Shown here piece by piece: positions 1 to 64,000 of a stretch of DNA of 64,000 nt. The notes beneath the pieces were generated by a model. That model saw only the letters and a list, made by a program, of their open reading frames with translations, was not told the DNA's origin and did no database searches. The position numbers and the translations under genes were made by a program. Where the stretch lies: NCBI GenBank assembly GCA_016214955.1, contig JACRMN010000020.1, positions 1 through 64,000 of the forward strand, in the 5' to 3' direction. Position 1 is the first letter of the stretch, and the number at the start of each line of letters is the position of its first letter. Source of the DNA: Deltaproteobacteria bacterium (GTDB lineage: Bacteria > Myxococcota > Myxococcia > Myxococcales > Anaeromyxobacteraceae).

Positions 1-1013
1 GGCGCCGCGGCCGGGGCGGGAGCGGGCTCCGGCGGCGCGGCCTGGGCCACCTGCGGCTCGGGAGTGGGCGGCTCGGGCTCGGGCTCCTGGGCCGGCGCCT
101 CGGCCTGGCGGCCGGTGGCAGCGGCTCGGGCGGGAGCGGGCTTGCGCGAGGAGGCCACCTCGCGGCGCGCGGGAGCGGGTGCGGGGCGCGGCGGGGCAGC
201 AGCCGGCCGGGCCGGGCGCGCCGGCGCGGCGGCGCTCGGCTCCAGCTGCGGGGTGGGGGCCTCGAAGGTCACCGGGCCGACGTAGACCTGCGGCGTGAGC
301 AGGCCAGGCGTCTGCTTGGGCGCCGCAGGCCTGGCGGTGCCGCCGGCCTTGCTGCCGCCCGAGCTCTCCCACAGACCGCCGAAGAGCAGGATCACCAGCA
401 CCGCGGGGACCACCGCCACCAGGGCCACCACCAAGCCCCGCCGGCTGCGCGGAGCGGGCTGCCTGGTCTCGCCCACCCGGGCCTCGCCCGAGAGGCCGGG
501 GGTGGGATCGCCGGCCGACGGCTCCAGCAGCGGGGGGGGCACGTAGAGCGTCGCCTGCTGCGGGGCCGGCGGCTGCGGCGCCGAGATCGGGGCCAGGAAG
601 GGCGACGGCGGAAGCGGGGTGAGCTCCCGGGCGGAAGGGTCGGTCAGCGAGGACGTGATGCCGGTCTGCGTGGTGACGACGTCGTTGTCGAGCCGGAACT
701 CCAGGTAGCCGCCGGGCGGCGGGCCGGCGTCGCCGGGGTTGACCACCGAGACCGTCGGCGGCGGCGTCTCGGCGAGAGGGCGCGGGGTGGGCTGGGCCAG
801 GCCTCCGGCCTGGACGCCATTGCCGTTGCTCGAGCGGCGCAGGACCGGCGTGGGAGTCGCCCCCCCGTCGGTCAGGCCCTGCGGGCCGCGCACGATGACG
901 TCGTGCCCGCAGGCCCGGCACTTGAAACGATAGGCGCGGCCCTCGCGGATCTCCTGCCCCGTCGAGTACCGCTTCCCGCAGCGGTCGCACTGGAATTGCA
1001 TGAAGGGCGCCAT
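1..1013 (-). CDS. Zinc-ribbon single-pass membrane protein, C-terminus beyond window
   Basis: Read on the minus strand from ATG at 1013 and still open at base 1, so the C-terminus is missing (at least 337 residues). The N-terminus is an MJ0042-type zinc ribbon with two CxxC pairs (C9/C12 and C32/C35). It is followed by a Pro-rich segment, one hydrophobic helix at about residues 192-214, and a long Ala/Pro/Glu-rich tail. A zinc ribbon ahead of a disordered region and one membrane helix is common in myxobacterial proteins such as AgmX/GltJ of the gliding and TonB-like machinery, but the diagnostic C-terminal domain is outside the window. I see no clear Shine-Dalgarno upstream of the ATG. Existence is well supported; function is not assigned. 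Confidence 0.75.
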   Translation of the reverse strand, partial: MAPFMQFQCDRCGKRYSTGQEIREGRAYRFKCRACGHDVIVRGPQGLTDGGATPTPVLRRSSNGNGVQAGGLAQPTPRPLAETPPPTVSVVNPGDAGPPPGGYLEFRLDNDVVTTQTGITSSLTDPSARELTPLPPSPFLAPISAPQPPAPQQATLYVPPPLLEPSAGDPTPGLSGEARVGETRQPAPRSRRGLVVALVAVVPAVLVILLFGGLWESSGGSKAGGTARPAAPKQTPGLLTPQVYVGPVTFEAPTPQLEPSAAAPARPARPAAAPPRPAPAPARREVASSRKPAPARAAATGRQAEAPAQEPEPEPPTPEPQVAQAAPPEPAPAPAAA

Positions 1014-1128
1014 TCTACTCGCGAGCGGTGGGATGACTCCACTCGGAGGCGGTCGGCCACATTGGGTACGCCCAGGGTGCCGGCTGCCGCAGCCCGCAGG
1101 CGACTCGTCCGGGGGGGTGCCCGCGCTG

Positions 1129-1617
1129 CTAGTCGCGACCGCGCCCGCGGTCGTCGTGGCCGTGGCCGTGGCCGCGGTGCTCCTTCTCCCGCTCGTGACG
1201 CTCCTTGCGGTCCTCCCGCTCCTGGCGCCGCTCCCGCTTCTCCTGCGCCTTCCAGTCCCGGCGGCGGTCCCGCTCCTCGGCCCGCCACTCGCGCCGGGAG
1301 GCGCGCGCCTCGGCCCGGTAGTGCCGGTAGTGGCCGGGCGGAGGCAGCCGCACCAGCGTCTGGGGCACGTAGCGCGGCTCCACGTGGACGAAGCGGGCCT
1401 CCGGCGAGCGGGCCCTGTACCAGACCGGGCCGCGGCGGGTCCAGAACCAGCCGCGGTGGTAGAAGACCTCCTCGTCGTAGGCCTCCACCACCTCGACCCC
1501 GGGCTGGACCACCACCAGGCCGGGCATGGGCGGCAGCGGGATCTGGATGTCGACGTGAACCTGGGCCACGGCGGGAGCCGAGGCGCAGAGCGCCAGGGCG
1601 AAGAGGATCGTGCGCAT
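1129..1617 (-). CDS. Small secreted protein with highly charged tail
   Basis: A 162-residue protein with a signal peptide (MRTILFALALCASAPAVAQ). The mature N-terminus is hydrophobic and acidic. A Tyr/Trp-rich middle (around FYHRGWFWTRRGPVWYRA) resembles the YXWGXW-type short secreted proteins of proteobacteria. The last 60 residues are almost entirely Arg, Glu, Asp, Lys and finally His/Gly, so they are probably disordered or helical and could bind metal or polyanions. Opposite-strand open frames cover the same DNA, but only this frame has a signal peptide and a coherent composition. Function unknown. Confidence 0.7.
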   Translation of the reverse strand: MRTILFALALCASAPAVAQVHVDIQIPLPPMPGLVVVQPGVEVVEAYDEEVFYHRGWFWTRRGPVWYRARSPEARFVHVEPRYVPQTLVRLPPPGHYRHYRAEARASRREWRAEERDRRRDWKAQEKRERRQEREDRKERHEREKEHRGHGHGHDDRGRGRD

Positions 1618-1738
1618 GGCCGGGAAGCTAACCCGGAGCCGGTGGGCCGGCCAGGGGGCGCGGGTGCGTGGATGTGCGTGGGGCGCCGAGGCCGCACGGC
1701 CCCGGCGCCCCGGTCCCCGCAGCCGGGCGGGGCGCTGC

Positions 1739-3004
1739 CTAGAACTTCCAGCCCAGCCCGAGGTCGGCGGCGAGCTGGGACATCGTGGTCTCGTAACTCA
1801 CCAGGCCCTGGCCCGCGGGAGGCGGCGAGGCGCTGGCGCCGGAGAGCTTGGCCTTGGGGGAGTAGCTGACGCCGGCGTTGACCGCCAGGGTCGGCGTGGC
1901 CGCCCAGCCCAGGCCCAGGGAAACGTGGTGCTCGGCGATGGCGGGGAAGACGATGTTCTCGAAGGCGCGCGCCGCGTCGAGCGGCATCTTGCCGTAGTTC
2001 CAGCCGGCGCGGACGGTGAAGGCCGGCGCCACGTCGAAGGCGGCGCCCACCTTCACGACCACCTGGTCCTCCCAGCCCATGTCGAAGGGCAGGGCTCCGG
2101 TGCGCTGGGTGTCGTTCTTGTAGACCGGCTTCTTGTCGCCGTTGGTGTCCGACCAGTTGATCCACTGCACGTCGAGCGCCAGCAGCAGGGCCGGCATGGG
2201 CCGGTAGGCGACCCCGCCCGAGATCACCGCCGGCTGGTCGAAGTCGAGCTGGTCCTTGCCGCCGGGCACGGTGGCGGTGCCGCCCAGGCCGTCCGGAACC
2301 TGGTGCGAGGGGATGTCGAACTCGAAGTTGCCGAAGAAGCTCCTCGACTCGTAGGCCAGGCCGAAGGAGAGCTCCTTCATCGGCGTCAGCTTCACGCCCA
2401 GCGTGGCGCCGTAGCCGTAGGCGTTGGCGGTGTCGTGCTTCACCTGGCCGAAGCCGCTGGCCACGTCGTACTTCATCTGGCCCCACATCACGTTCACCGC
2501 CAGGCCGGCGGAGAACATGTCGTTGGCTTTCCAGGCGATGGCCGGGGCCACCCGCATGTTCTGGTAGGAGGTGAGCGAGGCGCCAGAGTAGAGGTTGGCC
2601 TTGTAGTCCACGCCCATGCCGCCGACGCCGAAGGCGCCCAGGCCGGCGGTGAAGCCGCCGCCCAGCGGCACCACCACGCCCAGGTTCGGGACGGGCGAGC
2701 CGCCGCGATCGGAGGAGAAGGTCGCGCCGGGCTGGTTGACGAAGGGCGGCGCGATGCCGGTGGCCTTGTACTCCACCGAGGGCTGGAACCAGGTGAGGTT
2801 CACGTCGAGCCGGCGGCCGAGCTCGGTGAGGCCCGCCGGGTTGCTGATGGCGGCCGAGGCGTCGAGCGTGGCGCCCACGCCCACGCCGCCCATGCCGTTC
2901 TGCACCGCGCCGAAGCCGGTCATCCGCATGCCGTTGGTGGCCAGCGCCGGCCCAGCGAGGGCGACTGCCGCGGCCGCGACGGCCGCCTTGCCGATCCTGT
3001 TCAT
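1739..3004 (-). CDS. FadL/OmpP1/TodX-family outer membrane transport protein
   Basis: A 421-residue outer-membrane beta-barrel for uptake of hydrophobic substrates such as long-chain fatty acids. The ATG at 3004 is preceded by a strong Shine-Dalgarno (GGAGGGGAG) and starts a signal peptide ending at ALA. The mature protein begins TNGMRMTGFGAVQNGMGG and continues to an NPAGLTEL motif, the FadL hallmark hatch region. The C-terminus ends LGLGWKF, an aromatic-terminated barrel strand. The frame is open further upstream but that part lacks a signal peptide. A sigma-54-type promoter lies about 80 bases upstream, and the next gene upstream encodes a sigma-54 activator in the same orientation, so the pair is probably a regulator-target unit. 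The substrate cannot be told from sequence. Confidence 0.9.
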   Translation of the reverse strand: MNRIGKAAVAAAAVALAGPALATNGMRMTGFGAVQNGMGGVGVGATLDASAAISNPAGLTELGRRLDVNLTWFQPSVEYKATGIAPPFVNQPGATFSSDRGGSPVPNLGVVVPLGGGFTAGLGAFGVGGMGVDYKANLYSGASLTSYQNMRVAPAIAWKANDMFSAGLAVNVMWGQMKYDVASGFGQVKHDTANAYGYGATLGVKLTPMKELSFGLAYESRSFFGNFEFDIPSHQVPDGLGGTATVPGGKDQLDFDQPAVISGGVAYRPMPALLLALDVQWINWSDTNGDKKPVYKNDTQRTGALPFDMGWEDQVVVKVGAAFDVAPAFTVRAGWNYGKMPLDAARAFENIVFPAIAEHHVSLGLGWAATPTLAVNAGVSYSPKAKLSGASASPPPAGQGLVSYETTMSQLAADLGLGWKF

Positions 3005-3085
3005 GTCTCCCCTCCGTTGGTGTTCCCGCGCCGGGCGCGGGCTGCGACGAGACGGCGCGCTCCTGCCGCGCGCCCCATCCGGGAA

Positions 3086-3101
3086 AGCTCGCCCCGTGCC
3101 A
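3086..3101 (-). promoter_or_regulatory. Candidate sigma-54 (-24/-12) promoter of the fadL-type gene
   Basis: On the minus strand the sequence TGGCACGGGGCGAGCT matches TGGCACR-N4-TTGCW at 10 of 12 defined positions and keeps the invariant GG-N10-GC spacing. The predicted transcription start is near 3074, giving a leader of about 70 bases to the ATG at 3004. The gene upstream encodes a GAFTGA-containing sigma-54 activator, which strengthens the call. Confidence 0.7.
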
Positions 3102-3161
3102 GGATCGATCCGCCGTGGTCTTGGCATGTTAGGCGCTGACGGTCGTCGCCTGCGCCGCCCG

Positions 3162-3182
3162 GTTGCAACACCAGGTTGCGAC
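3162..3182. promoter_or_regulatory. Paired GTTGCRAC palindromes, likely activator-binding enhancer
   Basis: GTTGCAAC at 3162-3169 is a perfect 8-bp palindrome. A near-identical copy, GTTGCGAC, follows at 3175-3182, 13 bp centre to centre. The pair lies 60-100 bp upstream of the sigma-54 promoter, between it and the activator gene. That is the usual place for the upstream activating sequence of an enhancer-binding protein with a Fis-type helix-turn-helix. Binding is inferred. Confidence 0.45.
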
Positions 3183-3193
3183 GTCATGTCTCG

Positions 3194-4603
<1,410 letters not shown>

Positions 4604-4663
4604 CGGAAACCCCCGTTCCTCGCGCCGCGCCCCGGGCCCGCGGTGCGGCCCTTGAACGGGGCT

Positions 4664-4692
4664 TTGACTCCCCGGCAGCGCCCGCCTAGCTT
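4664..4692 (+). promoter_or_regulatory. Sigma-70-type promoter of the OPT transporter
   Basis: TTGACT at 4664-4669, a 17-base spacer and TAGCTT at 4687-4692. The -35 matches the consensus at five of six positions and the spacing is optimal. The predicted start near 4699 gives a leader of about 45 bases that includes AGAGGA ahead of the ATG at 4745. Confidence 0.6.
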
Positions 4693-4744
4693 CGGCCCGA
4701 CCGCCGTCCCCTGAAGCATCCCCGCTCCAGAGGAATCACCGCCC

Positions 4745-7030
4745 ATGAGCCAGAGCCCCGAGCCCCGCCCGGCCGCCTTCCACCCCTACATCGCGGCCGA
4801 GACCCAGATGCCCGAGCTCACGCTCCGGGCGGTGATCACCGGCACCATCCTGGGCATCGTCTTCGGCGCCTCCTCCCTCTACCTGGTGCTCAAGGTCGGC
4901 CTCACCGTCAGCGCCTCCATCCCGGTGGCCGTCATCTCCATCACCCTCTTCAAGCTGCTGGGGAAGGTGGGGGTGAAGGAAGCCACCATCCTCGAGAACA
5001 ACATCGTCCAGACCGCCGGCTCGGCGGGCGAGTCGATCGCCTTCGGCGTGGGCGTCACCATGCCGGCCATCCTCATCCTCGGCTTCGACCTGGAGCTGAC
5101 GCGGGTGATGCTGGTGGCGGTGCTGGGCGGCCTGCTCGGCATCCTGATGATGGTGCCGCTGCGGCGCGCGCTCATCGTCCAGCAGCACGGCAAGCTCAAG
5201 TACCCCGAGGGCACCGCCTGCGCCGAGGTGCTCAAGGCCGGCGCCTCGCCCGAGTCGCGGGCCGCGGCCTCGCAGGCGGCGCGCGACGAGGAGGCCCAGG
5301 GGCCGAAGCAGGGGCTCTCCGCCCGCACCATCTTCACCGGCTTCGGCATCGGGCTCGCCTACAAGACGGCGATGGTGGCCCTCAAGGGCTGGAAGGACAC
5401 GCCCGGCGCGGTGTTCGGCAAGCCCTTCCAGGCCGGCTCGGTGGCCATGGAGATCTCCCCCGAGCTGCTGGGCGTGGGCTACATCATCGGCCCGCGCATC
5501 TCGGCCACCATGGCGGCCGGCGGCGTGCTCGCCTACCTGGTCCTCATCCCGCTCATCAAGTTCTTCGGCGAGGGGCTGGCCGGCCCGCTCGAGCCCGGCA
5601 GCATCCCCATCGCCAAGATGGGCCCCAACCAGATCCGCGGCGCCTACGTGCTCTACATCGGCGCCGGGGCGGTGGCCGCCGGCGGCATCATCAGCCTGAT
5701 CCGATCCCTGCCCACCATCTGGCACGGGCTGCGCGAGGGGCTCCGCGACGTGGCCGGGCCGCGCGCCGCCGGCGAGGCCCGGCGCACCGACCGCGACATC
5801 CACATGAAGTGGGTCTTCGGCGGCATCGTGGCGCTGATCGTGGCCATCCTGCTGGCCCGCCCGCTCCACATGAACCTGCTGGGCGCGGTGCTCATCGTCG
5901 TCACCGGCTTCCTCTTCGTCACCGTCTCCAGCCGCCTCACCGGCGAGATCGGCTCCTCCTCCAACCCCATCTCCGGGATGACGGTGGCCACGCTCCTGCT
6001 CACCTGCCTGGTGTTCCTGGTGGTGGGCTGGACGGGCGGCGGCTACTACGTCACCGCCCTCTCGGTGGGCGCCATCGTCTGCATCGCCGCCTCCAACGGC
6101 GGGACCACCTCGCAGGATCTCAAGACCGGCTACCTGGTGGGCGGCACCCCGCGGCTCCAGCAGATCGCCATCCTGGTGGGCGCGCTGGCCTCGGCGCTGG
6201 TGCTCGGCCCCATCCTGCTCAAGCTCAACGACGCCGCCACCGTCTACGTCCCCGTCGCCCAGGTGGCGCCCGCCGGCCTCGGCACCGACGTGGCCAGGCT
6301 GCCCCCGGCCCGCGAGGCGCTGCAGGGCGTGCAGGCCCGCGGCGACGGCAACAGCTATCGGGTCTGGCACAAGACCGACGACGCCGGCGGCCCGGCCGGC
6401 AAGTACCTGGTGGACGACGCCGGCAAGGCGGTGTGGCTCGCCGACCCGGGCATCAACGGCACCCACAGCAAGCGGCCCGACGGCAGCGAGGTGAAGAAGT
6501 TCGACGCGCCCAAGGCCACGCTGATGTCGTACATCATCAAGGGCATCCTCGACCGCAAGCTGCCCTGGGGGCTGGTGCTGTTCGGGGTGATGATCGCGCT
6601 GGTGCTGGAGCTTGCCGGGGTGCCGTCGCTCGCCTTCGCGGTGGGCGTCTACCTGCCGCTCTCCTCCTCCTCGCCCATCCTGGTGGGCGGCGCGGTGCGC
6701 TGGCTCGTCGACAGGGCGCGGCGCAAGGAGGTCGCGCACCTCCAGCTCTCCGAGGACCAGCTGGCCGCCGACGCCGACAAGAGCCCGGGGGTGCTCATGG
6801 CCTCGGGCTACATCGCCGGCGGCGCCATCGCCGGCATCGTCATCGCCTTCATGGCCGGCCTGCTCGAGGACGTGGACGCGGCGCTGGCCCGGTGGTCCAC
6901 GGCCCACAACCCCTTCTTCGAGGGGCCGGCCGCCGACCTGCTGGCGCTCCTGCCCTTCGGCGCGCTGACGGCCTTCCTCCTGCTGGTGGGATGGGAGAAG
7001 CTCCTCTCCGCCCGCAAGGCCCCGGGCTAG
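4745..7030 (+). CDS. OPT family oligopeptide transporter
   Basis: A 761-residue inner-membrane transporter of the oligopeptide transporter (OPT) family, which imports small peptides or metal-chelator complexes using the proton gradient. Hydrophobic helices run along the whole length. Family-typical stretches include the N-terminal PELTLRAVITGTILGIVFG and YPEGTACAEVLKAG around residues 155-170. A hydrophilic insert of about 100 residues (~500-600, with DGNSYRVWHKTDD) separates the later helices and probably lies outside the membrane; this insert is typical of the bacterial OPT subgroup. ATG at 4745 has AGAGGA upstream and its own promoter. The cyclase gene follows after 78 bases and could be co-transcribed. 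Confidence 0.92.
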   Translation: MSQSPEPRPAAFHPYIAAETQMPELTLRAVITGTILGIVFGASSLYLVLKVGLTVSASIPVAVISITLFKLLGKVGVKEATILENNIVQTAGSAGESIAFGVGVTMPAILILGFDLELTRVMLVAVLGGLLGILMMVPLRRALIVQQHGKLKYPEGTACAEVLKAGASPESRAAASQAARDEEAQGPKQGLSARTIFTGFGIGLAYKTAMVALKGWKDTPGAVFGKPFQAGSVAMEISPELLGVGYIIGPRISATMAAGGVLAYLVLIPLIKFFGEGLAGPLEPGSIPIAKMGPNQIRGAYVLYIGAGAVAAGGIISLIRSLPTIWHGLREGLRDVAGPRAAGEARRTDRDIHMKWVFGGIVALIVAILLARPLHMNLLGAVLIVVTGFLFVTVSSRLTGEIGSSSNPISGMTVATLLLTCLVFLVVGWTGGGYYVTALSVGAIVCIAASNGGTTSQDLKTGYLVGGTPRLQQIAILVGALASALVLGPILLKLNDAATVYVPVAQVAPAGLGTDVARLPPAREALQGVQARGDGNSYRVWHKTDDAGGPAGKYLVDDAGKAVWLADPGINGTHSKRPDGSEVKKFDAPKATLMSYIIKGILDRKLPWGLVLFGVMIALVLELAGVPSLAFAVGVYLPLSSSSPILVGGAVRWLVDRARRKEVAHLQLSEDQLAADADKSPGVLMASGYIAGGAIAGIVIAFMAGLLEDVDAALARWSTAHNPFFEGPAADLLALLPFGALTAFLLLVGWEKLLSARKAPG

Positions 7031-7108
7031 CCTGGCGGCGTGGGGCTGGTCACGGCCCCCGCCGCGGCGTATCCAGGGAGGCAGGGGGAGACGGGAAAAG
7101 GGAGACTC

Positions 7109-8710
7109 TTGGCCGAGCTCTTCATCCTCAACGGCCGCAAGGGCGGCACCGTCTTCCTCCTCGCCGGCGACCGCACCCTCGTCGGCCGCTCGCCCGAGTG
7201 CACCGTCTGCGTCGACGACTCCTGGATCTCGAGCCGCCACGCCTACCTGGAGATGCGCGGCGGACAGCTCTGGGTGGTGGACCTCGACAGCCGCAACGGC
7301 ACCTACGTGGGCGAGGAGCAGGTGCGCGAGGCCCGCCTCAAGGACGGCGACCGCGTCAGCTTCGGGCGCACCGAGGCCAAGGTCCGGCTCACCGCCGCCC
7401 GCCCCGCCTCCCGGGCGCTGCCCCCCGGGGCCACGATGATGCGGGTGCTGGCCCACGCCCCGCCGCCGCGCGCCCCTGCGGCGCCGGCCGCCCCGGGGCC
7501 GACCCCGCCGCCCGGGCTCACGCCGCCCCCGGCGCCGCGCCCGCCGCCCGCTCCCGACGCCGGCCGACGCCAGGTGGCCGTGCTCCACGCCATCGCCCGC
7601 TCCCTCTCCGAGGCCGCGGGCCTGGGCGACGGGCTGCAGCGCATGCTGGAGGCGCTGGCCGAGGCGCTGCGCGCGCCGCGGGCGCTCCTGCTCATGCCCG
7701 ACGAGCACGGCGAGATGGCGCCCAAGGCCCACCTGCCGCCGCCGCCCGGCCCGCCGCCGCGCCACTCGGCCACCATCGTCGAGGCCGCCATCCAGGCCCG
7801 CGCCGGCATCATCAGCAACGACGCCCAGGCCGACGCCCGCTTCGCCCAGGCCGGCTCCATCTTCATGGAGAACATCCGCTCGGCGCTCTGCGTGCCCATC
7901 TGGGCGGAGCAGCGCGTGCTCGGGGCGCTGCTGTTCGACAGGCACATCGGCGACCCCTTCCAGGAGGAGGAGCTGGAGCTGGCCACGGTGGCCGCCTACC
8001 AGGTGGCGCTGGCCATCGAGCGGGAGCGGTTCCTGGAGCACTCGCGGGTGGCCGAGGCCCAGCGCCGCAAGCTGCTGCGCCACTTCTCGCCCGACGTGGC
8101 GGCGCTGGTGCTGGCCCAGGAGGAGCAGGCGGCCGACGACCCCCTCGCCCCCCAGGTGCGCGACGGCGTCACCATCCTCTTCTCCGACGTGCGCGGCTTC
8201 ACCCGCATGACCGAGCGGCTGCCGGCCCTGGAGCTGGCCCAGCTGCTGCGCGAGTACTTCCACCAGATGACGCTGGCGGTCTTCGAGGAGCGCGGCACCC
8301 TCGACAAGTTCATCGGCGACGGGCTCATGGCCATCTTCGGCGCGCCGGTGGCCCAGCCCGATGGGCCGCTGCGGGCGGTGCGCTGCGCCTCCCTGATGCT
8401 GGCGCGGCTGCAGGCCCTCAACGAGCGGCTGCCGGCCGACCGGCAGATCGCCATCCGCATCGGCGTCAACACCGGCCGCGTGGTGGCCGGCAGCCTGGGC
8501 TCGCCGGAGCGCATGGAGTTCACGGTGCTGGGCGACGCCGTCAACGTGGCCTCGCGCCTCGAGTCCATCGCCGGCCCCTCCTCGGTGCTGGTGGGGCGCG
8601 CCACCTTCGAGGCCACGCAGCACGCCTTCCGCTATCGGGAGCTCGGGCCGCAGCAGGTGAAGGGGCGCGAGGCCAAGGTGGAGGCCTTCGAGCTCCTGGG
8701 GCCGAGGTGA
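7109..8710 (+). CDS. FHA-GAF-class III adenylate/guanylate cyclase
   Basis: A 533-residue signalling enzyme from TTG at 7109, chosen because AAGGGAG precedes it and the protein then begins directly with the FHA fold. An upstream GTG at 7040 is in frame but adds only linker-like residues. Residues 1-95 are an FHA domain (GRS at 26-28, SSRH at 41-44, NG at 63-64) that reads phosphothreonine. A Pro-rich linker follows, then a GAF domain at about 165-325. The class III cyclase domain (~345-530) has FSDVRGF with the metal aspartate near 360, the second aspartate in KFIGDGLMAIFG, and the LGDAVNVASRLE segment. It probably makes cAMP in response to a ligand and a kinase partner. Both inputs are inferred from the domains. 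Confidence 0.9.
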   Translation: MAELFILNGRKGGTVFLLAGDRTLVGRSPECTVCVDDSWISSRHAYLEMRGGQLWVVDLDSRNGTYVGEEQVREARLKDGDRVSFGRTEAKVRLTAARPASRALPPGATMMRVLAHAPPPRAPAAPAAPGPTPPPGLTPPPAPRPPPAPDAGRRQVAVLHAIARSLSEAAGLGDGLQRMLEALAEALRAPRALLLMPDEHGEMAPKAHLPPPPGPPPRHSATIVEAAIQARAGIISNDAQADARFAQAGSIFMENIRSALCVPIWAEQRVLGALLFDRHIGDPFQEEELELATVAAYQVALAIERERFLEHSRVAEAQRRKLLRHFSPDVAALVLAQEEQAADDPLAPQVRDGVTILFSDVRGFTRMTERLPALELAQLLREYFHQMTLAVFEERGTLDKFIGDGLMAIFGAPVAQPDGPLRAVRCASLMLARLQALNERLPADRQIAIRIGVNTGRVVAGSLGSPERMEFTVLGDAVNVASRLESIAGPSSVLVGRATFEATQHAFRYRELGPQQVKGREAKVEAFELLGPR

Positions 8711-8760
8711 AGGGCTCCTTCCCGAGGCCTGCAGCCCGAAGCCCTGCCGTCCATCGCGAA

Positions 8761-9681
8761 TCACTTGGAGGCGAGGCTCGCCAGCTCGATCCCCAGCGCC
8801 CGCGCCACCGCCAGCAGGTCCGCGGGCAGCGGCGCCTCGAAGCGGAGCGGCGCGCCGGTGAGCGGGTGGGGCAGCTCCAGCCGCAGGGCGTGGAGCATGA
8901 CCCGCGGCACCGCCAGCTCCAGCAGGCGGCGCGGGCCGCCGTAGCGGGCGTCGCCGAGGAGCGGCGCGCCCAGGTGGGCCAGGTGCACGCGGATCTGGTG
9001 GGTGCGCCCGGTCTCGGGCCGGGCCTCCACCGCCGCCTCGCCGGAGGGGCCCACCGCCAGCGTGCGCCAGCCGGTGACCGCCGGCTCGCCGGACGGCAGC
9101 ACCATGCGCCGCCCCGGCCGCCGCGGATCGGGGCCGAGCGGCAGGTCGATGCGCCCCTCGGGCGGCGAGGGGGCGCGGGCGCAGAGCGCCAGGTAGCGCT
9201 TGGCCGCCGTGCCCTCGCGGAAGGCCAGCGACAGCGCCGCCGCGGCCTCGCGGGTGCGGGCCAGCACCACCGCGCCCGAGGTCTCGCGGTCGAGCCGGTG
9301 GACCGGCAGCACCGGCCCGCCCAGGAGCTGGGCGGCGAGCTCCGGCAGGTGACCGCGGTCGGAGGTGAGGGTGGGCTGGGAGGGGACGCCGGCCGGCTTG
9401 TCGAAGGCGGCCAGCGCCTCGTCGGCGTAGAGCAGGCGCGAGCGGTCGAGGGCGGCGGCCGCGGCGGGGGCGCGGCCCGCCTCCTCGAGGTGCACCTCCA
9501 CGCGGTCGCCGGCGCGCACCGCGCGGCTGGCCGTCTTGCAGCGCTTGCCGGAGAGGAAGACGCCGCCGCGATCCAGGGCCCGCCGCGCCTCGCCGCGGGA
9601 GATGCCGCCGCGGGCGGCGATGAACCGGTCGAGCCGTTCGCCCTCGTCGGCCCCGGCGGCGCGCAGCGAGAGCTTCTTCAA
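8761..9681 (-). CDS. RluA-family 23S rRNA/tRNA pseudouridine synthase
   Basis: A 306-residue RNA-modifying enzyme that converts specific uridines to pseudouridine. An S4 RNA-binding domain occupies residues ~14-65 (ERLDRFIA, GISRGEARRALDRGGV). The catalytic motif HRLDRETSG is at 128-136, with nucleophile Asp131. GRTHQIRVHLAHLG and LLGDARYGG are further RluA signatures. The RNA target cannot be assigned from sequence. The gene lies downstream of the FmdB-type gene on the same strand (78-base gap) and may share its promoter. It converges with the cyclase gene. Confidence 0.92.
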   Translation of the reverse strand: MKKLSLRAAGADEGERLDRFIAARGGISRGEARRALDRGGVFLSGKRCKTASRAVRAGDRVEVHLEEAGRAPAAAAALDRSRLLYADEALAAFDKPAGVPSQPTLTSDRGHLPELAAQLLGGPVLPVHRLDRETSGAVVLARTREAAAALSLAFREGTAAKRYLALCARAPSPPEGRIDLPLGPDPRRPGRRMVLPSGEPAVTGWRTLAVGPSGEAAVEARPETGRTHQIRVHLAHLGAPLLGDARYGGPRRLLELAVPRVMLHALRLELPHPLTGAPLRFEAPLPADLLAVARALGIELASLASK

Positions 9682-9759
9682 GCGGAGTTGCTTCCGGGGT
9701 CGCGGCCCCCGCCCCGGGAACGGCCACTTCCGGGCGGCCTCGCGATCGCGCCCGGCCGC

Positions 9760-10008
9760 TCAGGCATCGGCAGCCGGGCAGGAGGCGCAGGCGCTCGACG
9801 AGCCCTTCTCGGGCTTGTCGCACGAGGGGGCCGAGGCCTTGTAGTCGGTCTGGTAGAAGCCCGAGCCCTTGAAGGCGAAGTTGCCGGCGCTCATGACCTT
9901 GTGCACGCGCGAGCCGCAGGTCGCGTGGGTCCGTAGGGGCGAGTCGCCGATCTTCTGCAGCGTCTCGAACCGCCCGCACTTGGGGCACTCGTACTCGTAA
10001 AGCGGCAT
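9760..10008 (-). CDS. FmdB family zinc-ribbon protein, variant ligand set
   Basis: An 82-residue small zinc-ribbon protein beginning MPLYEYECPKCG, the hallmark of FmdB/putative regulatory proteins. C8 and C11 form the first knuckle. The second knuckle, normally CPxCG, reads HATCGSRV, so a histidine takes the place of one cysteine. A Cys-rich tail (SSSACASCPAADA) ends the protein. Family members are widespread and are proposed to be regulatory or nucleic-acid associated; function is not established. It has a promoter with a perfect -35 box and a GGGAG ribosome binding site. Confidence 0.85.
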   Translation of the reverse strand: MPLYEYECPKCGRFETLQKIGDSPLRTHATCGSRVHKVMSAGNFAFKGSGFYQTDYKASAPSCDKPEKGSSSACASCPAADA

Positions 10009-10029
10009 GGCGAAAGTCTCCCGGGGGGC

Positions 10030-10057
10030 AAGTTAAGCGGCGGCGCGCGCCTGTCAA
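10030..10057 (-). promoter_or_regulatory. Sigma-70-type promoter of the fmdB-type gene
   Basis: On the minus strand TTGACA (10052-10057, a perfect -35) is followed by a 16-base spacer and TAACTT (10030-10035). The ATG at 10008 is about 20 bases downstream, with GGGAG in between. Probably drives both the zinc-ribbon gene and the pseudouridine synthase gene. Confidence 0.55.
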
Positions 10058-10108
10058 GCAGTCGGAGCCGGAGACTGCCAGCCCGGGTTCGGTGCTCCGG
10101 CGCAGATG

Positions 10109-10117
10109 TGCTAGAAA
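10109..10117 (+). promoter_or_regulatory. Weak extended -10 upstream of the 470-residue protein
   Basis: TGCTAGAAA (TG at 10109-10110, hexamer TAGAAA at 10112-10117) resembles an extended -10 element. No convincing -35 box is seen. It would give a leader of only about 10 bases before ATG 10133. Confidence 0.3.
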
Positions 10118-10132
10118 ACAGGCGATTTTTGC

Positions 10133-11545
10133 ATGTCCGGCACCGGGGACCGCGCGGGTGCGCTGCTCCGGCCGGCTGGGGTGGAGGCCATGGACACCGC
10201 CGAGGTGGAGCTGCTCCGGACCGAGGTCGACGCCCTCCAGGGGGCGCTCGACCTGGCGCGCTACCGGCACGTGGCCGGCATCGAGCCCGCCCCGGAGCTC
10301 GTCGCCTGCTTCGAGGCCCGGCCGGCCGCCGCGCGCCGCAGCACCGTCGAGCAGCTCAGGTCCCGGGGCGAGGCCGACCTCGCCGACAGGGTGGCCGCGC
10401 TGCGGGCCGAGTGGGCCTCGGCCGCGGAGGAGGAGGCCTGGCGCGCCGCCGATTCCACCGCCGTGGCCCGCGCTCCCGACGGGCCGGTGCCCCTCGCCAC
10501 CGCCCTGGCCCGGCTCCCCCGCGAGCCCGGCCGCGAGCGGCGCCGCCTGCTGGCCCGCGCCGCCCACGAGGCGCTGGCCGCGGCCGCGCCCCACCGCGAG
10601 GCGGCCGCCGAGCAACGGGCCCGCGCCCGCGCCGAGGGAGGGCTCTTGCCCGCCTGGGAGCGCGTGGTCGAGGCCGACGCGCTCCTCTCCGACACCGACG
10701 CCGCCTGGCGCGACGTCCTGGGCTGGCTGGCCCGCCGCGCCGGCCTGGCGCCCCGGCCTGCTGGCGACCTCGCCCGCGCCGACCTCCTGCACCTCCTGGC
10801 GCTCCCGGAGTGGGACGGCCTGTTCCCGCCCGGCATGCTGCCGCTCTTCCTGCGCGAGACCCTGGCGCCGCTGCGGCTCGACCTCTCGCGCATCCGGGTG
10901 GACGACGACGAGCGGCCGTCGCGCTGGCCCGGGGCCCACGCCTTCGGGGCGCGGGTGACGGTGCGCCGCCAGGGAGGCGCGGCCGACTGGGAGGGGCTGC
11001 TCGACGCCGTGGGCCGGGCCCTGGCCGCCGCCCTCGGGCCGCCGGCGCACGCCCGCGACCCGGCCCTGTCGTTCACGTTGGGTGAATTACTGGCGGGACT
11101 GCTCCGCGACCGCGGCTTCCTGGCCCGCCGCCTGGGCGTGGACGCCGGCCACCTGCCCGACCTCTCGCGGCTGCTGGCGCTGCGGCGGCTCTCCGGGCTG
11201 CGGCTCCGGGCCGCCTCGCTGCGGGTGGCGAGCGAGGTGGAGCGGGGCACGAGCGGCGCCGCCTGGCACGAGGCCCACCGCGAGGCCATGGGCCTGGCGG
11301 CGCTGGCGGAGTGGCCGGCGGGGCTCGCCGCCCGGGACGCCGACGCCCCGGCGCTGCTGGCGGCGCTGCGGGGCGCGGCCCGGGCCGAGCAGCTTCGCTC
11401 GGCACTCGTGGAGCGGCTCGACGAGGACTGGTGGCGCAACCCGCGCGCCGCCGAGGCGCTGGCCGGGATCGTGGCCGGCGGCGCCGCCGAGGCAGAGCCG
11501 GCCCTGGGGCTGGCGGGCGCGGCGCTGGTCCGCACCCTCGGCTAG
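10133..11545 (+). CDS. Uncharacterised 470-residue helical protein
   Basis: An Ala/Arg/Leu-rich, largely helical soluble protein with no signal peptide or membrane segment. The general look (long helical body and a C-terminal WWRNPRAAEAL segment) recalls the fold of M2/M3 oligopeptidases, but there is no HEXXH zinc motif; the nearest string is HEALA at about residue 146. A degenerate peptidase-like fold is therefore only a guess. ATG 10133 is taken with an AGGCG ribosome binding site. ATG 10190 is an in-frame alternative but has GGAGG too close to the start. The stop overlaps that of the convergent membrane-protein gene by four bases. Confidence 0.7.
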   Translation: MSGTGDRAGALLRPAGVEAMDTAEVELLRTEVDALQGALDLARYRHVAGIEPAPELVACFEARPAAARRSTVEQLRSRGEADLADRVAALRAEWASAAEEEAWRAADSTAVARAPDGPVPLATALARLPREPGRERRRLLARAAHEALAAAAPHREAAAEQRARARAEGGLLPAWERVVEADALLSDTDAAWRDVLGWLARRAGLAPRPAGDLARADLLHLLALPEWDGLFPPGMLPLFLRETLAPLRLDLSRIRVDDDERPSRWPGAHAFGARVTVRRQGGAADWEGLLDAVGRALAAALGPPAHARDPALSFTLGELLAGLLRDRGFLARRLGVDAGHLPDLSRLLALRRLSGLRLRAASLRVASEVERGTSGAAWHEAHREAMGLAALAEWPAGLAARDADAPALLAALRGAARAEQLRSALVERLDEDWWRNPRAAEALAGIVAGGAAEAEPALGLAGAALVRTLG

Positions 11546-12021
11546 GCCCGGCGCTCCTCGCGCGACAGGCCGCGGGCCAGGGCCAGCAGCACCAGCCCCT
11601 CGACCAGCACGGCCACGTTGAGCGCCGAGGAGATGCCGTGGAGCCGCCGGAACTCCCGGCGCGCCGGCGAGTCGGCCGGCTCGCGCACGAAGGAGCTCAC
11701 CTGGCGGCGCACCGCCAGGCCGTCCGGGTACACCTTCCACAGGTGCCAGGCGTTCAGCGCCACCGCCGTCGCCGCCAGGAAGAGCGCCAGGCGGGCGCCC
11801 GGGGCGCGCAGGCCGCGCAGCAGCAGGAGCAGGAGCGCCACCGCCGAGACCGCGAGCATGAACGGGAAGTAGGCCGGGAAGAGGACGTTCACCACCTCGC
11901 CGGCCCGGTCGCGGTCGAAGGCGCGGAAGATGGGCGGGGTGACGAGCAGCGTGAAGACCGAGCCACCGCCCACCCACAGGGCCAGGTCGAGGTCGTAGAG
12001 GAAGAGCCAGAGCCGTCGCAT
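11542..12021 (-). CDS. DUF4149-type integral membrane protein
   Basis: A 159-residue protein with about four hydrophobic helices: residues ~5-30, ~50-70, ~77-93 and ~128-150. The first helix and following loop (LALWVGGGSVFTLLVTPPIFRAF) and the AWHLWKVYP segment fit the DUF4149/TMEM205-like family. The ATG at 12021 is preceded by GAGGATG. Function is unknown in bacteria. The gene ends inside the stop of the convergent 470-residue protein gene, so no intergenic terminator is possible there. Confidence 0.8.
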   Translation of the reverse strand: MRRLWLFLYDLDLALWVGGGSVFTLLVTPPIFRAFDRDRAGEVVNVLFPAYFPFMLAVSAVALLLLLLRGLRAPGARLALFLAATAVALNAWHLWKVYPDGLAVRRQVSSFVREPADSPARREFRRLHGISSALNVAVLVEGLVLLALARGLSREERRA

Positions 12022-12068
12022 GGGGGCGCATCCTCGCCGGAACGGGTCCGGTGCGCCAGCGCCGCGCG

Positions 12069-12371
12069 TCAGCCCTTCTTGCGCAGGGCGCGGACGATCT
12101 TCTCCTTGGTCCGCGAGTCGCGCGGCGCCGCCCGGGGCGCCCGGGACGGCCGCAGCCGCAGGTAGGCCTCGATCTCGAAGGCCAGCAGCTCCAGCTCGGC
12201 GTCGGTGCCCTCGAGCACCTTGCGCTCCAGCCGGGCGCCGCGAGGCAGCGAGGCGCCCAGCCGCATGCGCATCGCCTTCTCCTCCTCGGCGCCGAGCTCC
12301 ACCGCCGGACCCCGCCGCAGCGCCGCCTGGACGGCGCTCTCGGTCACCACTGCGGTCTTCTTGCCTTCCAT
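12069..12371 (-). CDS. Small conserved-looking protein, function unknown
   Basis: A 100-residue soluble protein, acidic in the middle and basic at the end (SRTKEKIVRALRKKG), with no signal peptide or recognised domain. A good sigma-70-like promoter precedes it on the same strand (12420-12447), which supports that it is real. It ends 48 bases before the start of the DUF4149 gene and may be co-transcribed with it. Confidence 0.65.
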   Translation of the reverse strand: MEGKKTAVVTESAVQAALRRGPAVELGAEEEKAMRMRLGASLPRGARLERKVLEGTDAELELLAFEIEAYLRLRPSRAPRAAPRDSRTKEKIVRALRKKG

Positions 12372-12419
12372 GCGCGCGCGACCCCTGTGCCCCGCTCGCC
12401 GCCGGGGCCTTTCGAGGTC

Positions 12420-12447
12420 ATCGTAAGGGGGAGGCGTGGGCTGTCCA
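12420..12447 (-). promoter_or_regulatory. Sigma-70-type promoter of the 100-residue protein
   Basis: On the minus strand TGGACA (12442-12447), a 16-base spacer and TACGAT (12420-12425). The predicted start near 12413 gives a leader of about 40 bases. Confidence 0.5.
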
Positions 12448-12547
12448 GTTTCCGCCGCGCCACCGGCAGGCGCTCCCGAAATGAGGTCGCGCGCGCGGAA
12501 CCAATGAGGTTAACTCCTGGCTCCGACATCGGCAGGAGGAGGCCGCC

Positions 12548-12991
12548 ATGTACTCGAAGAACCTGGTCGAAGACGACGACCGCGTCGCCGAGATCGTCCG
12601 CGGCGCGAAGCGCATCGCGGTGCTGGGGATCAAGACCGCCGAGGCCGCCGACCAGGCCTCCTTCTACGTGCCCGAGTACCTGCAGAAGCACGGCGTCGAG
12701 ATCGTGCCGATTCCGGTCTACTACCCGGAAGCCACCGAGATCCTCGGCCAGCCGGTCTACCGCACCTGCGCCGCTGTCCCGGGAAAGGTGGACATCCTCG
12801 ACGTCTTCCGGCGGCCCAAGGACATTCCGGCGCACCTCCCCGACATCCTCCAGATGAAGCCGGCCTGCGTCTGGTTCCAGCTCGGGATCCGCAACGACGC
12901 CGCGGCAGAAGCGCTCGCCCGGGCCGGGATCGCCGTGGTGCAGGACCGGTGCCTCAAGGTCGAGTACGCCCGCGCGGTCAAGGGCCGGTGA
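12548..12991 (+). CDS. CoA-binding (YccU-type Rossmann) domain protein
   Basis: A 147-residue stand-alone CoA-binding domain. The Rossmann start KRIAVLGIKT (residues ~21-30) and the pattern VDILDVFRRP, then VWFQLGIRNDAAAEALARAGIAVVQDRCLKVEY, are diagnostic of the YccU/DUF-type CoA-binding family related to the N-terminal domain of succinyl-CoA synthetase alpha. The catalytic phosphohistidine domain of that enzyme is absent. Ligand binding is known for the family; physiological role is unclear. The start is supported by an excellent ribosome binding site (GGCAGGAGGAGG). Confidence 0.88.
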   Translation: MYSKNLVEDDDRVAEIVRGAKRIAVLGIKTAEAADQASFYVPEYLQKHGVEIVPIPVYYPEATEILGQPVYRTCAAVPGKVDILDVFRRPKDIPAHLPDILQMKPACVWFQLGIRNDAAAEALARAGIAVVQDRCLKVEYARAVKGR

Positions 12992-13115
12992 ATCTCGTTC
13001 GGGGCCTGCCGCCCGGGGAGCCCCGGCGTGGCGGGTCCATCCCCCCGGGCGTTGTGGTATTCGTGAAGTCCGTCTGCTCGCGTTCTAGACCCGGCCCACA
13101 GGCCCAGGGGGAACA

Positions 13116-15260
13116 ATGTTCACTCGCAAGGCAGTCACCCTTCTCGCCGCCCTGGCGCTGGTCGCCTGCGGCGAGTCGGCCACCAAGATCGCCACCGGCT
13201 CCGTGAGCGGCCGCGCCATCTACCAGGGCCGCACCGACCACTCCGGCATCAGCGTCACGGTGGCCGGCTTCTCGACCACCACCAACGCCACCGGCGCCTA
13301 CAGCTTCTCCGAGATCCCCACCGGCACCCAGGTGGTCATCGCGGTCGCGCCCGACTCGGTGGAGCGCACCCTGACCGCCACCGTCACGGTGGGCGGCACC
13401 GCGCCTGACCTGACCTTCACGCCGGCGCAGGCCCTGGCCGGCATCGCCGCGGCCGTGGGCGGCAGCTCCCAGGGCATCACCGTCACCCTCGACGGCAGCC
13501 GGAGCACCACCACGGCGGCCGACGGCTCCTACTCCTTCAGCAACGTCGCCGCCGGCTCGCACTCGCTGGCCTTCGCCTCCACCGGCTACGCCGACTCCAT
13601 CTCCAACGTCCTCTACTCGCCCGACCTGGGCGCGCTGGTGGCCGACCCCTCCCGCAACAACGCCCTCTACCGCATGGGCGTCTTCGAGATGCAGAGCGGC
13701 CAGCGCCTGGTGAGCGGCTCCACCATCGACCAGTACGCCAAGGTCTCGCCCGACGGCCTGGTCTTCGGCTACGTGACGCCGGTGCCCGGCACCAGCGTGG
13801 GCCCCCTCACCATCGCCCCGGTGGCCGGCGGCGCCGGCGTGGTCGTGGCCACCAACGTCTTCACCGGCAACTGGAAGTTCGGCCCCGACAGCGCCTCGGT
13901 GGCCTGGATCGCCGACGACAACGGCCTCTACGGCGCCGGTTACACCACCGGGCCCCTGGCGCTCGGCCAGGTGAACAAGCTGGGCGACAGCGTCGGCCAG
14001 TGGGAGTTCTCGCCGGTGCTGACGCCCGCGCCGGCCCGGGCCACCGTCTACTTCGTCGCCGACAACGTCCAGGGCGCCGTCAACACCCGCTCCCTCTACG
14101 AGAAGGTGGTCGCCAACAACTCGCAGGTGCGCATCTACAACACCGCGCCCACCCCGGTGCAGCAGTTCCGGGTGCTGCAGAAGGGGCAGCGCGTCCTCTT
14201 CGTCGTCGGCAGCAGCCCGTACACCATCCAGAGCGCGCCCTGCACCGCCACCTCCGCGGCCGCCATCAACACCCTGGACAACAACATCGGCGGCTGGGTG
14301 TGGATGGACACCTCGGCCGACGAGAGCAAGGTGGCCTGGTTCGTCTACTCGGCCGCGGCGGGCGGGGTGGGGGGCCTCAAGGTGCAGCCGCTCGGCTTCA
14401 ACGCGCCGCCGGCCCCGGCCTTCGAGGCCGGCACCAGCTTCGGCCCGGTCCGGTTCAGCCCGGACGGCACCCGCGTGGTCTTCACCAACGCCACCCTGGC
14501 TTCGCCCTACCCGGTCATCAGCCGCAAGATCGACGGCACCGGCAACGCCATCATCACCACCACCACGCAGCCGGGCTACGCCACGCCGGTGTTCTCCTCC
14601 AACTCCGTCACCATGGCCCTCATGGTCTCGGGCGGCGCGCCCGGCCCTTACCAGGTGATCGTGGCCCAGGTGGACGGGCTCGGCGCCCCGATCTTCTCCT
14701 CGGTGGACAGCGGCAACATCAACCCGTTCTACAGCGGCCAGTGCAGCTGGTACTGCGAGTACGTGGTCGGGGCCATCAGCCCCACCGCCGGCCACGTCGC
14801 CTACCGCAAGGACGGCAACCTCTGGCAATCGCCGCTCGGCACCTTCGCCCCGGTGAAGCTCCCCCCCGACTCGGCGGGCCAGCCCTACTACTCGCCCGAC
14901 GGGCAGTGGCTGCTGTACGAGGCCTACCCCAACTACACCGACCTCTACATCCGCGGCGTCGCGGCCAGCTCCTCCACCCTCGTCGGCCCGCGCTACTCAC
15001 GGGCCAGCAGCCTCGTGCCCGGCCGGCTCAACGACGACAACACCCGCATGGCGGTCCTCACCAACCAGGATCCGCTCACCGGCGGCTACGACCTCAAGTA
15101 CGTGAACCTGACCACCGGCGCCGTCACCCCCATCGTGCGCCAGCTCAGCTTCTACGACTGGATCAAGACCGGCACCACCAACCGCGTGGTCTCGGTTCGC
15201 AGGAACTCGCCGGCGCCCTTCGGCTTCCAGGACGGCGTCTACCTGACCACCGTCCCGTAG
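13116..15260 (+). CDS. Large lipoprotein with carboxypeptidase-like and propeller repeats
   Basis: A 714-residue predicted lipoprotein: MFTRKAVTLLAALALVAC gives a lipobox with Cys18. Two consecutive beta-sandwich repeats follow (about 28-110 and 110-165, with NATGAYSFSEIPTG and AADGSYSFSNVAAGSH), typical of carboxypeptidase regulatory-like domains. The rest has TolB/WD40-like blades, each with motifs such as SPDGLVFGYV, FSPDGTRVVFTN and YSPDGQWLLYEA. It is probably anchored in the outer membrane or exposed to the periplasm, with a binding or scaffold function. The start has GGGGGAACA upstream. The downstream hairpin fits a terminator that isolates it from the T6SS island. Confidence 0.85.
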   Translation: MFTRKAVTLLAALALVACGESATKIATGSVSGRAIYQGRTDHSGISVTVAGFSTTTNATGAYSFSEIPTGTQVVIAVAPDSVERTLTATVTVGGTAPDLTFTPAQALAGIAAAVGGSSQGITVTLDGSRSTTTAADGSYSFSNVAAGSHSLAFASTGYADSISNVLYSPDLGALVADPSRNNALYRMGVFEMQSGQRLVSGSTIDQYAKVSPDGLVFGYVTPVPGTSVGPLTIAPVAGGAGVVVATNVFTGNWKFGPDSASVAWIADDNGLYGAGYTTGPLALGQVNKLGDSVGQWEFSPVLTPAPARATVYFVADNVQGAVNTRSLYEKVVANNSQVRIYNTAPTPVQQFRVLQKGQRVLFVVGSSPYTIQSAPCTATSAAAINTLDNNIGGWVWMDTSADESKVAWFVYSAAAGGVGGLKVQPLGFNAPPAPAFEAGTSFGPVRFSPDGTRVVFTNATLASPYPVISRKIDGTGNAIITTTTQPGYATPVFSSNSVTMALMVSGGAPGPYQVIVAQVDGLGAPIFSSVDSGNINPFYSGQCSWYCEYVVGAISPTAGHVAYRKDGNLWQSPLGTFAPVKLPPDSAGQPYYSPDGQWLLYEAYPNYTDLYIRGVAASSSTLVGPRYSRASSLVPGRLNDDNTRMAVLTNQDPLTGGYDLKYVNLTTGAVTPIVRQLSFYDWIKTGTTNRVVSVRRNSPAPFGFQDGVYLTTVP

Positions 15261-15285
15261 ACGCACCTCGCAGCCTCGATCCATC

Positions 15286-15323
15286 CGGCGGCCGGTCCTT
15301 CGCGGGGCCGGCCGCCGCCGTTT
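15286..15323 (+). terminator. Terminator-like hairpin after the lipoprotein gene
   Basis: Ten-base perfect stem (CGGCGGCCGG at 15286-15295 with CCGGCCGCCG at 15308-15317) around a 12-base loop. A short TTT follows at 15321-15323. The T tract is short, as is common in very GC-rich genomes. Confidence 0.5.
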
Positions 15324-15326
15324 CCG

Positions 15327-15350
15327 GCGTGTGGCGCCGGCGCCACACGC
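15327..15350. promoter_or_regulatory. 24-bp perfect palindrome upstream of the VgrG island
   Basis: Bases 15327-15350 form an uninterrupted inverted repeat with half-site GCGTGTGGCGCC and no spacer. It lies 127 bp before the first vgrG start. With no loop it is a poor RNA hairpin and looks more like a dimeric protein-binding site or the far half of the terminator region. Nothing else coding is seen between 15261 and 15476. Confidence 0.45.
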
Positions 15351-15476
15351 ACCGATGGTGCGAGCTGCAGCGCCCGCTCGCCCCCGCCCGGGGTGTGCGG
15401 TAGCTCACAGGCTGTCACGTCTCCGTTGTGGTCTAATCTACCGGTCGCTCAACCCGACGAAGCGAGTGGAGCGCAC

Positions 15477-17705
15477 ATGGCCGGCGGCTCCGAGCAGGAA
15501 TTCGAGATCGAGGTGGACGGGTGCGGGCCGGACGATCTCCAGGCCCTCGAGTTCACCGCCGAGGAGCGCATCTCCCGGCCCTACACGGCGGAGGTCACCG
15601 CCCTGGTGGCCGAGGGGGTGACCATCGAGGGGAAGTCGCTCCTCGGCGCCCAGGCGACGCTCAAGATCCACCTGGGCGACGGGACCGACCGGCTGCTCTC
15701 GGGCGTGATCGCGCAGGTGCAGGGCTGGGTCGAGGGCGGCAAGGAGACCCGCGACCTGGTGCGCCTGCGGATCGTGCCGACCCTGTGGCGCCTGGGCCAG
15801 ACGAGGAACAACCGCATCTTCCAGGGGAAGACGCTGCCCGAGATCGCGCAGGAGGTCCTGGCCGCGGGAAGGGTCGAGCACCGCGCCGACCTCACCGGCG
15901 AGTACCCGGTGCGCGAGTACGTGGTCCAGTACGGCGAGTCGGACCTGGACTTCGTCTCCCGCCTGCTCGAGGAGTGCGGGATCTTCTACTACTTCGAGCA
16001 CGACGCCGATCCGGTCACCATGGTGCTGTGCGACGACAGCGCCTCCCGGCCCCAGGTCGCCGGGAGCGGCAGCGTCGCCTTCCGCGAGGCCACCGCCAAG
16101 AACGCCACTCGCGAGTCGCTCGACGCCCACGCCGCGCGCCTCGAGGTCTGCTCCGACGCGGTCATGCTCCGCGACTTCGACTTCGAGCGGCCAGGGGTGG
16201 ACCTCACCACCTCGGCCCGCGGCGCCGGTTCGCTGGAGGTGTACGAGTACCCCGGCGGCTACACCGACATGGAGGCGGGCAAGGCGCTGGCTCGCATCCG
16301 CCTCGAGGAGGTCCAGTCGCGGGTCGAGCGCTTCCACAGCGCCGGGCAGACCCGCCGGCTGCTCCCCGGCCACGTGTTCGAGCTGGCCGAGCACCCGCTG
16401 GAGCCGATGAACGGCCGCTTCCTCGTCCTGGCGGTCCGCCACCAGGGGCGCCAGCGGCAGGCGCAGGCCGGCGAGAGCCAGCCCGAGGCCTACCGGTGCC
16501 ACGTCGAGAGCATCCGCGCCGAGGTCCCCTACCGGCCGCCGCGGGTGACGCCGCGGCCGCTCCTCCCCGGCCCGCAGACCGCGGTGGTGACCGGGCCGGC
16601 CGGCGAGGAGATCCACACCGACCTGCACGGGCGCATCAAGGTGCAGTTCCACTGGGACCGGCAGGGGAAGAAGGACGACCACTCCAGCTGCTGGATGCGC
16701 GTGGCCCAGGCCTGGGCCGGGCCGGGCTGGGGGGCGCTCTACCTGCCGCGCATCGGCCAGGAGGTGGTGGTCGAGTTCTGCGAGGGCGACGCCGACCGGC
16801 CGCTGGTCACCGGGTCGGTCTACAACGGCGCCAACCCGCCTCCCATCTCGCTCCCCGGCGAGAAGACCAAGAGCACGCTGCGCTCGGCCTCCAGCCCGGG
16901 CGGCGACGGCTCCAACGAGCTGCGCTTCGAGGACGCCAAGGGCTCGGAGGAGGTCTACCTCCACGCCCAGAAGGACCTCAACGTCACGGTCGAGAACGAC
17001 AAGACCGAGCAGGTGCTGGGCAACGAGACCCACACCGTGGCCAAGGACCTGGTGCGCCGCGTGACCGGCGCCCAGACCCTGACCGTCGGCAAGGACGACA
17101 CCACCACCATCCAGGGCAACCAGGGCCTCGACGTGATCGCCGGCCGGACAGTGACCGTGGGCGGCACCCACGCCGAGACGGTGGGGGCCGACCAGATCAT
17201 CGAGGTGGGCGGTGCGCTGGCCGTCACCGTCGCCGGGGCGGCGGCGGAGACGGTGGGGCTGGCCAAGGCCCTCACCATCGGCGGCGCCTACGCCGTGACC
17301 GTCGGCGGGGCGATGAACGAGATCGTGGGCGGGCTGCGCTCGGAGGAGGTGGGCGCGGCAAAGGTCGAGGTGGTGGGCGGCAAGAAGAGCGAGACCGTGG
17401 CCGGTGCCCGCACCCTGATCATCGGCGGCGACCTCTCCGAGACCGTGGAGAAGAAGCGCAGCCTCAAGGTGGGCAAGGACTTCGTCGTCAACGTCGGCGG
17501 CAAGCTCTCGCAGACCGTCAAGAAGGCCCACACCCTCAAGGCCAAGGAGATCCTCCTCGGCGCCGAGGAGAAGCTGCTCATCAAGGTGGGCTCGGCCAGC
17601 ATCGAGGTGAAGAAGAGCGGCGACATCGTCATCAAGGGCGCCAAGGTCGAGGTCAAGGCCAGCGGCGACATCGTCCTCAAGGGCTCCAAGATCGCCGGCA
17701 ACTGA
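15477..17705 (+). CDS. vgrG: T6SS spike protein VgrG (first copy)
   Basis: A 742-residue spike protein, counterpart of fused phage gp27 and gp5, which forms the trimeric tip of the T6SS tube. The N-terminal part (to ~350) is the gp27-like module, with [22 protein letters not shown] near residues 150-170. An OB-fold follows (~375-460, [18 protein letters not shown] and [14 protein letters not shown]). The C-terminal third is a run of short VGG/TVGG beta-helix repeats, the needle. ATG 15477 is used because GGAG precedes it; an upstream in-frame start would add 28 non-homologous residues. Six bases separate it from the second vgrG. No cargo domain is fused at the C-terminus. Confidence 0.95.
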
Positions 17706-17711
17706 GGAGAG

Positions 17712-20201
17712 ATGGCCCGATCCCACTCATTCCTGGTCGAGCTCGGCGCCGGGCCCCTGGCCCCGGACGACCTGGAGGTGCGCTCGGCGAAGGGCACCGA
17801 GGAGATCTCCGGCCTCTTCTCCTTCGAGGTGGACTTCACCCCGCGCGAGGGCGTCACGGTGGAGCTCGCCGACCTGCCGCAGAAGGAGGCCACGCTGGCG
17901 CTCCGCTGGGAGGGTGGCGCCGAGCGCCGGGTCCACGGCGAGATCTGGAGCGCGGAGCTCTCGGGCGTCACCGCCGGCCGGGCGCGTTACCGGGTGCGCA
18001 TCGCCCCGCGGCTGGAGCGGCTCCGCCTGGTGCGCCGCAGCCGCGTCTTCCAGGACCTCTCGCTCCCCGACGTGGTCCAGCAGGTCCTGGACGACGCCGG
18101 CGTGAAGGTGCGGGCCGCGCTCTCGCGCAGCCACGCCCCGCGGGAGCTCTGCATCCAGTACCGGGAGACCGACCTGGACTTCGTCTCGCGGCTGCTGGAG
18201 GAGGCGGGGGTCTTCACCTTCTTCGAGCACGCCACCGACGGCCACACCCTGGTGCTGGCCGACGGCGTGGACGGCTGCGGCGAGATCGAGGGCGAGACCA
18301 GGGTCGTCTACAGGGGCAGCACCTCCGGCACCGCCACCGAGCAGGAGCACGTGGGCCGCCTGGAGGCCGCCTGGCAGACCCGGACCGGCAAGGTGTCGCT
18401 GCGCGACTTCGACTTCGAGCGGCCCGACATGGAGGTCTCGGCCTCCCAGGCGATCCAGGGCGACGACGAGAAGCTGGAGCGCTACGAGTACCCGGGCGGC
18501 TTCCTCTCCGCGGGCGGGCCGGTGGCCAGGCTGCGGCTCGAGGAGGAGCGCAGCGACGCCGCCACGCTGGAGGGGAGCGCCACCTGCCCCCGCTTCCTGC
18601 CGGGCGCCCACTTCGAGGTGGCCGAGACCCACGGCGGCAGGCTCGACGGCAAGCTGCTGCTCCTGCGGGTCAGCCATGAGGTGACCCTGCCGCGCCGCCG
18701 GGGCGAGGGGGCCGAGTCCGGCCTGCTCTACCGGAACCGCTTCCAGGCCCTGCAGAGCGGCGTGCCCTTCCGGCCGCGCCGCGCCACGCCGCGGCCGCGG
18801 GCCATCACCGAGACCGCCTGGGCGGTGGGGCCGGCCGGCGAGGAGGTCCACACCGACGAGCACGGCCGCGTGAAGGTGCAGTTCCACTGGGACCGCGACG
18901 GGCAGCGCGACGACCACTCCTCCTGCTTCGTCCGCTGCGCCCAGCGCTGGGCCGGTGCCGGCCAGGGGGCGCTCTTCCTGCCCCGCGCCGGGCAGGAGGT
19001 GCTGGTGCGCTTCCTCCACGGCGACCCCGACAGCCCCCTGGTGACCGGGGCCGTCTACAACGCCATGAGCCCGCCGCCCCTGTCGCTCCCGGGCGAGAAG
19101 ACGCGCAGCACGCTGCGCTCCGACTCCAGCCCGGGCGGACAGGGCGCCAACGAGCTCCGCCTCGAGGACCAGAAGGGCGCCGAGGAGATCATGCTGCACG
19201 CGCAGCGCGACCTGCGCGTCGAGGTGGAGAACGACGAGACCGCGGCGGTGCTGGGCGCCGAGGCGCAGACGGTGTCGAAGGACCGGACGGTGACGGTCCA
19301 GGGGCAGCGCCGGGTGGAGGTGGAGAAGGACGACAAGATCGAGGTGCGGCAGGCGCAGGTGCTGACCGTCGCCGGCGACCGGACCACGCGGGTGCTGCGC
19401 GACCAGCGGGAGACGGTGGCGGGCCAGGCTGCCGTCACCGTGGGCGGCGAGCGCGCCCTGACCGCCGCCCGCGCCGGGGCGGAGACCATCGGCGGGGCGG
19501 GGGCGCTCACGGTGGGCGGCGCCTACGGGATCCAGGTGGGCGGGGTGCTCAACGTGGCGGTGGGCGGGGCCTGCGCGGTGGAGGTGGGAGGCGACCGGCT
19601 GGAGCTGGTGGGCGCGGCGCGCCAGGAGGTGGTGGGCGGGAACGGCACCCTCACCGTCAAGGGCGACGCCGTCGCCGACGTGCAGGGCCAGGCCGGGATG
19701 GAGACCGGCAAGGACCACGACGAGGCGGTGGACGGAGAGCTGGCCCTGGAGATCGAGGAGCCGGCCACCTGGGCCGCCAAGGAGCTCACCCTCGAGGCCG
19801 ACAAGCTCTCGCTGGTCGTCGGCGGCAAGGTGGCGCTCTCGGTGGACAAGGGCGGCAACGTCACCTTCGGCGCCGCCAAGTTCTCCCTCGACGCCAGCGG
19901 CGACCTCGTCCTCAAGGGCGGCAAGCTGAAGATGGACGCCGCCGGCTCCGCCTCCAGCGCCACGCCCCAGGTGCCCACCCTGGACCCGCTCGAGGACCCG
20001 CGCGCGGTGGTGGAGTTCACCCTGCGGGACCAGAACGGCAACCCCATCCGCAACGAGCCCTACCAGGTGGAGCTGCCCGACGGAGAGGTGAAGAAGGGCC
20101 GGACCGACGCCAACGGCCACGCCCGGGTCTCGGGCAAGCAGCCCGGGACGGCCAAGGTGACCTTCCCGCAGCGCGACAAGTCGGCGGTGAGGAGCGGATG
20201 A
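17712..20201 (+). CDS. vgrG: T6SS spike protein VgrG (second copy) with C-terminal TTR-like domain
   Basis: An 829-residue VgrG parallel to the preceding one: gp27-like module, OB-fold ([18 protein letters not shown]) and beta-helix needle. It differs by about 75 extra C-terminal residues from ~755, with VEFTLRDQNGNPIRNEPYQV, LPDGEVKKGRTDANGHARV and PGTAKVTFP. These read as a transthyretin/carboxypeptidase-regulatory-like beta-sandwich. In other T6SSs such extensions recruit effectors, for example the TTR domain of the VgrG that binds the Tle1 phospholipase. This copy is therefore the probable loading platform for the downstream cargo. Its stop overlaps the next start (ATGA), indicating translational coupling. 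Confidence 0.95.
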   Translation: MARSHSFLVELGAGPLAPDDLEVRSAKGTEEISGLFSFEVDFTPREGVTVELADLPQKEATLALRWEGGAERRVHGEIWSAELSGVTAGRARYRVRIAPRLERLRLVRRSRVFQDLSLPDVVQQVLDDAGVKVRAALSRSHAPRELCIQYRETDLDFVSRLLEEAGVFTFFEHATDGHTLVLADGVDGCGEIEGETRVVYRGSTSGTATEQEHVGRLEAAWQTRTGKVSLRDFDFERPDMEVSASQAIQGDDEKLERYEYPGGFLSAGGPVARLRLEEERSDAATLEGSATCPRFLPGAHFEVAETHGGRLDGKLLLLRVSHEVTLPRRRGEGAESGLLYRNRFQALQSGVPFRPRRATPRPRAITETAWAVGPAGEEVHTDEHGRVKVQFHWDRDGQRDDHSSCFVRCAQRWAGAGQGALFLPRAGQEVLVRFLHGDPDSPLVTGAVYNAMSPPPLSLPGEKTRSTLRSDSSPGGQGANELRLEDQKGAEEIMLHAQRDLRVEVENDETAAVLGAEAQTVSKDRTVTVQGQRRVEVEKDDKIEVRQAQVLTVAGDRTTRVLRDQRETVAGQAAVTVGGERALTAARAGAETIGGAGALTVGGAYGIQVGGVLNVAVGGACAVEVGGDRLELVGAARQEVVGGNGTLTVKGDAVADVQGQAGMETGKDHDEAVDGELALEIEEPATWAAKELTLEADKLSLVVGGKVALSVDKGGNVTFGAAKFSLDASGDLVLKGGKLKMDAAGSASSATPQVPTLDPLEDPRAVVEFTLRDQNGNPIRNEPYQVELPDGEVKKGRTDANGHARVSGKQPGTAKVTFPQRDKSAVRSG

Positions 20202-20839
20202 AGCCCGGGACCTACCACGTGGTCGAGCAGGGCCAGTCGGTGGAGAGCATTGCCGCCCTGGCCCGCCGCCTGCCCAAGGTCGTCTGGGACGCTCCCGAGA
20301 ACAAGGAGCTGCGCGACAAGCGCAAGGAGCCCCACGTCCTCATGCCGGGCGACCGGCTCTTCCTCCCGGCCATCGAGGCCGAGACCTTCGACGTGCCCAC
20401 CGGCGAGGCCAAGGCCTTCGTCCTCGATCAGCCCGACTCGCGGCTGCAGGTCCGGATCGTGGAGGGCACCGAGCCGCGGGCAGGCAAGCCCTGGGTCCTG
20501 CGGGTCGACGGCAAGGAGCTTCGCGGCACCACCGACGGCGACGGCAAGGTCGACTGCCCGGTGCCGGTGCTGGCGCGGGTGGCCGAGCTCACCGTGGGCG
20601 AGGGGGCGGAGGCCGTCACCTACGAGCTGGAGCTCCGCGGGCTCGACCCCATCACCGAGCCCACCGGCCTGCAGGCCCGGCTCGCCAACCTGGGCTACGA
20701 CAGCGGTCCGGTGGACGGCGACGCCGGCCCCCGGACCCGGGCCGCGCTGGCCGCCTTCCAGAAGGACAACGGCCTCGAGCCTACCGGCGAGCTGGACGCC
20801 AGCACCCGCTCGAAGCTGGAGGAGAAGCACGGATGCTGA
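20198..20839 (+). CDS. LysM-like plus peptidoglycan-binding domain protein
   Basis: A 213-residue protein. Residues 1-60 resemble LysM (GTYHVVEQGQSVESIAAL, then PHVLMPGDRLFLPA). A middle beta-rich segment follows. The C-terminus (~148-213) is a PG_binding_1 domain (GLQARLANLGYDSGPVDGDAGPRTRAALAAFQKDNGL). No catalytic residues for a hydrolase are seen, and there is no signal peptide. Similar LysM/PGBD proteins occur directly after vgrG in many T6SS islands and may help the spike or cargo engage peptidoglycan or assemble on the tip; here that is inference. The start overlaps the vgrG stop. Confidence 0.85.
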   Translation: MKPGTYHVVEQGQSVESIAALARRLPKVVWDAPENKELRDKRKEPHVLMPGDRLFLPAIEAETFDVPTGEAKAFVLDQPDSRLQVRIVEGTEPRAGKPWVLRVDGKELRGTTDGDGKVDCPVPVLARVAELTVGEGAEAVTYELELRGLDPITEPTGLQARLANLGYDSGPVDGDAGPRTRAALAAFQKDNGLEPTGELDASTRSKLEEKHGC

Positions 20840-20852
20840 GGGAGCCCCGGCC

Positions 20853-21941
20853 ATGAGACCGCACCTCACCGACGAGGAGCGCTGGGCGCTCACGCGGGAG
20901 CCGGCCCCGGGCGCGGCCCGCCGGCCGCTGGCCATCGCCAACCGGCGGATCGAGGGGCTGGAGCTGCCGGCGCGCCTCCTGGAGGAGGCCGACCTGCGCG
21001 AGGTGGAGTTCGTGCGGAGCGCCCTGCGCGGAACCCGGCTCCGCGCCGCGCAGCTCACCGACGTGAGCTTCCAGGGCTGCGAGCTGGCCGGGGCGGCCTT
21101 CCTCGGGAGCCGCCTCACCCGCGTCACCTTCCAGGACTGCGCCGTCGGCGACGCGGTCTTCGAGGGCTCGACGCTCACCGGCCTGCGCACCGCCGAGCTC
21201 CGCGCCGAGAAGGTGGCGTTCCGCGAGTGCCGGCTGGAGGGGCACGAGGACCGGGGTGGCTCCTTCGAGGGCTGCAGCTTCCGCGGCGTGACAGTGGTCG
21301 GCGCCGACTGGGCGGGGACGCGGCTCCTGGAGAGCGAGATCGAGGGGCTCGCCTTCGAGGGCGGCAAGCTCGACGACGTCCGCTTCACCGAGAGCAGCGG
21401 CAAGGAGCTCTCCTTCCGCTCGCTCCTGGCCACCGGCCTGACGCTGCGCTTCGGCGAGCTCGACGGGCTCACCTTCGAGGGGCTGCAGGGCGGGCCGGTG
21501 GGCCTGGCAGACCTCTCGGCCCAGCGGGTGCGGCTCGGGACCAGCCGGCTCCAGGGCTTCACCGTCGCCGGCGGCTCCCTGGCCGGGCTCGAGGTCGAGC
21601 GCTGCCCGGAGCTGGTCATGCTGGTCCTCCTCCACACCGCGGTGAGCGGCCTGCGCGTCACCGGCTGCCAGCTGGAGGGGCCCTCCATCCGCTTCTCCAC
21701 GGTGAGCGGGGCGAGCGCCGTGGAGCAGACCACCCTGGCCGGGCTCGACCTGGAGGAGAGCCTGCTCGAGGGGCTCACGCTCCGCGACACGGCGCTGGAG
21801 GGGCTGCTCCGCGCGCCCAAGGCGCGCCTGCAGGGCCTGAAGCTGGAGGCGGTGCGCACCGGCGCCGGCTACCGGCTCGACGCCCCGGGCGCCTCCTACA
21901 CCGGCGGCGACCGCCTGCCCGAGGGAGCGGCCCTTCCATGA
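20853..21941 (+). CDS. Pentapeptide-repeat protein of the VgrG island
   Basis: A 362-residue protein made largely of pentapeptide-like A(D/N)LxX repeats (LEEADLREVEFVRSALRGTRL, ELAGAAFLGSRLTRVTF, and so on), which fold into a right-handed quadrilateral beta-helix. ATG 20853 follows GGGAG. The frame is open further upstream but that part overlaps the previous gene and is not repeat-like. Pentapeptide proteins are frequent partners of DUF2169/PAAR genes in T6SS loci, where they may be adaptors or rigid spacers; the role here is inferred. Its stop overlaps the start of the phosphoesterase gene (ATGA), which suggests the two products are made in fixed ratio. Confidence 0.85.
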   Translation: MRPHLTDEERWALTREPAPGAARRPLAIANRRIEGLELPARLLEEADLREVEFVRSALRGTRLRAAQLTDVSFQGCELAGAAFLGSRLTRVTFQDCAVGDAVFEGSTLTGLRTAELRAEKVAFRECRLEGHEDRGGSFEGCSFRGVTVVGADWAGTRLLESEIEGLAFEGGKLDDVRFTESSGKELSFRSLLATGLTLRFGELDGLTFEGLQGGPVGLADLSAQRVRLGTSRLQGFTVAGGSLAGLEVERCPELVMLVLLHTAVSGLRVTGCQLEGPSIRFSTVSGASAVEQTTLAGLDLEESLLEGLTLRDTALEGLLRAPKARLQGLKLEAVRTGAGYRLDAPGASYTGGDRLPEGAALP

Positions 21942-24900
21942 CCAGGTCGACCGCCAGCCCACACCCGGCCCGCCCGCCCCCGCCGCGCCGGCCCGCGCCG
22001 CAGCGGCCGCGCCCGGCGCCGGCCGCGTACGACCTGGTGTGGCGCGCCCGCGTGCCGCCGGCGACGGCCCGGGTCGGCCTGCACAAGCAGAACGCAGTGG
22101 TGGCCCCGGACCCGGTGCCGGCGGTGATCCTGTTCCCCGCCTTCCTCACGCCGGCGGTCCACGTCCTCGAAGACGGCGGGGGGATGATCGAGCTCCTCAT
22201 CGCCGCCCGCGGCACGCCGGAGCTCACCCCCGAGGTGGTGAACCAGCACCTGCGGGTGATCCGCGGCCTCGACCCGATGAAGCGGGCCGGCTGGCGCCCC
22301 CTCTTCGACCCCAAGGACAAGGACTTCAAGGACCGGATCGTGGTGGAGAAGGCGAAGGACGCCGCCATCCTGGAGACCAGGTCCAAGCTGTTCCGCGGCA
22401 TCCTCGACAAGCGCTTCCGCGCCGGCCTCCCGGCCTTCCTCGACGCCTTCTACGAGGTGCGGATCCACGAGTCGTGCCTCGCCCCGCCGCCGCCTCCTCC
22501 CCCGCCGAAGCACCTCAAGCCCCTCCCGGAGCCGACCCGCGCCGTCATCGAGCTGCAGGACCTGCTCATCGAGGACGTGCTCCGCGGCATGAACGGCCCG
22601 GACCTGGGCGGCGCCAAGGAGAAGCCGCCGGCGCTCACCTGGCCGGAGCGGGCCCGGTGGGTGTCCCGCCTCGGCAAGTGGGCCGGCAAGGACGACGAGC
22701 TGCCGCCCGGCGGTGGCAAGGGGCTCCACGCCTTCCGGCAGGCGGGCTCGCGCGTGGACCTCTCCAGCATCGACCCCACCGCGCCCATCCGCGCCCACCA
22801 CCTGCTCTTCGTCTACGAGAAGGGCGGGCTGGTCCACGCCAACCTGGGCCACGCCAGCGACCTGCACATCAACGCCCGCCAGCAGGTGCTGGCCCGGAGC
22901 GCCGCGCGCGTCGTCGAGATGGAGGACCCGAACGCCCTGGCCGACTCCCCGGAGATCGGCGGCCTCTTCAACGACTGCGGCGCCAACTTCGCCTCCATCC
23001 TCTCCCAGCTGGGCCAGCGCTCCGACCTGGCCCTCATCGGCGGAGACCTCATCGACCACGTGCGGAACGTCTACCCCTACTCGGCGGGCACGCAGCCCGG
23101 CGACCTGGCGAAGCCCTCGGTGGCCAAGATCTGGGAGCTGGTGAACCTGAAGGACAAGGCCGCCTACCAGCGCAACTACCAGGCCTTCGTGGACCACATC
23201 ACCTTCTACACCATCGTCCTCAACCACTGCCGGACCCAGCACAAGCCGGTCTTCGTGGTGAGCGGCAACCACGACGCCTACCACGAGGCCTTCGGCATCA
23301 CCCCGCGCGTGGTGGACCAGAAGCTGGGCTACACCAAGCGCGCCAACGAGGGCATCCCGGCCGACACCAACCTCACCTTCTACGAGGCCATCCTGGCCTT
23401 CGGGAAGAGCTACGGCGAGATCGTGAAGTCGTTCAACTTCGACGCCACGCTCTTCGCCTGGTTCTACGCGGTGTTCACGCCGTGGAGCGACTTCGCCGTG
23501 TCGCTTCCCAGTCAGCGGATCGTGGGGCTGGCCTGGGGCGACGCCGAGAAGATGATCAGCGGCTGGACGGGCCACGGCTTCGGCCACCTGCCGCGGGCCG
23601 ACCAGGCGGTCACCGACGACCAGCTCGCGCTCTTCCGCGACGGCCTCTCGGCCGAGCGCAGGTCGGTGCTCTTCAGCCACTTCACCTTCGTCAGCTACGG
23701 CGAGGCGATCCCCAACGGCGACCCGAAGCGGAGCTACGACCCCGCCGCCGCGGCGCCGGGCAGCGTCAAGCTGGAGACCGACTTCGCCCACCAGAAGCAC
23801 GACGAGCTCGCCCAGCAGGCCGTGCCGCCGCAGGGCGAGAAGAAGGACAAGTGGCACGTCCGGCTCTGGCGCGGCGTGAAGGCCGCGCCCGGGGCCGTCG
23901 TCGACGGGGTGAAGGCCGTGGGCAGCGGCATCTCGCACGGCGCCCGCTCCGCCTGGAACGCCTGGAAGCCCTACACCGACAACGACTACGGGACCTTCGA
24001 GAAGAAGCGGAAGGAGCTCTACCAGGCGGTCGCCGACGCCCAGAAGGTGCAGTGCGTCCTCACCGGCCACTCCCACCGGAAGGGGCTCTACTTCCTGGAG
24101 AAGCCGGAGGGAGACGGCTACCGTACCCTGATGTACTCCCTGGCCCGGCCGCAGGCGGGCCTGCCCCTCCTCCAGACCCACACGCCCATCGTGGTCTCCG
24201 ACTCGGCCGGCCCGGTGCCGCGGATGAACCTGCACGACGAGTTCCTGGAGTGGGGCAGCGACAGGCCTGCCGGCACGGTGGTCCGCATCGACGACAAGGG
24301 GAAGGTGACCCGCGTCGAGCCGGTGGCCAGCCAGGTGGCGAAGGCGCCGCGCCTGGCGGTGGCGCTGGAGTACCTGCACGTGATGAAGGACGCCGTCTTC
24401 GACGGCATCGAGACCAGCACCTTCGAGGCCCGGGATCGCCTGAAGGTGGACCACGTCCTCTACCTGCGGGTGAAGAAGGCCTTCAAGGAGAACGTGAAGC
24501 TGGAGCGGGTGACCCTCTACGGCAAGGCCTCGACCGAGGCCAAGGCGCCCTGGTTCCGCGTGGTCCTGGTGCCCCCGGCGACCGGGGCCACCGCCGATGG
24601 CGCCTACGCGGTGCGCGTCCCGCCCGGCGAGCGAGGCGCCTACCTCGACTGGATGGCGCTGCCGGACGGGGCCGGCCGCTTCATGTCGCTCAAGTTCCGC
24701 ATCGACGACCCGGTGGCCACGGCCTTCGACGCCAAGGACCCCAGGTACCCGGCCTACAACGCCGACGATCCCTGGAACTTCGAGGTCAAGGTGCGCGGCA
24801 ACCGGAAGGTGGCGGCCAGCAACGCCCTCTCCGACGCCGCCCGGGGCATGGCCTCCGTCAGGAGCATGGGCGCGGTCCCCCCCGCCCCGGCGGGCGACAG

Positions 24901-25003
24901 GGGCGAGGGTTACGTCGTCGAGCCCCAGTTCGAGAGCCCGGACTTCGCCTGGCGCCAGAAGTTCGAGAAGTACCGGAGCGCCTCCGGGAAGAGCGGCAAA
25001 TGA
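21938..25003 (+). CDS. Candidate T6SS effector: calcineurin-like metallophosphoesterase
   Basis: A 1021-residue protein with the full metallophosphoesterase ligand set in order: DLH at 308-310, GDLID at 369-373, GNHD at 443-446, SH at 580-581 and TGHSH at 709-713. These bind two metals and would cleave phosphodiesters or phosphomonoesters (nucleic acid, nucleotide, phospholipid or phosphoprotein). The ~300-residue N-terminal part begins Pro/Arg-rich, has no signal peptide and no recognised fold, and may be for loading. Two long spacers separate the motif blocks, and a beta-rich C-terminal domain (~760-1021) follows. It sits after VgrG, PGBD and pentapeptide genes with start/stop overlaps on both sides, and directly before a propeller-like protein. 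A toxic effector delivered by the second VgrG is the best reading; no function is demonstrated. Confidence 0.8.
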   Translation: MTRSTASPHPARPPPPRRPAPQRPRPAPAAYDLVWRARVPPATARVGLHKQNAVVAPDPVPAVILFPAFLTPAVHVLEDGGGMIELLIAARGTPELTPEVVNQHLRVIRGLDPMKRAGWRPLFDPKDKDFKDRIVVEKAKDAAILETRSKLFRGILDKRFRAGLPAFLDAFYEVRIHESCLAPPPPPPPPKHLKPLPEPTRAVIELQDLLIEDVLRGMNGPDLGGAKEKPPALTWPERARWVSRLGKWAGKDDELPPGGGKGLHAFRQAGSRVDLSSIDPTAPIRAHHLLFVYEKGGLVHANLGHASDLHINARQQVLARSAARVVEMEDPNALADSPEIGGLFNDCGANFASILSQLGQRSDLALIGGDLIDHVRNVYPYSAGTQPGDLAKPSVAKIWELVNLKDKAAYQRNYQAFVDHITFYTIVLNHCRTQHKPVFVVSGNHDAYHEAFGITPRVVDQKLGYTKRANEGIPADTNLTFYEAILAFGKSYGEIVKSFNFDATLFAWFYAVFTPWSDFAVSLPSQRIVGLAWGDAEKMISGWTGHGFGHLPRADQAVTDDQLALFRDGLSAERRSVLFSHFTFVSYGEAIPNGDPKRSYDPAAAAPGSVKLETDFAHQKHDELAQQAVPPQGEKKDKWHVRLWRGVKAAPGAVVDGVKAVGSGISHGARSAWNAWKPYTDNDYGTFEKKRKELYQAVADAQKVQCVLTGHSHRKGLYFLEKPEGDGYRTLMYSLARPQAGLPLLQTHTPIVVSDSAGPVPRMNLHDEFLEWGSDRPAGTVVRIDDKGKVTRVEPVASQVAKAPRLAVALEYLHVMKDAVFDGIETSTFEARDRLKVDHVLYLRVKKAFKENVKLERVTLYGKASTEAKAPWFRVVLVPPATGATADGAYAVRVPPGERGAYLDWMALPDGAGRFMSLKFRIDDPVATAFDAKDPRYPAYNADDPWNFEVKVRGNRKVAASNALSDAARGMASVRSMGAVPPAPAGDRGEGYVVEPQFESPDFAWRQKFEKYRSASGKSGK

Positions 25004-26100
25004 CCCCCCTGGCCCTCGCCGCCGTGATCGCGACCATGACCTCCGCCCGCCCGCCCTCCGAGGAGCTGACCCTCACGGCCCTCCACCCCGAGGAGCTGCA
25101 CCCGGGCAAGGTCTCGCGCCGGCTGGCGGCCCGCGGCGAGGTGCAGGGCGCGCAGGTGGCGCCGGGGGGCGAGGTGGTGGCGCTGGTGTCGGCCGGCGGG
25201 CGGCTGCAGCTGGTGCGCTGGAGCGCGGCGGGCGCCGAGAAGCAGCGCCGCGACCTCGAGGCCCCCGGCCCGGCGGCGGCCTGGAGGCTCTTCGAGGACG
25301 GGAGCCTCACGGTGCTCACCCCCGCGGCGCTGCTGCGGGTGGACGCCGCCGGCAAGGTGGCGCGGCGCCCGATCTCGCTCCCGGTGAAGGAGGCGGAGCG
25401 CGCCGCGGTCGGGCCCGGCGGCGCCTGGCTCGCCTTCCGCGATCGGCTGGTCCACGTGGGCATGGAGGGGGAGCCGCTCTCGCGCCCGGCGCCGATCTCG
25501 GCCCCGGGCCCGGAGTTCCTCCCGCAGGCGCTCCTGGTCACGGGCGACGGGGGCTGCCTCCTCGCCGAGGAGCTTCGCCAGGACTTCGAGGTCTCGGGCA
25601 CGGCCCACCGCGACCTGGCGGTGCAGACGGTGCTCTCGCTCCTGGACGCGCGGGGGCAGGTGAAGGCCACCCGCACCCTGGGCGAGGTGACGAGCTGGAA
25701 GGAGTGGTTCTGGAAGGAGAAGCTGCCCGGCAACGCCAGCCCGGTCCCCAGCTCCTTCGGGCTGGTGCGGACGCGGCACGGGGGCCAGGCCAAGGTCGGC
25801 CTGCTCGCCCAGGAGGCCAACGGCGACTTCCTGGTCGCCGGCGACGGCCTCTACCGCCTCGACGGCGCCCTGCAGGCGCGCTGGCAGGAGGGCACCCGCG
25901 TGGACGCGTCGGTGGTGTCGCCGGCCTGGATGCCGGGCCTGGTGCTGAGCGGTGGCGGCGGCGCGGCCTTCCGCTACGACGAGAAGGCCGGCGCGCCCTA
26001 CCGCGCCCCGCTCCGGGAGGTCTTCACCGGGCGGCTCGATCTCACACGCGCTGCGCTGGGCAAGGATCCGGCCGGCGCCTGGTTCCTCGTCACCTGGTGA
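25000..26100 (+). CDS. Candidate immunity protein, propeller-like
   Basis: A 366-residue protein whose start overlaps the stop of the phosphoesterase gene (ATGA). The N-terminus (MTPLALAAVIATMTSARP) is hydrophobic and could be a weak signal peptide, though it lacks the usual positive charges. The body has repeating beta-blade units (GAQVAPGGEVVALVSAGGRL, ERAAVGPGGAWLAFRDRLVHVG), suggesting a beta-propeller. Position directly after a candidate effector, translational coupling and lack of catalytic motifs fit a cognate immunity protein. A structural accessory of the island is the alternative. Confidence 0.7.
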   Translation: MTPLALAAVIATMTSARPPSEELTLTALHPEELHPGKVSRRLAARGEVQGAQVAPGGEVVALVSAGGRLQLVRWSAAGAEKQRRDLEAPGPAAAWRLFEDGSLTVLTPAALLRVDAAGKVARRPISLPVKEAERAAVGPGGAWLAFRDRLVHVGMEGEPLSRPAPISAPGPEFLPQALLVTGDGGCLLAEELRQDFEVSGTAHRDLAVQTVLSLLDARGQVKATRTLGEVTSWKEWFWKEKLPGNASPVPSSFGLVRTRHGGQAKVGLLAQEANGDFLVAGDGLYRLDGALQARWQEGTRVDASVVSPAWMPGLVLSGGGGAAFRYDEKAGAPYRAPLREVFTGRLDLTRAALGKDPAGAWFLVTW

Positions 26101-26116
26101 GGGGAGGGGAGAGCCC

Positions 26117-26614
26117 ATGAAGCGAACCGCCAAGCGAAAGGTCCCCGCCGGCCCCCCGGCGCGGCAACCCGGCCCGCGCATCGGCCAGGTGACGGGCCTC
26201 GGGCCCGGCGGCGTGCCGCTGGTGGACTGGCCCGCCAACCGGCGCGGCCCGCTGCCCGCGCGGGTGCTCCAGGGGCTGGAGCGCGGTGCCCTGGCCGCGG
26301 CGGCCTCCTCCGGCCGCGAGGTGCTGCTCTGGTTCGAGGGCGGTGACCCGCGCCGGCCCATCCTGGTGGGGCTGCTGCAGCCCCCGGGGCGCAAGCTGCA
26401 GGTGGTGGAGCGGGAGGTGGCCCTGGTGCCCGAGGTCGCCCGCGTGGACGGCAAGCGGGTGGCCATCGAGGGCCAGGACGAGGTGGTGCTGCGCTGCGGG
26501 CGCGCCACCATCACCCTGCGCCGCAACGGCAAGGTGGTCATCGCCGGCACCTTCGTGGAGTCGCGCTCGGCCGGCGTGCAGCGCATCAAGGGCGCCGCCG
26601 TGAAGATCAACTGA
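26117..26614 (+). CDS. DUF6484 domain protein of T6SS islands
   Basis: A 165-residue soluble protein with a basic, Pro-rich N-terminus and a compact beta-rich core (GQVTGLGPGGVPLVDWPAN, VLLWFEGGDPRRPILVGLL). The last 40 residues (VALEGQDEVVLRCGR-like, then ITLRRNGKVVIAG) resemble the terminal beta-helix repeats of VgrG. This pattern matches DUF6484, which is seen beside DUF2169 and VgrG genes. The start at 26117 has a GGGGAGGGGAG ribosome binding site. It is probably a tip or adaptor component; the biochemical role is unknown. Confidence 0.8.
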   Translation: MKRTAKRKVPAGPPARQPGPRIGQVTGLGPGGVPLVDWPANRRGPLPARVLQGLERGALAAAASSGREVLLWFEGGDPRRPILVGLLQPPGRKLQVVEREVALVPEVARVDGKRVAIEGQDEVVLRCGRATITLRRNGKVVIAGTFVESRSAGVQRIKGAAVKIN

Positions 26615-26616
26615 CC

Positions 26617-27927
26617 ATGGCCACCCGCCCGCCCATCCTCTGGGACGTCGTCGAGGAGCACCTCGAGGAGGCGGCCTTCCTCTGGTCGCAGTGGGAGCGC
26701 GCGCTCGACTCGCCCACGGCCACGCCCGCCCAGGTGGCGGCCGGCCCCGAGGCCCGGCTCCACGCCCACCTCGACGCCCTGGCCCGGCTCCCCTTCCCGC
26801 TACCGCCGGCCATGCAGCCGGCCGCGGAGGAGGAGGACCCGGGGCGCTTCTTAGCCAACGCCACGGCCGCCGTCGAGGCGCGCGAGGGCGGGGCCGCGGC
26901 GGCGCTGCCGCTCCTGCGCTCCGAGCAGCCGCGGGCGCGGGCGGCGGTGGGGCGCGCCCTGGCCCTGGCGCGCCGGCCGGGCCTGGAGGCGGAGCTTCCC
27001 GGGCTGCTGGGGAGCGAGCTGCCCGGCGCGCGGGCAGCGGTGCTGGGGGCGATGTGCGCCCGGCGGCAGGTGGGGGGCGCCCGGCTGCGCGAGCTCTTCG
27101 CCGGCGCCGACCCGGAGCTGCAGGTGGCGGTGCTGCGGGCCGTGCCCGAGGCGGGGAAGGCCCACCGCGACCTGGTGGAGGGAGCCTACGAGGCGCCGTC
27201 GGCGCCGGCCCGCGACGCGGCCCTGGAGGCGGGGCTGCTCCTCGGGCTGCGCTCCGCCCACGCCGCCGCGCGGCGGCTGGCGGAGCGGAAGGCGCCGCGG
27301 CTCGAGGTCCCGCTGCGGGTGCTGGCGATGGCCGGCGAGCAGGAGGACGTGGAGCTGCTGGCGGGCCTGGCGGCGCTGCCGGAGCACCGCGGCGCGGCGC
27401 TCCGGGCGCTGGGGCTCTCGGGCTGGCCGCGGGCCGTGACCGCCTGCCTCCCGTACCTGGCCGACCCGGAGGAGGCGCGGCGCGCCGGCGAGGCGGTGGC
27501 GCTGGCCACCGGCCTCCGCATCGAGGGGATCTACCGGCAGGACGAGCCGGAGGGGCCGGAGGAGCCGGTGCCCCTGGAGCTGGACGACCTGGAGGCCGAC
27601 CTGGTGCCGCCGCCCGAGGCCGAGCTGCCGCTCCCCGAGCCGGAGCTGGTGGCCCGCTGGTGGAAGAAGGAGGCCGCAGGCTTCGCGCCCGGGACGCGCC
27701 ACCTGGGCGGGAAGCCCTGGAGCCCGGAGTGGCTGGTGGAGTGGCTGCGGACCGCGCCCATGCGCCAGCGCCACCCGGTGGCCCTGGAGCTGGCGGTGCG
27801 CAGCCGCGGCGCCTGGCGGCTCGACACCCGCGCCTGGGTCGGGGCGCAGCGGCGCCACCTGGCGAGCCACCGGCTCGAGGCGCGCTCGGGGTTCGACGCC
27901 CCCCTGGCCCGGCTGCTGGAGGCATGA
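26617..27927 (+). CDS. TIGR02270-family HEAT-repeat-like T6SS-associated protein
   Basis: A 436-residue protein starting MATRPPILWDVVEEHLEEAAFLWSQWE-like, the characteristic opening of TIGR02270 proteins found with T6SS gene clusters. The body is an Ala/Leu/Arg-rich helical repeat (HEAT-like solenoid, ~80-310). It ends in a Trp-containing segment (WLRTAPMRQRHPVALELAVRSRG) conserved in the family. No signal peptide or enzyme motif. The start is two bases after the DUF6484 stop. Likely a scaffold or adaptor for cargo assembly; function unproven. Confidence 0.85.
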   Translation: MATRPPILWDVVEEHLEEAAFLWSQWERALDSPTATPAQVAAGPEARLHAHLDALARLPFPLPPAMQPAAEEEDPGRFLANATAAVEAREGGAAAALPLLRSEQPRARAAVGRALALARRPGLEAELPGLLGSELPGARAAVLGAMCARRQVGGARLRELFAGADPELQVAVLRAVPEAGKAHRDLVEGAYEAPSAPARDAALEAGLLLGLRSAHAAARRLAERKAPRLEVPLRVLAMAGEQEDVELLAGLAALPEHRGAALRALGLSGWPRAVTACLPYLADPEEARRAGEAVALATGLRIEGIYRQDEPEGPEEPVPLELDDLEADLVPPPEAELPLPEPELVARWWKKEAAGFAPGTRHLGGKPWSPEWLVEWLRTAPMRQRHPVALELAVRSRGAWRLDTRAWVGAQRRHLASHRLEARSGFDAPLARLLEA

Positions 27928-27946
27928 TGGGTCACGCGAGGAAGCC

Positions 27947-28972
27947 ATGCTGCAGGTGAAGAACGAGACCCCGTTCGTGCCCGGGCTCTTCGTCTTCCCG
28001 GATCCGCGCACGGCCGTGGACACCGTCTACCTGGCGGTGAAGGCCACCTTCTCCATGACACCCAAGGTGAAGGTGGCGGAGCAGCAGCTCCCCCTGGTGC
28101 CGGGCGACCAGTACTGGGGAGATCCCGGCGCCTCCAGCGTGCGCTTCGCCGGCGAGGCCCACCCCTGCAAGCTGGCGAGCGACGTGGTGCTGCTGGGCCA
28201 CGCCCACGCTCCCGGCGGCAAGCCTTCGCCGCGCTTCGGCCTCTCGCTGGGCGTGGGCAAGCTCCGGAAGATCGCCCAGGTCCACGGCGAGCGGGTGTGG
28301 AAGGCCGGCGCCCTGGGGGCCACCCCCTCGAGCGCCATCCCGGTGGACAAGATCCCGCTGCAGTGGGAGCGCGCCTACGGCGGTCGCCACGACCTCCCCG
28401 AGGGCCGCTTCCTGGCCGAGATGCGCAACCCGGTGGGCCTGGGCTTCCGCGGCAAGCGCAGCCTGGACGAGATGAACGGCACCCGGGTGCCCAACCTGGA
28501 GGATCCGCGCAAGCCCGTCTCCAGCCTCTCCGACCCGGGCGTGCCCCACGGCTTCGGCTGGGTGGCCCCTTCCTGGCTGCCGCGCACCGGCTACGCCGGC
28601 ACCTACGACCAGGCCTGGCAGAAGAGACGGGCGCCCTACTTCCCCGCCGACTTCGACCTGCGCTTCTTCCAGGCCGCGCCGCCGGACCAGGTCTACCCGG
28701 GCTTCCTCGCCGGCGGCGAGCCGGTGGAGCTGCTCAACTGCGCGCCCGAGGGGGTGCAGCGCTTCGCGCTCCCGGTCTGCCGCCTCGACTCCGCCGTCTG
28801 GATCGCCGGCCGGGCCCACAAGGTGGTGCTCCGGCTCGAGAGCCTGGTGCTGGAGCCGGACCAGCACCGCTTCTCGCTGCTCTTCCGCGGCGCGGTGCCG
28901 TGCGACAAGCGCGCCCTGCAGGTGGAGGTGGCGAGGGTGGGGCTGAAGTCGCTCGAGGGGGTGGATCGGTGA
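27947..28972 (+). CDS. DUF2169 family protein, probable T6SS effector adaptor
   Basis: A 341-residue protein with the DUF2169 signature: NETPF near the N-terminus, VYLAVKATFSM, the block VVLLGHAHAP, the ERAYGG motif and the NPVGLGF segment, then WVAPSWLPRTGYAGTYD. DUF2169 proteins are usually encoded with DUF4150/PAAR and pentapeptide genes in VgrG islands and are thought to act as chaperones or adaptors for PAAR-linked effectors. It ends in a four-base GTGA overlap with the ketosynthase-like gene, so the two are translationally coupled. Confidence 0.9.
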   Translation: MLQVKNETPFVPGLFVFPDPRTAVDTVYLAVKATFSMTPKVKVAEQQLPLVPGDQYWGDPGASSVRFAGEAHPCKLASDVVLLGHAHAPGGKPSPRFGLSLGVGKLRKIAQVHGERVWKAGALGATPSSAIPVDKIPLQWERAYGGRHDLPEGRFLAEMRNPVGLGFRGKRSLDEMNGTRVPNLEDPRKPVSSLSDPGVPHGFGWVAPSWLPRTGYAGTYDQAWQKRRAPYFPADFDLRFFQAAPPDQVYPGFLAGGEPVELLNCAPEGVQRFALPVCRLDSAVWIAGRAHKVVLRLESLVLEPDQHRFSLLFRGAVPCDKRALQVEVARVGLKSLEGVDR

Positions 28973-30021
28973 GCGCGCCCGAGATCCTGGCCGTGGGAAT
29001 CGCCACCCCCGTCGGCCTCGACGCCGCCGGCGCCGCCGCCGCCATCCGCGCCGACGTGTGCCGCTTCGCCGCCGGCAAGTTCCGCAACCGCTCCGGGAAG
29101 CCGCAGGTGATCTCGCGGCTCGACGACAAGCTCCTGCCGCCGCTCCACCCCGACCTGGCGCTGGGCGCGCGCGGCCTCCCGGTGCGCGCCCGCCTGCTGC
29201 GGCTCGCCACCCACGCGCTGCAGGAGGCCGCCGCCGGGCTCGACCAGCCGGTGCCGCTCCTGCTGGCCGCGCCCGAGGCCCGCGCCGGCGTCCCCGACCC
29301 GGTGGGCTCCGACCTCATGGCGCCGCTGGCGACGCAGGCGGGCGTGGCGCTCGACCTGCGCAGCTCGCGCCTCTACCGGCAGGGCGGGGCCGCTGGCCTG
29401 CTGGCGCTGCGCGACGCGGTGGCGCTGCTGGCCTCGGGCCGCGCCACCCGGGTGCTGGTGGGCGGTGTCGACAGCCTCACCGACCCCGGGCTGCTGCGCG
29501 CCCTCGACGCCGAGAAGCGGCTCACGGGCGCCAGCCCCGACGGCTTCATCCCCGGCGAGGGAGCCGCCTTCCTGCTGCTGGGCCCGGCCGGCGCCGCCCG
29601 CCGCGACAAGGTCCCGCCGCTGGCCGCGGTGCTGGGTGTGGCCGCGGGCGTGGAGAAGGGCCACCGCTACTCCGAGGAGCCCTACCTGGGCGAGGGGCTG
29701 GCCGGGGTGTTCCAGCTCCTCTTCGCGGCGCAGCCGGCCGAGCCCAGGGTGGGCTGCGTCTACGCCGGCCTCAACGGCGAGAGCCTGGGCGCCAAGGAGT
29801 GGGGCGTGGCGCTGCTGCGCAGCGCCGATCGCTTCGCCGACGACTTCGCCGTCGAGCACCCCGCCGACAGGCTCGGCGACGCCGGGGCCGCGCTCGGCCC
29901 CATCATGCTGGCGCTGGCCGCCCTGGGCATCCAGGCGGGCCAGCACCCGCCGCGCTGCCTGGTCTGGTCCACCTCGGACCGGGAGCCCCGCGCCGCGGCG
30001 CTGCTCGGCGCCGTCGCCTAG
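28969..30021 (+). CDS. Ketosynthase-fold protein without catalytic residues (T6SS island)
   Basis: A 350-residue protein from GTG 28969, which overlaps the DUF2169 stop. The thiolase/beta-ketoacyl synthase fold is recognisable in the segment LRDAVALLASGRATRVLVGGVDSL (split: LRDAVALLASG and RATRVLVGGVDSL, ~147-170), GFIPGEGAAFLLL (192-204) and GDAGAALGPIMLALA (304-318). The active-site cysteine expected in TACA is missing: the aligned stretch reads RQGGAAG (137-143). The GH of the usual NIGHTxGAAG motif is replaced by GD, so condensation chemistry is unlikely. Related ketosynthase-like genes sit beside DUF2169 and DUF4150 genes in T6SS loci. A structural or chaperone role is inferred. Confidence 0.8.
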   Translation: MSAPEILAVGIATPVGLDAAGAAAAIRADVCRFAAGKFRNRSGKPQVISRLDDKLLPPLHPDLALGARGLPVRARLLRLATHALQEAAAGLDQPVPLLLAAPEARAGVPDPVGSDLMAPLATQAGVALDLRSSRLYRQGGAAGLLALRDAVALLASGRATRVLVGGVDSLTDPGLLRALDAEKRLTGASPDGFIPGEGAAFLLLGPAGAARRDKVPPLAAVLGVAAGVEKGHRYSEEPYLGEGLAGVFQLLFAAQPAEPRVGCVYAGLNGESLGAKEWGVALLRSADRFADDFAVEHPADRLGDAGAALGPIMLALAALGIQAGQHPPRCLVWSTSDREPRAAALLGAVA

Positions 30022-30033
30022 GAGGAGATCCGC

Positions 30034-30408
30034 ATGCCCGCCTTCGCCAACATGAGAGGCATCGCCCACGGGGGCAGCAACGGGATGTCGATCGTGCTGC
30101 CCGACGTCTGCAAGACCCCCTCGCCGGGCGGCCCCATCCCCATCCCCTATCCCAACATCGGCAAGTCGTCCGACGTCTCCGGCGGCCCGAGCACGGTCAC
30201 CGTCGAGGGGAAGATGCCCGCGGTGAAGGGGGCCAAGTACTCCCAGTCGACGGGGGACGAGGCCGGCTCGGCGGGCGGGGTGATGAGCAGCTCCACCAAG
30301 GGGGAGTGCGAGTTCATGCTCTATTCCTTCGACGTGAAGTTCGAGGGCAAGAACGTGTGCCGCCTCGCCGACCCGCTCTTCCACAACAAGAAGAACATCA
30401 TGGGGTGA
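30034..30408 (+). CDS. DUF4150 PAAR-like T6SS tip protein
   Basis: A 124-residue DUF4150 (PAAR-like) protein, the cone that sharpens the VgrG spike and attaches cargo. Visible features are MSIVLPDVCKTPSPGG, the proline run PIPIPYPNIG, and the tail CRLADPLFHNKKNIMG, which carries a Cys/His pair able to hold zinc. It sits four genes after DUF6484 and just before a large candidate effector, so it probably carries that effector. A ribosome binding site (GGAGGAG) precedes the ATG. Confidence 0.9.
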   Translation: MPAFANMRGIAHGGSNGMSIVLPDVCKTPSPGGPIPIPYPNIGKSSDVSGGPSTVTVEGKMPAVKGAKYSQSTGDEAGSAGGVMSSSTKGECEFMLYSFDVKFEGKNVCRLADPLFHNKKNIMG

Positions 30409-30432
30409 GCCCGCCGTGACCGGAGGCGACAC

Positions 30433-30825
30433 ATGGAGATAGGCGAGTCGGTGGCGGTGGCGCTCCCTCCCGCGGGCCCCGAGGCGCCGCCCAAGGCGAA
30501 GTTCAAGGGCGTGCTCAAGGGGCCGGCCGGCCCGCTGAAGAGCTGGCCTTTCCTCTTCAAGAAGGACGGCAAGGCGGTGGACCAGGGCGGCCTGGGGGGC
30601 GGCTCCTCCAGCAACAGCTACCGGAACGGTGCCTGGTGGAGCGACGGCGACGGCAAGTTCGAGTTCAAGGAGATGCCGGAGGGCTACTACGCCATCGAGG
30701 TGCTGCTTCCCACCGGCCAGCTCCAGGAGGGCGAGGAGCTGCCGGCGGCCGAGTCCGGGCGCCGGGCGCCGGCGCTGGCGGGCACCGATCGCAACGCCTT
30801 CTCCGAGGCTCCGCATGTCCCGTAG
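30433..30825 (+). CDS. Small beta-rich protein of the T6SS island
   Basis: A 130-residue soluble protein of unknown family. The central part (GPAGPLKSWPFLFKKDGKAV, DGDGKFEFKEMPEGYYAIEV) has the turn pattern of a carboxypeptidase-regulatory/Ig-like beta-sandwich, the same general fold as the C-terminal extension of the second VgrG. No signal peptide or cysteines. It lies between the PAAR-like tip and the candidate effector, six bases before the latter, and could be an adaptor joining the two. Confidence 0.7.
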   Translation: MEIGESVAVALPPAGPEAPPKAKFKGVLKGPAGPLKSWPFLFKKDGKAVDQGGLGGGSSSNSYRNGAWWSDGDGKFEFKEMPEGYYAIEVLLPTGQLQEGEELPAAESGRRAPALAGTDRNAFSEAPHVP

Positions 30826-30831
30826 GCGAGC

Positions 30832-33609
30832 ATGAGCTACCAGTACCCCATCGACGTCGGCGAGCTGGTGAGCCTCGCCAAGAAGCGGGGCGACGCCTTC
30901 GTCAAGGCGGCGGGCCTCGAGGACGGGCTGCGCGACGACGAGAAGCTGAACGCCATCCTCTGGAACGCCACGCTGGGCTGGTTCCCGGTGACGCAGGAGG
31001 GCAAGTGGCACGGCGCCCTCGACATCGGCGTGCCCGATCCGGCCGGCGACGGGGGCATCTTCGGCAAGCCGGTGAAGGCCATCGCCGACGGCCAGGTGGT
31101 CTTCGTCGAGGACCTGCTGAGCAGCACCGAGGGGTTCGACTTCGGCCGGGTCATCGTCCGCCACCAGACCCCCGCCGGCGAGACCTTCTACGCCCAGTAC
31201 CGCCACCTCGACCCGGTGATGGTGTGGCCGTTCCAGCCGGTGAAGGCCGGCGACGAGCTGGGCCAGGTGGGCTGGCACGGGGACTTCCCCCACGTCGAGC
31301 TGTCGGTGGCCTCCCTCTTCCCCATCGGCGGGGCCGAGGACCTGGTGCCCGAGGCCGAGCGATCGGCGCTGCCGCAGAGCAGCGGCGTCTGGAACGTCGC
31401 CCGGGTGCGGGTCGAGGGGCTCGACTTCCGCGACTGGCCCATCCCGGAGCTGGGCGGGGAGGCCGGCTTCCTCTTCAACCCGGTGGAGCTCATCCGGCAC
31501 TGCCGCGGCGAGCCCTACCGGCACCTCATCGGGCCCGGGACCATCCACGAGGTGGAGCCGGTGCCGGAGGGGCCGCAGAAGCCGCTGGCCCCGGGCGAGG
31601 ACCTCACCGTCGAGGTGGGCGCCGTGCTGCGCTCGGCGGCGCTGGCCTCCTGCGAGCCGCTGGTGAAGCTGGCCCACGACCCGGCCTTCACCCCGCTCGC
31701 CAAGGGACACGGGGACAAGCCGGTCGTCGAGGCCATCCAGCGGGCCCTCAAGGCCTGCGCCTACGACATGGGGCGGTTCGGCCCCGATCGCGACGGCGTC
31801 GACGGCGACTACGGCGCCACCACCGAGCGGGTGGTGAAGGAGTTCCAGACCGGGAAGCTGAAGGAGATGATGGAGGCCGCCGGCGACGCCGGCATCCTGG
31901 GCAAGAAGAAGGGCGACCTGAAGAGCGACGGCAAGGTGGACTGGCTCACGCTCATGGGGCTCGACATCAGCGCCGCCCTCCACGAGCCCATGCCGGCCCA
32001 GGACCCGGTGCCTTCCGCGGACCCGCCCCCGGAGCGCAAGCCCGAGCCCACGAAGCCCCCGGCGCCGCTCAGCAACACCTTCGACGCCACCAAGGGCACC
32101 AGGGGGCTCTGCCTCCACTTCGGCGCGCGCATGTACCTGGCGCTCCTCGACTGGCTCTGGGAAGGCAAGTGGGACAAGGACAAGGCCGACAAGGACGCGG
32201 CCTACCTCGGCGACCCGAAGGGCGTCGGCTACTCCACCTGCAACCACAACCACTACGGCCCCGCCAAGACGCCCGAGAAGAAGAAGGAGACCGACCCCGA
32301 GGCGCCCTCCCTCGAGAACAAGATGGCGGCCCTCGACACCGAGTTCCAGAACGAGTGGCCCGACGTCGCGCTGGACGCCTGCAAGGCCAAGGTCCCGACC
32401 AAGGACGTCCAGGGCAAGACCTACAACGTCTACAAGGCCTTCGGCCTCACCTGCATCGGCACCGACTACACCAACTGCTGCATGTCCCAGCTGGCGGCGC
32501 TGGCCTGCGCCCTGAAGGGAGGCAAGCTCACGGTCAAGGGGGGCAGCGAGCTCCTCCTGCCGCGCTCCGGAGAGACCACCTACGAGATCGCCAAGGACAG
32601 CGTGAAGGCCCGCATCGGCGTCTACGAGATGCAGAAGAAGCAGGTCGAGGTGGAGGTGAAGGGCAAGAAGGTGAAGAAGACCACCAAGGTCCCCGTCTAC
32701 GTGGAGGCGGACCGCGGCGTCCTGCTGGTGTTCGCCCAGACCTTCGTGACCGCCAACGGCTTCTACAACAAGGACAAGAAGCCGCTGAGCGGCAAGGACC
32801 CGGGGCTCAACGCCGACGGGGAGCCCGAGTACGAGCCCTATCCTCCCAAGACGATGGAGGCCGGCGGCATGGTGTACGGCGTGGAGGCGCTCGGGATCGG
32901 GGAGCGGCTCTTCCCGTTCAACCCGGGCGGGAACGAGCAGGCCGATCTCAAGAAGCTGCGGCTCAGCGACCTGGCGACGTGGGAGGGGCACGCCTGGATG
33001 GTCGGCGACGTGCGCTACGGGGTCTGGACCGAGGACGGCAGGAAGGGCCAGCAGCCCGACTACATCCTCGACCAGTCCTCGTTCCTCGGCGCGTCGGGCG
33101 ACGCCGGGGTCTACGTGAAGCGGGCCGCGGGCGTACCCATGCACGAGCACGACGGCCGCGCCTCGCAGAAGGCCTCCTTCGCCGAGAAGAAGGACGAGCA
33201 CCCCACCCGGGAGGAGGTGGAGTGGCTGCTCGACGCCGCCAACGAGCAGTCCTTCCTCGACCGGGTGAAGCGATTCCTCGAGCTGGAGCCCGACGCGGCC
33301 GCCGGCCGGGCGGCGGGCAAGGTCCGGATCGACGGCAAGGAGCGGGTCATCCTGAAGATCGAGGCGCTCACCTGGCGCGTCTTCTCCGCCAACGGCGGCT
33401 TCAACACCGCCCACTCCGTCGAGATGGCCGGGACCGGCAAGGGCAAGAAGAAGGGTCCCTTCGAGCCCGACCGGAAGGCGGCCGGGGGCGACGGCAGCAG
33501 CTCCTTCGAGCGCTGCGGGATCACCCGCCCCTGGTGCTCCACCAGCCTGAAGAACCTGATCGCCGCGGCGCGCCTGTACGGCCCGCCCTCGCACACCGCC
33601 GGCAAGTGA
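30832..33609 (+). CDS. Candidate peptidoglycan-targeting T6SS effector (M23-like + PGBD + Cys/His domain)
   Basis: A 925-residue multidomain protein without a signal peptide. Residues ~1-200 resemble an M23/LytM endopeptidase: HGALD (H60, D64), RHLD with H125, and FPHVELS with H154. The HxH third zinc ligand is Glu156 rather than His. Residues ~298-342 form a peptidoglycan-binding repeat (VVEAIQRAL, GDYGATTERVVKEF). A Pro-rich linker (~380-400) leads to a C-terminal domain with NCCMSQLAAL (Cys549/Cys550) and GHAWMVGDV (His720, Asp726), a spacing compatible with a papain/NlpC-like cysteine peptidase or amidase. It directly follows PAAR-like and adaptor genes and precedes a candidate immunity gene. 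Cell-wall attack in the target periplasm is inferred from the domains. Confidence 0.8.
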   Translation: MSYQYPIDVGELVSLAKKRGDAFVKAAGLEDGLRDDEKLNAILWNATLGWFPVTQEGKWHGALDIGVPDPAGDGGIFGKPVKAIADGQVVFVEDLLSSTEGFDFGRVIVRHQTPAGETFYAQYRHLDPVMVWPFQPVKAGDELGQVGWHGDFPHVELSVASLFPIGGAEDLVPEAERSALPQSSGVWNVARVRVEGLDFRDWPIPELGGEAGFLFNPVELIRHCRGEPYRHLIGPGTIHEVEPVPEGPQKPLAPGEDLTVEVGAVLRSAALASCEPLVKLAHDPAFTPLAKGHGDKPVVEAIQRALKACAYDMGRFGPDRDGVDGDYGATTERVVKEFQTGKLKEMMEAAGDAGILGKKKGDLKSDGKVDWLTLMGLDISAALHEPMPAQDPVPSADPPPERKPEPTKPPAPLSNTFDATKGTRGLCLHFGARMYLALLDWLWEGKWDKDKADKDAAYLGDPKGVGYSTCNHNHYGPAKTPEKKKETDPEAPSLENKMAALDTEFQNEWPDVALDACKAKVPTKDVQGKTYNVYKAFGLTCIGTDYTNCCMSQLAALACALKGGKLTVKGGSELLLPRSGETTYEIAKDSVKARIGVYEMQKKQVEVEVKGKKVKKTTKVPVYVEADRGVLLVFAQTFVTANGFYNKDKKPLSGKDPGLNADGEPEYEPYPPKTMEAGGMVYGVEALGIGERLFPFNPGGNEQADLKKLRLSDLATWEGHAWMVGDVRYGVWTEDGRKGQQPDYILDQSSFLGASGDAGVYVKRAAGVPMHEHDGRASQKASFAEKKDEHPTREEVEWLLDAANEQSFLDRVKRFLELEPDAAAGRAAGKVRIDGKERVILKIEALTWRVFSANGGFNTAHSVEMAGTGKGKKKGPFEPDRKAAGGDGSSSFERCGITRPWCSTSLKNLIAAARLYGPPSHTAGK

Positions 33610-33616
33610 GGTCCCC

Positions 33617-34549
33617 ATGACCGCCGCGCTCGCGCTCCTCTGCGCCTCCCTCGCCGCCGCGCCCCAGCTCCCCGGCGGCTGGCTCGGCCTGCAGGTGCTG
33701 GGCTGGACCGCCGACGGGTCGGCCCTGGCCTGGAAGGGCGCGGACAGCGAGCCGCGCAGCGAGGCCGGCGACGAGCTCTGGTACCTGGTGGTCACCGACG
33801 CCAGGGCCCGCCCCCGGCGCGTCTTCAAGCTGGGAGAGGACGCCGGCCCGCTCTCGCCCTGCGCCCCGGCCGCCTGCGCCGGAAAGGCGTGGCGCGCTGC
33901 CGAGCCCGAGGCGGCCGCCGAGGCCTGGCAGGCCCAGAACCCGGTGTCGGCGTCGCGCAAGGCCAAGCCGGCGCTCGCGATCGGGGAGGGCAAGCCGGCG
34001 GGCGAGCTGGAGGGAGTGGCGCTGAGCCTCGCCCTGGTGCGCTCGGGCAAGGGCTGCCCGGTGATCGCGCTGCGCGGGCAGCTGGGCGAGGCGTCGGCCA
34101 CGCTGGCCGAGGATCGGTGCGGCCCCGGCGAGGAGGAGGAGCGGCAGCTCCTCTCGGCGGCGGAGCTGGCCTGGTCGCCGGACGGCAGCCGCGTGGCCGT
34201 GGCCTGGACCGTCCGGCGCTTCACCGTCTCCGGCGGCGGCGCGCCGGGCGCGGTCCGGGCCCACATGGCGGTGGTCTCGCGTCGCTCCTTCGCCACCGTG
34301 GACCTGCTCGACGCCGGCGCCGGCAAGGCGCTCGGCGCCATCGCGGAGAAGCTCGACGGCGCAGGCTTCCCCATCGCGCACCGCGGCAAGGCCGGCAAGC
34401 GCCGGGCGGCGACCGAGGTGTACTTCGCGCCCGGCTTCGAGAAGGAGGCCCGGGAGGCGGCGGCCCTGGCGGGCGCGGCGCCCGAGGCGGTGAAGCCGCT
34501 CGACTGGAAGTCGCCCCACGCCATCACCGTGGCGGCCGGGGGCCGGTAG
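33617..34549 (+). CDS. Candidate immunity protein of the peptidoglycan effector
   Basis: A 310-residue protein starting seven bases after the effector stop. MTAALALLCASLAAAPQLPG looks like a signal peptide, placing the product in the periplasm, where a peptidoglycan hydrolase would have to be neutralised. The body contains propeller-like blades (LGWTADGSALAWKG, ELAWSPDGSRVAVAW), as in the earlier candidate immunity protein. Four mature cysteines could form disulphides. No enzyme motif is seen. Cognate inhibition is inferred from position and export only. Confidence 0.65.
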   Translation: MTAALALLCASLAAAPQLPGGWLGLQVLGWTADGSALAWKGADSEPRSEAGDELWYLVVTDARARPRRVFKLGEDAGPLSPCAPAACAGKAWRAAEPEAAAEAWQAQNPVSASRKAKPALAIGEGKPAGELEGVALSLALVRSGKGCPVIALRGQLGEASATLAEDRCGPGEEEERQLLSAAELAWSPDGSRVAVAWTVRRFTVSGGGAPGAVRAHMAVVSRRSFATVDLLDAGAGKALGAIAEKLDGAGFPIAHRGKAGKRRAATEVYFAPGFEKEAREAAALAGAAPEAVKPLDWKSPHAITVAAGGR

Positions 34550-34640
34550 CACAGCCGCGCGGCCCTTGGCCCGCCGGCGTCCCCTCGGATGGGGCGCGCC
34601 GCGGCGCTCGGGCGCGTCCCCGGTACCGGTGGCTCGATCC

Positions 34641-34661
34641 CGGCACGGGGGCTGCTATATT
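34641..34661 (+). promoter_or_regulatory. Overlapping sigma-54-like and -10 elements at the kinase start
   Basis: CGGCACGGGGGCTGCT (34641-34656) matches the -24/-12 consensus at 10 of 12 defined positions with GG-N10-GC spacing. TATATT (34656-34661) immediately follows and could be a sigma-70 -10, although no -35 box is visible. Either would start transcription at about 34667, only about six bases before ATG 34673, so the message would be almost leaderless. Confidence 0.45.
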
Positions 34662-34672
34662 CGCTCGCTCGA

Positions 34673-36694
<2,022 letters not shown>

Positions 36695-36723
36695 GCAGTG
36701 CCAGGGCCGCCGCCAGAAAACGG

Positions 36724-36755
36724 AACGGCGCCCGCTGGCAGGCAGGGGCGCCGTT
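36724..36755 (-). terminator. Rho-independent terminator between convergent genes
   Basis: Ten-base perfect stem (AACGGCGCCC at 36724-36733 with GGGCGCCGTT at 36746-36755) around a 12-base loop. On the minus strand the hairpin is followed by CCGTTTTC, so it most clearly terminates the PEGA protein gene; it may also stop the kinase transcript. Confidence 0.65.
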
Positions 36756-36794
36756 CGCCGCGCGAGGCCGGGCCGTCGCCCGGCGCGCGGGTCC

Positions 36795-38303
36795 TCAGAA
36801 GCGGAAGGGGCCGATCTCGCCCGTCTGCCGGTAGCTCAGGTAGCCGAGCACGCCGGTGGCCACCAGGCAGGTCCCGGCGCCGATGCCCGCCACCAGGGCC
36901 GTGGAGCGGGCCGAGTTCCCGTCGGTCACCAGCTTGTTGTAGGCGCTGGCCGACACGCCGGGCCGCAGGCTGTTGCCCGCCAGGTACCCGTCGCTCGTCT
37001 TCTTGAAGTCGTTGGCCTTCGAGTTCTGCATGAGGGCGAAGGTGCCCAGGCCAGCGGCGGCCACGGCGGTGACCACCGGGCTCCAGCGCAGGAGCGGCGA
37101 GCCCGAGGCGGTGCGGGCGGTGTCGCGGGTGGTCACCGGCGCCAGCTCGGGCCCCGGCGTGGGGGCCGGCGGGCGGGTGGCGATGGTGCCCGGTGGAGGG
37201 GGCGGCAGCGGCACTGCGGCGCCTGCGGCGGGCGGGGCGACCGCAGGCGCCGAGGCCACGAGCTGCGAGGCCTGGCCGGTGAGGAGGAAGCTCGCCATGG
37301 CGGTGAGGCCGCCGGGCGGCGGCGACTTGCCGGTGAGGCGCAGCCGGCCCTCGCGCTGGATCATCCCGCGGCGCACGTCGAACAGCGAGCCCTGCAGGTA
37401 GGTGATGTCGGCGTCCTGGACGAAGGACAGCACCACCGCCCGGTCGAGCCCGAGCCAGGCGGCGGCGGTGACCAGCCGGCGCGCCCGGTCGGCCATCGGC
37501 AGCGCCAGGCCAGGTCCGGCCGAGGGGCGCAGCGCCTCGGCGATGGTGAAGTCGAGGTTCACCGTCTGGTCGCCGGCGCCCAGGTCCACCTGCACGCTGG
37601 GGAGCCGCAGGTCGCCGAGGCGGCCCGAGACCCGATACTGGCCGGCGTGGAGCGAGGTGGCGAGCGGGGCCACGCCCACCTCGCGGCCGTCGACGAAGAC
37701 CTTCACGCCCTTCTGGGCGGTCTGCACGTTGAGCTTGCGCTGCGGCTGGGAGCGGACGCTGGCCTTGGCCTCGTCCATCTGCCGGGCGAAGCTGGGCGGG
37801 TACTGGGTGGTGTCCACCTTGACCTGTGGGTTGGCGCGGGCCAGCCGCTCCAGCAGCGACTGGGCCTCGGCGCGGCGGCCCACCGTCTGCTCGGCGCGGG
37901 CCAGGCGCAGCATGGCCCGGTTCCACTGGGCGAAGGTGTCGGGCCCGTCGGGCAGCTTCTCCAGGTCGGCGATGACGGCCCGCAGGGTGCGGATCGAGCC
38001 CTCGTAGTCGCCGGCCTGGTAGGTGGCCAGCGCGCCGGCGAAGGCGCGGTCGAGCTCGGAGAGCGAGGCGGTGGGCTCCTGGCCCGACATCCGGTCGCGG
38101 AGCTGCTGGGACTCGAGGACGCCGCTGGTCCGCTCGGCCACCACGCCGCGGAACTGCGAGGTGATCTCGGCCAGCTCCGGGCCGGGGCCCGGCGGCTCGG
38201 CCACCGAGAAGACGCCCAGGTTGTCGGCGGCGAGGGCGGGGGCTGCCGCGAGCAGGAAAGCCAGGGCGGCGACGGGGGCCGGTCGCGAGATCGTGGCGCG
38301 CAT
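36795..38303 (-). CDS. Exported PEGA-domain protein with TPR-like region
   Basis: A 502-residue protein with a signal peptide ending ALA at residue ~25. Residues ~75-160 form helical repeats ([34 protein letters not shown]) of TPR type. A PEGA domain follows (~190-230, [20 protein letters not shown]). Near the C-terminus there are two hydrophobic helices (~405-425 and ~470-490) around a Ser/Asn-rich loop. Such PEGA/TPR proteins are common in Myxococcota and probably act as periplasmic structural or sensing components. It converges on the PEGA-containing kinase gene and diverges from tssJ, so it may be functionally linked to the T6SS, but this is not certain. Confidence 0.8.
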
Positions 38304-38390
38304 GGTAGCGGGAAGGCTAGCAGGTCCCTCCGGGCTTGCGTAGGACCGCGTTGGAGCCCAGGGCGCGTCCCCGGCCCCGGGGACCCCGCT

Positions 38391-38406
38391 CGGTCCGGGC
38401 GTTGCC
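38391..38406 (+). promoter_or_regulatory. Possible sigma-54 promoter of the T6SS core operon
   Basis: CGGTCCGGGCGTTGCC has GG-N10-GC spacing and a TTGC -12 box but a degenerate -24 (8 of 12 positions). The predicted start near 38418 would leave a 19-base leader containing AAGGAAG before tssJ. Confidence 0.35.
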
Positions 38407-38436
38407 ACCGGGCGCGAACCGTGGCAAGGAAGCACC

Positions 38437-38898
38437 ATGTCCAGGACAGGTTTCGGCGGTGCGCTCCTCGCGGTCCTCCTGGCGTCTGGCTGCTCGCTCT
38501 TCGGGAAGGGAGACAGCAAGCCCCCCACCGTGGAGATCACGGTCACCGCCGGCGATCGGCTCAACCCCGACGAGTCGGGAAGCTCGCTGCCCACCAACGT
38601 CCGGATCTACCTCCTCAAGGTCCCCGGAAAGGGCGAGCTCGCCGAGTTCGCCGACCTCTACCAGCGCGACAAGGAGGTCCTCGGCGACGAGCTGGTGGCG
38701 GTGGAACAGCTCGTCCTGTCGCCGGGCGAGGTCGCGGTCCGCAAGCTCAGCCCCGAGAAGGGCGCCGGGGCCGTGCTGGTGATGGGCGTCTTCCGGAAGC
38801 CGGTGGGGCAGACCTGGCGGTCGGTGGTCGTCCTGCCGCAGGGCAAGGACGCCAAGCTCGGCTTCCAGGCGGCCGACTACCGAATCGAGCGGCGCTGA
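38437..38898 (+). CDS. tssJ: T6SS outer-membrane lipoprotein TssJ
   Basis: A 153-residue lipoprotein: signal sequence to ASGC, with Cys19 as the acylation site. The mature part has the TssJ beta-sandwich pattern (VEITVTAGDRLNPDESG, VRIYLLKV, FADLYQRDKEVLGDELV, LSPGEVA, VLVMGVFRKP). TssJ anchors the TssLM channel to the outer membrane. It is the first gene of the core cluster and is preceded by AAGGAAG, with tssK following after 40 bases. Confidence 0.93.
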   Translation: MSRTGFGGALLAVLLASGCSLFGKGDSKPPTVEITVTAGDRLNPDESGSSLPTNVRIYLLKVPGKGELAEFADLYQRDKEVLGDELVAVEQLVLSPGEVAVRKLSPEKGAGAVLVMGVFRKPVGQTWRSVVVLPQGKDAKLGFQAADYRIERR

Positions 38899-38938
38899 CC
38901 GCCCCACCGGGGCAGGAGCGCGCGGAGGAGCGGGTCGA

Positions 38939-40330
38939 ATGAAGGCTCCACGGCGACCGGTCTGGACCGAGGGGATGCTGCTCTCGCCGCAGCACCTCCA
39001 GGCGCTGGACCGCTACCACGAGGCGGTCGTGGCCGCCCGGGTGGGGGCCGTGGCCCCGTACGAATGGGGCGTGCTCGGGTGCGCTTTCGATCCGGCGGCC
39101 CTGGCGGCCGGGCAGGTGCGGCTCACCGAGTTCGCCGGCGTGCTGCCGGAGGGGCTGGTGGTGGCCTTCGAGTCCGGCGACCAGGAGGCTCCGCCGCCGC
39201 GCTCCTACGCCGAGCACTTCCCGCCGGCGTCCCGCAGCCTCGACGTGCTCCTGGCCGTGGCCCGCGAGCGCGACGGCGTGCCCAGCTTCGCCGAGGAGGA
39301 GAAGGCGAGCCGGGTGCGCTTCGCCGTGTCGAGCCGGCCGCTGGAGGACGCCGCCGCCCCCGGCACGCCGCTCTCGGTGGCCATGGCGCGGCCCAACGCG
39401 GTGCTGCTCTTCGGCGGTGAGTCGCGCGAGGACTTCGAGGTCCTCAAGGTCGCCGAGCTCGTCCGCAACCCGGCCGGCCAGGTGGTGCTGGCCGAGGGCT
39501 ACCTGCCGCCCGCCCTGCGGGTGGCGGCGCTCCCCTGGCTGCTGGCGAAGCTGCGCGACCTGCAGGCCCGGCTCCTCGCCAAGCAGCGCGACCTGGTGGC
39601 CGGCGGCAGCCGGAGCGGCGGCGAGCTCTCCGGCGTCGAGCTGCAGCGCATGCTCCAGCTCCTGGTGGTGTCGCAGCACGCCCCGGCGCTGGCCCAGCAG
39701 GCGGCGGGCCAGGCGAGCCCGTACGAGGTGTGGAAGCAGCTGTCCGGGCTCTGCGGCCAGCTCGGGGCGCTGGCCCGCGACGTCGATCCGGCGGCGCTGC
39801 CCGGCTTCTCCTTCCAGGACCTGCGCGCCACCTTCGAGCCGCTGGTGGCCCGCCTGGAGGCGCTGCTGGGCGGCCTGGCGGCGGCCCAGTACGTGGTCAT
39901 CCCCCTCGAGGCCCGCGCCGGCGGCCTGCACCTGGGCCGCTTCACCGACGAGGCGCTGCTCCGGGCCCAGCTCTTCCTGACGGTGAAGTCGGAGCTGGCC
40001 GAGCAGCAGGTTGCCGACGTGGTGCCGCGCCTCTGCAAGATCGCCTCGACCTCGGAGATCCAGGGGCTGGTGCAGGCCGCCACCCCGGGCCTGGGGCTGA
40101 AGTGGCTCTCCCGCCCGCCGCCGCAGCTCGCCCCCAAGGCGGGCGTGGCCTACTTCTCGGTCTCCACCGCCGAGCGCTACTGGCAGGGAATCGCCGCCTC
40201 GCGCGCCATCGCCATCTACCTGCCGCCGCCCTTCGATCCGGGGCGCACCAAGGTGGAGCTGCTCGCCATCCCGGCGGGCGCCGGCGGCGCGCCGGGCGGT
40301 GCCACCTCCCCCGACATCAAGCGACTCTGA
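38939..40330 (+). CDS. tssK: T6SS baseplate protein TssK
   Basis: A 463-residue TssK/ImpJ/VasE protein. The conserved N-terminus RPVWTEGMLLSPQHLQALDRYHE is the family signature. The C-terminal part has AYFSVSTAERYWQGI and a final YLPPPFDPGRTKVELLAI. TssK trimers bridge TssFG wedges to the TssLM membrane complex and may recognise the inner-membrane complex through the C-terminal domain. A GGAGGAG ribosome binding site precedes the start. A 95-base gap, the longest in the core cluster, separates it from tssL. Confidence 0.94.
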   Translation: MKAPRRPVWTEGMLLSPQHLQALDRYHEAVVAARVGAVAPYEWGVLGCAFDPAALAAGQVRLTEFAGVLPEGLVVAFESGDQEAPPPRSYAEHFPPASRSLDVLLAVARERDGVPSFAEEEKASRVRFAVSSRPLEDAAAPGTPLSVAMARPNAVLLFGGESREDFEVLKVAELVRNPAGQVVLAEGYLPPALRVAALPWLLAKLRDLQARLLAKQRDLVAGGSRSGGELSGVELQRMLQLLVVSQHAPALAQQAAGQASPYEVWKQLSGLCGQLGALARDVDPAALPGFSFQDLRATFEPLVARLEALLGGLAAAQYVVIPLEARAGGLHLGRFTDEALLRAQLFLTVKSELAEQQVADVVPRLCKIASTSEIQGLVQAATPGLGLKWLSRPPPQLAPKAGVAYFSVSTAERYWQGIAASRAIAIYLPPPFDPGRTKVELLAIPAGAGGAPGGATSPDIKRL

Positions 40331-40345
40331 GCCGCGTCCGGGCCC

Positions 40346-40361
40346 CGGCTGTCTTCTTGCT
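40346..40361 (+). promoter_or_regulatory. Possible internal promoter before tssL
   Basis: CGGCTGTCTTCTTGCT has GG-N10-GC spacing and a full TTGCT -12 box (8 of 12 sigma-54 positions). An alternative reading is TTGCTG (40357-40362), an 18-base spacer and TAGCAT (40381-40386) for sigma-70. Both are weak but lie in the only sizeable gap of the operon. Confidence 0.3.
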
Positions 40362-40425
40362 GCGGTGCGAGGCCGGGGGCTAGCATCGCCCCTCCAACGC
40401 CTGGACGCGCAGGGGGTGGTGCGGC

Positions 40426-41100
40426 ATGGAGCGGATCACCGACGTCACCAAGGACTGCTTCAACGCCATCGCCCAGCTGCGGCGCCTGGAGGAGGCCCAG
40501 CTCCCGCCTCCCGAGGCGCTGCACCGCCAGCTCCGCTCCTTCGTCGACGCCATGATGAAGAAGGGGGCCCAGGCCGGCTACGCCCGCGAGGACGTGGACG
40601 ACATCGCCTACGCGGTGGTGGCCCTGGCCGACGAGGTGGCGCTCGGCAAGGGCGAGGCCATGCGCAGCTTCTGGATCGGCCAGCAGCTCCAGCTCGCCTA
40701 CTTCCAGGAGAACGTGGCCGGCGAGGGCTTCTTCACCCGGCTGGAGGCCATCCGCCGGGACCCGCGGCGCGCCGAGGTGCTGCAGGCCTACTACCTGGCC
40801 CTGCTCTTCGGCTTCCAGGGCCGCTTCCGGGTGCGCGGCGGCGAGATGGAGCTCCTCAACATCATCGCCGACCTGCAGCGCCAGTTCTCCCGGCGCCGCA
40901 AGAAGGACATCGAGACCCTCTCGCCCTCGGGCGAGCGGCCCGACGACTCCCGCGCCGGCGCCTCGTCGGGGAAGCTCCTGGCCGGCATCGTGGCCGCCGT
41001 GCTGGTGGCCTCCCTGCTCACCGTCGTCGGCCTGCGCCTCTGGGTGGGCTCCACCGCCTCGGCGGTGGTCGAGCGCGCCGCCAACGCCAAACTGAACTGA
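40426..41100 (+). CDS. tssL: T6SS inner-membrane protein TssL (DotU/IcmH family)
   Basis: A 224-residue DotU-type TssL. The cytoplasmic helical bundle (~1-165) has the family block DDIAYAVVALADEVAL, then YYLALLFGFQGRF. One C-terminal transmembrane helix (~183-206, LLAGIVAAVLVASLLTVVG) and a short periplasmic tail follow. There is no OmpA-like peptidoglycan-binding extension, so anchoring to the wall must be done by another protein. TssL joins TssM and contacts the TssK/TssE baseplate. Confidence 0.93.
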   Translation: MERITDVTKDCFNAIAQLRRLEEAQLPPPEALHRQLRSFVDAMMKKGAQAGYAREDVDDIAYAVVALADEVALGKGEAMRSFWIGQQLQLAYFQENVAGEGFFTRLEAIRRDPRRAEVLQAYYLALLFGFQGRFRVRGGEMELLNIIADLQRQFSRRRKKDIETLSPSGERPDDSRAGASSGKLLAGIVAAVLVASLLTVVGLRLWVGSTASAVVERAANAKLN

Positions 41101-41113
41101 GACCCGGACCGAC

Positions 41114-44100
41114 ATGCTCGCCGTCATCCTCTCGGTCGTCCTCCTCGCGGCGCTGTGGGCCGTGGTGCTGCTCCTCAAGCTCCCGCTGTGGATCGCCATC
41201 CTGGTCACGGCGCTCCTGGTGCTGGGCTGGATCGGGCTCCTGGTCTGGCGCCGGCTGCGGGCCCGCAAGGCCGCCGGCGAGATCGAGAACGCGCTGCGGG
41301 GCCAGGCCTCGGAGCAGGCGAGCATGGCCCGGCCCGACCAGCAGGCCGACATCGAGGCCATGCAGGCCGAGTTCGACAAGGCCATCGCCGCCCTCAAGGG
41401 CTCCAAGCTCTCGCGCGGCGGCAAGGACGCGCTCGGGATCCTGCCCTGGTACATGATCATCGGGCCGCCCGGCGCCGGGAAGAGCACGGCGCTGCGGGCC
41501 TCGGGCCTCAAGTTCCCCTACCTCACCAAGCGCGGCGGCGTCCGCGGCGTGGGCGGCACCCGCAACTGCGAGTGGTGGCTCACCAACGACGCGGTGCTCC
41601 TCGACACCGCCGGCCGCTACGCCACCGAGGAGGAGGACCGCGAGGAGTGGTTCACCTTCCTCGACACCCTGAAGAAGGCCCGCAAGCGCAAGCCGGTCAA
41701 CGGGCTCATCGTGGCGGTGTCGGTGGCCGACCTGGCCGAGGGCACGCCGGAGCAGGGCGGCGAGCTGGGCGCGCTGATGCGCGAGCGGGTGGACGAGGTG
41801 CTCTCGCGCCTGGGCGTGGTGCTGCCGGTCTACGTCCTCTTCACCAAGTGCGACCTGCTCCCCGGCTTCGTCGAGAGCTTCTCCGACCTGCGCAAGGCGG
41901 AGCGCGGCCAGGTGTGGGGCTTCACCGTGCCGCTCAGCGAGCACCGCGAGCGGGCCGAGGTGGTGCGCGAGTACCTCGACGAGCTTCTGGCCACGCTGGA
42001 GGAGCGGTCGCTGTGGCGCATGGGCGACGAGCGCCAGATCGAGGCGCGCGAGCGCATCCACGCCTTCCCCCAGCAGATCGACGCGCTCTCCGAGGCGGCG
42101 GTCTCCTTCGTCGACGCCCTCTTCACCGAGAACGTCTACCAGGACACGCCCATCCTCCGCGGCGTGTACTTCACCAGCGGCACGCAGGAGGGGCGCACCA
42201 TCGACCGGGTCATGGCCTCGATGGCCGAGGCCTTCGGGGTGCGGCCGCAGGTGGCGGCGCCCGAGCCGGTGCTGGAGGCCAAGAGCTACTTCCTCCGCGA
42301 GCTCTTCTCCAAGGTGATGTTCCCGGACCAGAACATCGCCGTCCGCAGCGCCAAGGCCCGCAAGAGCGACCGCACCCGGCAGATCGGGCTGCTGGCCGGC
42401 GCGGCGCTCCTGCTCTTCGTTTGCCTCTTCTTCCCGGTCCGCTCCTTCCTCCTCAACCGCGAGCTGGCGCTGCGGGCCGGCGAGGCGGCCGACGCGGTGG
42501 CCGAGCGCATCGCCGCGCCCCCGGCCCCCAACCAGAGCCCGGTGGAGAAGCTGGAGTCGCTGCGGGCGGTGCTGGCCGACCTGGTGCGCTGGGAGGAGCA
42601 GGGGGCGCCCTTCTCCATGCGCTTCGGCATGTACCAGGGCTCCACGCTCCTGCCCCACGTGCGCAAGCTGCACGCCGCCGCGGTGCGCCGCCTGGTGCTC
42701 GACCCCATCTTCAAGCAGGACGTGGAGGAGATGGACGCCTTCGTGCGCCGCTTCGAGGGCTCGGGCGCCAACCCCTCGCCCGCCGACCACGCCCGCTTCT
42801 ACGAGCGGCTCAAGATGCACCTCCTGCTCACCGCGCCGCGCGGGCTGGCCGAGCCCAGGATCGGCGACGCCGAGCAGGCCTGGCTGGGGGCGCAGGTCGC
42901 CGAGCGCTGGACCCGCCGCTGGAGCCTGGCCGCCTCCCCGGCCGGCTCCGATCAGCTCTCGGGCAACGCCGCCCTCTACGCCCGGCTCCTGGCCGGCGAC
43001 CCGACGCTGGCGCTGCCGCGCTACGAGGACCTGGTGCGCCGCATCCGCCGGGTGCTGCAGCGGCTGCCGGTCTCCAGCCTGATGCTGGAGAAGCTCCTGG
43101 CCGCCGCCGACGGCAAGGGGTACGAGCTCAACCTCCAGGGCGTGCTGGGCGGCCCGCTGCCGGCGCTGCGGTCCACCGGCCAGGTGCGCGGGGCCTTCAC
43201 CCGGCGCGGCTACGACGAGGTGATGAAGGCCCGCCTCGACAACCCGGCCGGCCTCTTCGAGCCCTGGGTGCTGGCCGCCGAGGGGGCCGACGCCGAGGCC
43301 CAGCAGCAGCGCGACCTCCAGCGGCTGCAGTCGCTCTACTACGCCCGCTACATCCAGGAGTGGAAGCGCTTCCTGGAGTCGGTGGAGCTGCAGGTGCCGG
43401 TGGGCAGCGGCGCCACCCTCTCGCTGCTCCAGGACCTGACCCGCGGCGAGCCGCCTCCCTACGCGCGCCTCTTCCGCTCCATCGGCTACAACACCCGCAT
43501 CGCCGGGGCCCTGGCGGCGGTGGAGGAGGGCGTGGTCGACAAGCTGCGCCGCTCGCTGGGTGCCACCCCGGCCGGCGCCGCGGCCGCCCGGGCCGCGGCC
43601 GGCGCCCGCGACGACCGCGAGGAGAAGGCCATCGGGCCCAAGGACGTGGAGAAGACCTTCGCCGGGTTCGCCGGCTTCGGCTACGGGCCCGACGCCGCCG
43701 CGGCCGCCGCCGCCGCGGCCTCCGGCGCCCCGCCGCCGGCCAAGAACCTGCCCCTCGACGTCTGGCAGGAGCAGATGGTCTTCGTCCGCGACGCCCTGCA
43801 GACCGCCACCGAGAGCTCCGACTCCGGCCCGCTGCTGGGCCGGGTGCAGGCGGCCCGCACCCGCATCCGGGCACTCATCGACACCCAGGAGCTGGGCTGG
43901 CGCCCCTACCTGGAGCGGCTGCTGTGGCCGCCCATCGAGGCCGCCTCGGCCGGCGCCGCCCGCGAGGCCGCCGCCGGCGCCAGCCAGAAGTGGTGCGCCA
44001 CCGTCGCCAACCCCTGGCGCCGCACCCTCGCCAACCGCTACCCGTTCAACCGCGACGGCGACGACTCGGCCCTGGCCGACGTGGTGGAGTTCTTCCGCCC

Positions 44101-44734
44101 CGGCAGCGGCCTGGTGTGGGGCTTCTACGCCGAGGCCCTCAAGGCCGACGTGCAGCGGGCCGGCGACGGCTTCACCTTCGCGCGCCAGATGGGCGGCGCC
44201 TCCGGCTTCCGCACCGACCTGCTCGCCTTCCTGAAGCGGGCCGCCGAGATCACCACCGTGCTCTTCCCGGCCAACGCCAGCGAGCCGGCGGTGGGCTTCT
44301 CGGTGCGCATCCGCCCCACGCCGAAGGTGGCGGCGGTGATCCTGGAGGTCGACGGGCAGCGCTACGAGTACAACAACGGGCCCGAGGAGTGGCGCAAGAT
44401 GACCTGGCCGGCCCAGGGCAAGTCGCCGGGCGCCCTCATCAAGGTGCGCACCGCCCAGGGGCGCGAGGAGGTGCTGCAGCAGGACGGCGAGTGGGGGCTG
44501 TTCCGGCTGCTGGAGGCGGGGCAGCCGAAGGGCGAGCCCGGCCTCCGCGACTTCGCCATGAGCTTCTCCTTCCCCTCGCTGGGCGTGGCGGTGGTGATGG
44601 ACTTCCGCCCGGCCCGCAGCGAGGCCCCCTTCTTCGGCGTGCCGCGCGGCGGGAAGCCCCGCCTCATGGCCCCGTTCCGCGGCGGCTTCACCGTCCCCGC
44701 GGCCATCGGCAGGGGCGGTCCGCCCTGCTTCTAG
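41114..44734 (+). CDS. tssM: T6SS inner-membrane protein TssM (IcmF family)
   Basis: A 1206-residue TssM, usual length for the family. Two N-terminal hydrophobic helices (1-20 and 25-45) precede a cytoplasmic GTPase-like domain with Walker A GPPGAGKST (117-125) and a DTAGRY Walker B-like motif (~168). A third helix lies at ~424-447 (LLAGAALLLFVCLFFPVRSFLL). The large periplasmic part ends in a beta domain that contacts TssJ. Ala-rich low-complexity insertions occur around ~820-880. Start 14 bases after tssL. Confidence 0.95.
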   Translation: MLAVILSVVLLAALWAVVLLLKLPLWIAILVTALLVLGWIGLLVWRRLRARKAAGEIENALRGQASEQASMARPDQQADIEAMQAEFDKAIAALKGSKLSRGGKDALGILPWYMIIGPPGAGKSTALRASGLKFPYLTKRGGVRGVGGTRNCEWWLTNDAVLLDTAGRYATEEEDREEWFTFLDTLKKARKRKPVNGLIVAVSVADLAEGTPEQGGELGALMRERVDEVLSRLGVVLPVYVLFTKCDLLPGFVESFSDLRKAERGQVWGFTVPLSEHRERAEVVREYLDELLATLEERSLWRMGDERQIEARERIHAFPQQIDALSEAAVSFVDALFTENVYQDTPILRGVYFTSGTQEGRTIDRVMASMAEAFGVRPQVAAPEPVLEAKSYFLRELFSKVMFPDQNIAVRSAKARKSDRTRQIGLLAGAALLLFVCLFFPVRSFLLNRELALRAGEAADAVAERIAAPPAPNQSPVEKLESLRAVLADLVRWEEQGAPFSMRFGMYQGSTLLPHVRKLHAAAVRRLVLDPIFKQDVEEMDAFVRRFEGSGANPSPADHARFYERLKMHLLLTAPRGLAEPRIGDAEQAWLGAQVAERWTRRWSLAASPAGSDQLSGNAALYARLLAGDPTLALPRYEDLVRRIRRVLQRLPVSSLMLEKLLAAADGKGYELNLQGVLGGPLPALRSTGQVRGAFTRRGYDEVMKARLDNPAGLFEPWVLAAEGADAEAQQQRDLQRLQSLYYARYIQEWKRFLESVELQVPVGSGATLSLLQDLTRGEPPPYARLFRSIGYNTRIAGALAAVEEGVVDKLRRSLGATPAGAAAARAAAGARDDREEKAIGPKDVEKTFAGFAGFGYGPDAAAAAAAAASGAPPPAKNLPLDVWQEQMVFVRDALQTATESSDSGPLLGRVQAARTRIRALIDTQELGWRPYLERLLWPPIEAASAGAAREAAAGASQKWCATVANPWRRTLANRYPFNRDGDDSALADVVEFFRPGSGLVWGFYAEALKADVQRAGDGFTFARQMGGASGFRTDLLAFLKRAAEITTVLFPANASEPAVGFSVRIRPTPKVAAVILEVDGQRYEYNNGPEEWRKMTWPAQGKSPGALIKVRTAQGREEVLQQDGEWGLFRLLEAGQPKGEPGLRDFAMSFSFPSLGVAVVMDFRPARSEAPFFGVPRGGKPRLMAPFRGGFTVPAAIGRGGPPCF

Positions 44735-44738
44735 CCCG

Positions 44739-45650
44739 ATGAACCACGGCGCCCCCGGCTTCTACGGCAAGATCCCGGCGCAGGGGGACTTCGTCCGCGC
44801 CGGCATCGGCGATCCGCTGGCCCAGGCGCTGGTCCGCTGGCTGGAGGAGGGCACCGCCGCCTGCTACCAGGTGGCGGCGAAGATCCCGCCCGGACCCACC
44901 GGCTTCCTCTTCCGCCCGGCCGGCGAGCGGCGGGCGCTCCTCGGGGTGCTGCGCGGCTCGGGCGACAAGGTGGGGCGCCACTTCCCGCTGGCGCTCTTCG
45001 TGTCGCTGGAGGGGCCGGAGCTGGCCCGGGACTGGCCGCTGGCCCCGCTGGCCCACGCGCCGCTCCTCGCCGCCATGGCCGCGCTGCTGGCCGAGGCCGA
45101 GACCCTGGGAGCGGTCCAGCTCGCCGAAAGGGCGCGGGCCCTGCCGGCGCCGCCCGCCGACGCCCTGGCGGCCGCCGCCCAGGCCGGCCGCGATCTCGCG
45201 AACGCGCCGCTCTCCCGGGCCTCGCCGCTGCTCGGCGGCCCGCCCGGCCCGCGCCACTACGCCCTCCACACCCTGCGCAGCGCCTGCGCGCCGCTCCGGG
45301 CCCGCGAGCCCGCCCGCGCCGAGGTGCTCCTCGACTGCCCGGCGCCGTCGGAGTCGGAGCGCTGGCTCTGGCTCTCCCTGGCCCGCCAGGTGCTCGGGGG
45401 CGCGCTCGTGCCCTCCTTCGCCTGGCGCGAGGGCGGCCGCCTGCTCCTCTCCCTCGGCCCATTCCCGCCGGCGGCGCTCCCGTCGCTCTGCGAGCCGCCG
45501 CGCGACGGGTCCAAGGTCTGGCCCCTCACCACCCCCCAGGAGTCGGCCCAGGCGGCGGCGGGCAAGGCGCTGGGCTCCCTGGCGGCCCAGGTGGACCGCC
45601 CCGACATCACGGCCGGCGAGCTCGTCGCCGCCCTGGCTCCCGCGAGGTGA
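44739..45650 (+). CDS. tagF: T6SS post-translational repressor TagF
   Basis: A 303-residue TagF (DUF2094). The N-terminal domain carries the signature GFYGKIPAQGDFV, GTAACYQVAAKIPPGPTGFLF, and DKVGRHFPLALFV. TagF represses T6SS firing, in known systems by binding Fha. Here it is a stand-alone protein, not fused to PppA. It sits between tssM and tssA, four bases after tssM, and its stop overlaps the tssA start (GTGA). Confidence 0.92.
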   Translation: MNHGAPGFYGKIPAQGDFVRAGIGDPLAQALVRWLEEGTAACYQVAAKIPPGPTGFLFRPAGERRALLGVLRGSGDKVGRHFPLALFVSLEGPELARDWPLAPLAHAPLLAAMAALLAEAETLGAVQLAERARALPAPPADALAAAAQAGRDLANAPLSRASPLLGGPPGPRHYALHTLRSACAPLRAREPARAEVLLDCPAPSESERWLWLSLARQVLGGALVPSFAWREGGRLLLSLGPFPPAALPSLCEPPRDGSKVWPLTTPQESAQAAAGKALGSLAAQVDRPDITAGELVAALAPAR

Positions 45651-47221
45651 CCTCCGTGCCGGTGAACTACGAAGAGCTGCGGCAGCGCGTGTCGTTCTGG
45701 GTGGCCCCCATCGCCGGCGGCTCCCCGGCGGGCACCTCGGCCAAGTTCGAGCCCGAGTACCAGGCGGTGGCCGGCGAGGTGGCCAAGCTGGACATGCCCG
45801 CCGGCGGCGCCGTGGTCTGGAAGCTGGTCAACGAGAAGGGCGCCGGCATCCTCACCGGCAAGAGCAAGGACCTGGTGATCGCCGCCTACCTGGCCCACGC
45901 CCAGCACGTCACCGGCGGCGTCGCCGGGCTCACCAACGGCTGCGTGCTGCTGGTGGAGCTCATGGAGCAGTACTGGGACACGCTCTTCCCCGAGGTGAAG
46001 CGGCTCCGCGGCCGGGCCAACGCCGTGCAGTGGTTCGTGGAGAAGACCACCCTGGCGCTCGCCACTCCGCCCCGCGCCAGCCTGGACGAGGTCGAGGCGC
46101 TCGAGGCGGCGGCGGTGAAGCTCGCCGACGTGTGCCGCGCCCGGCTGGCGGAGATGGCACCGGCCTTCGGCGCCATCCTCGAGGTGGTGGCCCGGATGAA
46201 GGAGGCCGTGGCTCCTCCTCCGGCGCCCGAGCAACAGGCTGCAGCCGCGCCCGGCGGCTCCGCTCCGGCCGCCGCGGCGCCCGCGACCTCGCCGGCCCCG
46301 GCGCCCCCCGCGGCGCCGGCCGAAGGCGCAGACCTGGGCGGCTTCCTGCGCGGCGCCGGCGCGTCGCTGGTGGACGTCGCGCGCCGGATGCGCGCCGCCG
46401 ATGCCCGCGACCCCAACGCCTACCGCGTGCTGCGCCAGGGCACCTGGCTCGGCCTCACCGACGAGCCGCTCTCGGAGGGGGGCCGCACGCCCATCCCGCC
46501 CCCCACCACCCGCGACACGCTCCTCGGCCTGCTGCAGGGGCAGCAGTGGGGCGACCTGCTCGAGGCCGCCGAGGCGGCCGCGGCCGAGGACCCGCTCTGG
46601 CTCGACCCGCACCGGCTCTCCTGGCTGGCGCTGGGCGCCCTGGGCGCGGCCCACGAGAAGGCGCGGCAGGCAGTCGTCGCCGAGGTGCGGTCCCTGGTGA
46701 GCCGCCTGCCGGCTCTGCCGGGCCTCACCTTCTCGGACGGGTCGCCCTGTGCCGATCCCGCCACCCAGGCCTGGCTGGAGGAGGAGGTCGGCAAGGCGCC
46801 GGCCCGGGGCAGCCGCCCCTCGGGCGGGCTCTCCGAGGCCGCCACCACCCGGCTGGCGTCGGCGCGGGAGCAGCTCAGCGCCGGCCAGACCGCCGAGGGG
46901 CTGGGCGCGGCGCGCGAGGCCGCGGCCGCCGCCTCCTCCGAGCGGGAGCGCTTCCTGGTGCGCCTGGAGGCCGCGCGCCTGTACGCCGGGGCGGGGCTCA
47001 ACGGCCTGGCGCTCGCCACCTACCAGGAGCTGGACCGGCAAGCCCAGGAGGGCGGGCTCGACGACTGGGAGCCGGCGCTATCGGTCGAGTGCCTCCGGGG
47101 GCTGATCGCCACCGCCCGAATCCTCGCGGACGACCCCAGAGGGGCGTCACCCGATCTCGTGATGTCCCATAGACGCCTGAGCCGTCTCGACCCTGCAAGC
47201 GCCCACGAATTGTGGCCATAA
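45647..47221 (+). CDS. tssA: T6SS assembly protein TssA
   Basis: A 524-residue TssA from GTG 45647, overlapping the tagF stop. The ImpA_N domain is present near the N-terminus (LWVAP-type motif VSFWVAPIAGGSPAGT, then LAAYLAHAQ-like IAAYLAHAQHVTGGVAGLTNGC, MEQYWDTLFPEVKRLRGRANAVQW). A Pro/Ala-rich linker (~195-225) leads to the long C-terminal helical region ending LATYQELDRQAQEGGLDDWEP. TssA primes polymerisation of tube and sheath at the baseplate and can cap the distal end. The last codons overlap a weak CATAAT -10-like element (47217-47222). Confidence 0.92.
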   Translation: MTSVPVNYEELRQRVSFWVAPIAGGSPAGTSAKFEPEYQAVAGEVAKLDMPAGGAVVWKLVNEKGAGILTGKSKDLVIAAYLAHAQHVTGGVAGLTNGCVLLVELMEQYWDTLFPEVKRLRGRANAVQWFVEKTTLALATPPRASLDEVEALEAAAVKLADVCRARLAEMAPAFGAILEVVARMKEAVAPPPAPEQQAAAAPGGSAPAAAAPATSPAPAPPAAPAEGADLGGFLRGAGASLVDVARRMRAADARDPNAYRVLRQGTWLGLTDEPLSEGGRTPIPPPTTRDTLLGLLQGQQWGDLLEAAEAAAAEDPLWLDPHRLSWLALGALGAAHEKARQAVVAEVRSLVSRLPALPGLTFSDGSPCADPATQAWLEEEVGKAPARGSRPSGGLSEAATTRLASAREQLSAGQTAEGLGAAREAAAAASSERERFLVRLEAARLYAGAGLNGLALATYQELDRQAQEGGLDDWEPALSVECLRGLIATARILADDPRGASPDLVMSHRRLSRLDPASAHELWP

Positions 47222-47266
47222 TGACCGCCCGCCGCACCCGACCCGCAGCCTACGAAGAGGTTCACG

Positions 47267-47755
47267 ATGGGTAACAAGGACCAGTCGGTCGCTCCCAAGG
47301 AGCGCGTCAACATCGTCTACAAGTCCGCCACCGGCGACGCGCAGGAGGAGGTCGAGCTTCCCTTCAAGATCCTGATGGTGGGCGACTACACCGGCAAGCC
47401 CGACGACACCCCGCTCGAGGAGCGCAAGCCCATCAACGTCGACAAGGACAACTTCAGCGAGGTGATGGCCAAGCAGAACCTCTCGGCCGACATCGCCGTG
47501 CCGGACAAGCTCTCCGGCGAGAAGGACGCCAGCCTGTCGATGAAGCTCTCCTTCAAGGGGCTCAACGACTTCACCCCCGAGGGCGTGGTGAACCAGGTCC
47601 CGGAGCTGAAGAAGCTGCTCGAGCTCCGCCAGGCGCTCAACGCGCTCAAGGGACCCCTCGGCAACATCCCCGCCTTCCGCAAGAAGATCCAGGCGAGCCT
47701 CGGCGACGACGCCCAGCGGGCCGCCCTCATGAAGGAGCTCGGGCTCAAGGAGTAG
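47267..47755 (+). CDS. tssB: T6SS sheath small subunit TssB
   Basis: A 162-residue TssB/VipA/ImpB. Family blocks are ERVNIVYKSATGDAQEEVELPFK, ILMVGDYTG, RKPINVDKDNFSEVMAKQ, LSFKGLNDFTPE and LLELRQALNALKGPLGN. It interlocks with TssC to form the contractile sheath. The ATG has AAGAGG upstream. 45 bases separate it from tssA, and a TAA stop with AT-richer sequence lies just upstream. Confidence 0.95.
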   Translation: MGNKDQSVAPKERVNIVYKSATGDAQEEVELPFKILMVGDYTGKPDDTPLEERKPINVDKDNFSEVMAKQNLSADIAVPDKLSGEKDASLSMKLSFKGLNDFTPEGVVNQVPELKKLLELRQALNALKGPLGNIPAFRKKIQASLGDDAQRAALMKELGLKE

Positions 47756-47779
47756 GGCCCGGCCCCACGGAGGACACAC

Positions 47780-49261
47780 ATGGCAGACACCGAGAAGAAG
47801 GGCGCCGGCGCCCCGGCGGCCGCGGCAGAGGGCTCGCTGCTCGACAGCATCCTCTCCGAGACCAAGATGAAGCCCGCCGACGAGGGCTACCAGGTGGCCC
47901 GCCGCGGCGTGGCCGCCTTCATCGCCGAGATGCTGGCGCCCAACAAGGCGGCCGAGAAGGTCGACAAGGCCAGCGTCGACGCGATGATCTCCGAGATCGA
48001 TCGCAAGCTCTCGGCGCAGGTGAACGAGGTGCTGCACCACCCCGACGTGCAGAAGCTGGAGTCGGCGTGGCGCTCCCTGCGCTTCGTCATCGAGAAGGTC
48101 GACTTCCGCGAGAACATCAAGGTCGAGCTGCTCTCGGTGGACAAGGAGACGCTCCAGTCCGACCTCGAGGACTCTCCCGACCTGACGAAGTCGGGCTTCT
48201 ACCGCATCGCCTACTCCAACGAGTACGGCGTCTTCGGCGGCAAGCCCTACGGCGTCATGAACATGAACTACGACTTCAGCCCCGGGCCGCAGGACATCGA
48301 GCTCCTGCGCAAGCTGGGCGCGGTGGCCTCGATGGCCCACTGCCCGGTGATCGCCAACGCCGGCGCCCGCTTCTTCGGCGACGACAGCTTCAAGAACCTG
48401 CCGACGCTGAAGGACCTGAAGAGCCTCTTCGAGGGGCCGCAGTACGCCCGCTGGAACAGCTTCCGCGAGAGCGAGGACGCCCGCTACATCGGCCTGGCGA
48501 TGCCCCGCTTCCTGCTGCGGCTGCCCTACGGCGAGAGCACCGTCCCGGTGAAGAGCTTCAACTTCAACGAGGACGTGGTCGACCACCACGACCGCTACCT
48601 CTGGGGCCACGCCTCCAACGCGCTGGTGACCCGCATCGCCGACTCGTTCGCCAAGTACCGCTGGGGCCCGAACATCATCGGCCCGCAGTCGGGCGGCTCG
48701 GTCGAGAACCTGCCGCTGCACCAGTACGAGGCCATGGGCGAGATCCAGACCAAGGTGCCCACCGAGGTCCAGCTCACCGAGCGGCGCGAGTACGAGCTCT
48801 CCGAGGAGGGCTTCATCGGCCTCACCTTCCGCAAGGACGCCGACAACGCCTGCTTCTTCTCGGCCAACTCGGTGCAGAAGCCCAAGACCTTCGGCAACAC
48901 CGCCGAGGGCAAGGCCGCCGAGACCAACTTCCGGCTCGGAACCCAGCTCCCGTACATGTTCATCATGACGCGGCTGGCTCACTACATCAAAGTGCTGCAG
49001 CGCGAGCAGATCGGCAGCTGGAAGGACCGCGCCCAGCTCGAGAAGGAGCTCAACGACTGGATCGGCCAGTTCGTCGTCGACATGGAGAACCCCGGCCCCG
49101 ACGTCCGCTCCAAGCGTCCCCTGCGCCAGGCCGAGGTGGTGGTCTCCGACGTGGAGGGCCAGCCCGGCTGGTACCGCGTCAACATGAAGGTGCGCCCTCA
49201 CTTCAAGTACATGGGTGCGTCCTTCACGCTGTCCCTGGTGGGTAAGCTCGACAAGGAGTGA
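47780..49261 (+). CDS. tssC: T6SS sheath large subunit TssC
   Basis: A 493-residue TssC/VipB/ImpC. Characteristic stretches are VDAMISEIDRKLSAQVNEVLHHPDVQ (in part), LESAWRSLRFVIEK, YGVFGGKPYGVMNMNYDFSPG, and ARYIGLAMPRFLLRLPYG. The C-terminus ends VRPHFKYMGASFTLSLVGKLDKE, the conserved ClpV-proximal end. Start has GGAGGACACAC. It is expected in equal ratio with TssB, 24 bases upstream. Confidence 0.96.
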   Translation: MADTEKKGAGAPAAAAEGSLLDSILSETKMKPADEGYQVARRGVAAFIAEMLAPNKAAEKVDKASVDAMISEIDRKLSAQVNEVLHHPDVQKLESAWRSLRFVIEKVDFRENIKVELLSVDKETLQSDLEDSPDLTKSGFYRIAYSNEYGVFGGKPYGVMNMNYDFSPGPQDIELLRKLGAVASMAHCPVIANAGARFFGDDSFKNLPTLKDLKSLFEGPQYARWNSFRESEDARYIGLAMPRFLLRLPYGESTVPVKSFNFNEDVVDHHDRYLWGHASNALVTRIADSFAKYRWGPNIIGPQSGGSVENLPLHQYEAMGEIQTKVPTEVQLTERREYELSEEGFIGLTFRKDADNACFFSANSVQKPKTFGNTAEGKAAETNFRLGTQLPYMFIMTRLAHYIKVLQREQIGSWKDRAQLEKELNDWIGQFVVDMENPGPDVRSKRPLRQAEVVVSDVEGQPGWYRVNMKVRPHFKYMGASFTLSLVGKLDKE

Positions 49262-49341
49262 TTGCCGTCACATGCAGCGCGCGGGGCTCCGGTGGACACT
49301 GGGGCTCGCTGGACCAAACGGAACACAGCGAGGAGCGCAAT

Positions 49342-49857
49342 ATGGCCGAACCGGTATATCTGTTCGTCGAGGGCACCAAGCAGGGCAAGTTCGAGTGCGA
49401 CTTCACCAAGGACCACAAGGTGGTGAAGAACGGGATCCCCATCCTCACCTTCGCCACCGAGGTCGAGGCTCCCCGCGACATCGCCACGGGCCAGGCAAGC
49501 GGCCGCCGCCAGCACAAGCCGGTCTTCTTCACCAAGCAGGTGGACGCCACCTCCGCGCAGTTCTGGCAGGCGCTCACCACCAACGAGGCGCTGAAGAAGG
49601 TGGAGTTCCAGTTCTACCGGATCCAGAAGACCGGCCAGATGGAGCTCTACTTCAAGATCACCCTCGAGAAGGCGACGCTGGCCTCGATGAAGATGATCCA
49701 GGCCACCGAGCACGAGGGCGGCGAGGGCGCCAAGACCAGCGCCGGGGTGGGCATCTACGCCGCCCGCGACGAGATCGCGCTGGCCTACGAGAAGATCACC
49801 TGGGAGCACATGATCGCCAAGAAGGTGGCCGAGGACGACTGGGTCAACCGGCTCTAG
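49342..49857 (+). CDS. hcp: T6SS tube protein Hcp
   Basis: A 171-residue Hcp, which forms hexameric rings that stack into the inner tube and carry small cargo. ATG 49342 is chosen because GAGGAG precedes it and the protein starts MAEPVYLFVEGTKQGKF. Further support is GQASGRRQHKPVFFTKQVDATSAQFWQAL and the C-terminal TWEHMIAKKVAEDDWVNRL. An upstream open stretch is non-homologous. An 80-base gap follows tssC, and a strong hairpin lies just downstream, which could set high Hcp levels. Confidence 0.95.
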   Translation: MAEPVYLFVEGTKQGKFECDFTKDHKVVKNGIPILTFATEVEAPRDIATGQASGRRQHKPVFFTKQVDATSAQFWQALTTNEALKKVEFQFYRIQKTGQMELYFKITLEKATLASMKMIQATEHEGGEGAKTSAGVGIYAARDEIALAYEKITWEHMIAKKVAEDDWVNRL

Positions 49858-49870
49858 CAGCCGACGGAGA

Positions 49871-49900
49871 GGGGGGCGCCGGCCCGCGCCGGCGTCCGCC
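49871..49900 (+). promoter_or_regulatory. Strong hairpin between hcp and tssE
   Basis: A GC stem pairs 49876-49883 with 49888-49895 around a four-base loop, and extends outward through 49871-49875/49896-49900 with one mismatch. There is no T tract, so it is more likely an mRNA-stabilising or attenuating element at the 3' end of hcp than a full terminator. Confidence 0.5.
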
Positions 49901-49914
49901 CCCGCCGGGCAACC

Positions 49915-50298
49915 ATGGGACGTGCGCTGCTCTCGCGGCTGACCGAGAAGGGCGGGTCGCCCACCGACGAGGTGGCGGCGATCGTGGCCCACCTGCAGGT
50001 GCTGCTCAACACCCGGCGCGGCGACGCGGTGGCCGCCCCCGAGTTCGGCGTCCTGGATTTCTCCGACCTGGCCAACGAGTTCCCCGGGGCCATCCCACAG
50101 CTGGTGAAGTCGATCCGGGCCACCATCGTGGAGTACGAGCCCCGGCTCAAGAACGTGAACGTGCGCCACCTGCCGGAGGAGCACGCGCTGACGCTGCGCT
50201 TCGAGATCTCGGCCCAGCTCGCCAGGGGCCGCACGCTGCGGACGCTGCGGCTCTCCACCACGGTGCGCCCCGGCGGCCACATCGACGTCACCGGGTAG
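49915..50298 (+). CDS. tssE: T6SS baseplate protein TssE (gp25-like)
   Basis: A 127-residue TssE with the phage gp25/lysozyme-like wedge fold. The family motif EFGVLDFSDLANEFPGAIPQLVKSI is present (residues ~42-66), followed by the EYEPRLKNVNVR strand and a C-terminal beta hairpin. TssE connects TssFG wedges to the sheath. The ribosome binding site is weak compared with hcp. tssF begins seven bases after its stop. Confidence 0.93.
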   Translation: MGRALLSRLTEKGGSPTDEVAAIVAHLQVLLNTRRGDAVAAPEFGVLDFSDLANEFPGAIPQLVKSIRATIVEYEPRLKNVNVRHLPEEHALTLRFEISAQLARGRTLRTLRLSTTVRPGGHIDVTG

Positions 50299-50304
50299 CG
50301 CCTC

Positions 50305-52050
50305 ATGTTCAGCAAGTTCTACCAGGGAGAGCTGGCGTTCCTCCGGGCCATGGGCCAGGCCTACGCCGCCGCCAACCCCACCACCGCCGGGCTGCTCTCG
50401 GAGCGCGGCAGCGACCCCGACGTGGAGCGGCTCCTGGAGGGCTTCGCCTTCCTGGCGGCCCGCGTGCGCGAGCGCATCGAGGACGGCGTCCCCGAGATCG
50501 CCCACGACCTCACCGAGATCCTGCTGCCCCACTACCTGCGGCCGGTGCCGGCCTGCACCGTGATCGAGTTCCTGCCCATCCCCGGCGCGCTGCGGGCGCG
50601 GGTGAAGCTGCCGCGCGAGACCGAGATGGCCAGCGTCCCGGTGCAGGGGACCAAGTGCCTCTTCCGCACCAGCGCCGACATGGACCTCCTGCCGGTGACG
50701 GTCCTCGACGCCCAGCTCGACCAGGCCATCGGCGCCAACCCGGTCCTGCGGCTCCAGCTCCAGGTGGCGGCGCCCTCGCTGCCGGCGGTGCTGCAGCCCG
50801 AGGGCATCCGCTTCTTCGTCCACGGCGAGCTGCCGCTGGCCTCCACGCTGCTCCTCTGGCTGGGGCGCCACCTGCGCGGCCTGACGGTGAAGGGGCTCGG
50901 GACCGGCGGCCGCACCCTGGCCCTCGACCCCGCCTCGGTGCGCCCCTGCGGCTTCGACCCGGAGCTGCCGCTGCTCCCCTGGCCGCGGCTGGCACCCTCG
51001 GGCTACCGCTGCCTGCAGGAGTTCTTCACGCTCCCGCAGAAGTTCCTCTTCTTCGAGGTGCGCAACCTCCAGGCCGCCCTGCCGGCGGCCGAGGAGCGCT
51101 TCGAGCTCGCCTTCCAGTTCGAGCGGCCGCCCGAGCTGCCGGCCCGCCTGGGCAAGGAGAACTTCCGGCCCAACTGCGTGCCGGCGGTGAACCTCTTCCG
51201 CACCAGCGCCGATCCGGTGGCGGTGGAGGTGCTGGCCGAGGAGCACCTGCTGCGGGCCACCGAGCTGCCGCCCGGCCACATGGAGGTCTACGCGGTGGAG
51301 TCGGTGGTGGGCATCCCCGAGGTCGGATCCCGCTACGCCTACGAGCCCTTCTCCCGCTTCGGCCACGCTTCGGGCAAGGGCGATGCCCGATACTACCGGC
51401 TGCGCCGCGCCATCTCGCCGGTGGACCACGGGCTCGACACCTGGATCTCCACCATGCGCCCCCTCGACGCCGGGGCCGCTCCCGGGCCCGAGACCCTCTC
51501 CATCGAGGCCACCTGCACCAACCGTTCGCTGCCGGCCGAGCTGCGCATCGGCGACGTCTCGCAGCCCACGCCCTCGTCGCCCACCCTGGCGCGCTTCCGC
51601 AACCTGCTCCCGGTGACGCCGCCGGTGCGGCCGCCGCTGGGCTCGGAGCTGCACTGGCGGCTCCTGGCACACCTGGCGGCGAGCCGCGCCTCCCTGGGCG
51701 ACGTGCAGGTGCTGCGCTCGCTCCTCGACCTCTACAACCTGCAGGGAACCTCCGACGAGCGGACCGGCCGGGGCAACCGGCTGCGGGTCGAGGGCATCGA
51801 GGCCGCCGCCGAGAGCGCCTCGCGGCGGGTGGTGGGCGGCGCGCCGGTGCGCGGCAGCAGGCTGCTCCTCACCCTCGACGAGGCCCACTTCGCCGGCCTG
51901 GGCGACGCCTGGATCTTCGCCAGCGCGCTGGATCAGCTCCTCGGCAGCCAGGTGGGGCTCAACGCCTTCACCGAGCTCTCGGTGCTCCTCACCCCGTCGC
52001 GCCGCGAGTACGCCTTCGCGCCGCGCAGCGGGGGGAGGGCGCTCGTCTAG
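50305..52050 (+). CDS. tssF: T6SS baseplate protein TssF
   Basis: A 581-residue TssF/VasA/ImpG. It has the family opening FSKFYQGELAFLRAMGQAYA, a conserved middle RTSADMDLLPVTVLDAQL, and a C-terminal region with GLGDAWIFASALDQLLGSQVGLNAFTEL (in part). TssF makes the wedge with TssG around the VgrG hub. Start follows tssE closely, and tssG begins 7 bases after its stop. Confidence 0.94.
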   Translation: MFSKFYQGELAFLRAMGQAYAAANPTTAGLLSERGSDPDVERLLEGFAFLAARVRERIEDGVPEIAHDLTEILLPHYLRPVPACTVIEFLPIPGALRARVKLPRETEMASVPVQGTKCLFRTSADMDLLPVTVLDAQLDQAIGANPVLRLQLQVAAPSLPAVLQPEGIRFFVHGELPLASTLLLWLGRHLRGLTVKGLGTGGRTLALDPASVRPCGFDPELPLLPWPRLAPSGYRCLQEFFTLPQKFLFFEVRNLQAALPAAEERFELAFQFERPPELPARLGKENFRPNCVPAVNLFRTSADPVAVEVLAEEHLLRATELPPGHMEVYAVESVVGIPEVGSRYAYEPFSRFGHASGKGDARYYRLRRAISPVDHGLDTWISTMRPLDAGAAPGPETLSIEATCTNRSLPAELRIGDVSQPTPSSPTLARFRNLLPVTPPVRPPLGSELHWRLLAHLAASRASLGDVQVLRSLLDLYNLQGTSDERTGRGNRLRVEGIEAAAESASRRVVGGAPVRGSRLLLTLDEAHFAGLGDAWIFASALDQLLGSQVGLNAFTELSVLLTPSRREYAFAPRSGGRALV

Positions 52051-52056
52051 CGCGCC

Positions 52057-53127
52057 ATGGAGCCGCTCCCCGCACAGGCCGCCGCCCCGACGGCGCAGGA
52101 GGGCGCCGGCTTCCCGCCGGCCGATCAGCTCGACAGGGCGCGCCGCGCCGGCTTCCGCGCGCTGCTGGCGCTCCTGGAGCGGACGCTGGGCCCGGGCGCC
52201 CAGGTGGGCACCGCGGCGGCGCCCGGCGAGGAGCGCCTCCGCTTCCGCCACGACCCGGCCCTGGAGTTCAGCACCTCCGACGTCCCGGCGGTCCGCCTCC
52301 GCGAGCTGCCCGGCGACCCGGGCGACTTCACCTCCTCCTCGCGCCAGGTGCTGGAGATCACCACCGCCTTCCTGGGCCTCACCGGCGCGGTCAGCCCGCT
52401 CCCCGGCTACCTGGCCGAGGAGGTGGTCCAGGAAGATCCCGACAAGCCCCACCTGCGGGAGTTCCTCGACCTCTTCCACCACCGCGTCCTCTCCCTCTTT
52501 CGCCGCGCCCAGGCGCGCTGCGACTACCCGGCGACCTTCCGCACCGACGGGGCCGACGCCTGGTCGCGGCGCGTGCTGGCGCTCCTGGGCGTGGACGCGC
52601 CGCCGGGTGCGCCGGCCCCGGCCTCGGCCTGGCGGCTGCTGCGCCTCGCCCCCTTCCTGGCCGAGCGCAGCCTCACCGCCGAGGCGGTGGCGGCCGCCCT
52701 GGAGGACGGCCTGGCCGAGCACCTCGACGGCGCCCCGGTGCAGGTGGAGCAGTTCGCCGGAGCCTGGGTCGAGGTGGCGCCGGCCGAGCGCTGCCAGCTG
52801 GGCCGCTCCGGCTCGCGGCTGGGCCAGGACCTGCTCCTCGGGCGCCGCATCTTCGACAGGGCCGGCAAGTTCCGGGTGGTGGTGGGGCCGCTCTCCCGCG
52901 AGGGGTTCGAGCGGGCCACCGGCGCGCCCGCGGTGCTGCGCACGGTGAAGGACATCCTGGTGGCGCTCACCGCCGAGCCCCTCGACTGCGAGGTGCAGCT
53001 GGCGCTCCGGGCCGACGCGGCACCGCGGCTCCAGCTCTCGGCGCGCGGCCCGGCGCGGCTGGGCCGCAACACCTGGCTGGGCGGGCAGACGCAGCGCACC
53101 AGGATCACTGTCGAGCTCCCGGCCTAG
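52057..53127 (+). CDS. tssG: T6SS baseplate protein TssG
   Basis: A 356-residue TssG/ImpH. Family blocks include RLRFRHDPALEFSTSDV, FLGLTGAVSPLPGYLAEEV, FLDLFHHRVLSLFRRA, and the C-terminal PARLGRNTWLGGQTQ. It forms the baseplate wedge with TssF and E and binds TssK. The N-terminal ~25 residues are unconserved Ala/Pro-rich. Confidence 0.94.
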   Translation: MEPLPAQAAAPTAQEGAGFPPADQLDRARRAGFRALLALLERTLGPGAQVGTAAAPGEERLRFRHDPALEFSTSDVPAVRLRELPGDPGDFTSSSRQVLEITTAFLGLTGAVSPLPGYLAEEVVQEDPDKPHLREFLDLFHHRVLSLFRRAQARCDYPATFRTDGADAWSRRVLALLGVDAPPGAPAPASAWRLLRLAPFLAERSLTAEAVAAALEDGLAEHLDGAPVQVEQFAGAWVEVAPAERCQLGRSGSRLGQDLLLGRRIFDRAGKFRVVVGPLSREGFERATGAPAVLRTVKDILVALTAEPLDCEVQLALRADAAPRLQLSARGPARLGRNTWLGGQTQRTRITVELPA

Positions 53128-53151
53128 GCGCCGGAGCCCGAGGGAGGACAC

Positions 53152-55755
53152 ATGCGCGTCGAAGCCAAGCAGCTGGTCCGGAAGCTGACCCCCACCGCCA
53201 CCCGCGCCCTCGAGGCGGCGGTGGGCCGGGCCGCGGGGAGCGGCTTCTACGAGATCACCGTGGAGCACCTGCTGGCCCAGCTCCTCGAGCCCGACGAGGG
53301 CGACGTGGCCCGCCTCCTCCACGAGGCGCAGGCCGACCGCAAGAAGCTCCACGCCCGGGTGGAGCGCGAGCTGCAGCGCATGAAGACCGGCAACCCCGGC
53401 AGGCCCGTCATCTCCGAGAACGTCTTCCTCTGGCTCGAGGACGCCTGGCTCACCGCCTCGGTGGAGCTGGGCAGCGGCTCCCTGCGCACCGGCCACCTGC
53501 TGCTGCAGCTGGTGGCTCGGCCCGACCGCTACACCGGCGAGGCCTACCCGGAGCTGGAGGCGGTGAAGCTCCCCGAGCTCAGGGAGAACTTCGAGCTCTG
53601 GGTGGGCCCCTCGCCCGAGACCGTCGAGACCGCGCCCACGGTGGTGCCGGGCGGGCCCGGAGCGCCGGCGGCCGGCGGCGGCGAGGCACTGGCCCGCTTC
53701 TGCCAGAACTTCACCGCCCGGGCCCGCGACGGCAAGATCGATCCCATCTTCGGACGCCACCGAGAGATCCGGCAGGTGATCGACATCCTGGCGCGGCGCC
53801 GCAAGAACAACCCCATCATCGTCGGCGAGCCCGGCGTGGGGAAGACGGCGCTGGTGGAGGGGCTGGCCCTGGCCATCGCCCAGGGCGACGTGCCCGACTC
53901 GCTGAAGACGGTGGACGTCCTGGGCCTGGACCTGGGCTCGCTGCAGGCCGGCGCCGGCGTCCGCGGCGAGTTCGAGAACCGGCTCAAGGCGGTGATCACC
54001 GAGGTGAAGGCCAGCCCCAAGCCCATCGTCCTCTTCATCGACGAGGCCCACACCCTCATCGGCGCGGGCGGCGCCGGCGGGGGCGGCGACGCCGCCAACC
54101 TCCTCAAGCCGGCCCTGGCGCGCGGCGAGCTGCGCACCATCGCCGCCACCACCTGGTCCGAGTACAAGAAGTACTTCGAGAAGGACGCGGCCCTGGAGCG
54201 GCGCTTCCAGCCGGTGAAGGTGGACGAGCCCGGCGAGGAGGACGCCATCCTCATGCTCCGCGGCCTCAAGGCCACCTACGAGAAGGCCCACGGCGTCACC
54301 ATCCGCGACGACGCGGTGGTGGCGGCGGTGCAGCTCTCGCGGCGCTACCTCTCCGGCCGCCAGCTCCCCGACAAGGCGGTGGACCTCCTCGACACCGCCA
54401 CCGCCCGGGTGAAGATGGCCATGGCCACCAAGCCCGAGGGGATGGTGGCCCTGGAGCTCGACCTGGCCGGCATGGAGCGCGAGAAGGCGGCGCTGCAGCG
54501 CGACGTGGCCGAGGCCCAGCGCACCGACGACGGCGGCCTGGCGAGGATCGACGCCCGCATGGCGGATGCCCGGGCGCGGCTGGAGGAGATCCGCGGCCGC
54601 TTCGAGAAGGAGAAGGTGGCGGTCGAGGCCCTGAAGACGGCGCGGGCGGCGCTGGTGGGCGGCACCGGGCCGCGCGAGGCGGTGGACCAGGCCGCGGCGG
54701 CGCTCTCGCAGGTGCGCGGCGAGGAGGCGATGGTGGCCGCCGAGGTGGACGCCGACGCCGTGGGCCAGGTGGTGGCGGCCTGGACCGGCGTGCCGGTGAC
54801 CAAGATGAAGAGCGACCAGGTGCAGGCGGCGCTCACCCTGGAGCAGCGGCTCCAGGAGCGGGTGCGCGGCCAGCCCGAGGCGCTCAAGACGCTGGCCGAG
54901 GTGGTGCGGGTCGGCTTCGCCGGCATCCGCAACCCCAACGCCCCGGTGGGCGTCCTGCTCTTCGTCGGCCCGTCGGGCGTGGGCAAGACCGAGACCGCCA
55001 TCGCCCTCGCCGACCTGCTCTACGGCGGCGAGCGCTTCATGACCACCATCAACATGTCCGAGTTCCAGGAGAAGCACACCGTCTCCCGGCTCATCGGCTC
55101 GCCCCCCGGCTACGTGGGCTACGGCGAGGGCGGCCTGCTCACCGAGGCGGTGCGCCAGCGGCCCTACTCGGTGGTGCTCCTCGACGAGTGCGAGAAGGCC
55201 GACCTGGAGGTGATGAACCTCTTCTACCAGGTGTTCGACAAGGGCTCGCTCACCGACAGCGAGGGGCGCGAGGTCGACTTCAAGAACACCCTGGTGATCC
55301 TCACCAGCAACCTGGCCACCGACATGGTGATGGCCGCCTTCGACGACCCGGAGCGGCCCAACCTCGACGACGTGGCCAAGGTCATCCGCCCGGTGCTCTC
55401 CAAGCACTTCAAGCCGGCGCTGCTGGCCCGCATGACCGTGGTCCCCTTCGCCCCCTTGCCCAAGGACGTGCTTCGCGAGATCGTGGAGCTCAAGCTGCGC
55501 TCGGTGGCCCGGCGGCTCCTGGAGAGCCACAAGATCGCCACCACCTTCACGCCCGAGCTGCTCGACGGGCTGGTGGCGCGCTGCACCGAGGCCGAGACCG
55601 GCGCCCGCAACGTTGACCACGTGCTGCGCTCGGGCCTGATGCCGGTGCTGTCGCGGACGCTGCTGGAGAAGATGGCGGCCGGCGAGAAGCCGACCCGCCT
55701 GGAGGTTGGGCTCAAGGCCGACGGAGGCTTCGACCTGCAGCTGACGCAGGGATGA
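53152..55755 (+). CDS. clpV: T6SS sheath-disassembly ATPase ClpV (TssH)
   Basis: An 867-residue Clp/Hsp100 ATPase. The N-domain (~1-150) binds contracted TssC. The first AAA+ module has Walker A GEPGVGKT (225-232) and FIDEAHTLIG. A middle coiled-coil domain follows (~430-530). The second AAA+ module has GPSGVGKT (606-613) and VVLLDECEKAD, and a C-terminal D2 small domain. The N-domain and the Gly/Ala linker after it (~165-178) identify it as ClpV rather than ClpB. GAGGGAGGAC precedes the start. It follows tssG by 24 bases. Confidence 0.95.
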   Translation: MRVEAKQLVRKLTPTATRALEAAVGRAAGSGFYEITVEHLLAQLLEPDEGDVARLLHEAQADRKKLHARVERELQRMKTGNPGRPVISENVFLWLEDAWLTASVELGSGSLRTGHLLLQLVARPDRYTGEAYPELEAVKLPELRENFELWVGPSPETVETAPTVVPGGPGAPAAGGGEALARFCQNFTARARDGKIDPIFGRHREIRQVIDILARRRKNNPIIVGEPGVGKTALVEGLALAIAQGDVPDSLKTVDVLGLDLGSLQAGAGVRGEFENRLKAVITEVKASPKPIVLFIDEAHTLIGAGGAGGGGDAANLLKPALARGELRTIAATTWSEYKKYFEKDAALERRFQPVKVDEPGEEDAILMLRGLKATYEKAHGVTIRDDAVVAAVQLSRRYLSGRQLPDKAVDLLDTATARVKMAMATKPEGMVALELDLAGMEREKAALQRDVAEAQRTDDGGLARIDARMADARARLEEIRGRFEKEKVAVEALKTARAALVGGTGPREAVDQAAAALSQVRGEEAMVAAEVDADAVGQVVAAWTGVPVTKMKSDQVQAALTLEQRLQERVRGQPEALKTLAEVVRVGFAGIRNPNAPVGVLLFVGPSGVGKTETAIALADLLYGGERFMTTINMSEFQEKHTVSRLIGSPPGYVGYGEGGLLTEAVRQRPYSVVLLDECEKADLEVMNLFYQVFDKGSLTDSEGREVDFKNTLVILTSNLATDMVMAAFDDPERPNLDDVAKVIRPVLSKHFKPALLARMTVVPFAPLPKDVLREIVELKLRSVARRLLESHKIATTFTPELLDGLVARCTEAETGARNVDHVLRSGLMPVLSRTLLEKMAAGEKPTRLEVGLKADGGFDLQLTQG

Positions 55756-55765
55756 TGATTCGCCG

Positions 55766-57208
55766 ATGATGCCACTCGTCGTACGCGTGGAGGATCTCAA
55801 GACCGGGGCGTCGTCCCAGTACGCCTTCATCAAGTCGCCGGTCCGGATCGGGCGCAGCGAGATCAACGACCTCCCGCTGCCCTACGGGTTCGTCTCCACG
55901 TGGCACGGCCTGGTGCGCTTCGACGAGCGCGAGGCCCACTACCTCGACCTGGGCTCCACGAACGGCTCCTCGGTCAACGGGGCGCGGCTCGAGACCAACT
56001 CCCCCATGCGGCTGGAGCCCGGGGCCGAGGTGACCATCGGCCAGCTGCGGCTCACCTTCGCGCGGCGGGCCACCGGCGAGCGGCCGGCGGTGGCCCCGCA
56101 GGCCACCATGTTCGCCATGCGGGTGGCCAACCTGCCGCCCGAGCCGCCGGCTCGCCCGCCGCCGCCCACCGCCGCGGCCCCGGTGGCCGCCGGGACGGCC
56201 GGCGCCGGGCGGGCCACCGCCGCGGCGGCGCGACCGCCCACCCCGGCGCCCATCCCCGACCTGGCGCGGGAGGTGGCCGACGCCGCGGTGGAGGCGGCGG
56301 CCCTCGACCTCGACCTGCTCTACGCCTCGTGGCGCGGCGCCTGGGAGCACCTGCGCAACCAGATGGAGCAGGTGCTCTCCGGGCTCGACGGCCCGGCCCG
56401 CACCGCCGCGCTGCGCCGCCTCGCCGAGAAGTACGCCTCGGTGACCGGCGAGCCCGCCTTCCGCGACATGGGCGGCAGCGGCCCCGCCGGCGGCGCCGCC
56501 ACCCCTCCGCCCGCGGGCGGCGGCTTCTCGGTGCCGGCACCGGCCCCGCACCCCGGCGGCGGGCGGCTGCTGACCGCCTTCGCCGAGGCCTACCTGCCGC
56601 CGAGCGTGAAGCTGTCGGAGGCCGAGGTGCCGCAGCAGGTGCTGGGCCGCGTGGCCGACGTGCTCGAGACCTTCGCCCGCTCCTACGTGGAGATGCGGAA
56701 GGGGTACGAGGAGTTCGGCCGCGAGATGGGCGTGCGCACGGTGCAGGGCAACGGGCCGGTGGAGCAGGCCCGCGACCCGAAGCAGCTCCTCGCCTACCTC
56801 CTCGACCCCAGCCACCCGACCCGATCGCGCGAGATGCAGGCCGCCTTCGCCGACCTGATGGTGCACCAGGTGGCGCTGCTCAACGGCGTTGTCGAGGGGG
56901 CCAAGGCGCTGCTCGAGCCCCTCGACCCGCAGAAGATCGAGGAGGCCAGCCCGGGCGGCTTCTGGCCCATGAAGGCCCAGGCGCTGTGGAAGCTGTACGT
57001 GGAGCGGTACCAGGAGCTCCAGGACGAGGACAGCGCCATCGAGGAGAAGCTCTTCGGCCGCCGCTTCGGCCGGGCCTACACCAGCATGCTGGGGCAGCGC
57101 GGCGGGGGCGAGGTCGAGGACGCGGACGAGGACGAGGACGACGACCGCGACGGGGAAGAGGAAGAGGAAGAGGACGAGCGGCCGCCGCCGCGCCGCCGCG
57201 GCCGCTAG
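55766..57208 (+). CDS. T6SS FHA protein (Fha/TagH-like)
   Basis: A 480-residue cytoplasmic protein. The N-terminal FHA domain (~1-95) has IGRSEINDLPLP, STWHGLVRF and LGSTNGSSVNG, so phosphothreonine binding is likely. A Pro/Ala-rich linker (~125-170) precedes a helical C-terminal domain (~265-440, YVEMRKGYEEFGREMGVR) typical of T6SS FHA proteins. The tail is very acidic and then basic (EEEEEDERPPPRRRGR). It is the expected target of the PpkA kinase and partner of TagF in the post-translational switch. ATG 55766 is used; ATG 55769 is the next codon and equally possible. Confidence 0.9.
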   Translation: MMPLVVRVEDLKTGASSQYAFIKSPVRIGRSEINDLPLPYGFVSTWHGLVRFDEREAHYLDLGSTNGSSVNGARLETNSPMRLEPGAEVTIGQLRLTFARRATGERPAVAPQATMFAMRVANLPPEPPARPPPPTAAAPVAAGTAGAGRATAAAARPPTPAPIPDLAREVADAAVEAAALDLDLLYASWRGAWEHLRNQMEQVLSGLDGPARTAALRRLAEKYASVTGEPAFRDMGGSGPAGGAATPPPAGGGFSVPAPAPHPGGGRLLTAFAEAYLPPSVKLSEAEVPQQVLGRVADVLETFARSYVEMRKGYEEFGREMGVRTVQGNGPVEQARDPKQLLAYLLDPSHPTRSREMQAAFADLMVHQVALLNGVVEGAKALLEPLDPQKIEEASPGGFWPMKAQALWKLYVERYQELQDEDSAIEEKLFGRRFGRAYTSMLGQRGGGEVEDADEDEDDDRDGEEEEEEDERPPPRRRGR

Positions 57209-57264
57209 CCGCATCACGTGCTCGCCGCGGCCGGCGTGGTAGAAGCGGCCGCAGAGAGGTGACC

Positions 57265-58173
57265 ATGCGTCTCGCCGCCACCATCGCCGCCGCACTCCTG
57301 GCCGCCTGCGCCTCCGGTCCCAAGCAGGAGGAGCACAAGTGGGCCGAGGATGCCCTCTGCGCCATGGAGCGGCCCTGGGACGCGCCGGTGACCACCGAGG
57401 TGCTCCTCTCGCTGGTGGTGCGCGGCTGGGATCCGCGGACCCGCATGGCCACCAGCCCGGCCATCGACTGCGAGGGGCGCCAGATCGCCTGGACCGGCCC
57501 GGGCCTGGCCTGCGCCGACAACAACCTCGCCCAGACGCACCTCCCGCCTCGCCCGCTCGGCGCCGAGGACGTGGTGGTGAGCCAGCTCGCCCCGGAGCGG
57601 CAGCTGGTCTGGGTCCTCACCAACCGCTACGCCTCGGGCGACGCCTCGGGCCCGGTGGCGCTGGTGGAGCGCACACGGCGGGCGCTGCTGGTGCGGGCCC
57701 AGGGCGTGCTGCGGGCCTTCCCGGCGAAGGCGCGGCTTCGGCTCGAGAAGATGGGCAAGGAGCAGCTGCTGGTGGCCGAGGGGGAGCGCTGCGGCGCCGC
57801 GGGCACCACCTGCGACCGGACCGTGCGCCTCCTGGCGGTGCGCGGCGACCGCTTCCAGCCGGTGACCTTCGTGGACGAGCGCGGCGGCTGCGTGGCCCCC
57901 GGCCTGGTGTTCCTGCTGCGCGAGGAGTCGGACCGGCTGGAGTCGGGCTGGCGCCGGCGCTACGAGCTCTCCTCCACGCTCACCTTCGGCGCCGAGAGCG
58001 TCGCCGTGCAGGAGCAGGTGGTCATCCGCGACATCGACCCCAGGAACCCCAGCGCCCCCGGCCGCCTGTTCCGGCGGGCCGAGGGCGACTACACGGTGCG
58101 GCTGCAGCCCGACGGCCGGTTCCTCACCGCCGGCTCTCCGCTCTGGGGCGCGATGCGCGGGCGGCCGCAGTGA
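57265..58173 (+). CDS. Lipoprotein at the end of the T6SS operon
   Basis: A 302-residue predicted lipoprotein (MRLAATIAAALLAAC, lipobox Cys15). The mature part has several cysteines and beta-rich segments and no recognised domain. It follows the fha gene by 56 bases on the same strand and has AGAGAGG as ribosome binding site. Its role is unknown; candidates are a T6SS accessory such as a TagQ-type outer-membrane lipoprotein in an upstream sensing cascade, or an unrelated gene. Confidence 0.75.
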   Translation: MRLAATIAAALLAACASGPKQEEHKWAEDALCAMERPWDAPVTTEVLLSLVVRGWDPRTRMATSPAIDCEGRQIAWTGPGLACADNNLAQTHLPPRPLGAEDVVVSQLAPERQLVWVLTNRYASGDASGPVALVERTRRALLVRAQGVLRAFPAKARLRLEKMGKEQLLVAEGERCGAAGTTCDRTVRLLAVRGDRFQPVTFVDERGGCVAPGLVFLLREESDRLESGWRRRYELSSTLTFGAESVAVQEQVVIRDIDPRNPSAPGRLFRRAEGDYTVRLQPDGRFLTAGSPLWGAMRGRPQ

Positions 58174-58207
58174 GCCGTCCCGCGCGGCTGCCGGACGAGG
58201 CCGCCCC

Positions 58208-58792
58208 CTAGAAGTAGAGGCCGATCCCGAACAGCGCCGTCCCCATCCCCAGGCCGTTGCCGTTCAGGTTCTGGACGTCGGTGGGGGAGAGGTCGCTGAA
58301 GACGCGGCCCTTGGCCTCGGCGGTGAGGAAGAGCTCGGGCGTGAGGAAGAAGTCGATGCCGGCCGAGGCCGAGGCGGTGCCGCGCCACACGTCCTCGGGG
58401 CCGAGGCGGGCCGCCCCCACACCCACCGAGAGGAAGGGCTGCAGCGGGGTCCAGTGCATGAAGTTGTACTTGAGCGAGGCGTCCACGATCCGGTCGTGGC
58501 GATTGGCCTCGACGCCGAAGCGCAGCCGGGCGCCGCTGTACGGGGCGCGGAGCTCGAGCGCCGCGGCGCCGTGGGAGATGGCGTCGGACTTGGCGCGGCC
58601 GTCGCCGAACGACAGCTCCGAGACGCCGAAGGGCATGAGCACCAGCCCCACGACGCCGCGGGGGCCGGCACTCACCCGAGGGGCATAGCCGGGCGGCGGT
58701 GGAGGCGGCGGCGACGGCGGCGGTGGGCCGGGCGGGTAGGCATGCGGGTGCGAGAGGCTCAGGGCGACGAGAGCGGCGGCAGCGAAAGTCAT
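58208..58792 (-). CDS. Outer-membrane beta-barrel protein
   Basis: A 194-residue exported protein. ATG 58792 is used because CGGAGACC precedes it and it begins a short signal peptide (MTFAAAALVALSLSHPHA). A Pro-rich run PPPPSPPPPPPP follows. The remainder has alternating amphipathic strands (ARLRFGVEANRHDRIVDASLKY, FFLTPELFLTAEAKGRVFSDL) and ends FGIGLYF, a classic barrel-terminal aromatic. It resembles small OmpW/OprF-like or lipid A-modifying barrels only in general form. It converges with the T6SS lipoprotein gene. Confidence 0.8.
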   Translation of the reverse strand: MTFAAAALVALSLSHPHAYPPGPPPPSPPPPPPPGYAPRVSAGPRGVVGLVLMPFGVSELSFGDGRAKSDAISHGAAALELRAPYSGARLRFGVEANRHDRIVDASLKYNFMHWTPLQPFLSVGVGAARLGPEDVWRGTASASAGIDFFLTPELFLTAEAKGRVFSDLSPTDVQNLNGNGLGMGTALFGIGLYF

Positions 58793-58924
58793 GGCGGTCT
58801 CCGTGTCTCCCCGGAGCAATGGCAAGGCCCGTGCCGCGGCCCACACCCCCGGGTTCCAGGGGTTTGGACGGGCGGGCTGTTGCGGGCATTCACGGGAGCG
58901 CCGCCGGGGCACCCCCGGTCGGGA

Positions 58925-59962
58925 CTACTCTGCGCCCTCGTCCTCGGGCTCTTCCTCCTGCGCCTGGCCACGCTTGCGCAGGCCGGCCTGCTCCAGCGCG
59001 CGCGCCACGCCTCGCGGCTTGCGCTCGTCGGGCAGCGCACCCTGGGGCGCGGCCACCGAGGGCACGGTGTCGCCCCAGCCGGTGAGGCGCGCGGTGAGGT
59101 CCACCTCGGTGCGCAGCCGCGGATCGGACTTCTGGCCCAGCGCGCCCCGGAGCCGCACCTGCAGCGGCACGCCGCTCTGGGCGTCGAGCCACAGCTCGCC
59201 CTCGACGGCGAGCGGCACGCGCTCCTCGAGGAGCTGGGCGCGCCGCCGCGTGTCCTCGTCGCCCTCGGCCGCGGTGGCATAGGCGAGCGGCGCGGGGAGC
59301 GCGCTGCCGCCGGCCTGGGCCAGCCTGACGCCGAAGCGCCGGGCCGGACGGCCCAGCAGCGAGCCGTCGCCGCGCGGCTCGTAGGCCAGCGAGCCGAAGA
59401 GCCCGGCCACCTCGCCGGCCAGGCGGAAGCTCTCGTCGCGGAAGCGGCGGGCGTCGCGGCCCCTGTCGGTGGGCCGCTCGCGGAAGGGAGCGTAGCGGCC
59501 GCGGGCGTAGGTCATGCCCCCGGCATAGACCACCTCGCGCCCCGACTCGGCGCCGCTCCAGGTGCCCGGATCCACCTCGGCCAGCGCCTGGAAGTCTCCG
59601 CTGGCGAGCTGGCGGACCTGGTGCCGCTCGGTGGCGCGCACGCGCAGCGGCTCGGGCGCGGCGGCAGGAGCCGGCGCGGGAGCCTGGGCTGCGTCGGGAG
59701 CGGGCGCCGGGGCCGCAGCGGCCGCGGGCGCAGCGCGCGACACCGACCAGGTGACCTGGGCGGAGTACTCCAGCGAGCCCAGCCGCCGGGCCGCCTCGTC
59801 GGCATCCCACAGCAGCGCCGACTCCGGGTGGCTCCAGTCCATGGGCACCGGGGCGCGGGCGCGGTCCCGCGCCTCGAGCCGGGCGCGCGCCTCCTTGCCG
59901 CCGCCGCGGGAGCAGGCGGCCAGGAGGAGGGTGCAGCCGAGGAGCAGGGCGCGGCGAGCCAT
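58925..59962 (-). CDS. Predicted lipoprotein, function unknown
   Basis: A 345-residue lipoprotein (MARRALLLGCTLLLAACS, lipobox Cys17). After an Ala/Pro-rich linker (~78-105), the body shows a beta-rich region (RQLASGDFQALAEVDPGTWSG, VVYAGGMTYARGRYAPFRER). A segment (EELWLDAQSGVPLQVRLRG in part, VPLAVEGELWLDAQSGVPLQ) recalls LolA/LolB-like or outer-membrane lipoprotein-sorting folds. The C-terminus is acidic. It is 12 bases downstream of the HflX gene on the same strand and probably co-transcribed. Confidence 0.75.
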   Translation of the reverse strand: MARRALLLGCTLLLAACSRGGGKEARARLEARDRARAPVPMDWSHPESALLWDADEAARRLGSLEYSAQVTWSVSRAAPAAAAAPAPAPDAAQAPAPAPAAAPEPLRVRATERHQVRQLASGDFQALAEVDPGTWSGAESGREVVYAGGMTYARGRYAPFRERPTDRGRDARRFRDESFRLAGEVAGLFGSLAYEPRGDGSLLGRPARRFGVRLAQAGGSALPAPLAYATAAEGDEDTRRRAQLLEERVPLAVEGELWLDAQSGVPLQVRLRGALGQKSDPRLRTEVDLTARLTGWGDTVPSVAAPQGALPDERKPRGVARALEQAGLRKRGQAQEEEPEDEGAE

Positions 59963-59974
59963 GGGCGGGAGACT

Positions 59975-61678
59975 CTACCCAGGCCGGCCGGTGAAGGCCA
60001 CCCGGGCGTCGCGCCAGAGAACCTGCTCGCAGCGGTGGAGCAGGGCCTCGAAGCCGGTGCGCTCGGCCGCCGAGACCGCCACCCCGTCGCGCTGGTGGGC
60101 CAGCGCCTCGGCCTGGCCGGGCGGCAGCCGGTCGGCCTTGTTGAAGACCAGGATGCGCGGCGTCGAGAGCAGGTCGAGGGAGCGGAGGATGGACTCCACC
60201 GCCTCCACCTGCCCGTCCCATCGCGGGTCGGCGGCGTCGACCACGTGGAGCAGCAGGTCGGCGTCGTGGAGCTCCTCCAGCGTGGCGCGGAAGGCGGCCA
60301 CCAGGTCCTCGGGCAGGTCGCGGATGAAGCCCACCGTGTCGGTGATGATCACCTCGCGCTCGCGCGGGAAGCGGAGCCGGCGGCTGGTGGGGTCGAGGGT
60401 GGCGAAGAGCACGTCCTCGGCCAGCACCTCGGAGCCGGTGAGGGCGTTGAGGAGCGTGGACTTGCCGGCGTTGGTGTATCCGACGATGGAGAGCACCGGC
60501 AGGCCGTTCTCGTTGCGCTTGCGGCGCCGCACCGCCCGGCTCTCGGACAGCCCCTCGATGCGCCGCTCCAGGGCGGTGATGCGGTCGCGCACCCGGCGCC
60601 TGTCGATCTCCAGCTTGGTCTCGCCGGGGCCGCGCCCGCCGATGCCGCCCGCCAGGCGCGAGAGCGAGTCGTCGCGCCCCACCAGCCGCGGGTACAGGTA
60701 CTTGAGCTGGGCCAGCTCCACCTGCAGCTTGCCGTCGGACGACTGGGCCCGCTGGGCGAAGATGTCGAGGATGAGCTGGGTGCGATCCAGGATCTTGAGG
60801 CTGGTGGCCTCGGCGATGTGGATGGCCTGCGAGGGGGAGAGGTCGGCGTCGAAGATGATGACGTCGGCCATGAGCTGCATGGAGCGCAGCAGGATGTCCT
60901 CGAGCTTGCCCTTGCCGATGAGCGTGCGCGGGTCGATCTCGCGGCGGAGCTGGAGCACGGCGTCGATGACCTCGACGCCGGCGGTGCGCGACAGCTCCCG
61001 CAGCTCCAGCAGGGAGGCCTCGGCCTCGGCGCGGCTCCGCCCCTTGCCGCCCACGCCCACCAGGATGGCCCGCTCGCGGCCGCCGGTGCGGCGCGCCGTC
61101 TGGGCCCGGGCGAACTCCTCCTCCAGCGCCAGCGCCCCGGCCAGCGGGTCGTAGAAGAGCTCGTGCACCGAGGCGGCGCGCTCGTCCTTCCACAGCGCCC
61201 CCTGGGCGTTCTGGGGCACGAGGTGGGCCAGGTGCACCTGCCCCGGAAGGCCGTCGTCCTTCACCTCGATGGCCGCCACCAGGTCGAGCCGGAGCAGCGC
61301 CAGGTCGGTGTGGTCGTCGCGGGTCAGCGGCTCGCCGTCGAGGTGGGTGTGCACCAGCCGCAGGCCGCGGAGCCGGTGGGAGCCGGCGCGGGCGCGGCCC
61401 ACGTCGGGGAGCACCAGCTTGCGGGCGTCGCCCACCACCACCCACTGCACGTCGCCCTTGCGGTCGAGGAGCACGCCGACCTGGCGGTTGGTCTCGCGGC
61501 TCCACTCGGTGAGGTGGCGCGCCAGCTCGGGGGAGATCACCTCGGCGGCATCGACCCGGCGGCGGTAGGTGCGGCGGAGGGCGTGGAGCTGGCTCTGCTT
61601 GAGGCCCAGCGTGTTGCCGTGGACTTCTTCCAATCGGGGTTCCGACCATCCTTCCCTGCGGCAGGCGAGGGAGAGCAT
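59975..61678 (-). CDS. hflX: GTPase HflX
   Basis: A ribosome-associated GTPase (567 residues from ATG 61678). The Obg-HflX superfamily signature GGRGPGETKLE is at ~347-357, then G1 GYTNAGKST (~400-408), G3 DTVGFI and G4 NKAD. The N-terminal ~190 residues (ETNRQVGVLLDRKGD, RLRGLRLVHTHL) form the long N-terminal HflX domain. HflX splits stalled 70S ribosomes in other bacteria. The start is uncertain. ATG 61678 has no clear ribosome binding site; TTG 61633 begins LEEVHGNTLGL and is about as likely. Confidence 0.93.
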   Translation of the reverse strand: MLSLACRREGWSEPRLEEVHGNTLGLKQSQLHALRRTYRRRVDAAEVISPELARHLTEWSRETNRQVGVLLDRKGDVQWVVVGDARKLVLPDVGRARAGSHRLRGLRLVHTHLDGEPLTRDDHTDLALLRLDLVAAIEVKDDGLPGQVHLAHLVPQNAQGALWKDERAASVHELFYDPLAGALALEEEFARAQTARRTGGRERAILVGVGGKGRSRAEAEASLLELRELSRTAGVEVIDAVLQLRREIDPRTLIGKGKLEDILLRSMQLMADVIIFDADLSPSQAIHIAEATSLKILDRTQLILDIFAQRAQSSDGKLQVELAQLKYLYPRLVGRDDSLSRLAGGIGGRGPGETKLEIDRRRVRDRITALERRIEGLSESRAVRRRKRNENGLPVLSIVGYTNAGKSTLLNALTGSEVLAEDVLFATLDPTSRRLRFPREREVIITDTVGFIRDLPEDLVAAFRATLEELHDADLLLHVVDAADPRWDGQVEAVESILRSLDLLSTPRILVFNKADRLPPGQAEALAHQRDGVAVSAAERTGFEALLHRCEQVLWRDARVAFTGRPG

Positions 61679-61738
61679 AGCGCCGGGAGCGGCCGCGGGC
61701 CACGGGCGCGCAGGGCCGCGCCGACGCGCCACTCCGGG

Positions 61739-61744
61739 TAGAAT
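61739..61744 (+). promoter_or_regulatory. -10 element of the DUF2339 gene
   Basis: TAGAAT matches the -10 consensus at five of six positions. The predicted start near 61751 leaves ~23 bases, with GGGAG before the GTG at 61774. No clear -35 is visible in the GC-rich sequence upstream. Confidence 0.4.
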
Positions 61745-61773
61745 TCGCCGATCGCCCCCGTCCGGGAGCCCCC

Positions 61774-64000
61774 GTGGAGATCCTGCTCGTCCTGCTCGCA
61801 GTGGTGGTCGTCGGCGGCCCATGGGTGGCGGCCGCCCTCGCCTGGCGCGCCGCGCGCCGGGCGAGGCTGCAGGCCGAGGGGCTGGAGGCGAAGGTCTCGG
61901 CGCTCTCCGCCGGGATCGCCGCGCTCCGCGACGAGCTCCGGGCCGGCGGCCGCGAGCCCTCCCCGGCCCCTCCGCCGGCCGCGCCGCAGGAGATCCTCTC
62001 CACGGTGGCGGTGCCGCCGCCCGAGCCGGCGCCTCCCCCGCCCGTCGCCGGCTGGGGGCCGCTCCCCGTGCGCCCGCCGCCGGAGGGAGGGCCCACCGAG
62101 GGCGCGGCCTCCCCGCACGCCGCCTCCGAGCAGCCCCGCAGCCTCGAGGAGAGGGTGGCGCTCGTCTGGTTCGCCCGCATCGGCGCCCTCGTCTTCCTCC
62201 TCGGCGCCGCCTACTTCTTCAAGTACGCGGTGGACAACGAGTGGATCGGCCCCACCGGCCGCGTGGCGCTGGGCGGCGTCGCCGGCGCGGCGGCGCTGGG
62301 GCTGGCCGAGGCCATCCGGGCGCGGGCCCGGGCGCTCTACGTCCACGCCCTGGTCGGCACCGGCGTGGCCCTGCTCTTCGTCTCCACCTACGCCGCCTCC
62401 GCCCTCTACCACCTCGTCCCGGTGCCGGCGGCCTTCGCGGCGGTGGCGGTGCTCGCGCTGCTGGGCGGCGCGCAGGCGCTGCGCCACCGCGCCGAGGTGG
62501 TGCTCCTGCTCTCGCTGGCCGGTGGCCTGCTGGCCCCGGTGCTGCTCTCCACCGGCGAGGACCGGCCGCTGGCCCTCTTCGGCTACCTGCTGCTGCTCTC
62601 CGGGCTGGCGCTGGCCGCCTCGGCGCGCGCGGGCTTCGCCGTCGCCCCCTGGCTGGCGCTCGCCGGGCCGGCCGCGCTCTTCTTCGGCTGGCACGAGCGC
62701 TTCTTCGACGTGCACCCGCCGCTGCCGCCGCCGGCCTCGGGCCTGCCGCCGCTCCGGCCGGGCGGCCCCTACCATCCCCTCGCCGCGCGCGCGGTGCCGC
62801 TCCTCTTCGTGGGGCTCTCCGCCGCCGCCTGGGCCTGGGCGGGCGTGGCGGCGCGCCGCCGCGCCCCGGCTCCCTGGACGCTGCCCTTCCTGGTGGTCTC
62901 GCTGTCGCTGGCCCACGCGGCGGCGGCCGCGCTGCTCCCAGACCACCCGGCCGCCCTCTCCGCGGCCCTGGCGCTCCTGGGCCTGGGCTCCGCCGCGGCG
63001 CTGGAGCGGGCGGGCAAGGGGGAGTGGCTGGCGGTGCCGCTCCTGGTCTCCTTCCTGGCGCTCCTCCAGGTGGCGCGCCAGCCGCGCGGCTCGCCGCTGC
63101 CGGCGGTGGCGCTTCTCCTCCTCTGGGCCGCGCTCTACTCCGGCTCCTTCGTGCGCCAGGCGCGGCGCGCCGCCGAGGGAGCGGGCGCCCGCGGCCTGGC
63201 CCTGGCAGGGGCCGCCGGCGTCGCCTTCACGCTGGTGTCGGGCCTGCTGCTGGACCGTCACCTGCTCGGCTTCGCGCTGCTGGCAGTGGCCGCGGGGGCG
63301 GCCTACGCGCTGCTGGGGGCGCTGCACCGGTCGGCGCCGCTCGCCGCCGGTGCCGCCGCCGTCTCGCTGCTGGCGGTGCTCTACCCGGCGGGGCGCGCGC
63401 CGGCACCGCCCGGCCTGCTCTGGGCCGGCCTCGCCTGGGCGGCGGTGCACCTCGCGGCCGCGGCCCACGCGCTCCTCTGGCGCGAGGAGCCCCCCACGCC
63501 GCTGCGCCTGGTGGTCGCCTCGGCGCCCGGCCTCGGCTTGCTCGCACTGGCGCTGCTGCTCACCGGGCCGGAGGAGTCGCTGCTCCGCGCGGCGGTGGCC
63601 GGGGCGGGTGCCGCCGCCGACCTGGCGCTGGGTGCCGGTCTGCTGCGCCGCGCGCGCCGCCGGGCGGCGCCGCTGCTGGGCCAGGCGCTGGGCCTGGCGG
63701 CCACCGCCGCCGCCTTCCTGCTCTCCGGCGCCACCATCACGCTCGCCTGGGCGGCGCTGGCGGCCGTGGTGGCCGTGCTGGCCGCGGGCGAGGAGGACCG
63801 CGACTGGCTGGCGCTGGCCGGCCTGCTCTTCGTCGCCGCGCTCCTGCGGGTGGCGCTGGTGGATGGACCGGCCCCGGCGCGGGCCACGGCGCTCTTCGTC
63901 GCCTCGCTCGGCCAGGCCGGGCGATATGGTCACCCGGTGCTGTGGAACGCCCGGGCCCTCTCCTTCGCCGGCACCGCCGTGGCCCTGGCTGTCGCCGCCT
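61774..64000 (+). CDS. DUF2339 multi-spanning membrane protein, cut by right edge
   Basis: At least 742 residues from GTG 61774 and still open at the last base. One N-terminal helix precedes a short coiled coil and a Pro-rich cytoplasmic or periplasmic stretch (~50-115). The LEERVALVWFARIGALVFLLGAAYFFKYAVDNEWIG region (in parts: ARIGALVFLLGAAYFFKYA, then VDNEWIGPTGRV) is the family signature. More than 15 hydrophobic helices follow. DUF2339 members are large integral membrane proteins of unknown function. GGGAG six bases upstream supports the GTG start. Confidence 0.85.
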   Translation, partial: MEILLVLLAVVVVGGPWVAAALAWRAARRARLQAEGLEAKVSALSAGIAALRDELRAGGREPSPAPPPAAPQEILSTVAVPPPEPAPPPPVAGWGPLPVRPPPEGGPTEGAASPHAASEQPRSLEERVALVWFARIGALVFLLGAAYFFKYAVDNEWIGPTGRVALGGVAGAAALGLAEAIRARARALYVHALVGTGVALLFVSTYAASALYHLVPVPAAFAAVAVLALLGGAQALRHRAEVVLLLSLAGGLLAPVLLSTGEDRPLALFGYLLLLSGLALAASARAGFAVAPWLALAGPAALFFGWHERFFDVHPPLPPPASGLPPLRPGGPYHPLAARAVPLLFVGLSAAAWAWAGVAARRRAPAPWTLPFLVVSLSLAHAAAAALLPDHPAALSAALALLGLGSAAALERAGKGEWLAVPLLVSFLALLQVARQPRGSPLPAVALLLLWAALYSGSFVRQARRAAEGAGARGLALAGAAGVAFTLVSGLLLDRHLLGFALLAVAAGAAYALLGALHRSAPLAAGAAAVSLLAVLYPAGRAPAPPGLLWAGLAWAAVHLAAAAHALLWREEPPTPLRLVVASAPGLGLLALALLLTGPEESLLRAAVAGAGAAADLALGAGLLRRARRRAAPLLGQALGLAATAAAFLLSGATITLAWAALAAVVAVLAAGEEDRDWLALAGLLFVAALLRVALVDGPAPARATALFVASLGQAGRYGHPVLWNARALSFAGTAVALAVAA

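Follow-up and report, generated by a model that had tools for sequence, protein, structure and literature searches.

In the stretch of DNA analyzed here (64,000 nucleotides from a Deltaproteobacteria bacterium of the Anaeromyxobacteraceae; called the window throughout), the gene for an outer-membrane porin appears to be governed by a local, FisR-like, sulfur-responsive sigma-54 switch, and the porin would pass zero-valent sulfur or some other sulfur compound. Judging from sequence comparisons, we put the probability of this reading at roughly 0.6. That the regulatory unit is real we hold to be highly probable, and a sulfur theme of switch and porin is, on the same comparisons, moderately probable.

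Read along the minus strand (the host genome has 5.3 Mb in 30 contigs), the parts follow one another as an activator gene (3194–4567, 457 aa), predicted enhancer dyads (3164–3193), a -24/-12 element (3086–3102), an RBS-like AGGGGAG (3007–3013, recognized from sequence ahead of the ATG at 3004) and the porin gene (1739–3004, 421 aa), with the activator gene directly upstream of the porin gene and in tandem with it. The promoter, the GTTGCRAC pair and the gene for a PAS-type activator, the three parts named in the original prediction, all stand where it had put them. On the far side of the activator gene, across a 177-bp gap, an OPT-family oligopeptide transporter gene runs divergently (4745–7030, plus strand).

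The promoter and its conservation

The element at 3086–3102 reads CTGGCACGGGGCGAGCT and agrees with 12 of the 14 informative positions of YTGGCACGRNNNTTGCW, keeping the GG (3100–3099) and the GC (3088–3087) that stand 10 nt apart within the -24/-12 consensus. By that consensus, it is a predicted sigma-54-dependent promoter, with transcription expected to start at 3075, 12 nt past the -12 C; rpoN was found in the window's genome, and no sigma-70 promoter was found in 2950–3350. How much should one make of such a match? Taken alone, it is weak, and what carries the case is the comparison with relatives. In the window, 24 matches with three or fewer mismatches stand against 25.5 expected (chance level), and two sites score 12/14 with GG and GC kept. 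The other of these two (CCGGCACGGGGGCTGCT, 34640–34656, plus strand) has its end 16 nt ahead of a reading frame of 673 aa; no strict dyad (the enhancer element described below, without mismatch) was found at enhancer distance from it, and it is likely a product of chance.

For the comparison, the first 135 residues of the activator were searched against 195 genomes of the phylum (E of 1e-12 or better) and matched in 28, among them 23 of the 24 genomes of the window's family, its own counted; the activator family is Anaeromyxobacter-centered. The fetched stretches gave 35 activator loci, the gene at L093 9320–10372 not being counted as an activator, though it clustered with them. Forty-nine genes face an activator, and 35 of these, belonging to seven partner clusters (c1, c3, c5, c8, c14, c21 and c25) that were picked after the listing of facing genes had been seen, were chosen for closer study; the 14 left out come from other clusters (the OPT transporter and others), and the activator loci L073 and L077 contribute no region to the 35.

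Upstream of these genes, in 35 regions that are mutually related, GGCAC-N7-GC occurs in 27, compared with a mean of 3.3 and a maximum of 9 in 300 rounds of shuffling, and it stands ahead of 15 of 255 other genes of the same loci. The count becomes 21 of 28 once seven near-copies are dropped and 28 of 49 over all activator-facing genes (1 of the 14 left out has the pattern). The eight regions that lack it (L032, the L033 porin, L072, L080, L091, L093, L094 and L095) carry other GG-N10-GC elements, each picked as the best of its region, which is weaker evidence. A strict dyad and a GGCAC-N7-GC stand 60–140 bp apart ahead of 14 of the 35 targets and ahead of none of the 253 controls.

The enhancer dyads

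The original prediction had singled out two GTTGCRAC palindromes and had proposed a search of the genome for further such pairs near -24/-12 sites. The two (GTTGCAAC, 3162–3169, and GTTGCGAC, 3175–3182, their starts 13 bp apart and the pair centered some 97–110 bp ahead of the predicted start near 3075) turn out to be a pair without a second: GTTGCRAC-N1-30-GTTGCRAC occurs at one place in the 5.3-Mb genome, and a pair with the exact 5-base gap and no mismatch occurs within the window only at 3162–3182.

What the relatives share is a different arrangement of much the same letters. Between activator and promoter, the 35 regions are enriched in words such as GTTTCA, ACGTTTC, GTCGCA and GTTGCA, among others, and they contain the half-site GTYKCR 202 times, compared with 54.8 (sd 6.7) in shuffles. 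The most enriched arrangement of this half-site (which was chosen on the same regions used to count its spacing) is a 17-bp divergent dyad, YGMRAC-N5-GTYKCR, found in 17 of the 35 regions where 0.16 are expected; repeat spacings of 13 and 24 bp are also among those enriched. With one mismatch allowed, the dyad is present in 31 of the 35 regions and two or more dyads in 26, whereas shuffles give means of 2.0 (maximum 6) and 0.1 (maximum 1), respectively; L083, L090, L092 and L095 show none even then. Of 69 dyad centers, 62 fall between -60 and -140, and 43 fall in three 6-bp bins near -85, -97 and -109, bins that were defined after looking at the data.

The window has two strict dyads of this kind, CGAGAC-ATGAC-GTCGCA (3177–3193, center near -110) and CGCAAC-CTGGT-GTTGCA (3164–3180, center near -97), which overlap by 4 bp, and possibly a weaker third with one mismatch, TGCAAC-CGGGC-GGCGCA (3151–3167, center near -84), all on the minus strand; in the relative L024, the strict dyads sit at -97 and -84. 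The two GTTGCRAC palindromes arise because the dyads at 3164–3180 and 3177–3193 overlap. A better description of the unit is the dyad YGMRAC-N5-GTYKCR, a putative activator site, and we have dropped the GTTGCRAC units as binding sites themselves, the divergent dyad being the most enriched spacing across the family. The predicted dyads lie at the distance expected of enhancers of an NtrC-class activator, and dyads lie at similar distances in the relatives.

In the genome as a whole, the strict dyad occurs at 12 places, 2 of them at the window locus, and is thus not common (the same pattern read backward, our control, occurs at 42). One of the other ten has a -24/-12-like match of 10/14 at -166, inside a gene, and the remaining nine have no match of that quality at 40–220 bp. 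A strict dyad with a strong -24/-12 element is therefore peculiar to the window locus; by this strict criterion the switch is local, and the genome may hold weaker sites at other places. The claim of a complete, self-contained sigma-54 unit has thus held up well: the pairing of genes, the promoter and the dyads are conserved in relatives, the genome carries rpoN and it has no second strict dyad ahead of a strong -24/-12 element.

Activator, porin and gene neighbors

By its Pfam domains, the activator has the makeup of an NtrC-class bacterial enhancer-binding protein: PAS_4 (22–111), a sigma-54 AAA+ domain (Sigma54_activat, 147–313) with GAFTGA, an AAA lid and a Fis-type helix-turn-helix (HTH_8, 420–452). 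In 28 aligned activators, G221, A222, F223, G225 and A226 of the GAFTGA are invariant and T224 is nearly so (the structure model is of low quality in the AAA+ domain, at a mean pLDDT of 68). The helix that reads the DNA hardly varies in the same 28 sequences, with S442, R443, T445–R448 and R451 invariant, which is in keeping with one enhancer code. Two cysteines are also well kept among family members with a letter at the position, C27 in 29 of 31 and C117 in 31 of 33, as are many other residues that are likewise invariant; both cysteines are absent from L094 and L095, two distant members linked to SQR.

In 10 loci, the window included, the activator adjoins a porin (5 in tandem, 5 divergent). 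What else stands beside it? In 23 of the 35 activator loci, the fetched stretch contains an octaheme(-like), PhsA or SQR gene. These neighbors are of several types, recognized by profile scans of one or two members of each partner cluster and by BLAST clustering for the others: an octaheme tetrathionate-reductase-family cytochrome (TIGR04315) accompanied by a multiheme cytochrome b and a YeeE/YedE pair; PhsA-like molybdenum enzymes together with FeS and NrfD subunits; an SQR cluster, the facing gene in 4 of 35 loci, of which the scanned one is a type III SQR (L080 3538–4761, 537 bits to the "selenoprotein subtype" model); and DUF3373 with an octaheme-like protein below the model's cutoff. In L082, L084 and L086, the activator faces the DUF3373 gene, then c10 and then the octaheme-like cytochrome, and there DUF3373 is, we presume, possibly another outer-membrane barrel in the porin's place. 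In L029 and L033, a single activator faces both a porin and an octaheme operon, with GG-N10-GC elements on both. The YeeE and YedE partners each keep one cysteine (13 of 13 and 11 of 11, respectively).

The 12 loci without octaheme, PhsA or SQR genes, some of them cut by contig ends, are the window, L023, L024, L072, L073, L077 and L088–L093. The last six have activator paralogs that face a multiheme-type protein of unassigned role, which carries a carboxypeptidase-regulatory-like domain in the one scanned (L088), and they form a single branch on the activator tree. That tree, which omits L023 (a fragment at a contig end) and the gene at L093 9320–10372, recovers the multiheme group and the DUF3373 group as two well-supported units, and the SQR group holds together there with weak support. 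The porin-only label (seven rows, with two porin + octaheme rows set apart) requires four gains or losses, and activator and porin would therefore have joined more than once or often parted. The window's activator stands on a branch by itself, and the window's porin clusters with L022–L025, so that the two have partly different histories.

By profile (PF03349, Toluene_X, 3e-33) and by its modeled, FadL-like fold, the porin can be placed in the FadL/TodX family. The model has a pLDDT of 86, and its best PDB matches are TodX and FadL (Foldseek E of about 3e-26, TM of about 0.73), and sequence identity across the aligned fold is about 18%; cysteine is absent from the porin. In a search of 79 genomes, own included (E of 1e-20 or better), 19 matched. 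The closest relative, at 69%, is that of L022, where the genes run activator-porin-YeeE-YedE-c10-PhsA-FeS-NrfD (L022/L125), and in L026 and L027, of the window's genus, the porin follows ArsR-PhsA-FeS-YeeE-YedE-NrfD. Anaeromyxobacter soli SG29 and A. terrae SG22 (L130 and L133) have activator, porin and PhsA genes in one cluster, a Spirochaetes MAG (L145) has the run PhsA-FeS-NrfD-YeeE-YedE-porin, and the porin also accompanies PhsA in SAR324 (L149) and Acidobacteria (L154). Aligned were 17 porins (L034, L039 and L040, with no call or a partial one, aside), and the porin tree comprises 32 rows, of which 18 come from the first set and 14 from 40 loci found by the porin sequence alone, some of them in genomes already seen; the later loci left off the tree are mostly from first-set genomes or below 35% identity.

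Of those 40 loci, 24 reach 40% identity or more; the fetched stretch holds a PhsA or octaheme gene in 9 of these and neither in the other 15, some of which are cut by contig ends. Among the 16 below 40%, PhsA is present in 2 (L149 and L154). After the L136 porin comes an oxidoreductase that shares 40% identity with the SQR query across 273 residues. In an unplaced bacterial MAG, a stretch (L148 5696–6268) that matches the activator at 40% identity over 193 residues lies close to a porin relative of 34% identity. Across the 79 genomes, 13 have both porin and PhsA (the latter at E of 1e-150 or better), 6 have the porin only, 4 PhsA only and 56 neither, an association inflated by kinship; G003 and G005 have PhsA and the activator, and the porin was not found in them at its cutoff.

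At the window locus, no sulfur gene adjoins activator or porin. The window's own genome has its sulfur genes elsewhere, on contig 19, as an ArsR-PhsA-FeS-YeeE-YedE-NrfD run without a porin (L124 6439–12231), the PhsA of which is 84% identical to the L026/L027 type; the YeeE/YedE (Sulf_transp) pair lies at C19:236381–237582, away from the window locus. No sigma-54 element was found in the 400 bp before this PhsA operon, behind the ArsR-type gene, and no octaheme family member in the genome passes the cutoff.

Signal, cargo and known systems

The original prediction had taken a hydrophobic compound to be the likely signal. That idea finds no support in the family, 23 of 35 loci of which adjoin genes for the respiration or oxidation of sulfur compounds. 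Given how often the family's other partners are genes of sulfur respiration or oxidation, the signal is most likely a sulfur species, one that is reactive or intermediate: polysulfide, sulfane sulfur, thiosulfate or tetrathionate. For the cargo of the porin, the hydrophobic and the sulfur ideas can overlap, since S8 is hydrophobic.

Activators of this class loop to the polymerase, hydrolyze ATP and open the promoter. In the switch that we propose, the PAS domain would sense the sulfur species, perhaps by way of C27 and C117; the activator, product of the adjacent upstream gene, would bind the two overlapping 17-bp dyads some 97–110 bp before the start; and the bound activator would contact sigma-54 polymerase at 3086–3102 and turn the porin gene on. 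The porin would then help a sulfur compound across the outer membrane, S8 being the best fit to a FadL channel, and S8 would feed the PhsA/NrfD reductase and the YeeE/YedE transporter encoded elsewhere in the genome. Soluble polythionates are possible cargo as well. In chemical terms, S8 best suits a FadL barrel used with a YeeE/YedE pair because YedE1E2 is described as a demonstrated importer of zero-valent sulfur (PMC10812762). We may go one step further, tentatively: a FadL-family barrel could serve several phyla as an outer-membrane S8/polysulfide channel that works with a YeeE/YedE pair and with either a PhsA/NrfD or an octaheme reductase, and in Anaeromyxobacter relatives its gene would be switched on by a sigma-54 activator that senses sulfur and has an enhancer code of its own.

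Must the cargo be S8? It could instead be a soluble sulfur compound (tetrathionate, thiosulfate or polysulfide ion), or the porin could export a product, with S8 uninvolved, a view that we consider rather unlikely. It draws on the commonest neighbors, the octaheme tetrathionate-reductase-family and PhsA-like enzymes, which belong to families named for soluble substrates; however, general porins could serve for soluble oxyanions, those FadL-family channels whose cargo is known (TodX, TbuX, CymD and FadL, their cargo taken from titles) pass hydrophobic compounds and the sulfur that YedE1E2 is described as handling is zero-valent (PMC10812762).

Or might sulfur have nothing to do with it? The same switch, porin and activator could serve a hydrophobic organic compound (a fatty acid, an aromatic or a hydrocarbon) in the manner of TodX, TbuX and FadL, and the sulfur neighbors of the relatives would then reflect another use of the regulator family. 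The porin's sequence and fold relatives of known function (TodX, TbuX, CymD and FadL) point that way, as do the window locus itself, without an adjoining sulfur gene, the L137 and L138 porins, which are followed by FAD-linked oxidases, and other porins (L143 and L150) beside unrelated genes. The L144 porin has a gene of no assigned function beside it. Yet the activator has a PAS domain and not the V4R domain that XylR/DmpR-type aromatic sensors carry, no organic-catabolic gene was seen among the scanned part of the neighbors of the 10 activator-porin pairs and the closest porin, that of L022, sits inside a YeeE-YedE-PhsA run; we judge this alternative improbable.

We give next to no credence to chance, that is, to a functionless sigma-54-like match and repeat in GC-rich intergenic DNA, or to a pair that forms part of the activator gene's terminator: the -24/-12 match alone is indeed at chance level, but promoter and dyads are conserved and phased across relatives, and the terminator was rejected, no terminator-like site being found in 2950–3350 and the RNA of 3150–3200 folding no better than shuffles (z -0.70).

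On the preferred reading, a sulfur-responsive local switch for a sulfur-passing porin, the window locus and its relatives make a concrete candidate family for the crossing of the outer membrane by zero-valent sulfur, and the enhancer motif can be used to predict a regulon. The enhancers resemble those of NtrC and NorR, whose sites are paired dyads: in the window's family, too, an inverted repeat of about 17 bp, often paired, lies mostly 80–130 bp before the start, whereas the sequence (YGMRAC-N5-GTYKCR) and the 13- and 24-bp repeat spacings are the family's own. With TodX, TbuX, CymD and FadL, the porin has the PF03349 family and the fold in common; unlike them, its relatives lie in sulfur-reductase clusters at 11 of 40 loci.

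For the passage of sulfur across the outer membrane, a review from 2019 invokes "special outer-membrane proteins" (PMC6335251), and a 2023 paper states that the membrane proteins of S0 transport lack experimental confirmation (PMC10045233). Among the literature matches listed for FadL, elemental sulfur and the outer membrane (mostly titles and the openings of abstracts), no proposal of a FadL sulfur channel was found, nor one of such a channel under a sigma-54 switch. The nearest suggestions are an OprD-like porin for sulfur uptake in Sulfurovum (PMC10045233) and a porin beside YeeE/YedE in Desulfurivibrio (PMC12142623); as described in the parts of these papers seen, both tie an outer-membrane barrel to the use of zero-valent sulfur or polysulfide, as would the porin considered here, the Sulfurovum porin being of the OprD-like family, unlike our PF03349 porin, and neither being mentioned there with a sigma-54 switch.

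The closest concept is FisR, a sigma-54 activator described as answering sulfide and persulfide (PMC7315123). Compared by description only, FisR of Cupriavidus and of Acinetobacter baumannii is, like the window's activator, an AAA+ sigma-54 activator beside its target with a predicted sigma-54 promoter; the A. baumannii protein is reported to lack the regulatory-domain cysteines of the Cupriavidus one (PMC7315123). The window's activator does not stand beside sqr/pdo-type genes, as a FisR would, and its target is a porin, unlike that of FisR. Its family's sulfur partners are mostly reductases, which also differs from FisR, and yet in 4 of 35 loci the family, like FisR, faces a gene of the SQR cluster. 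The parts themselves are of known kinds.
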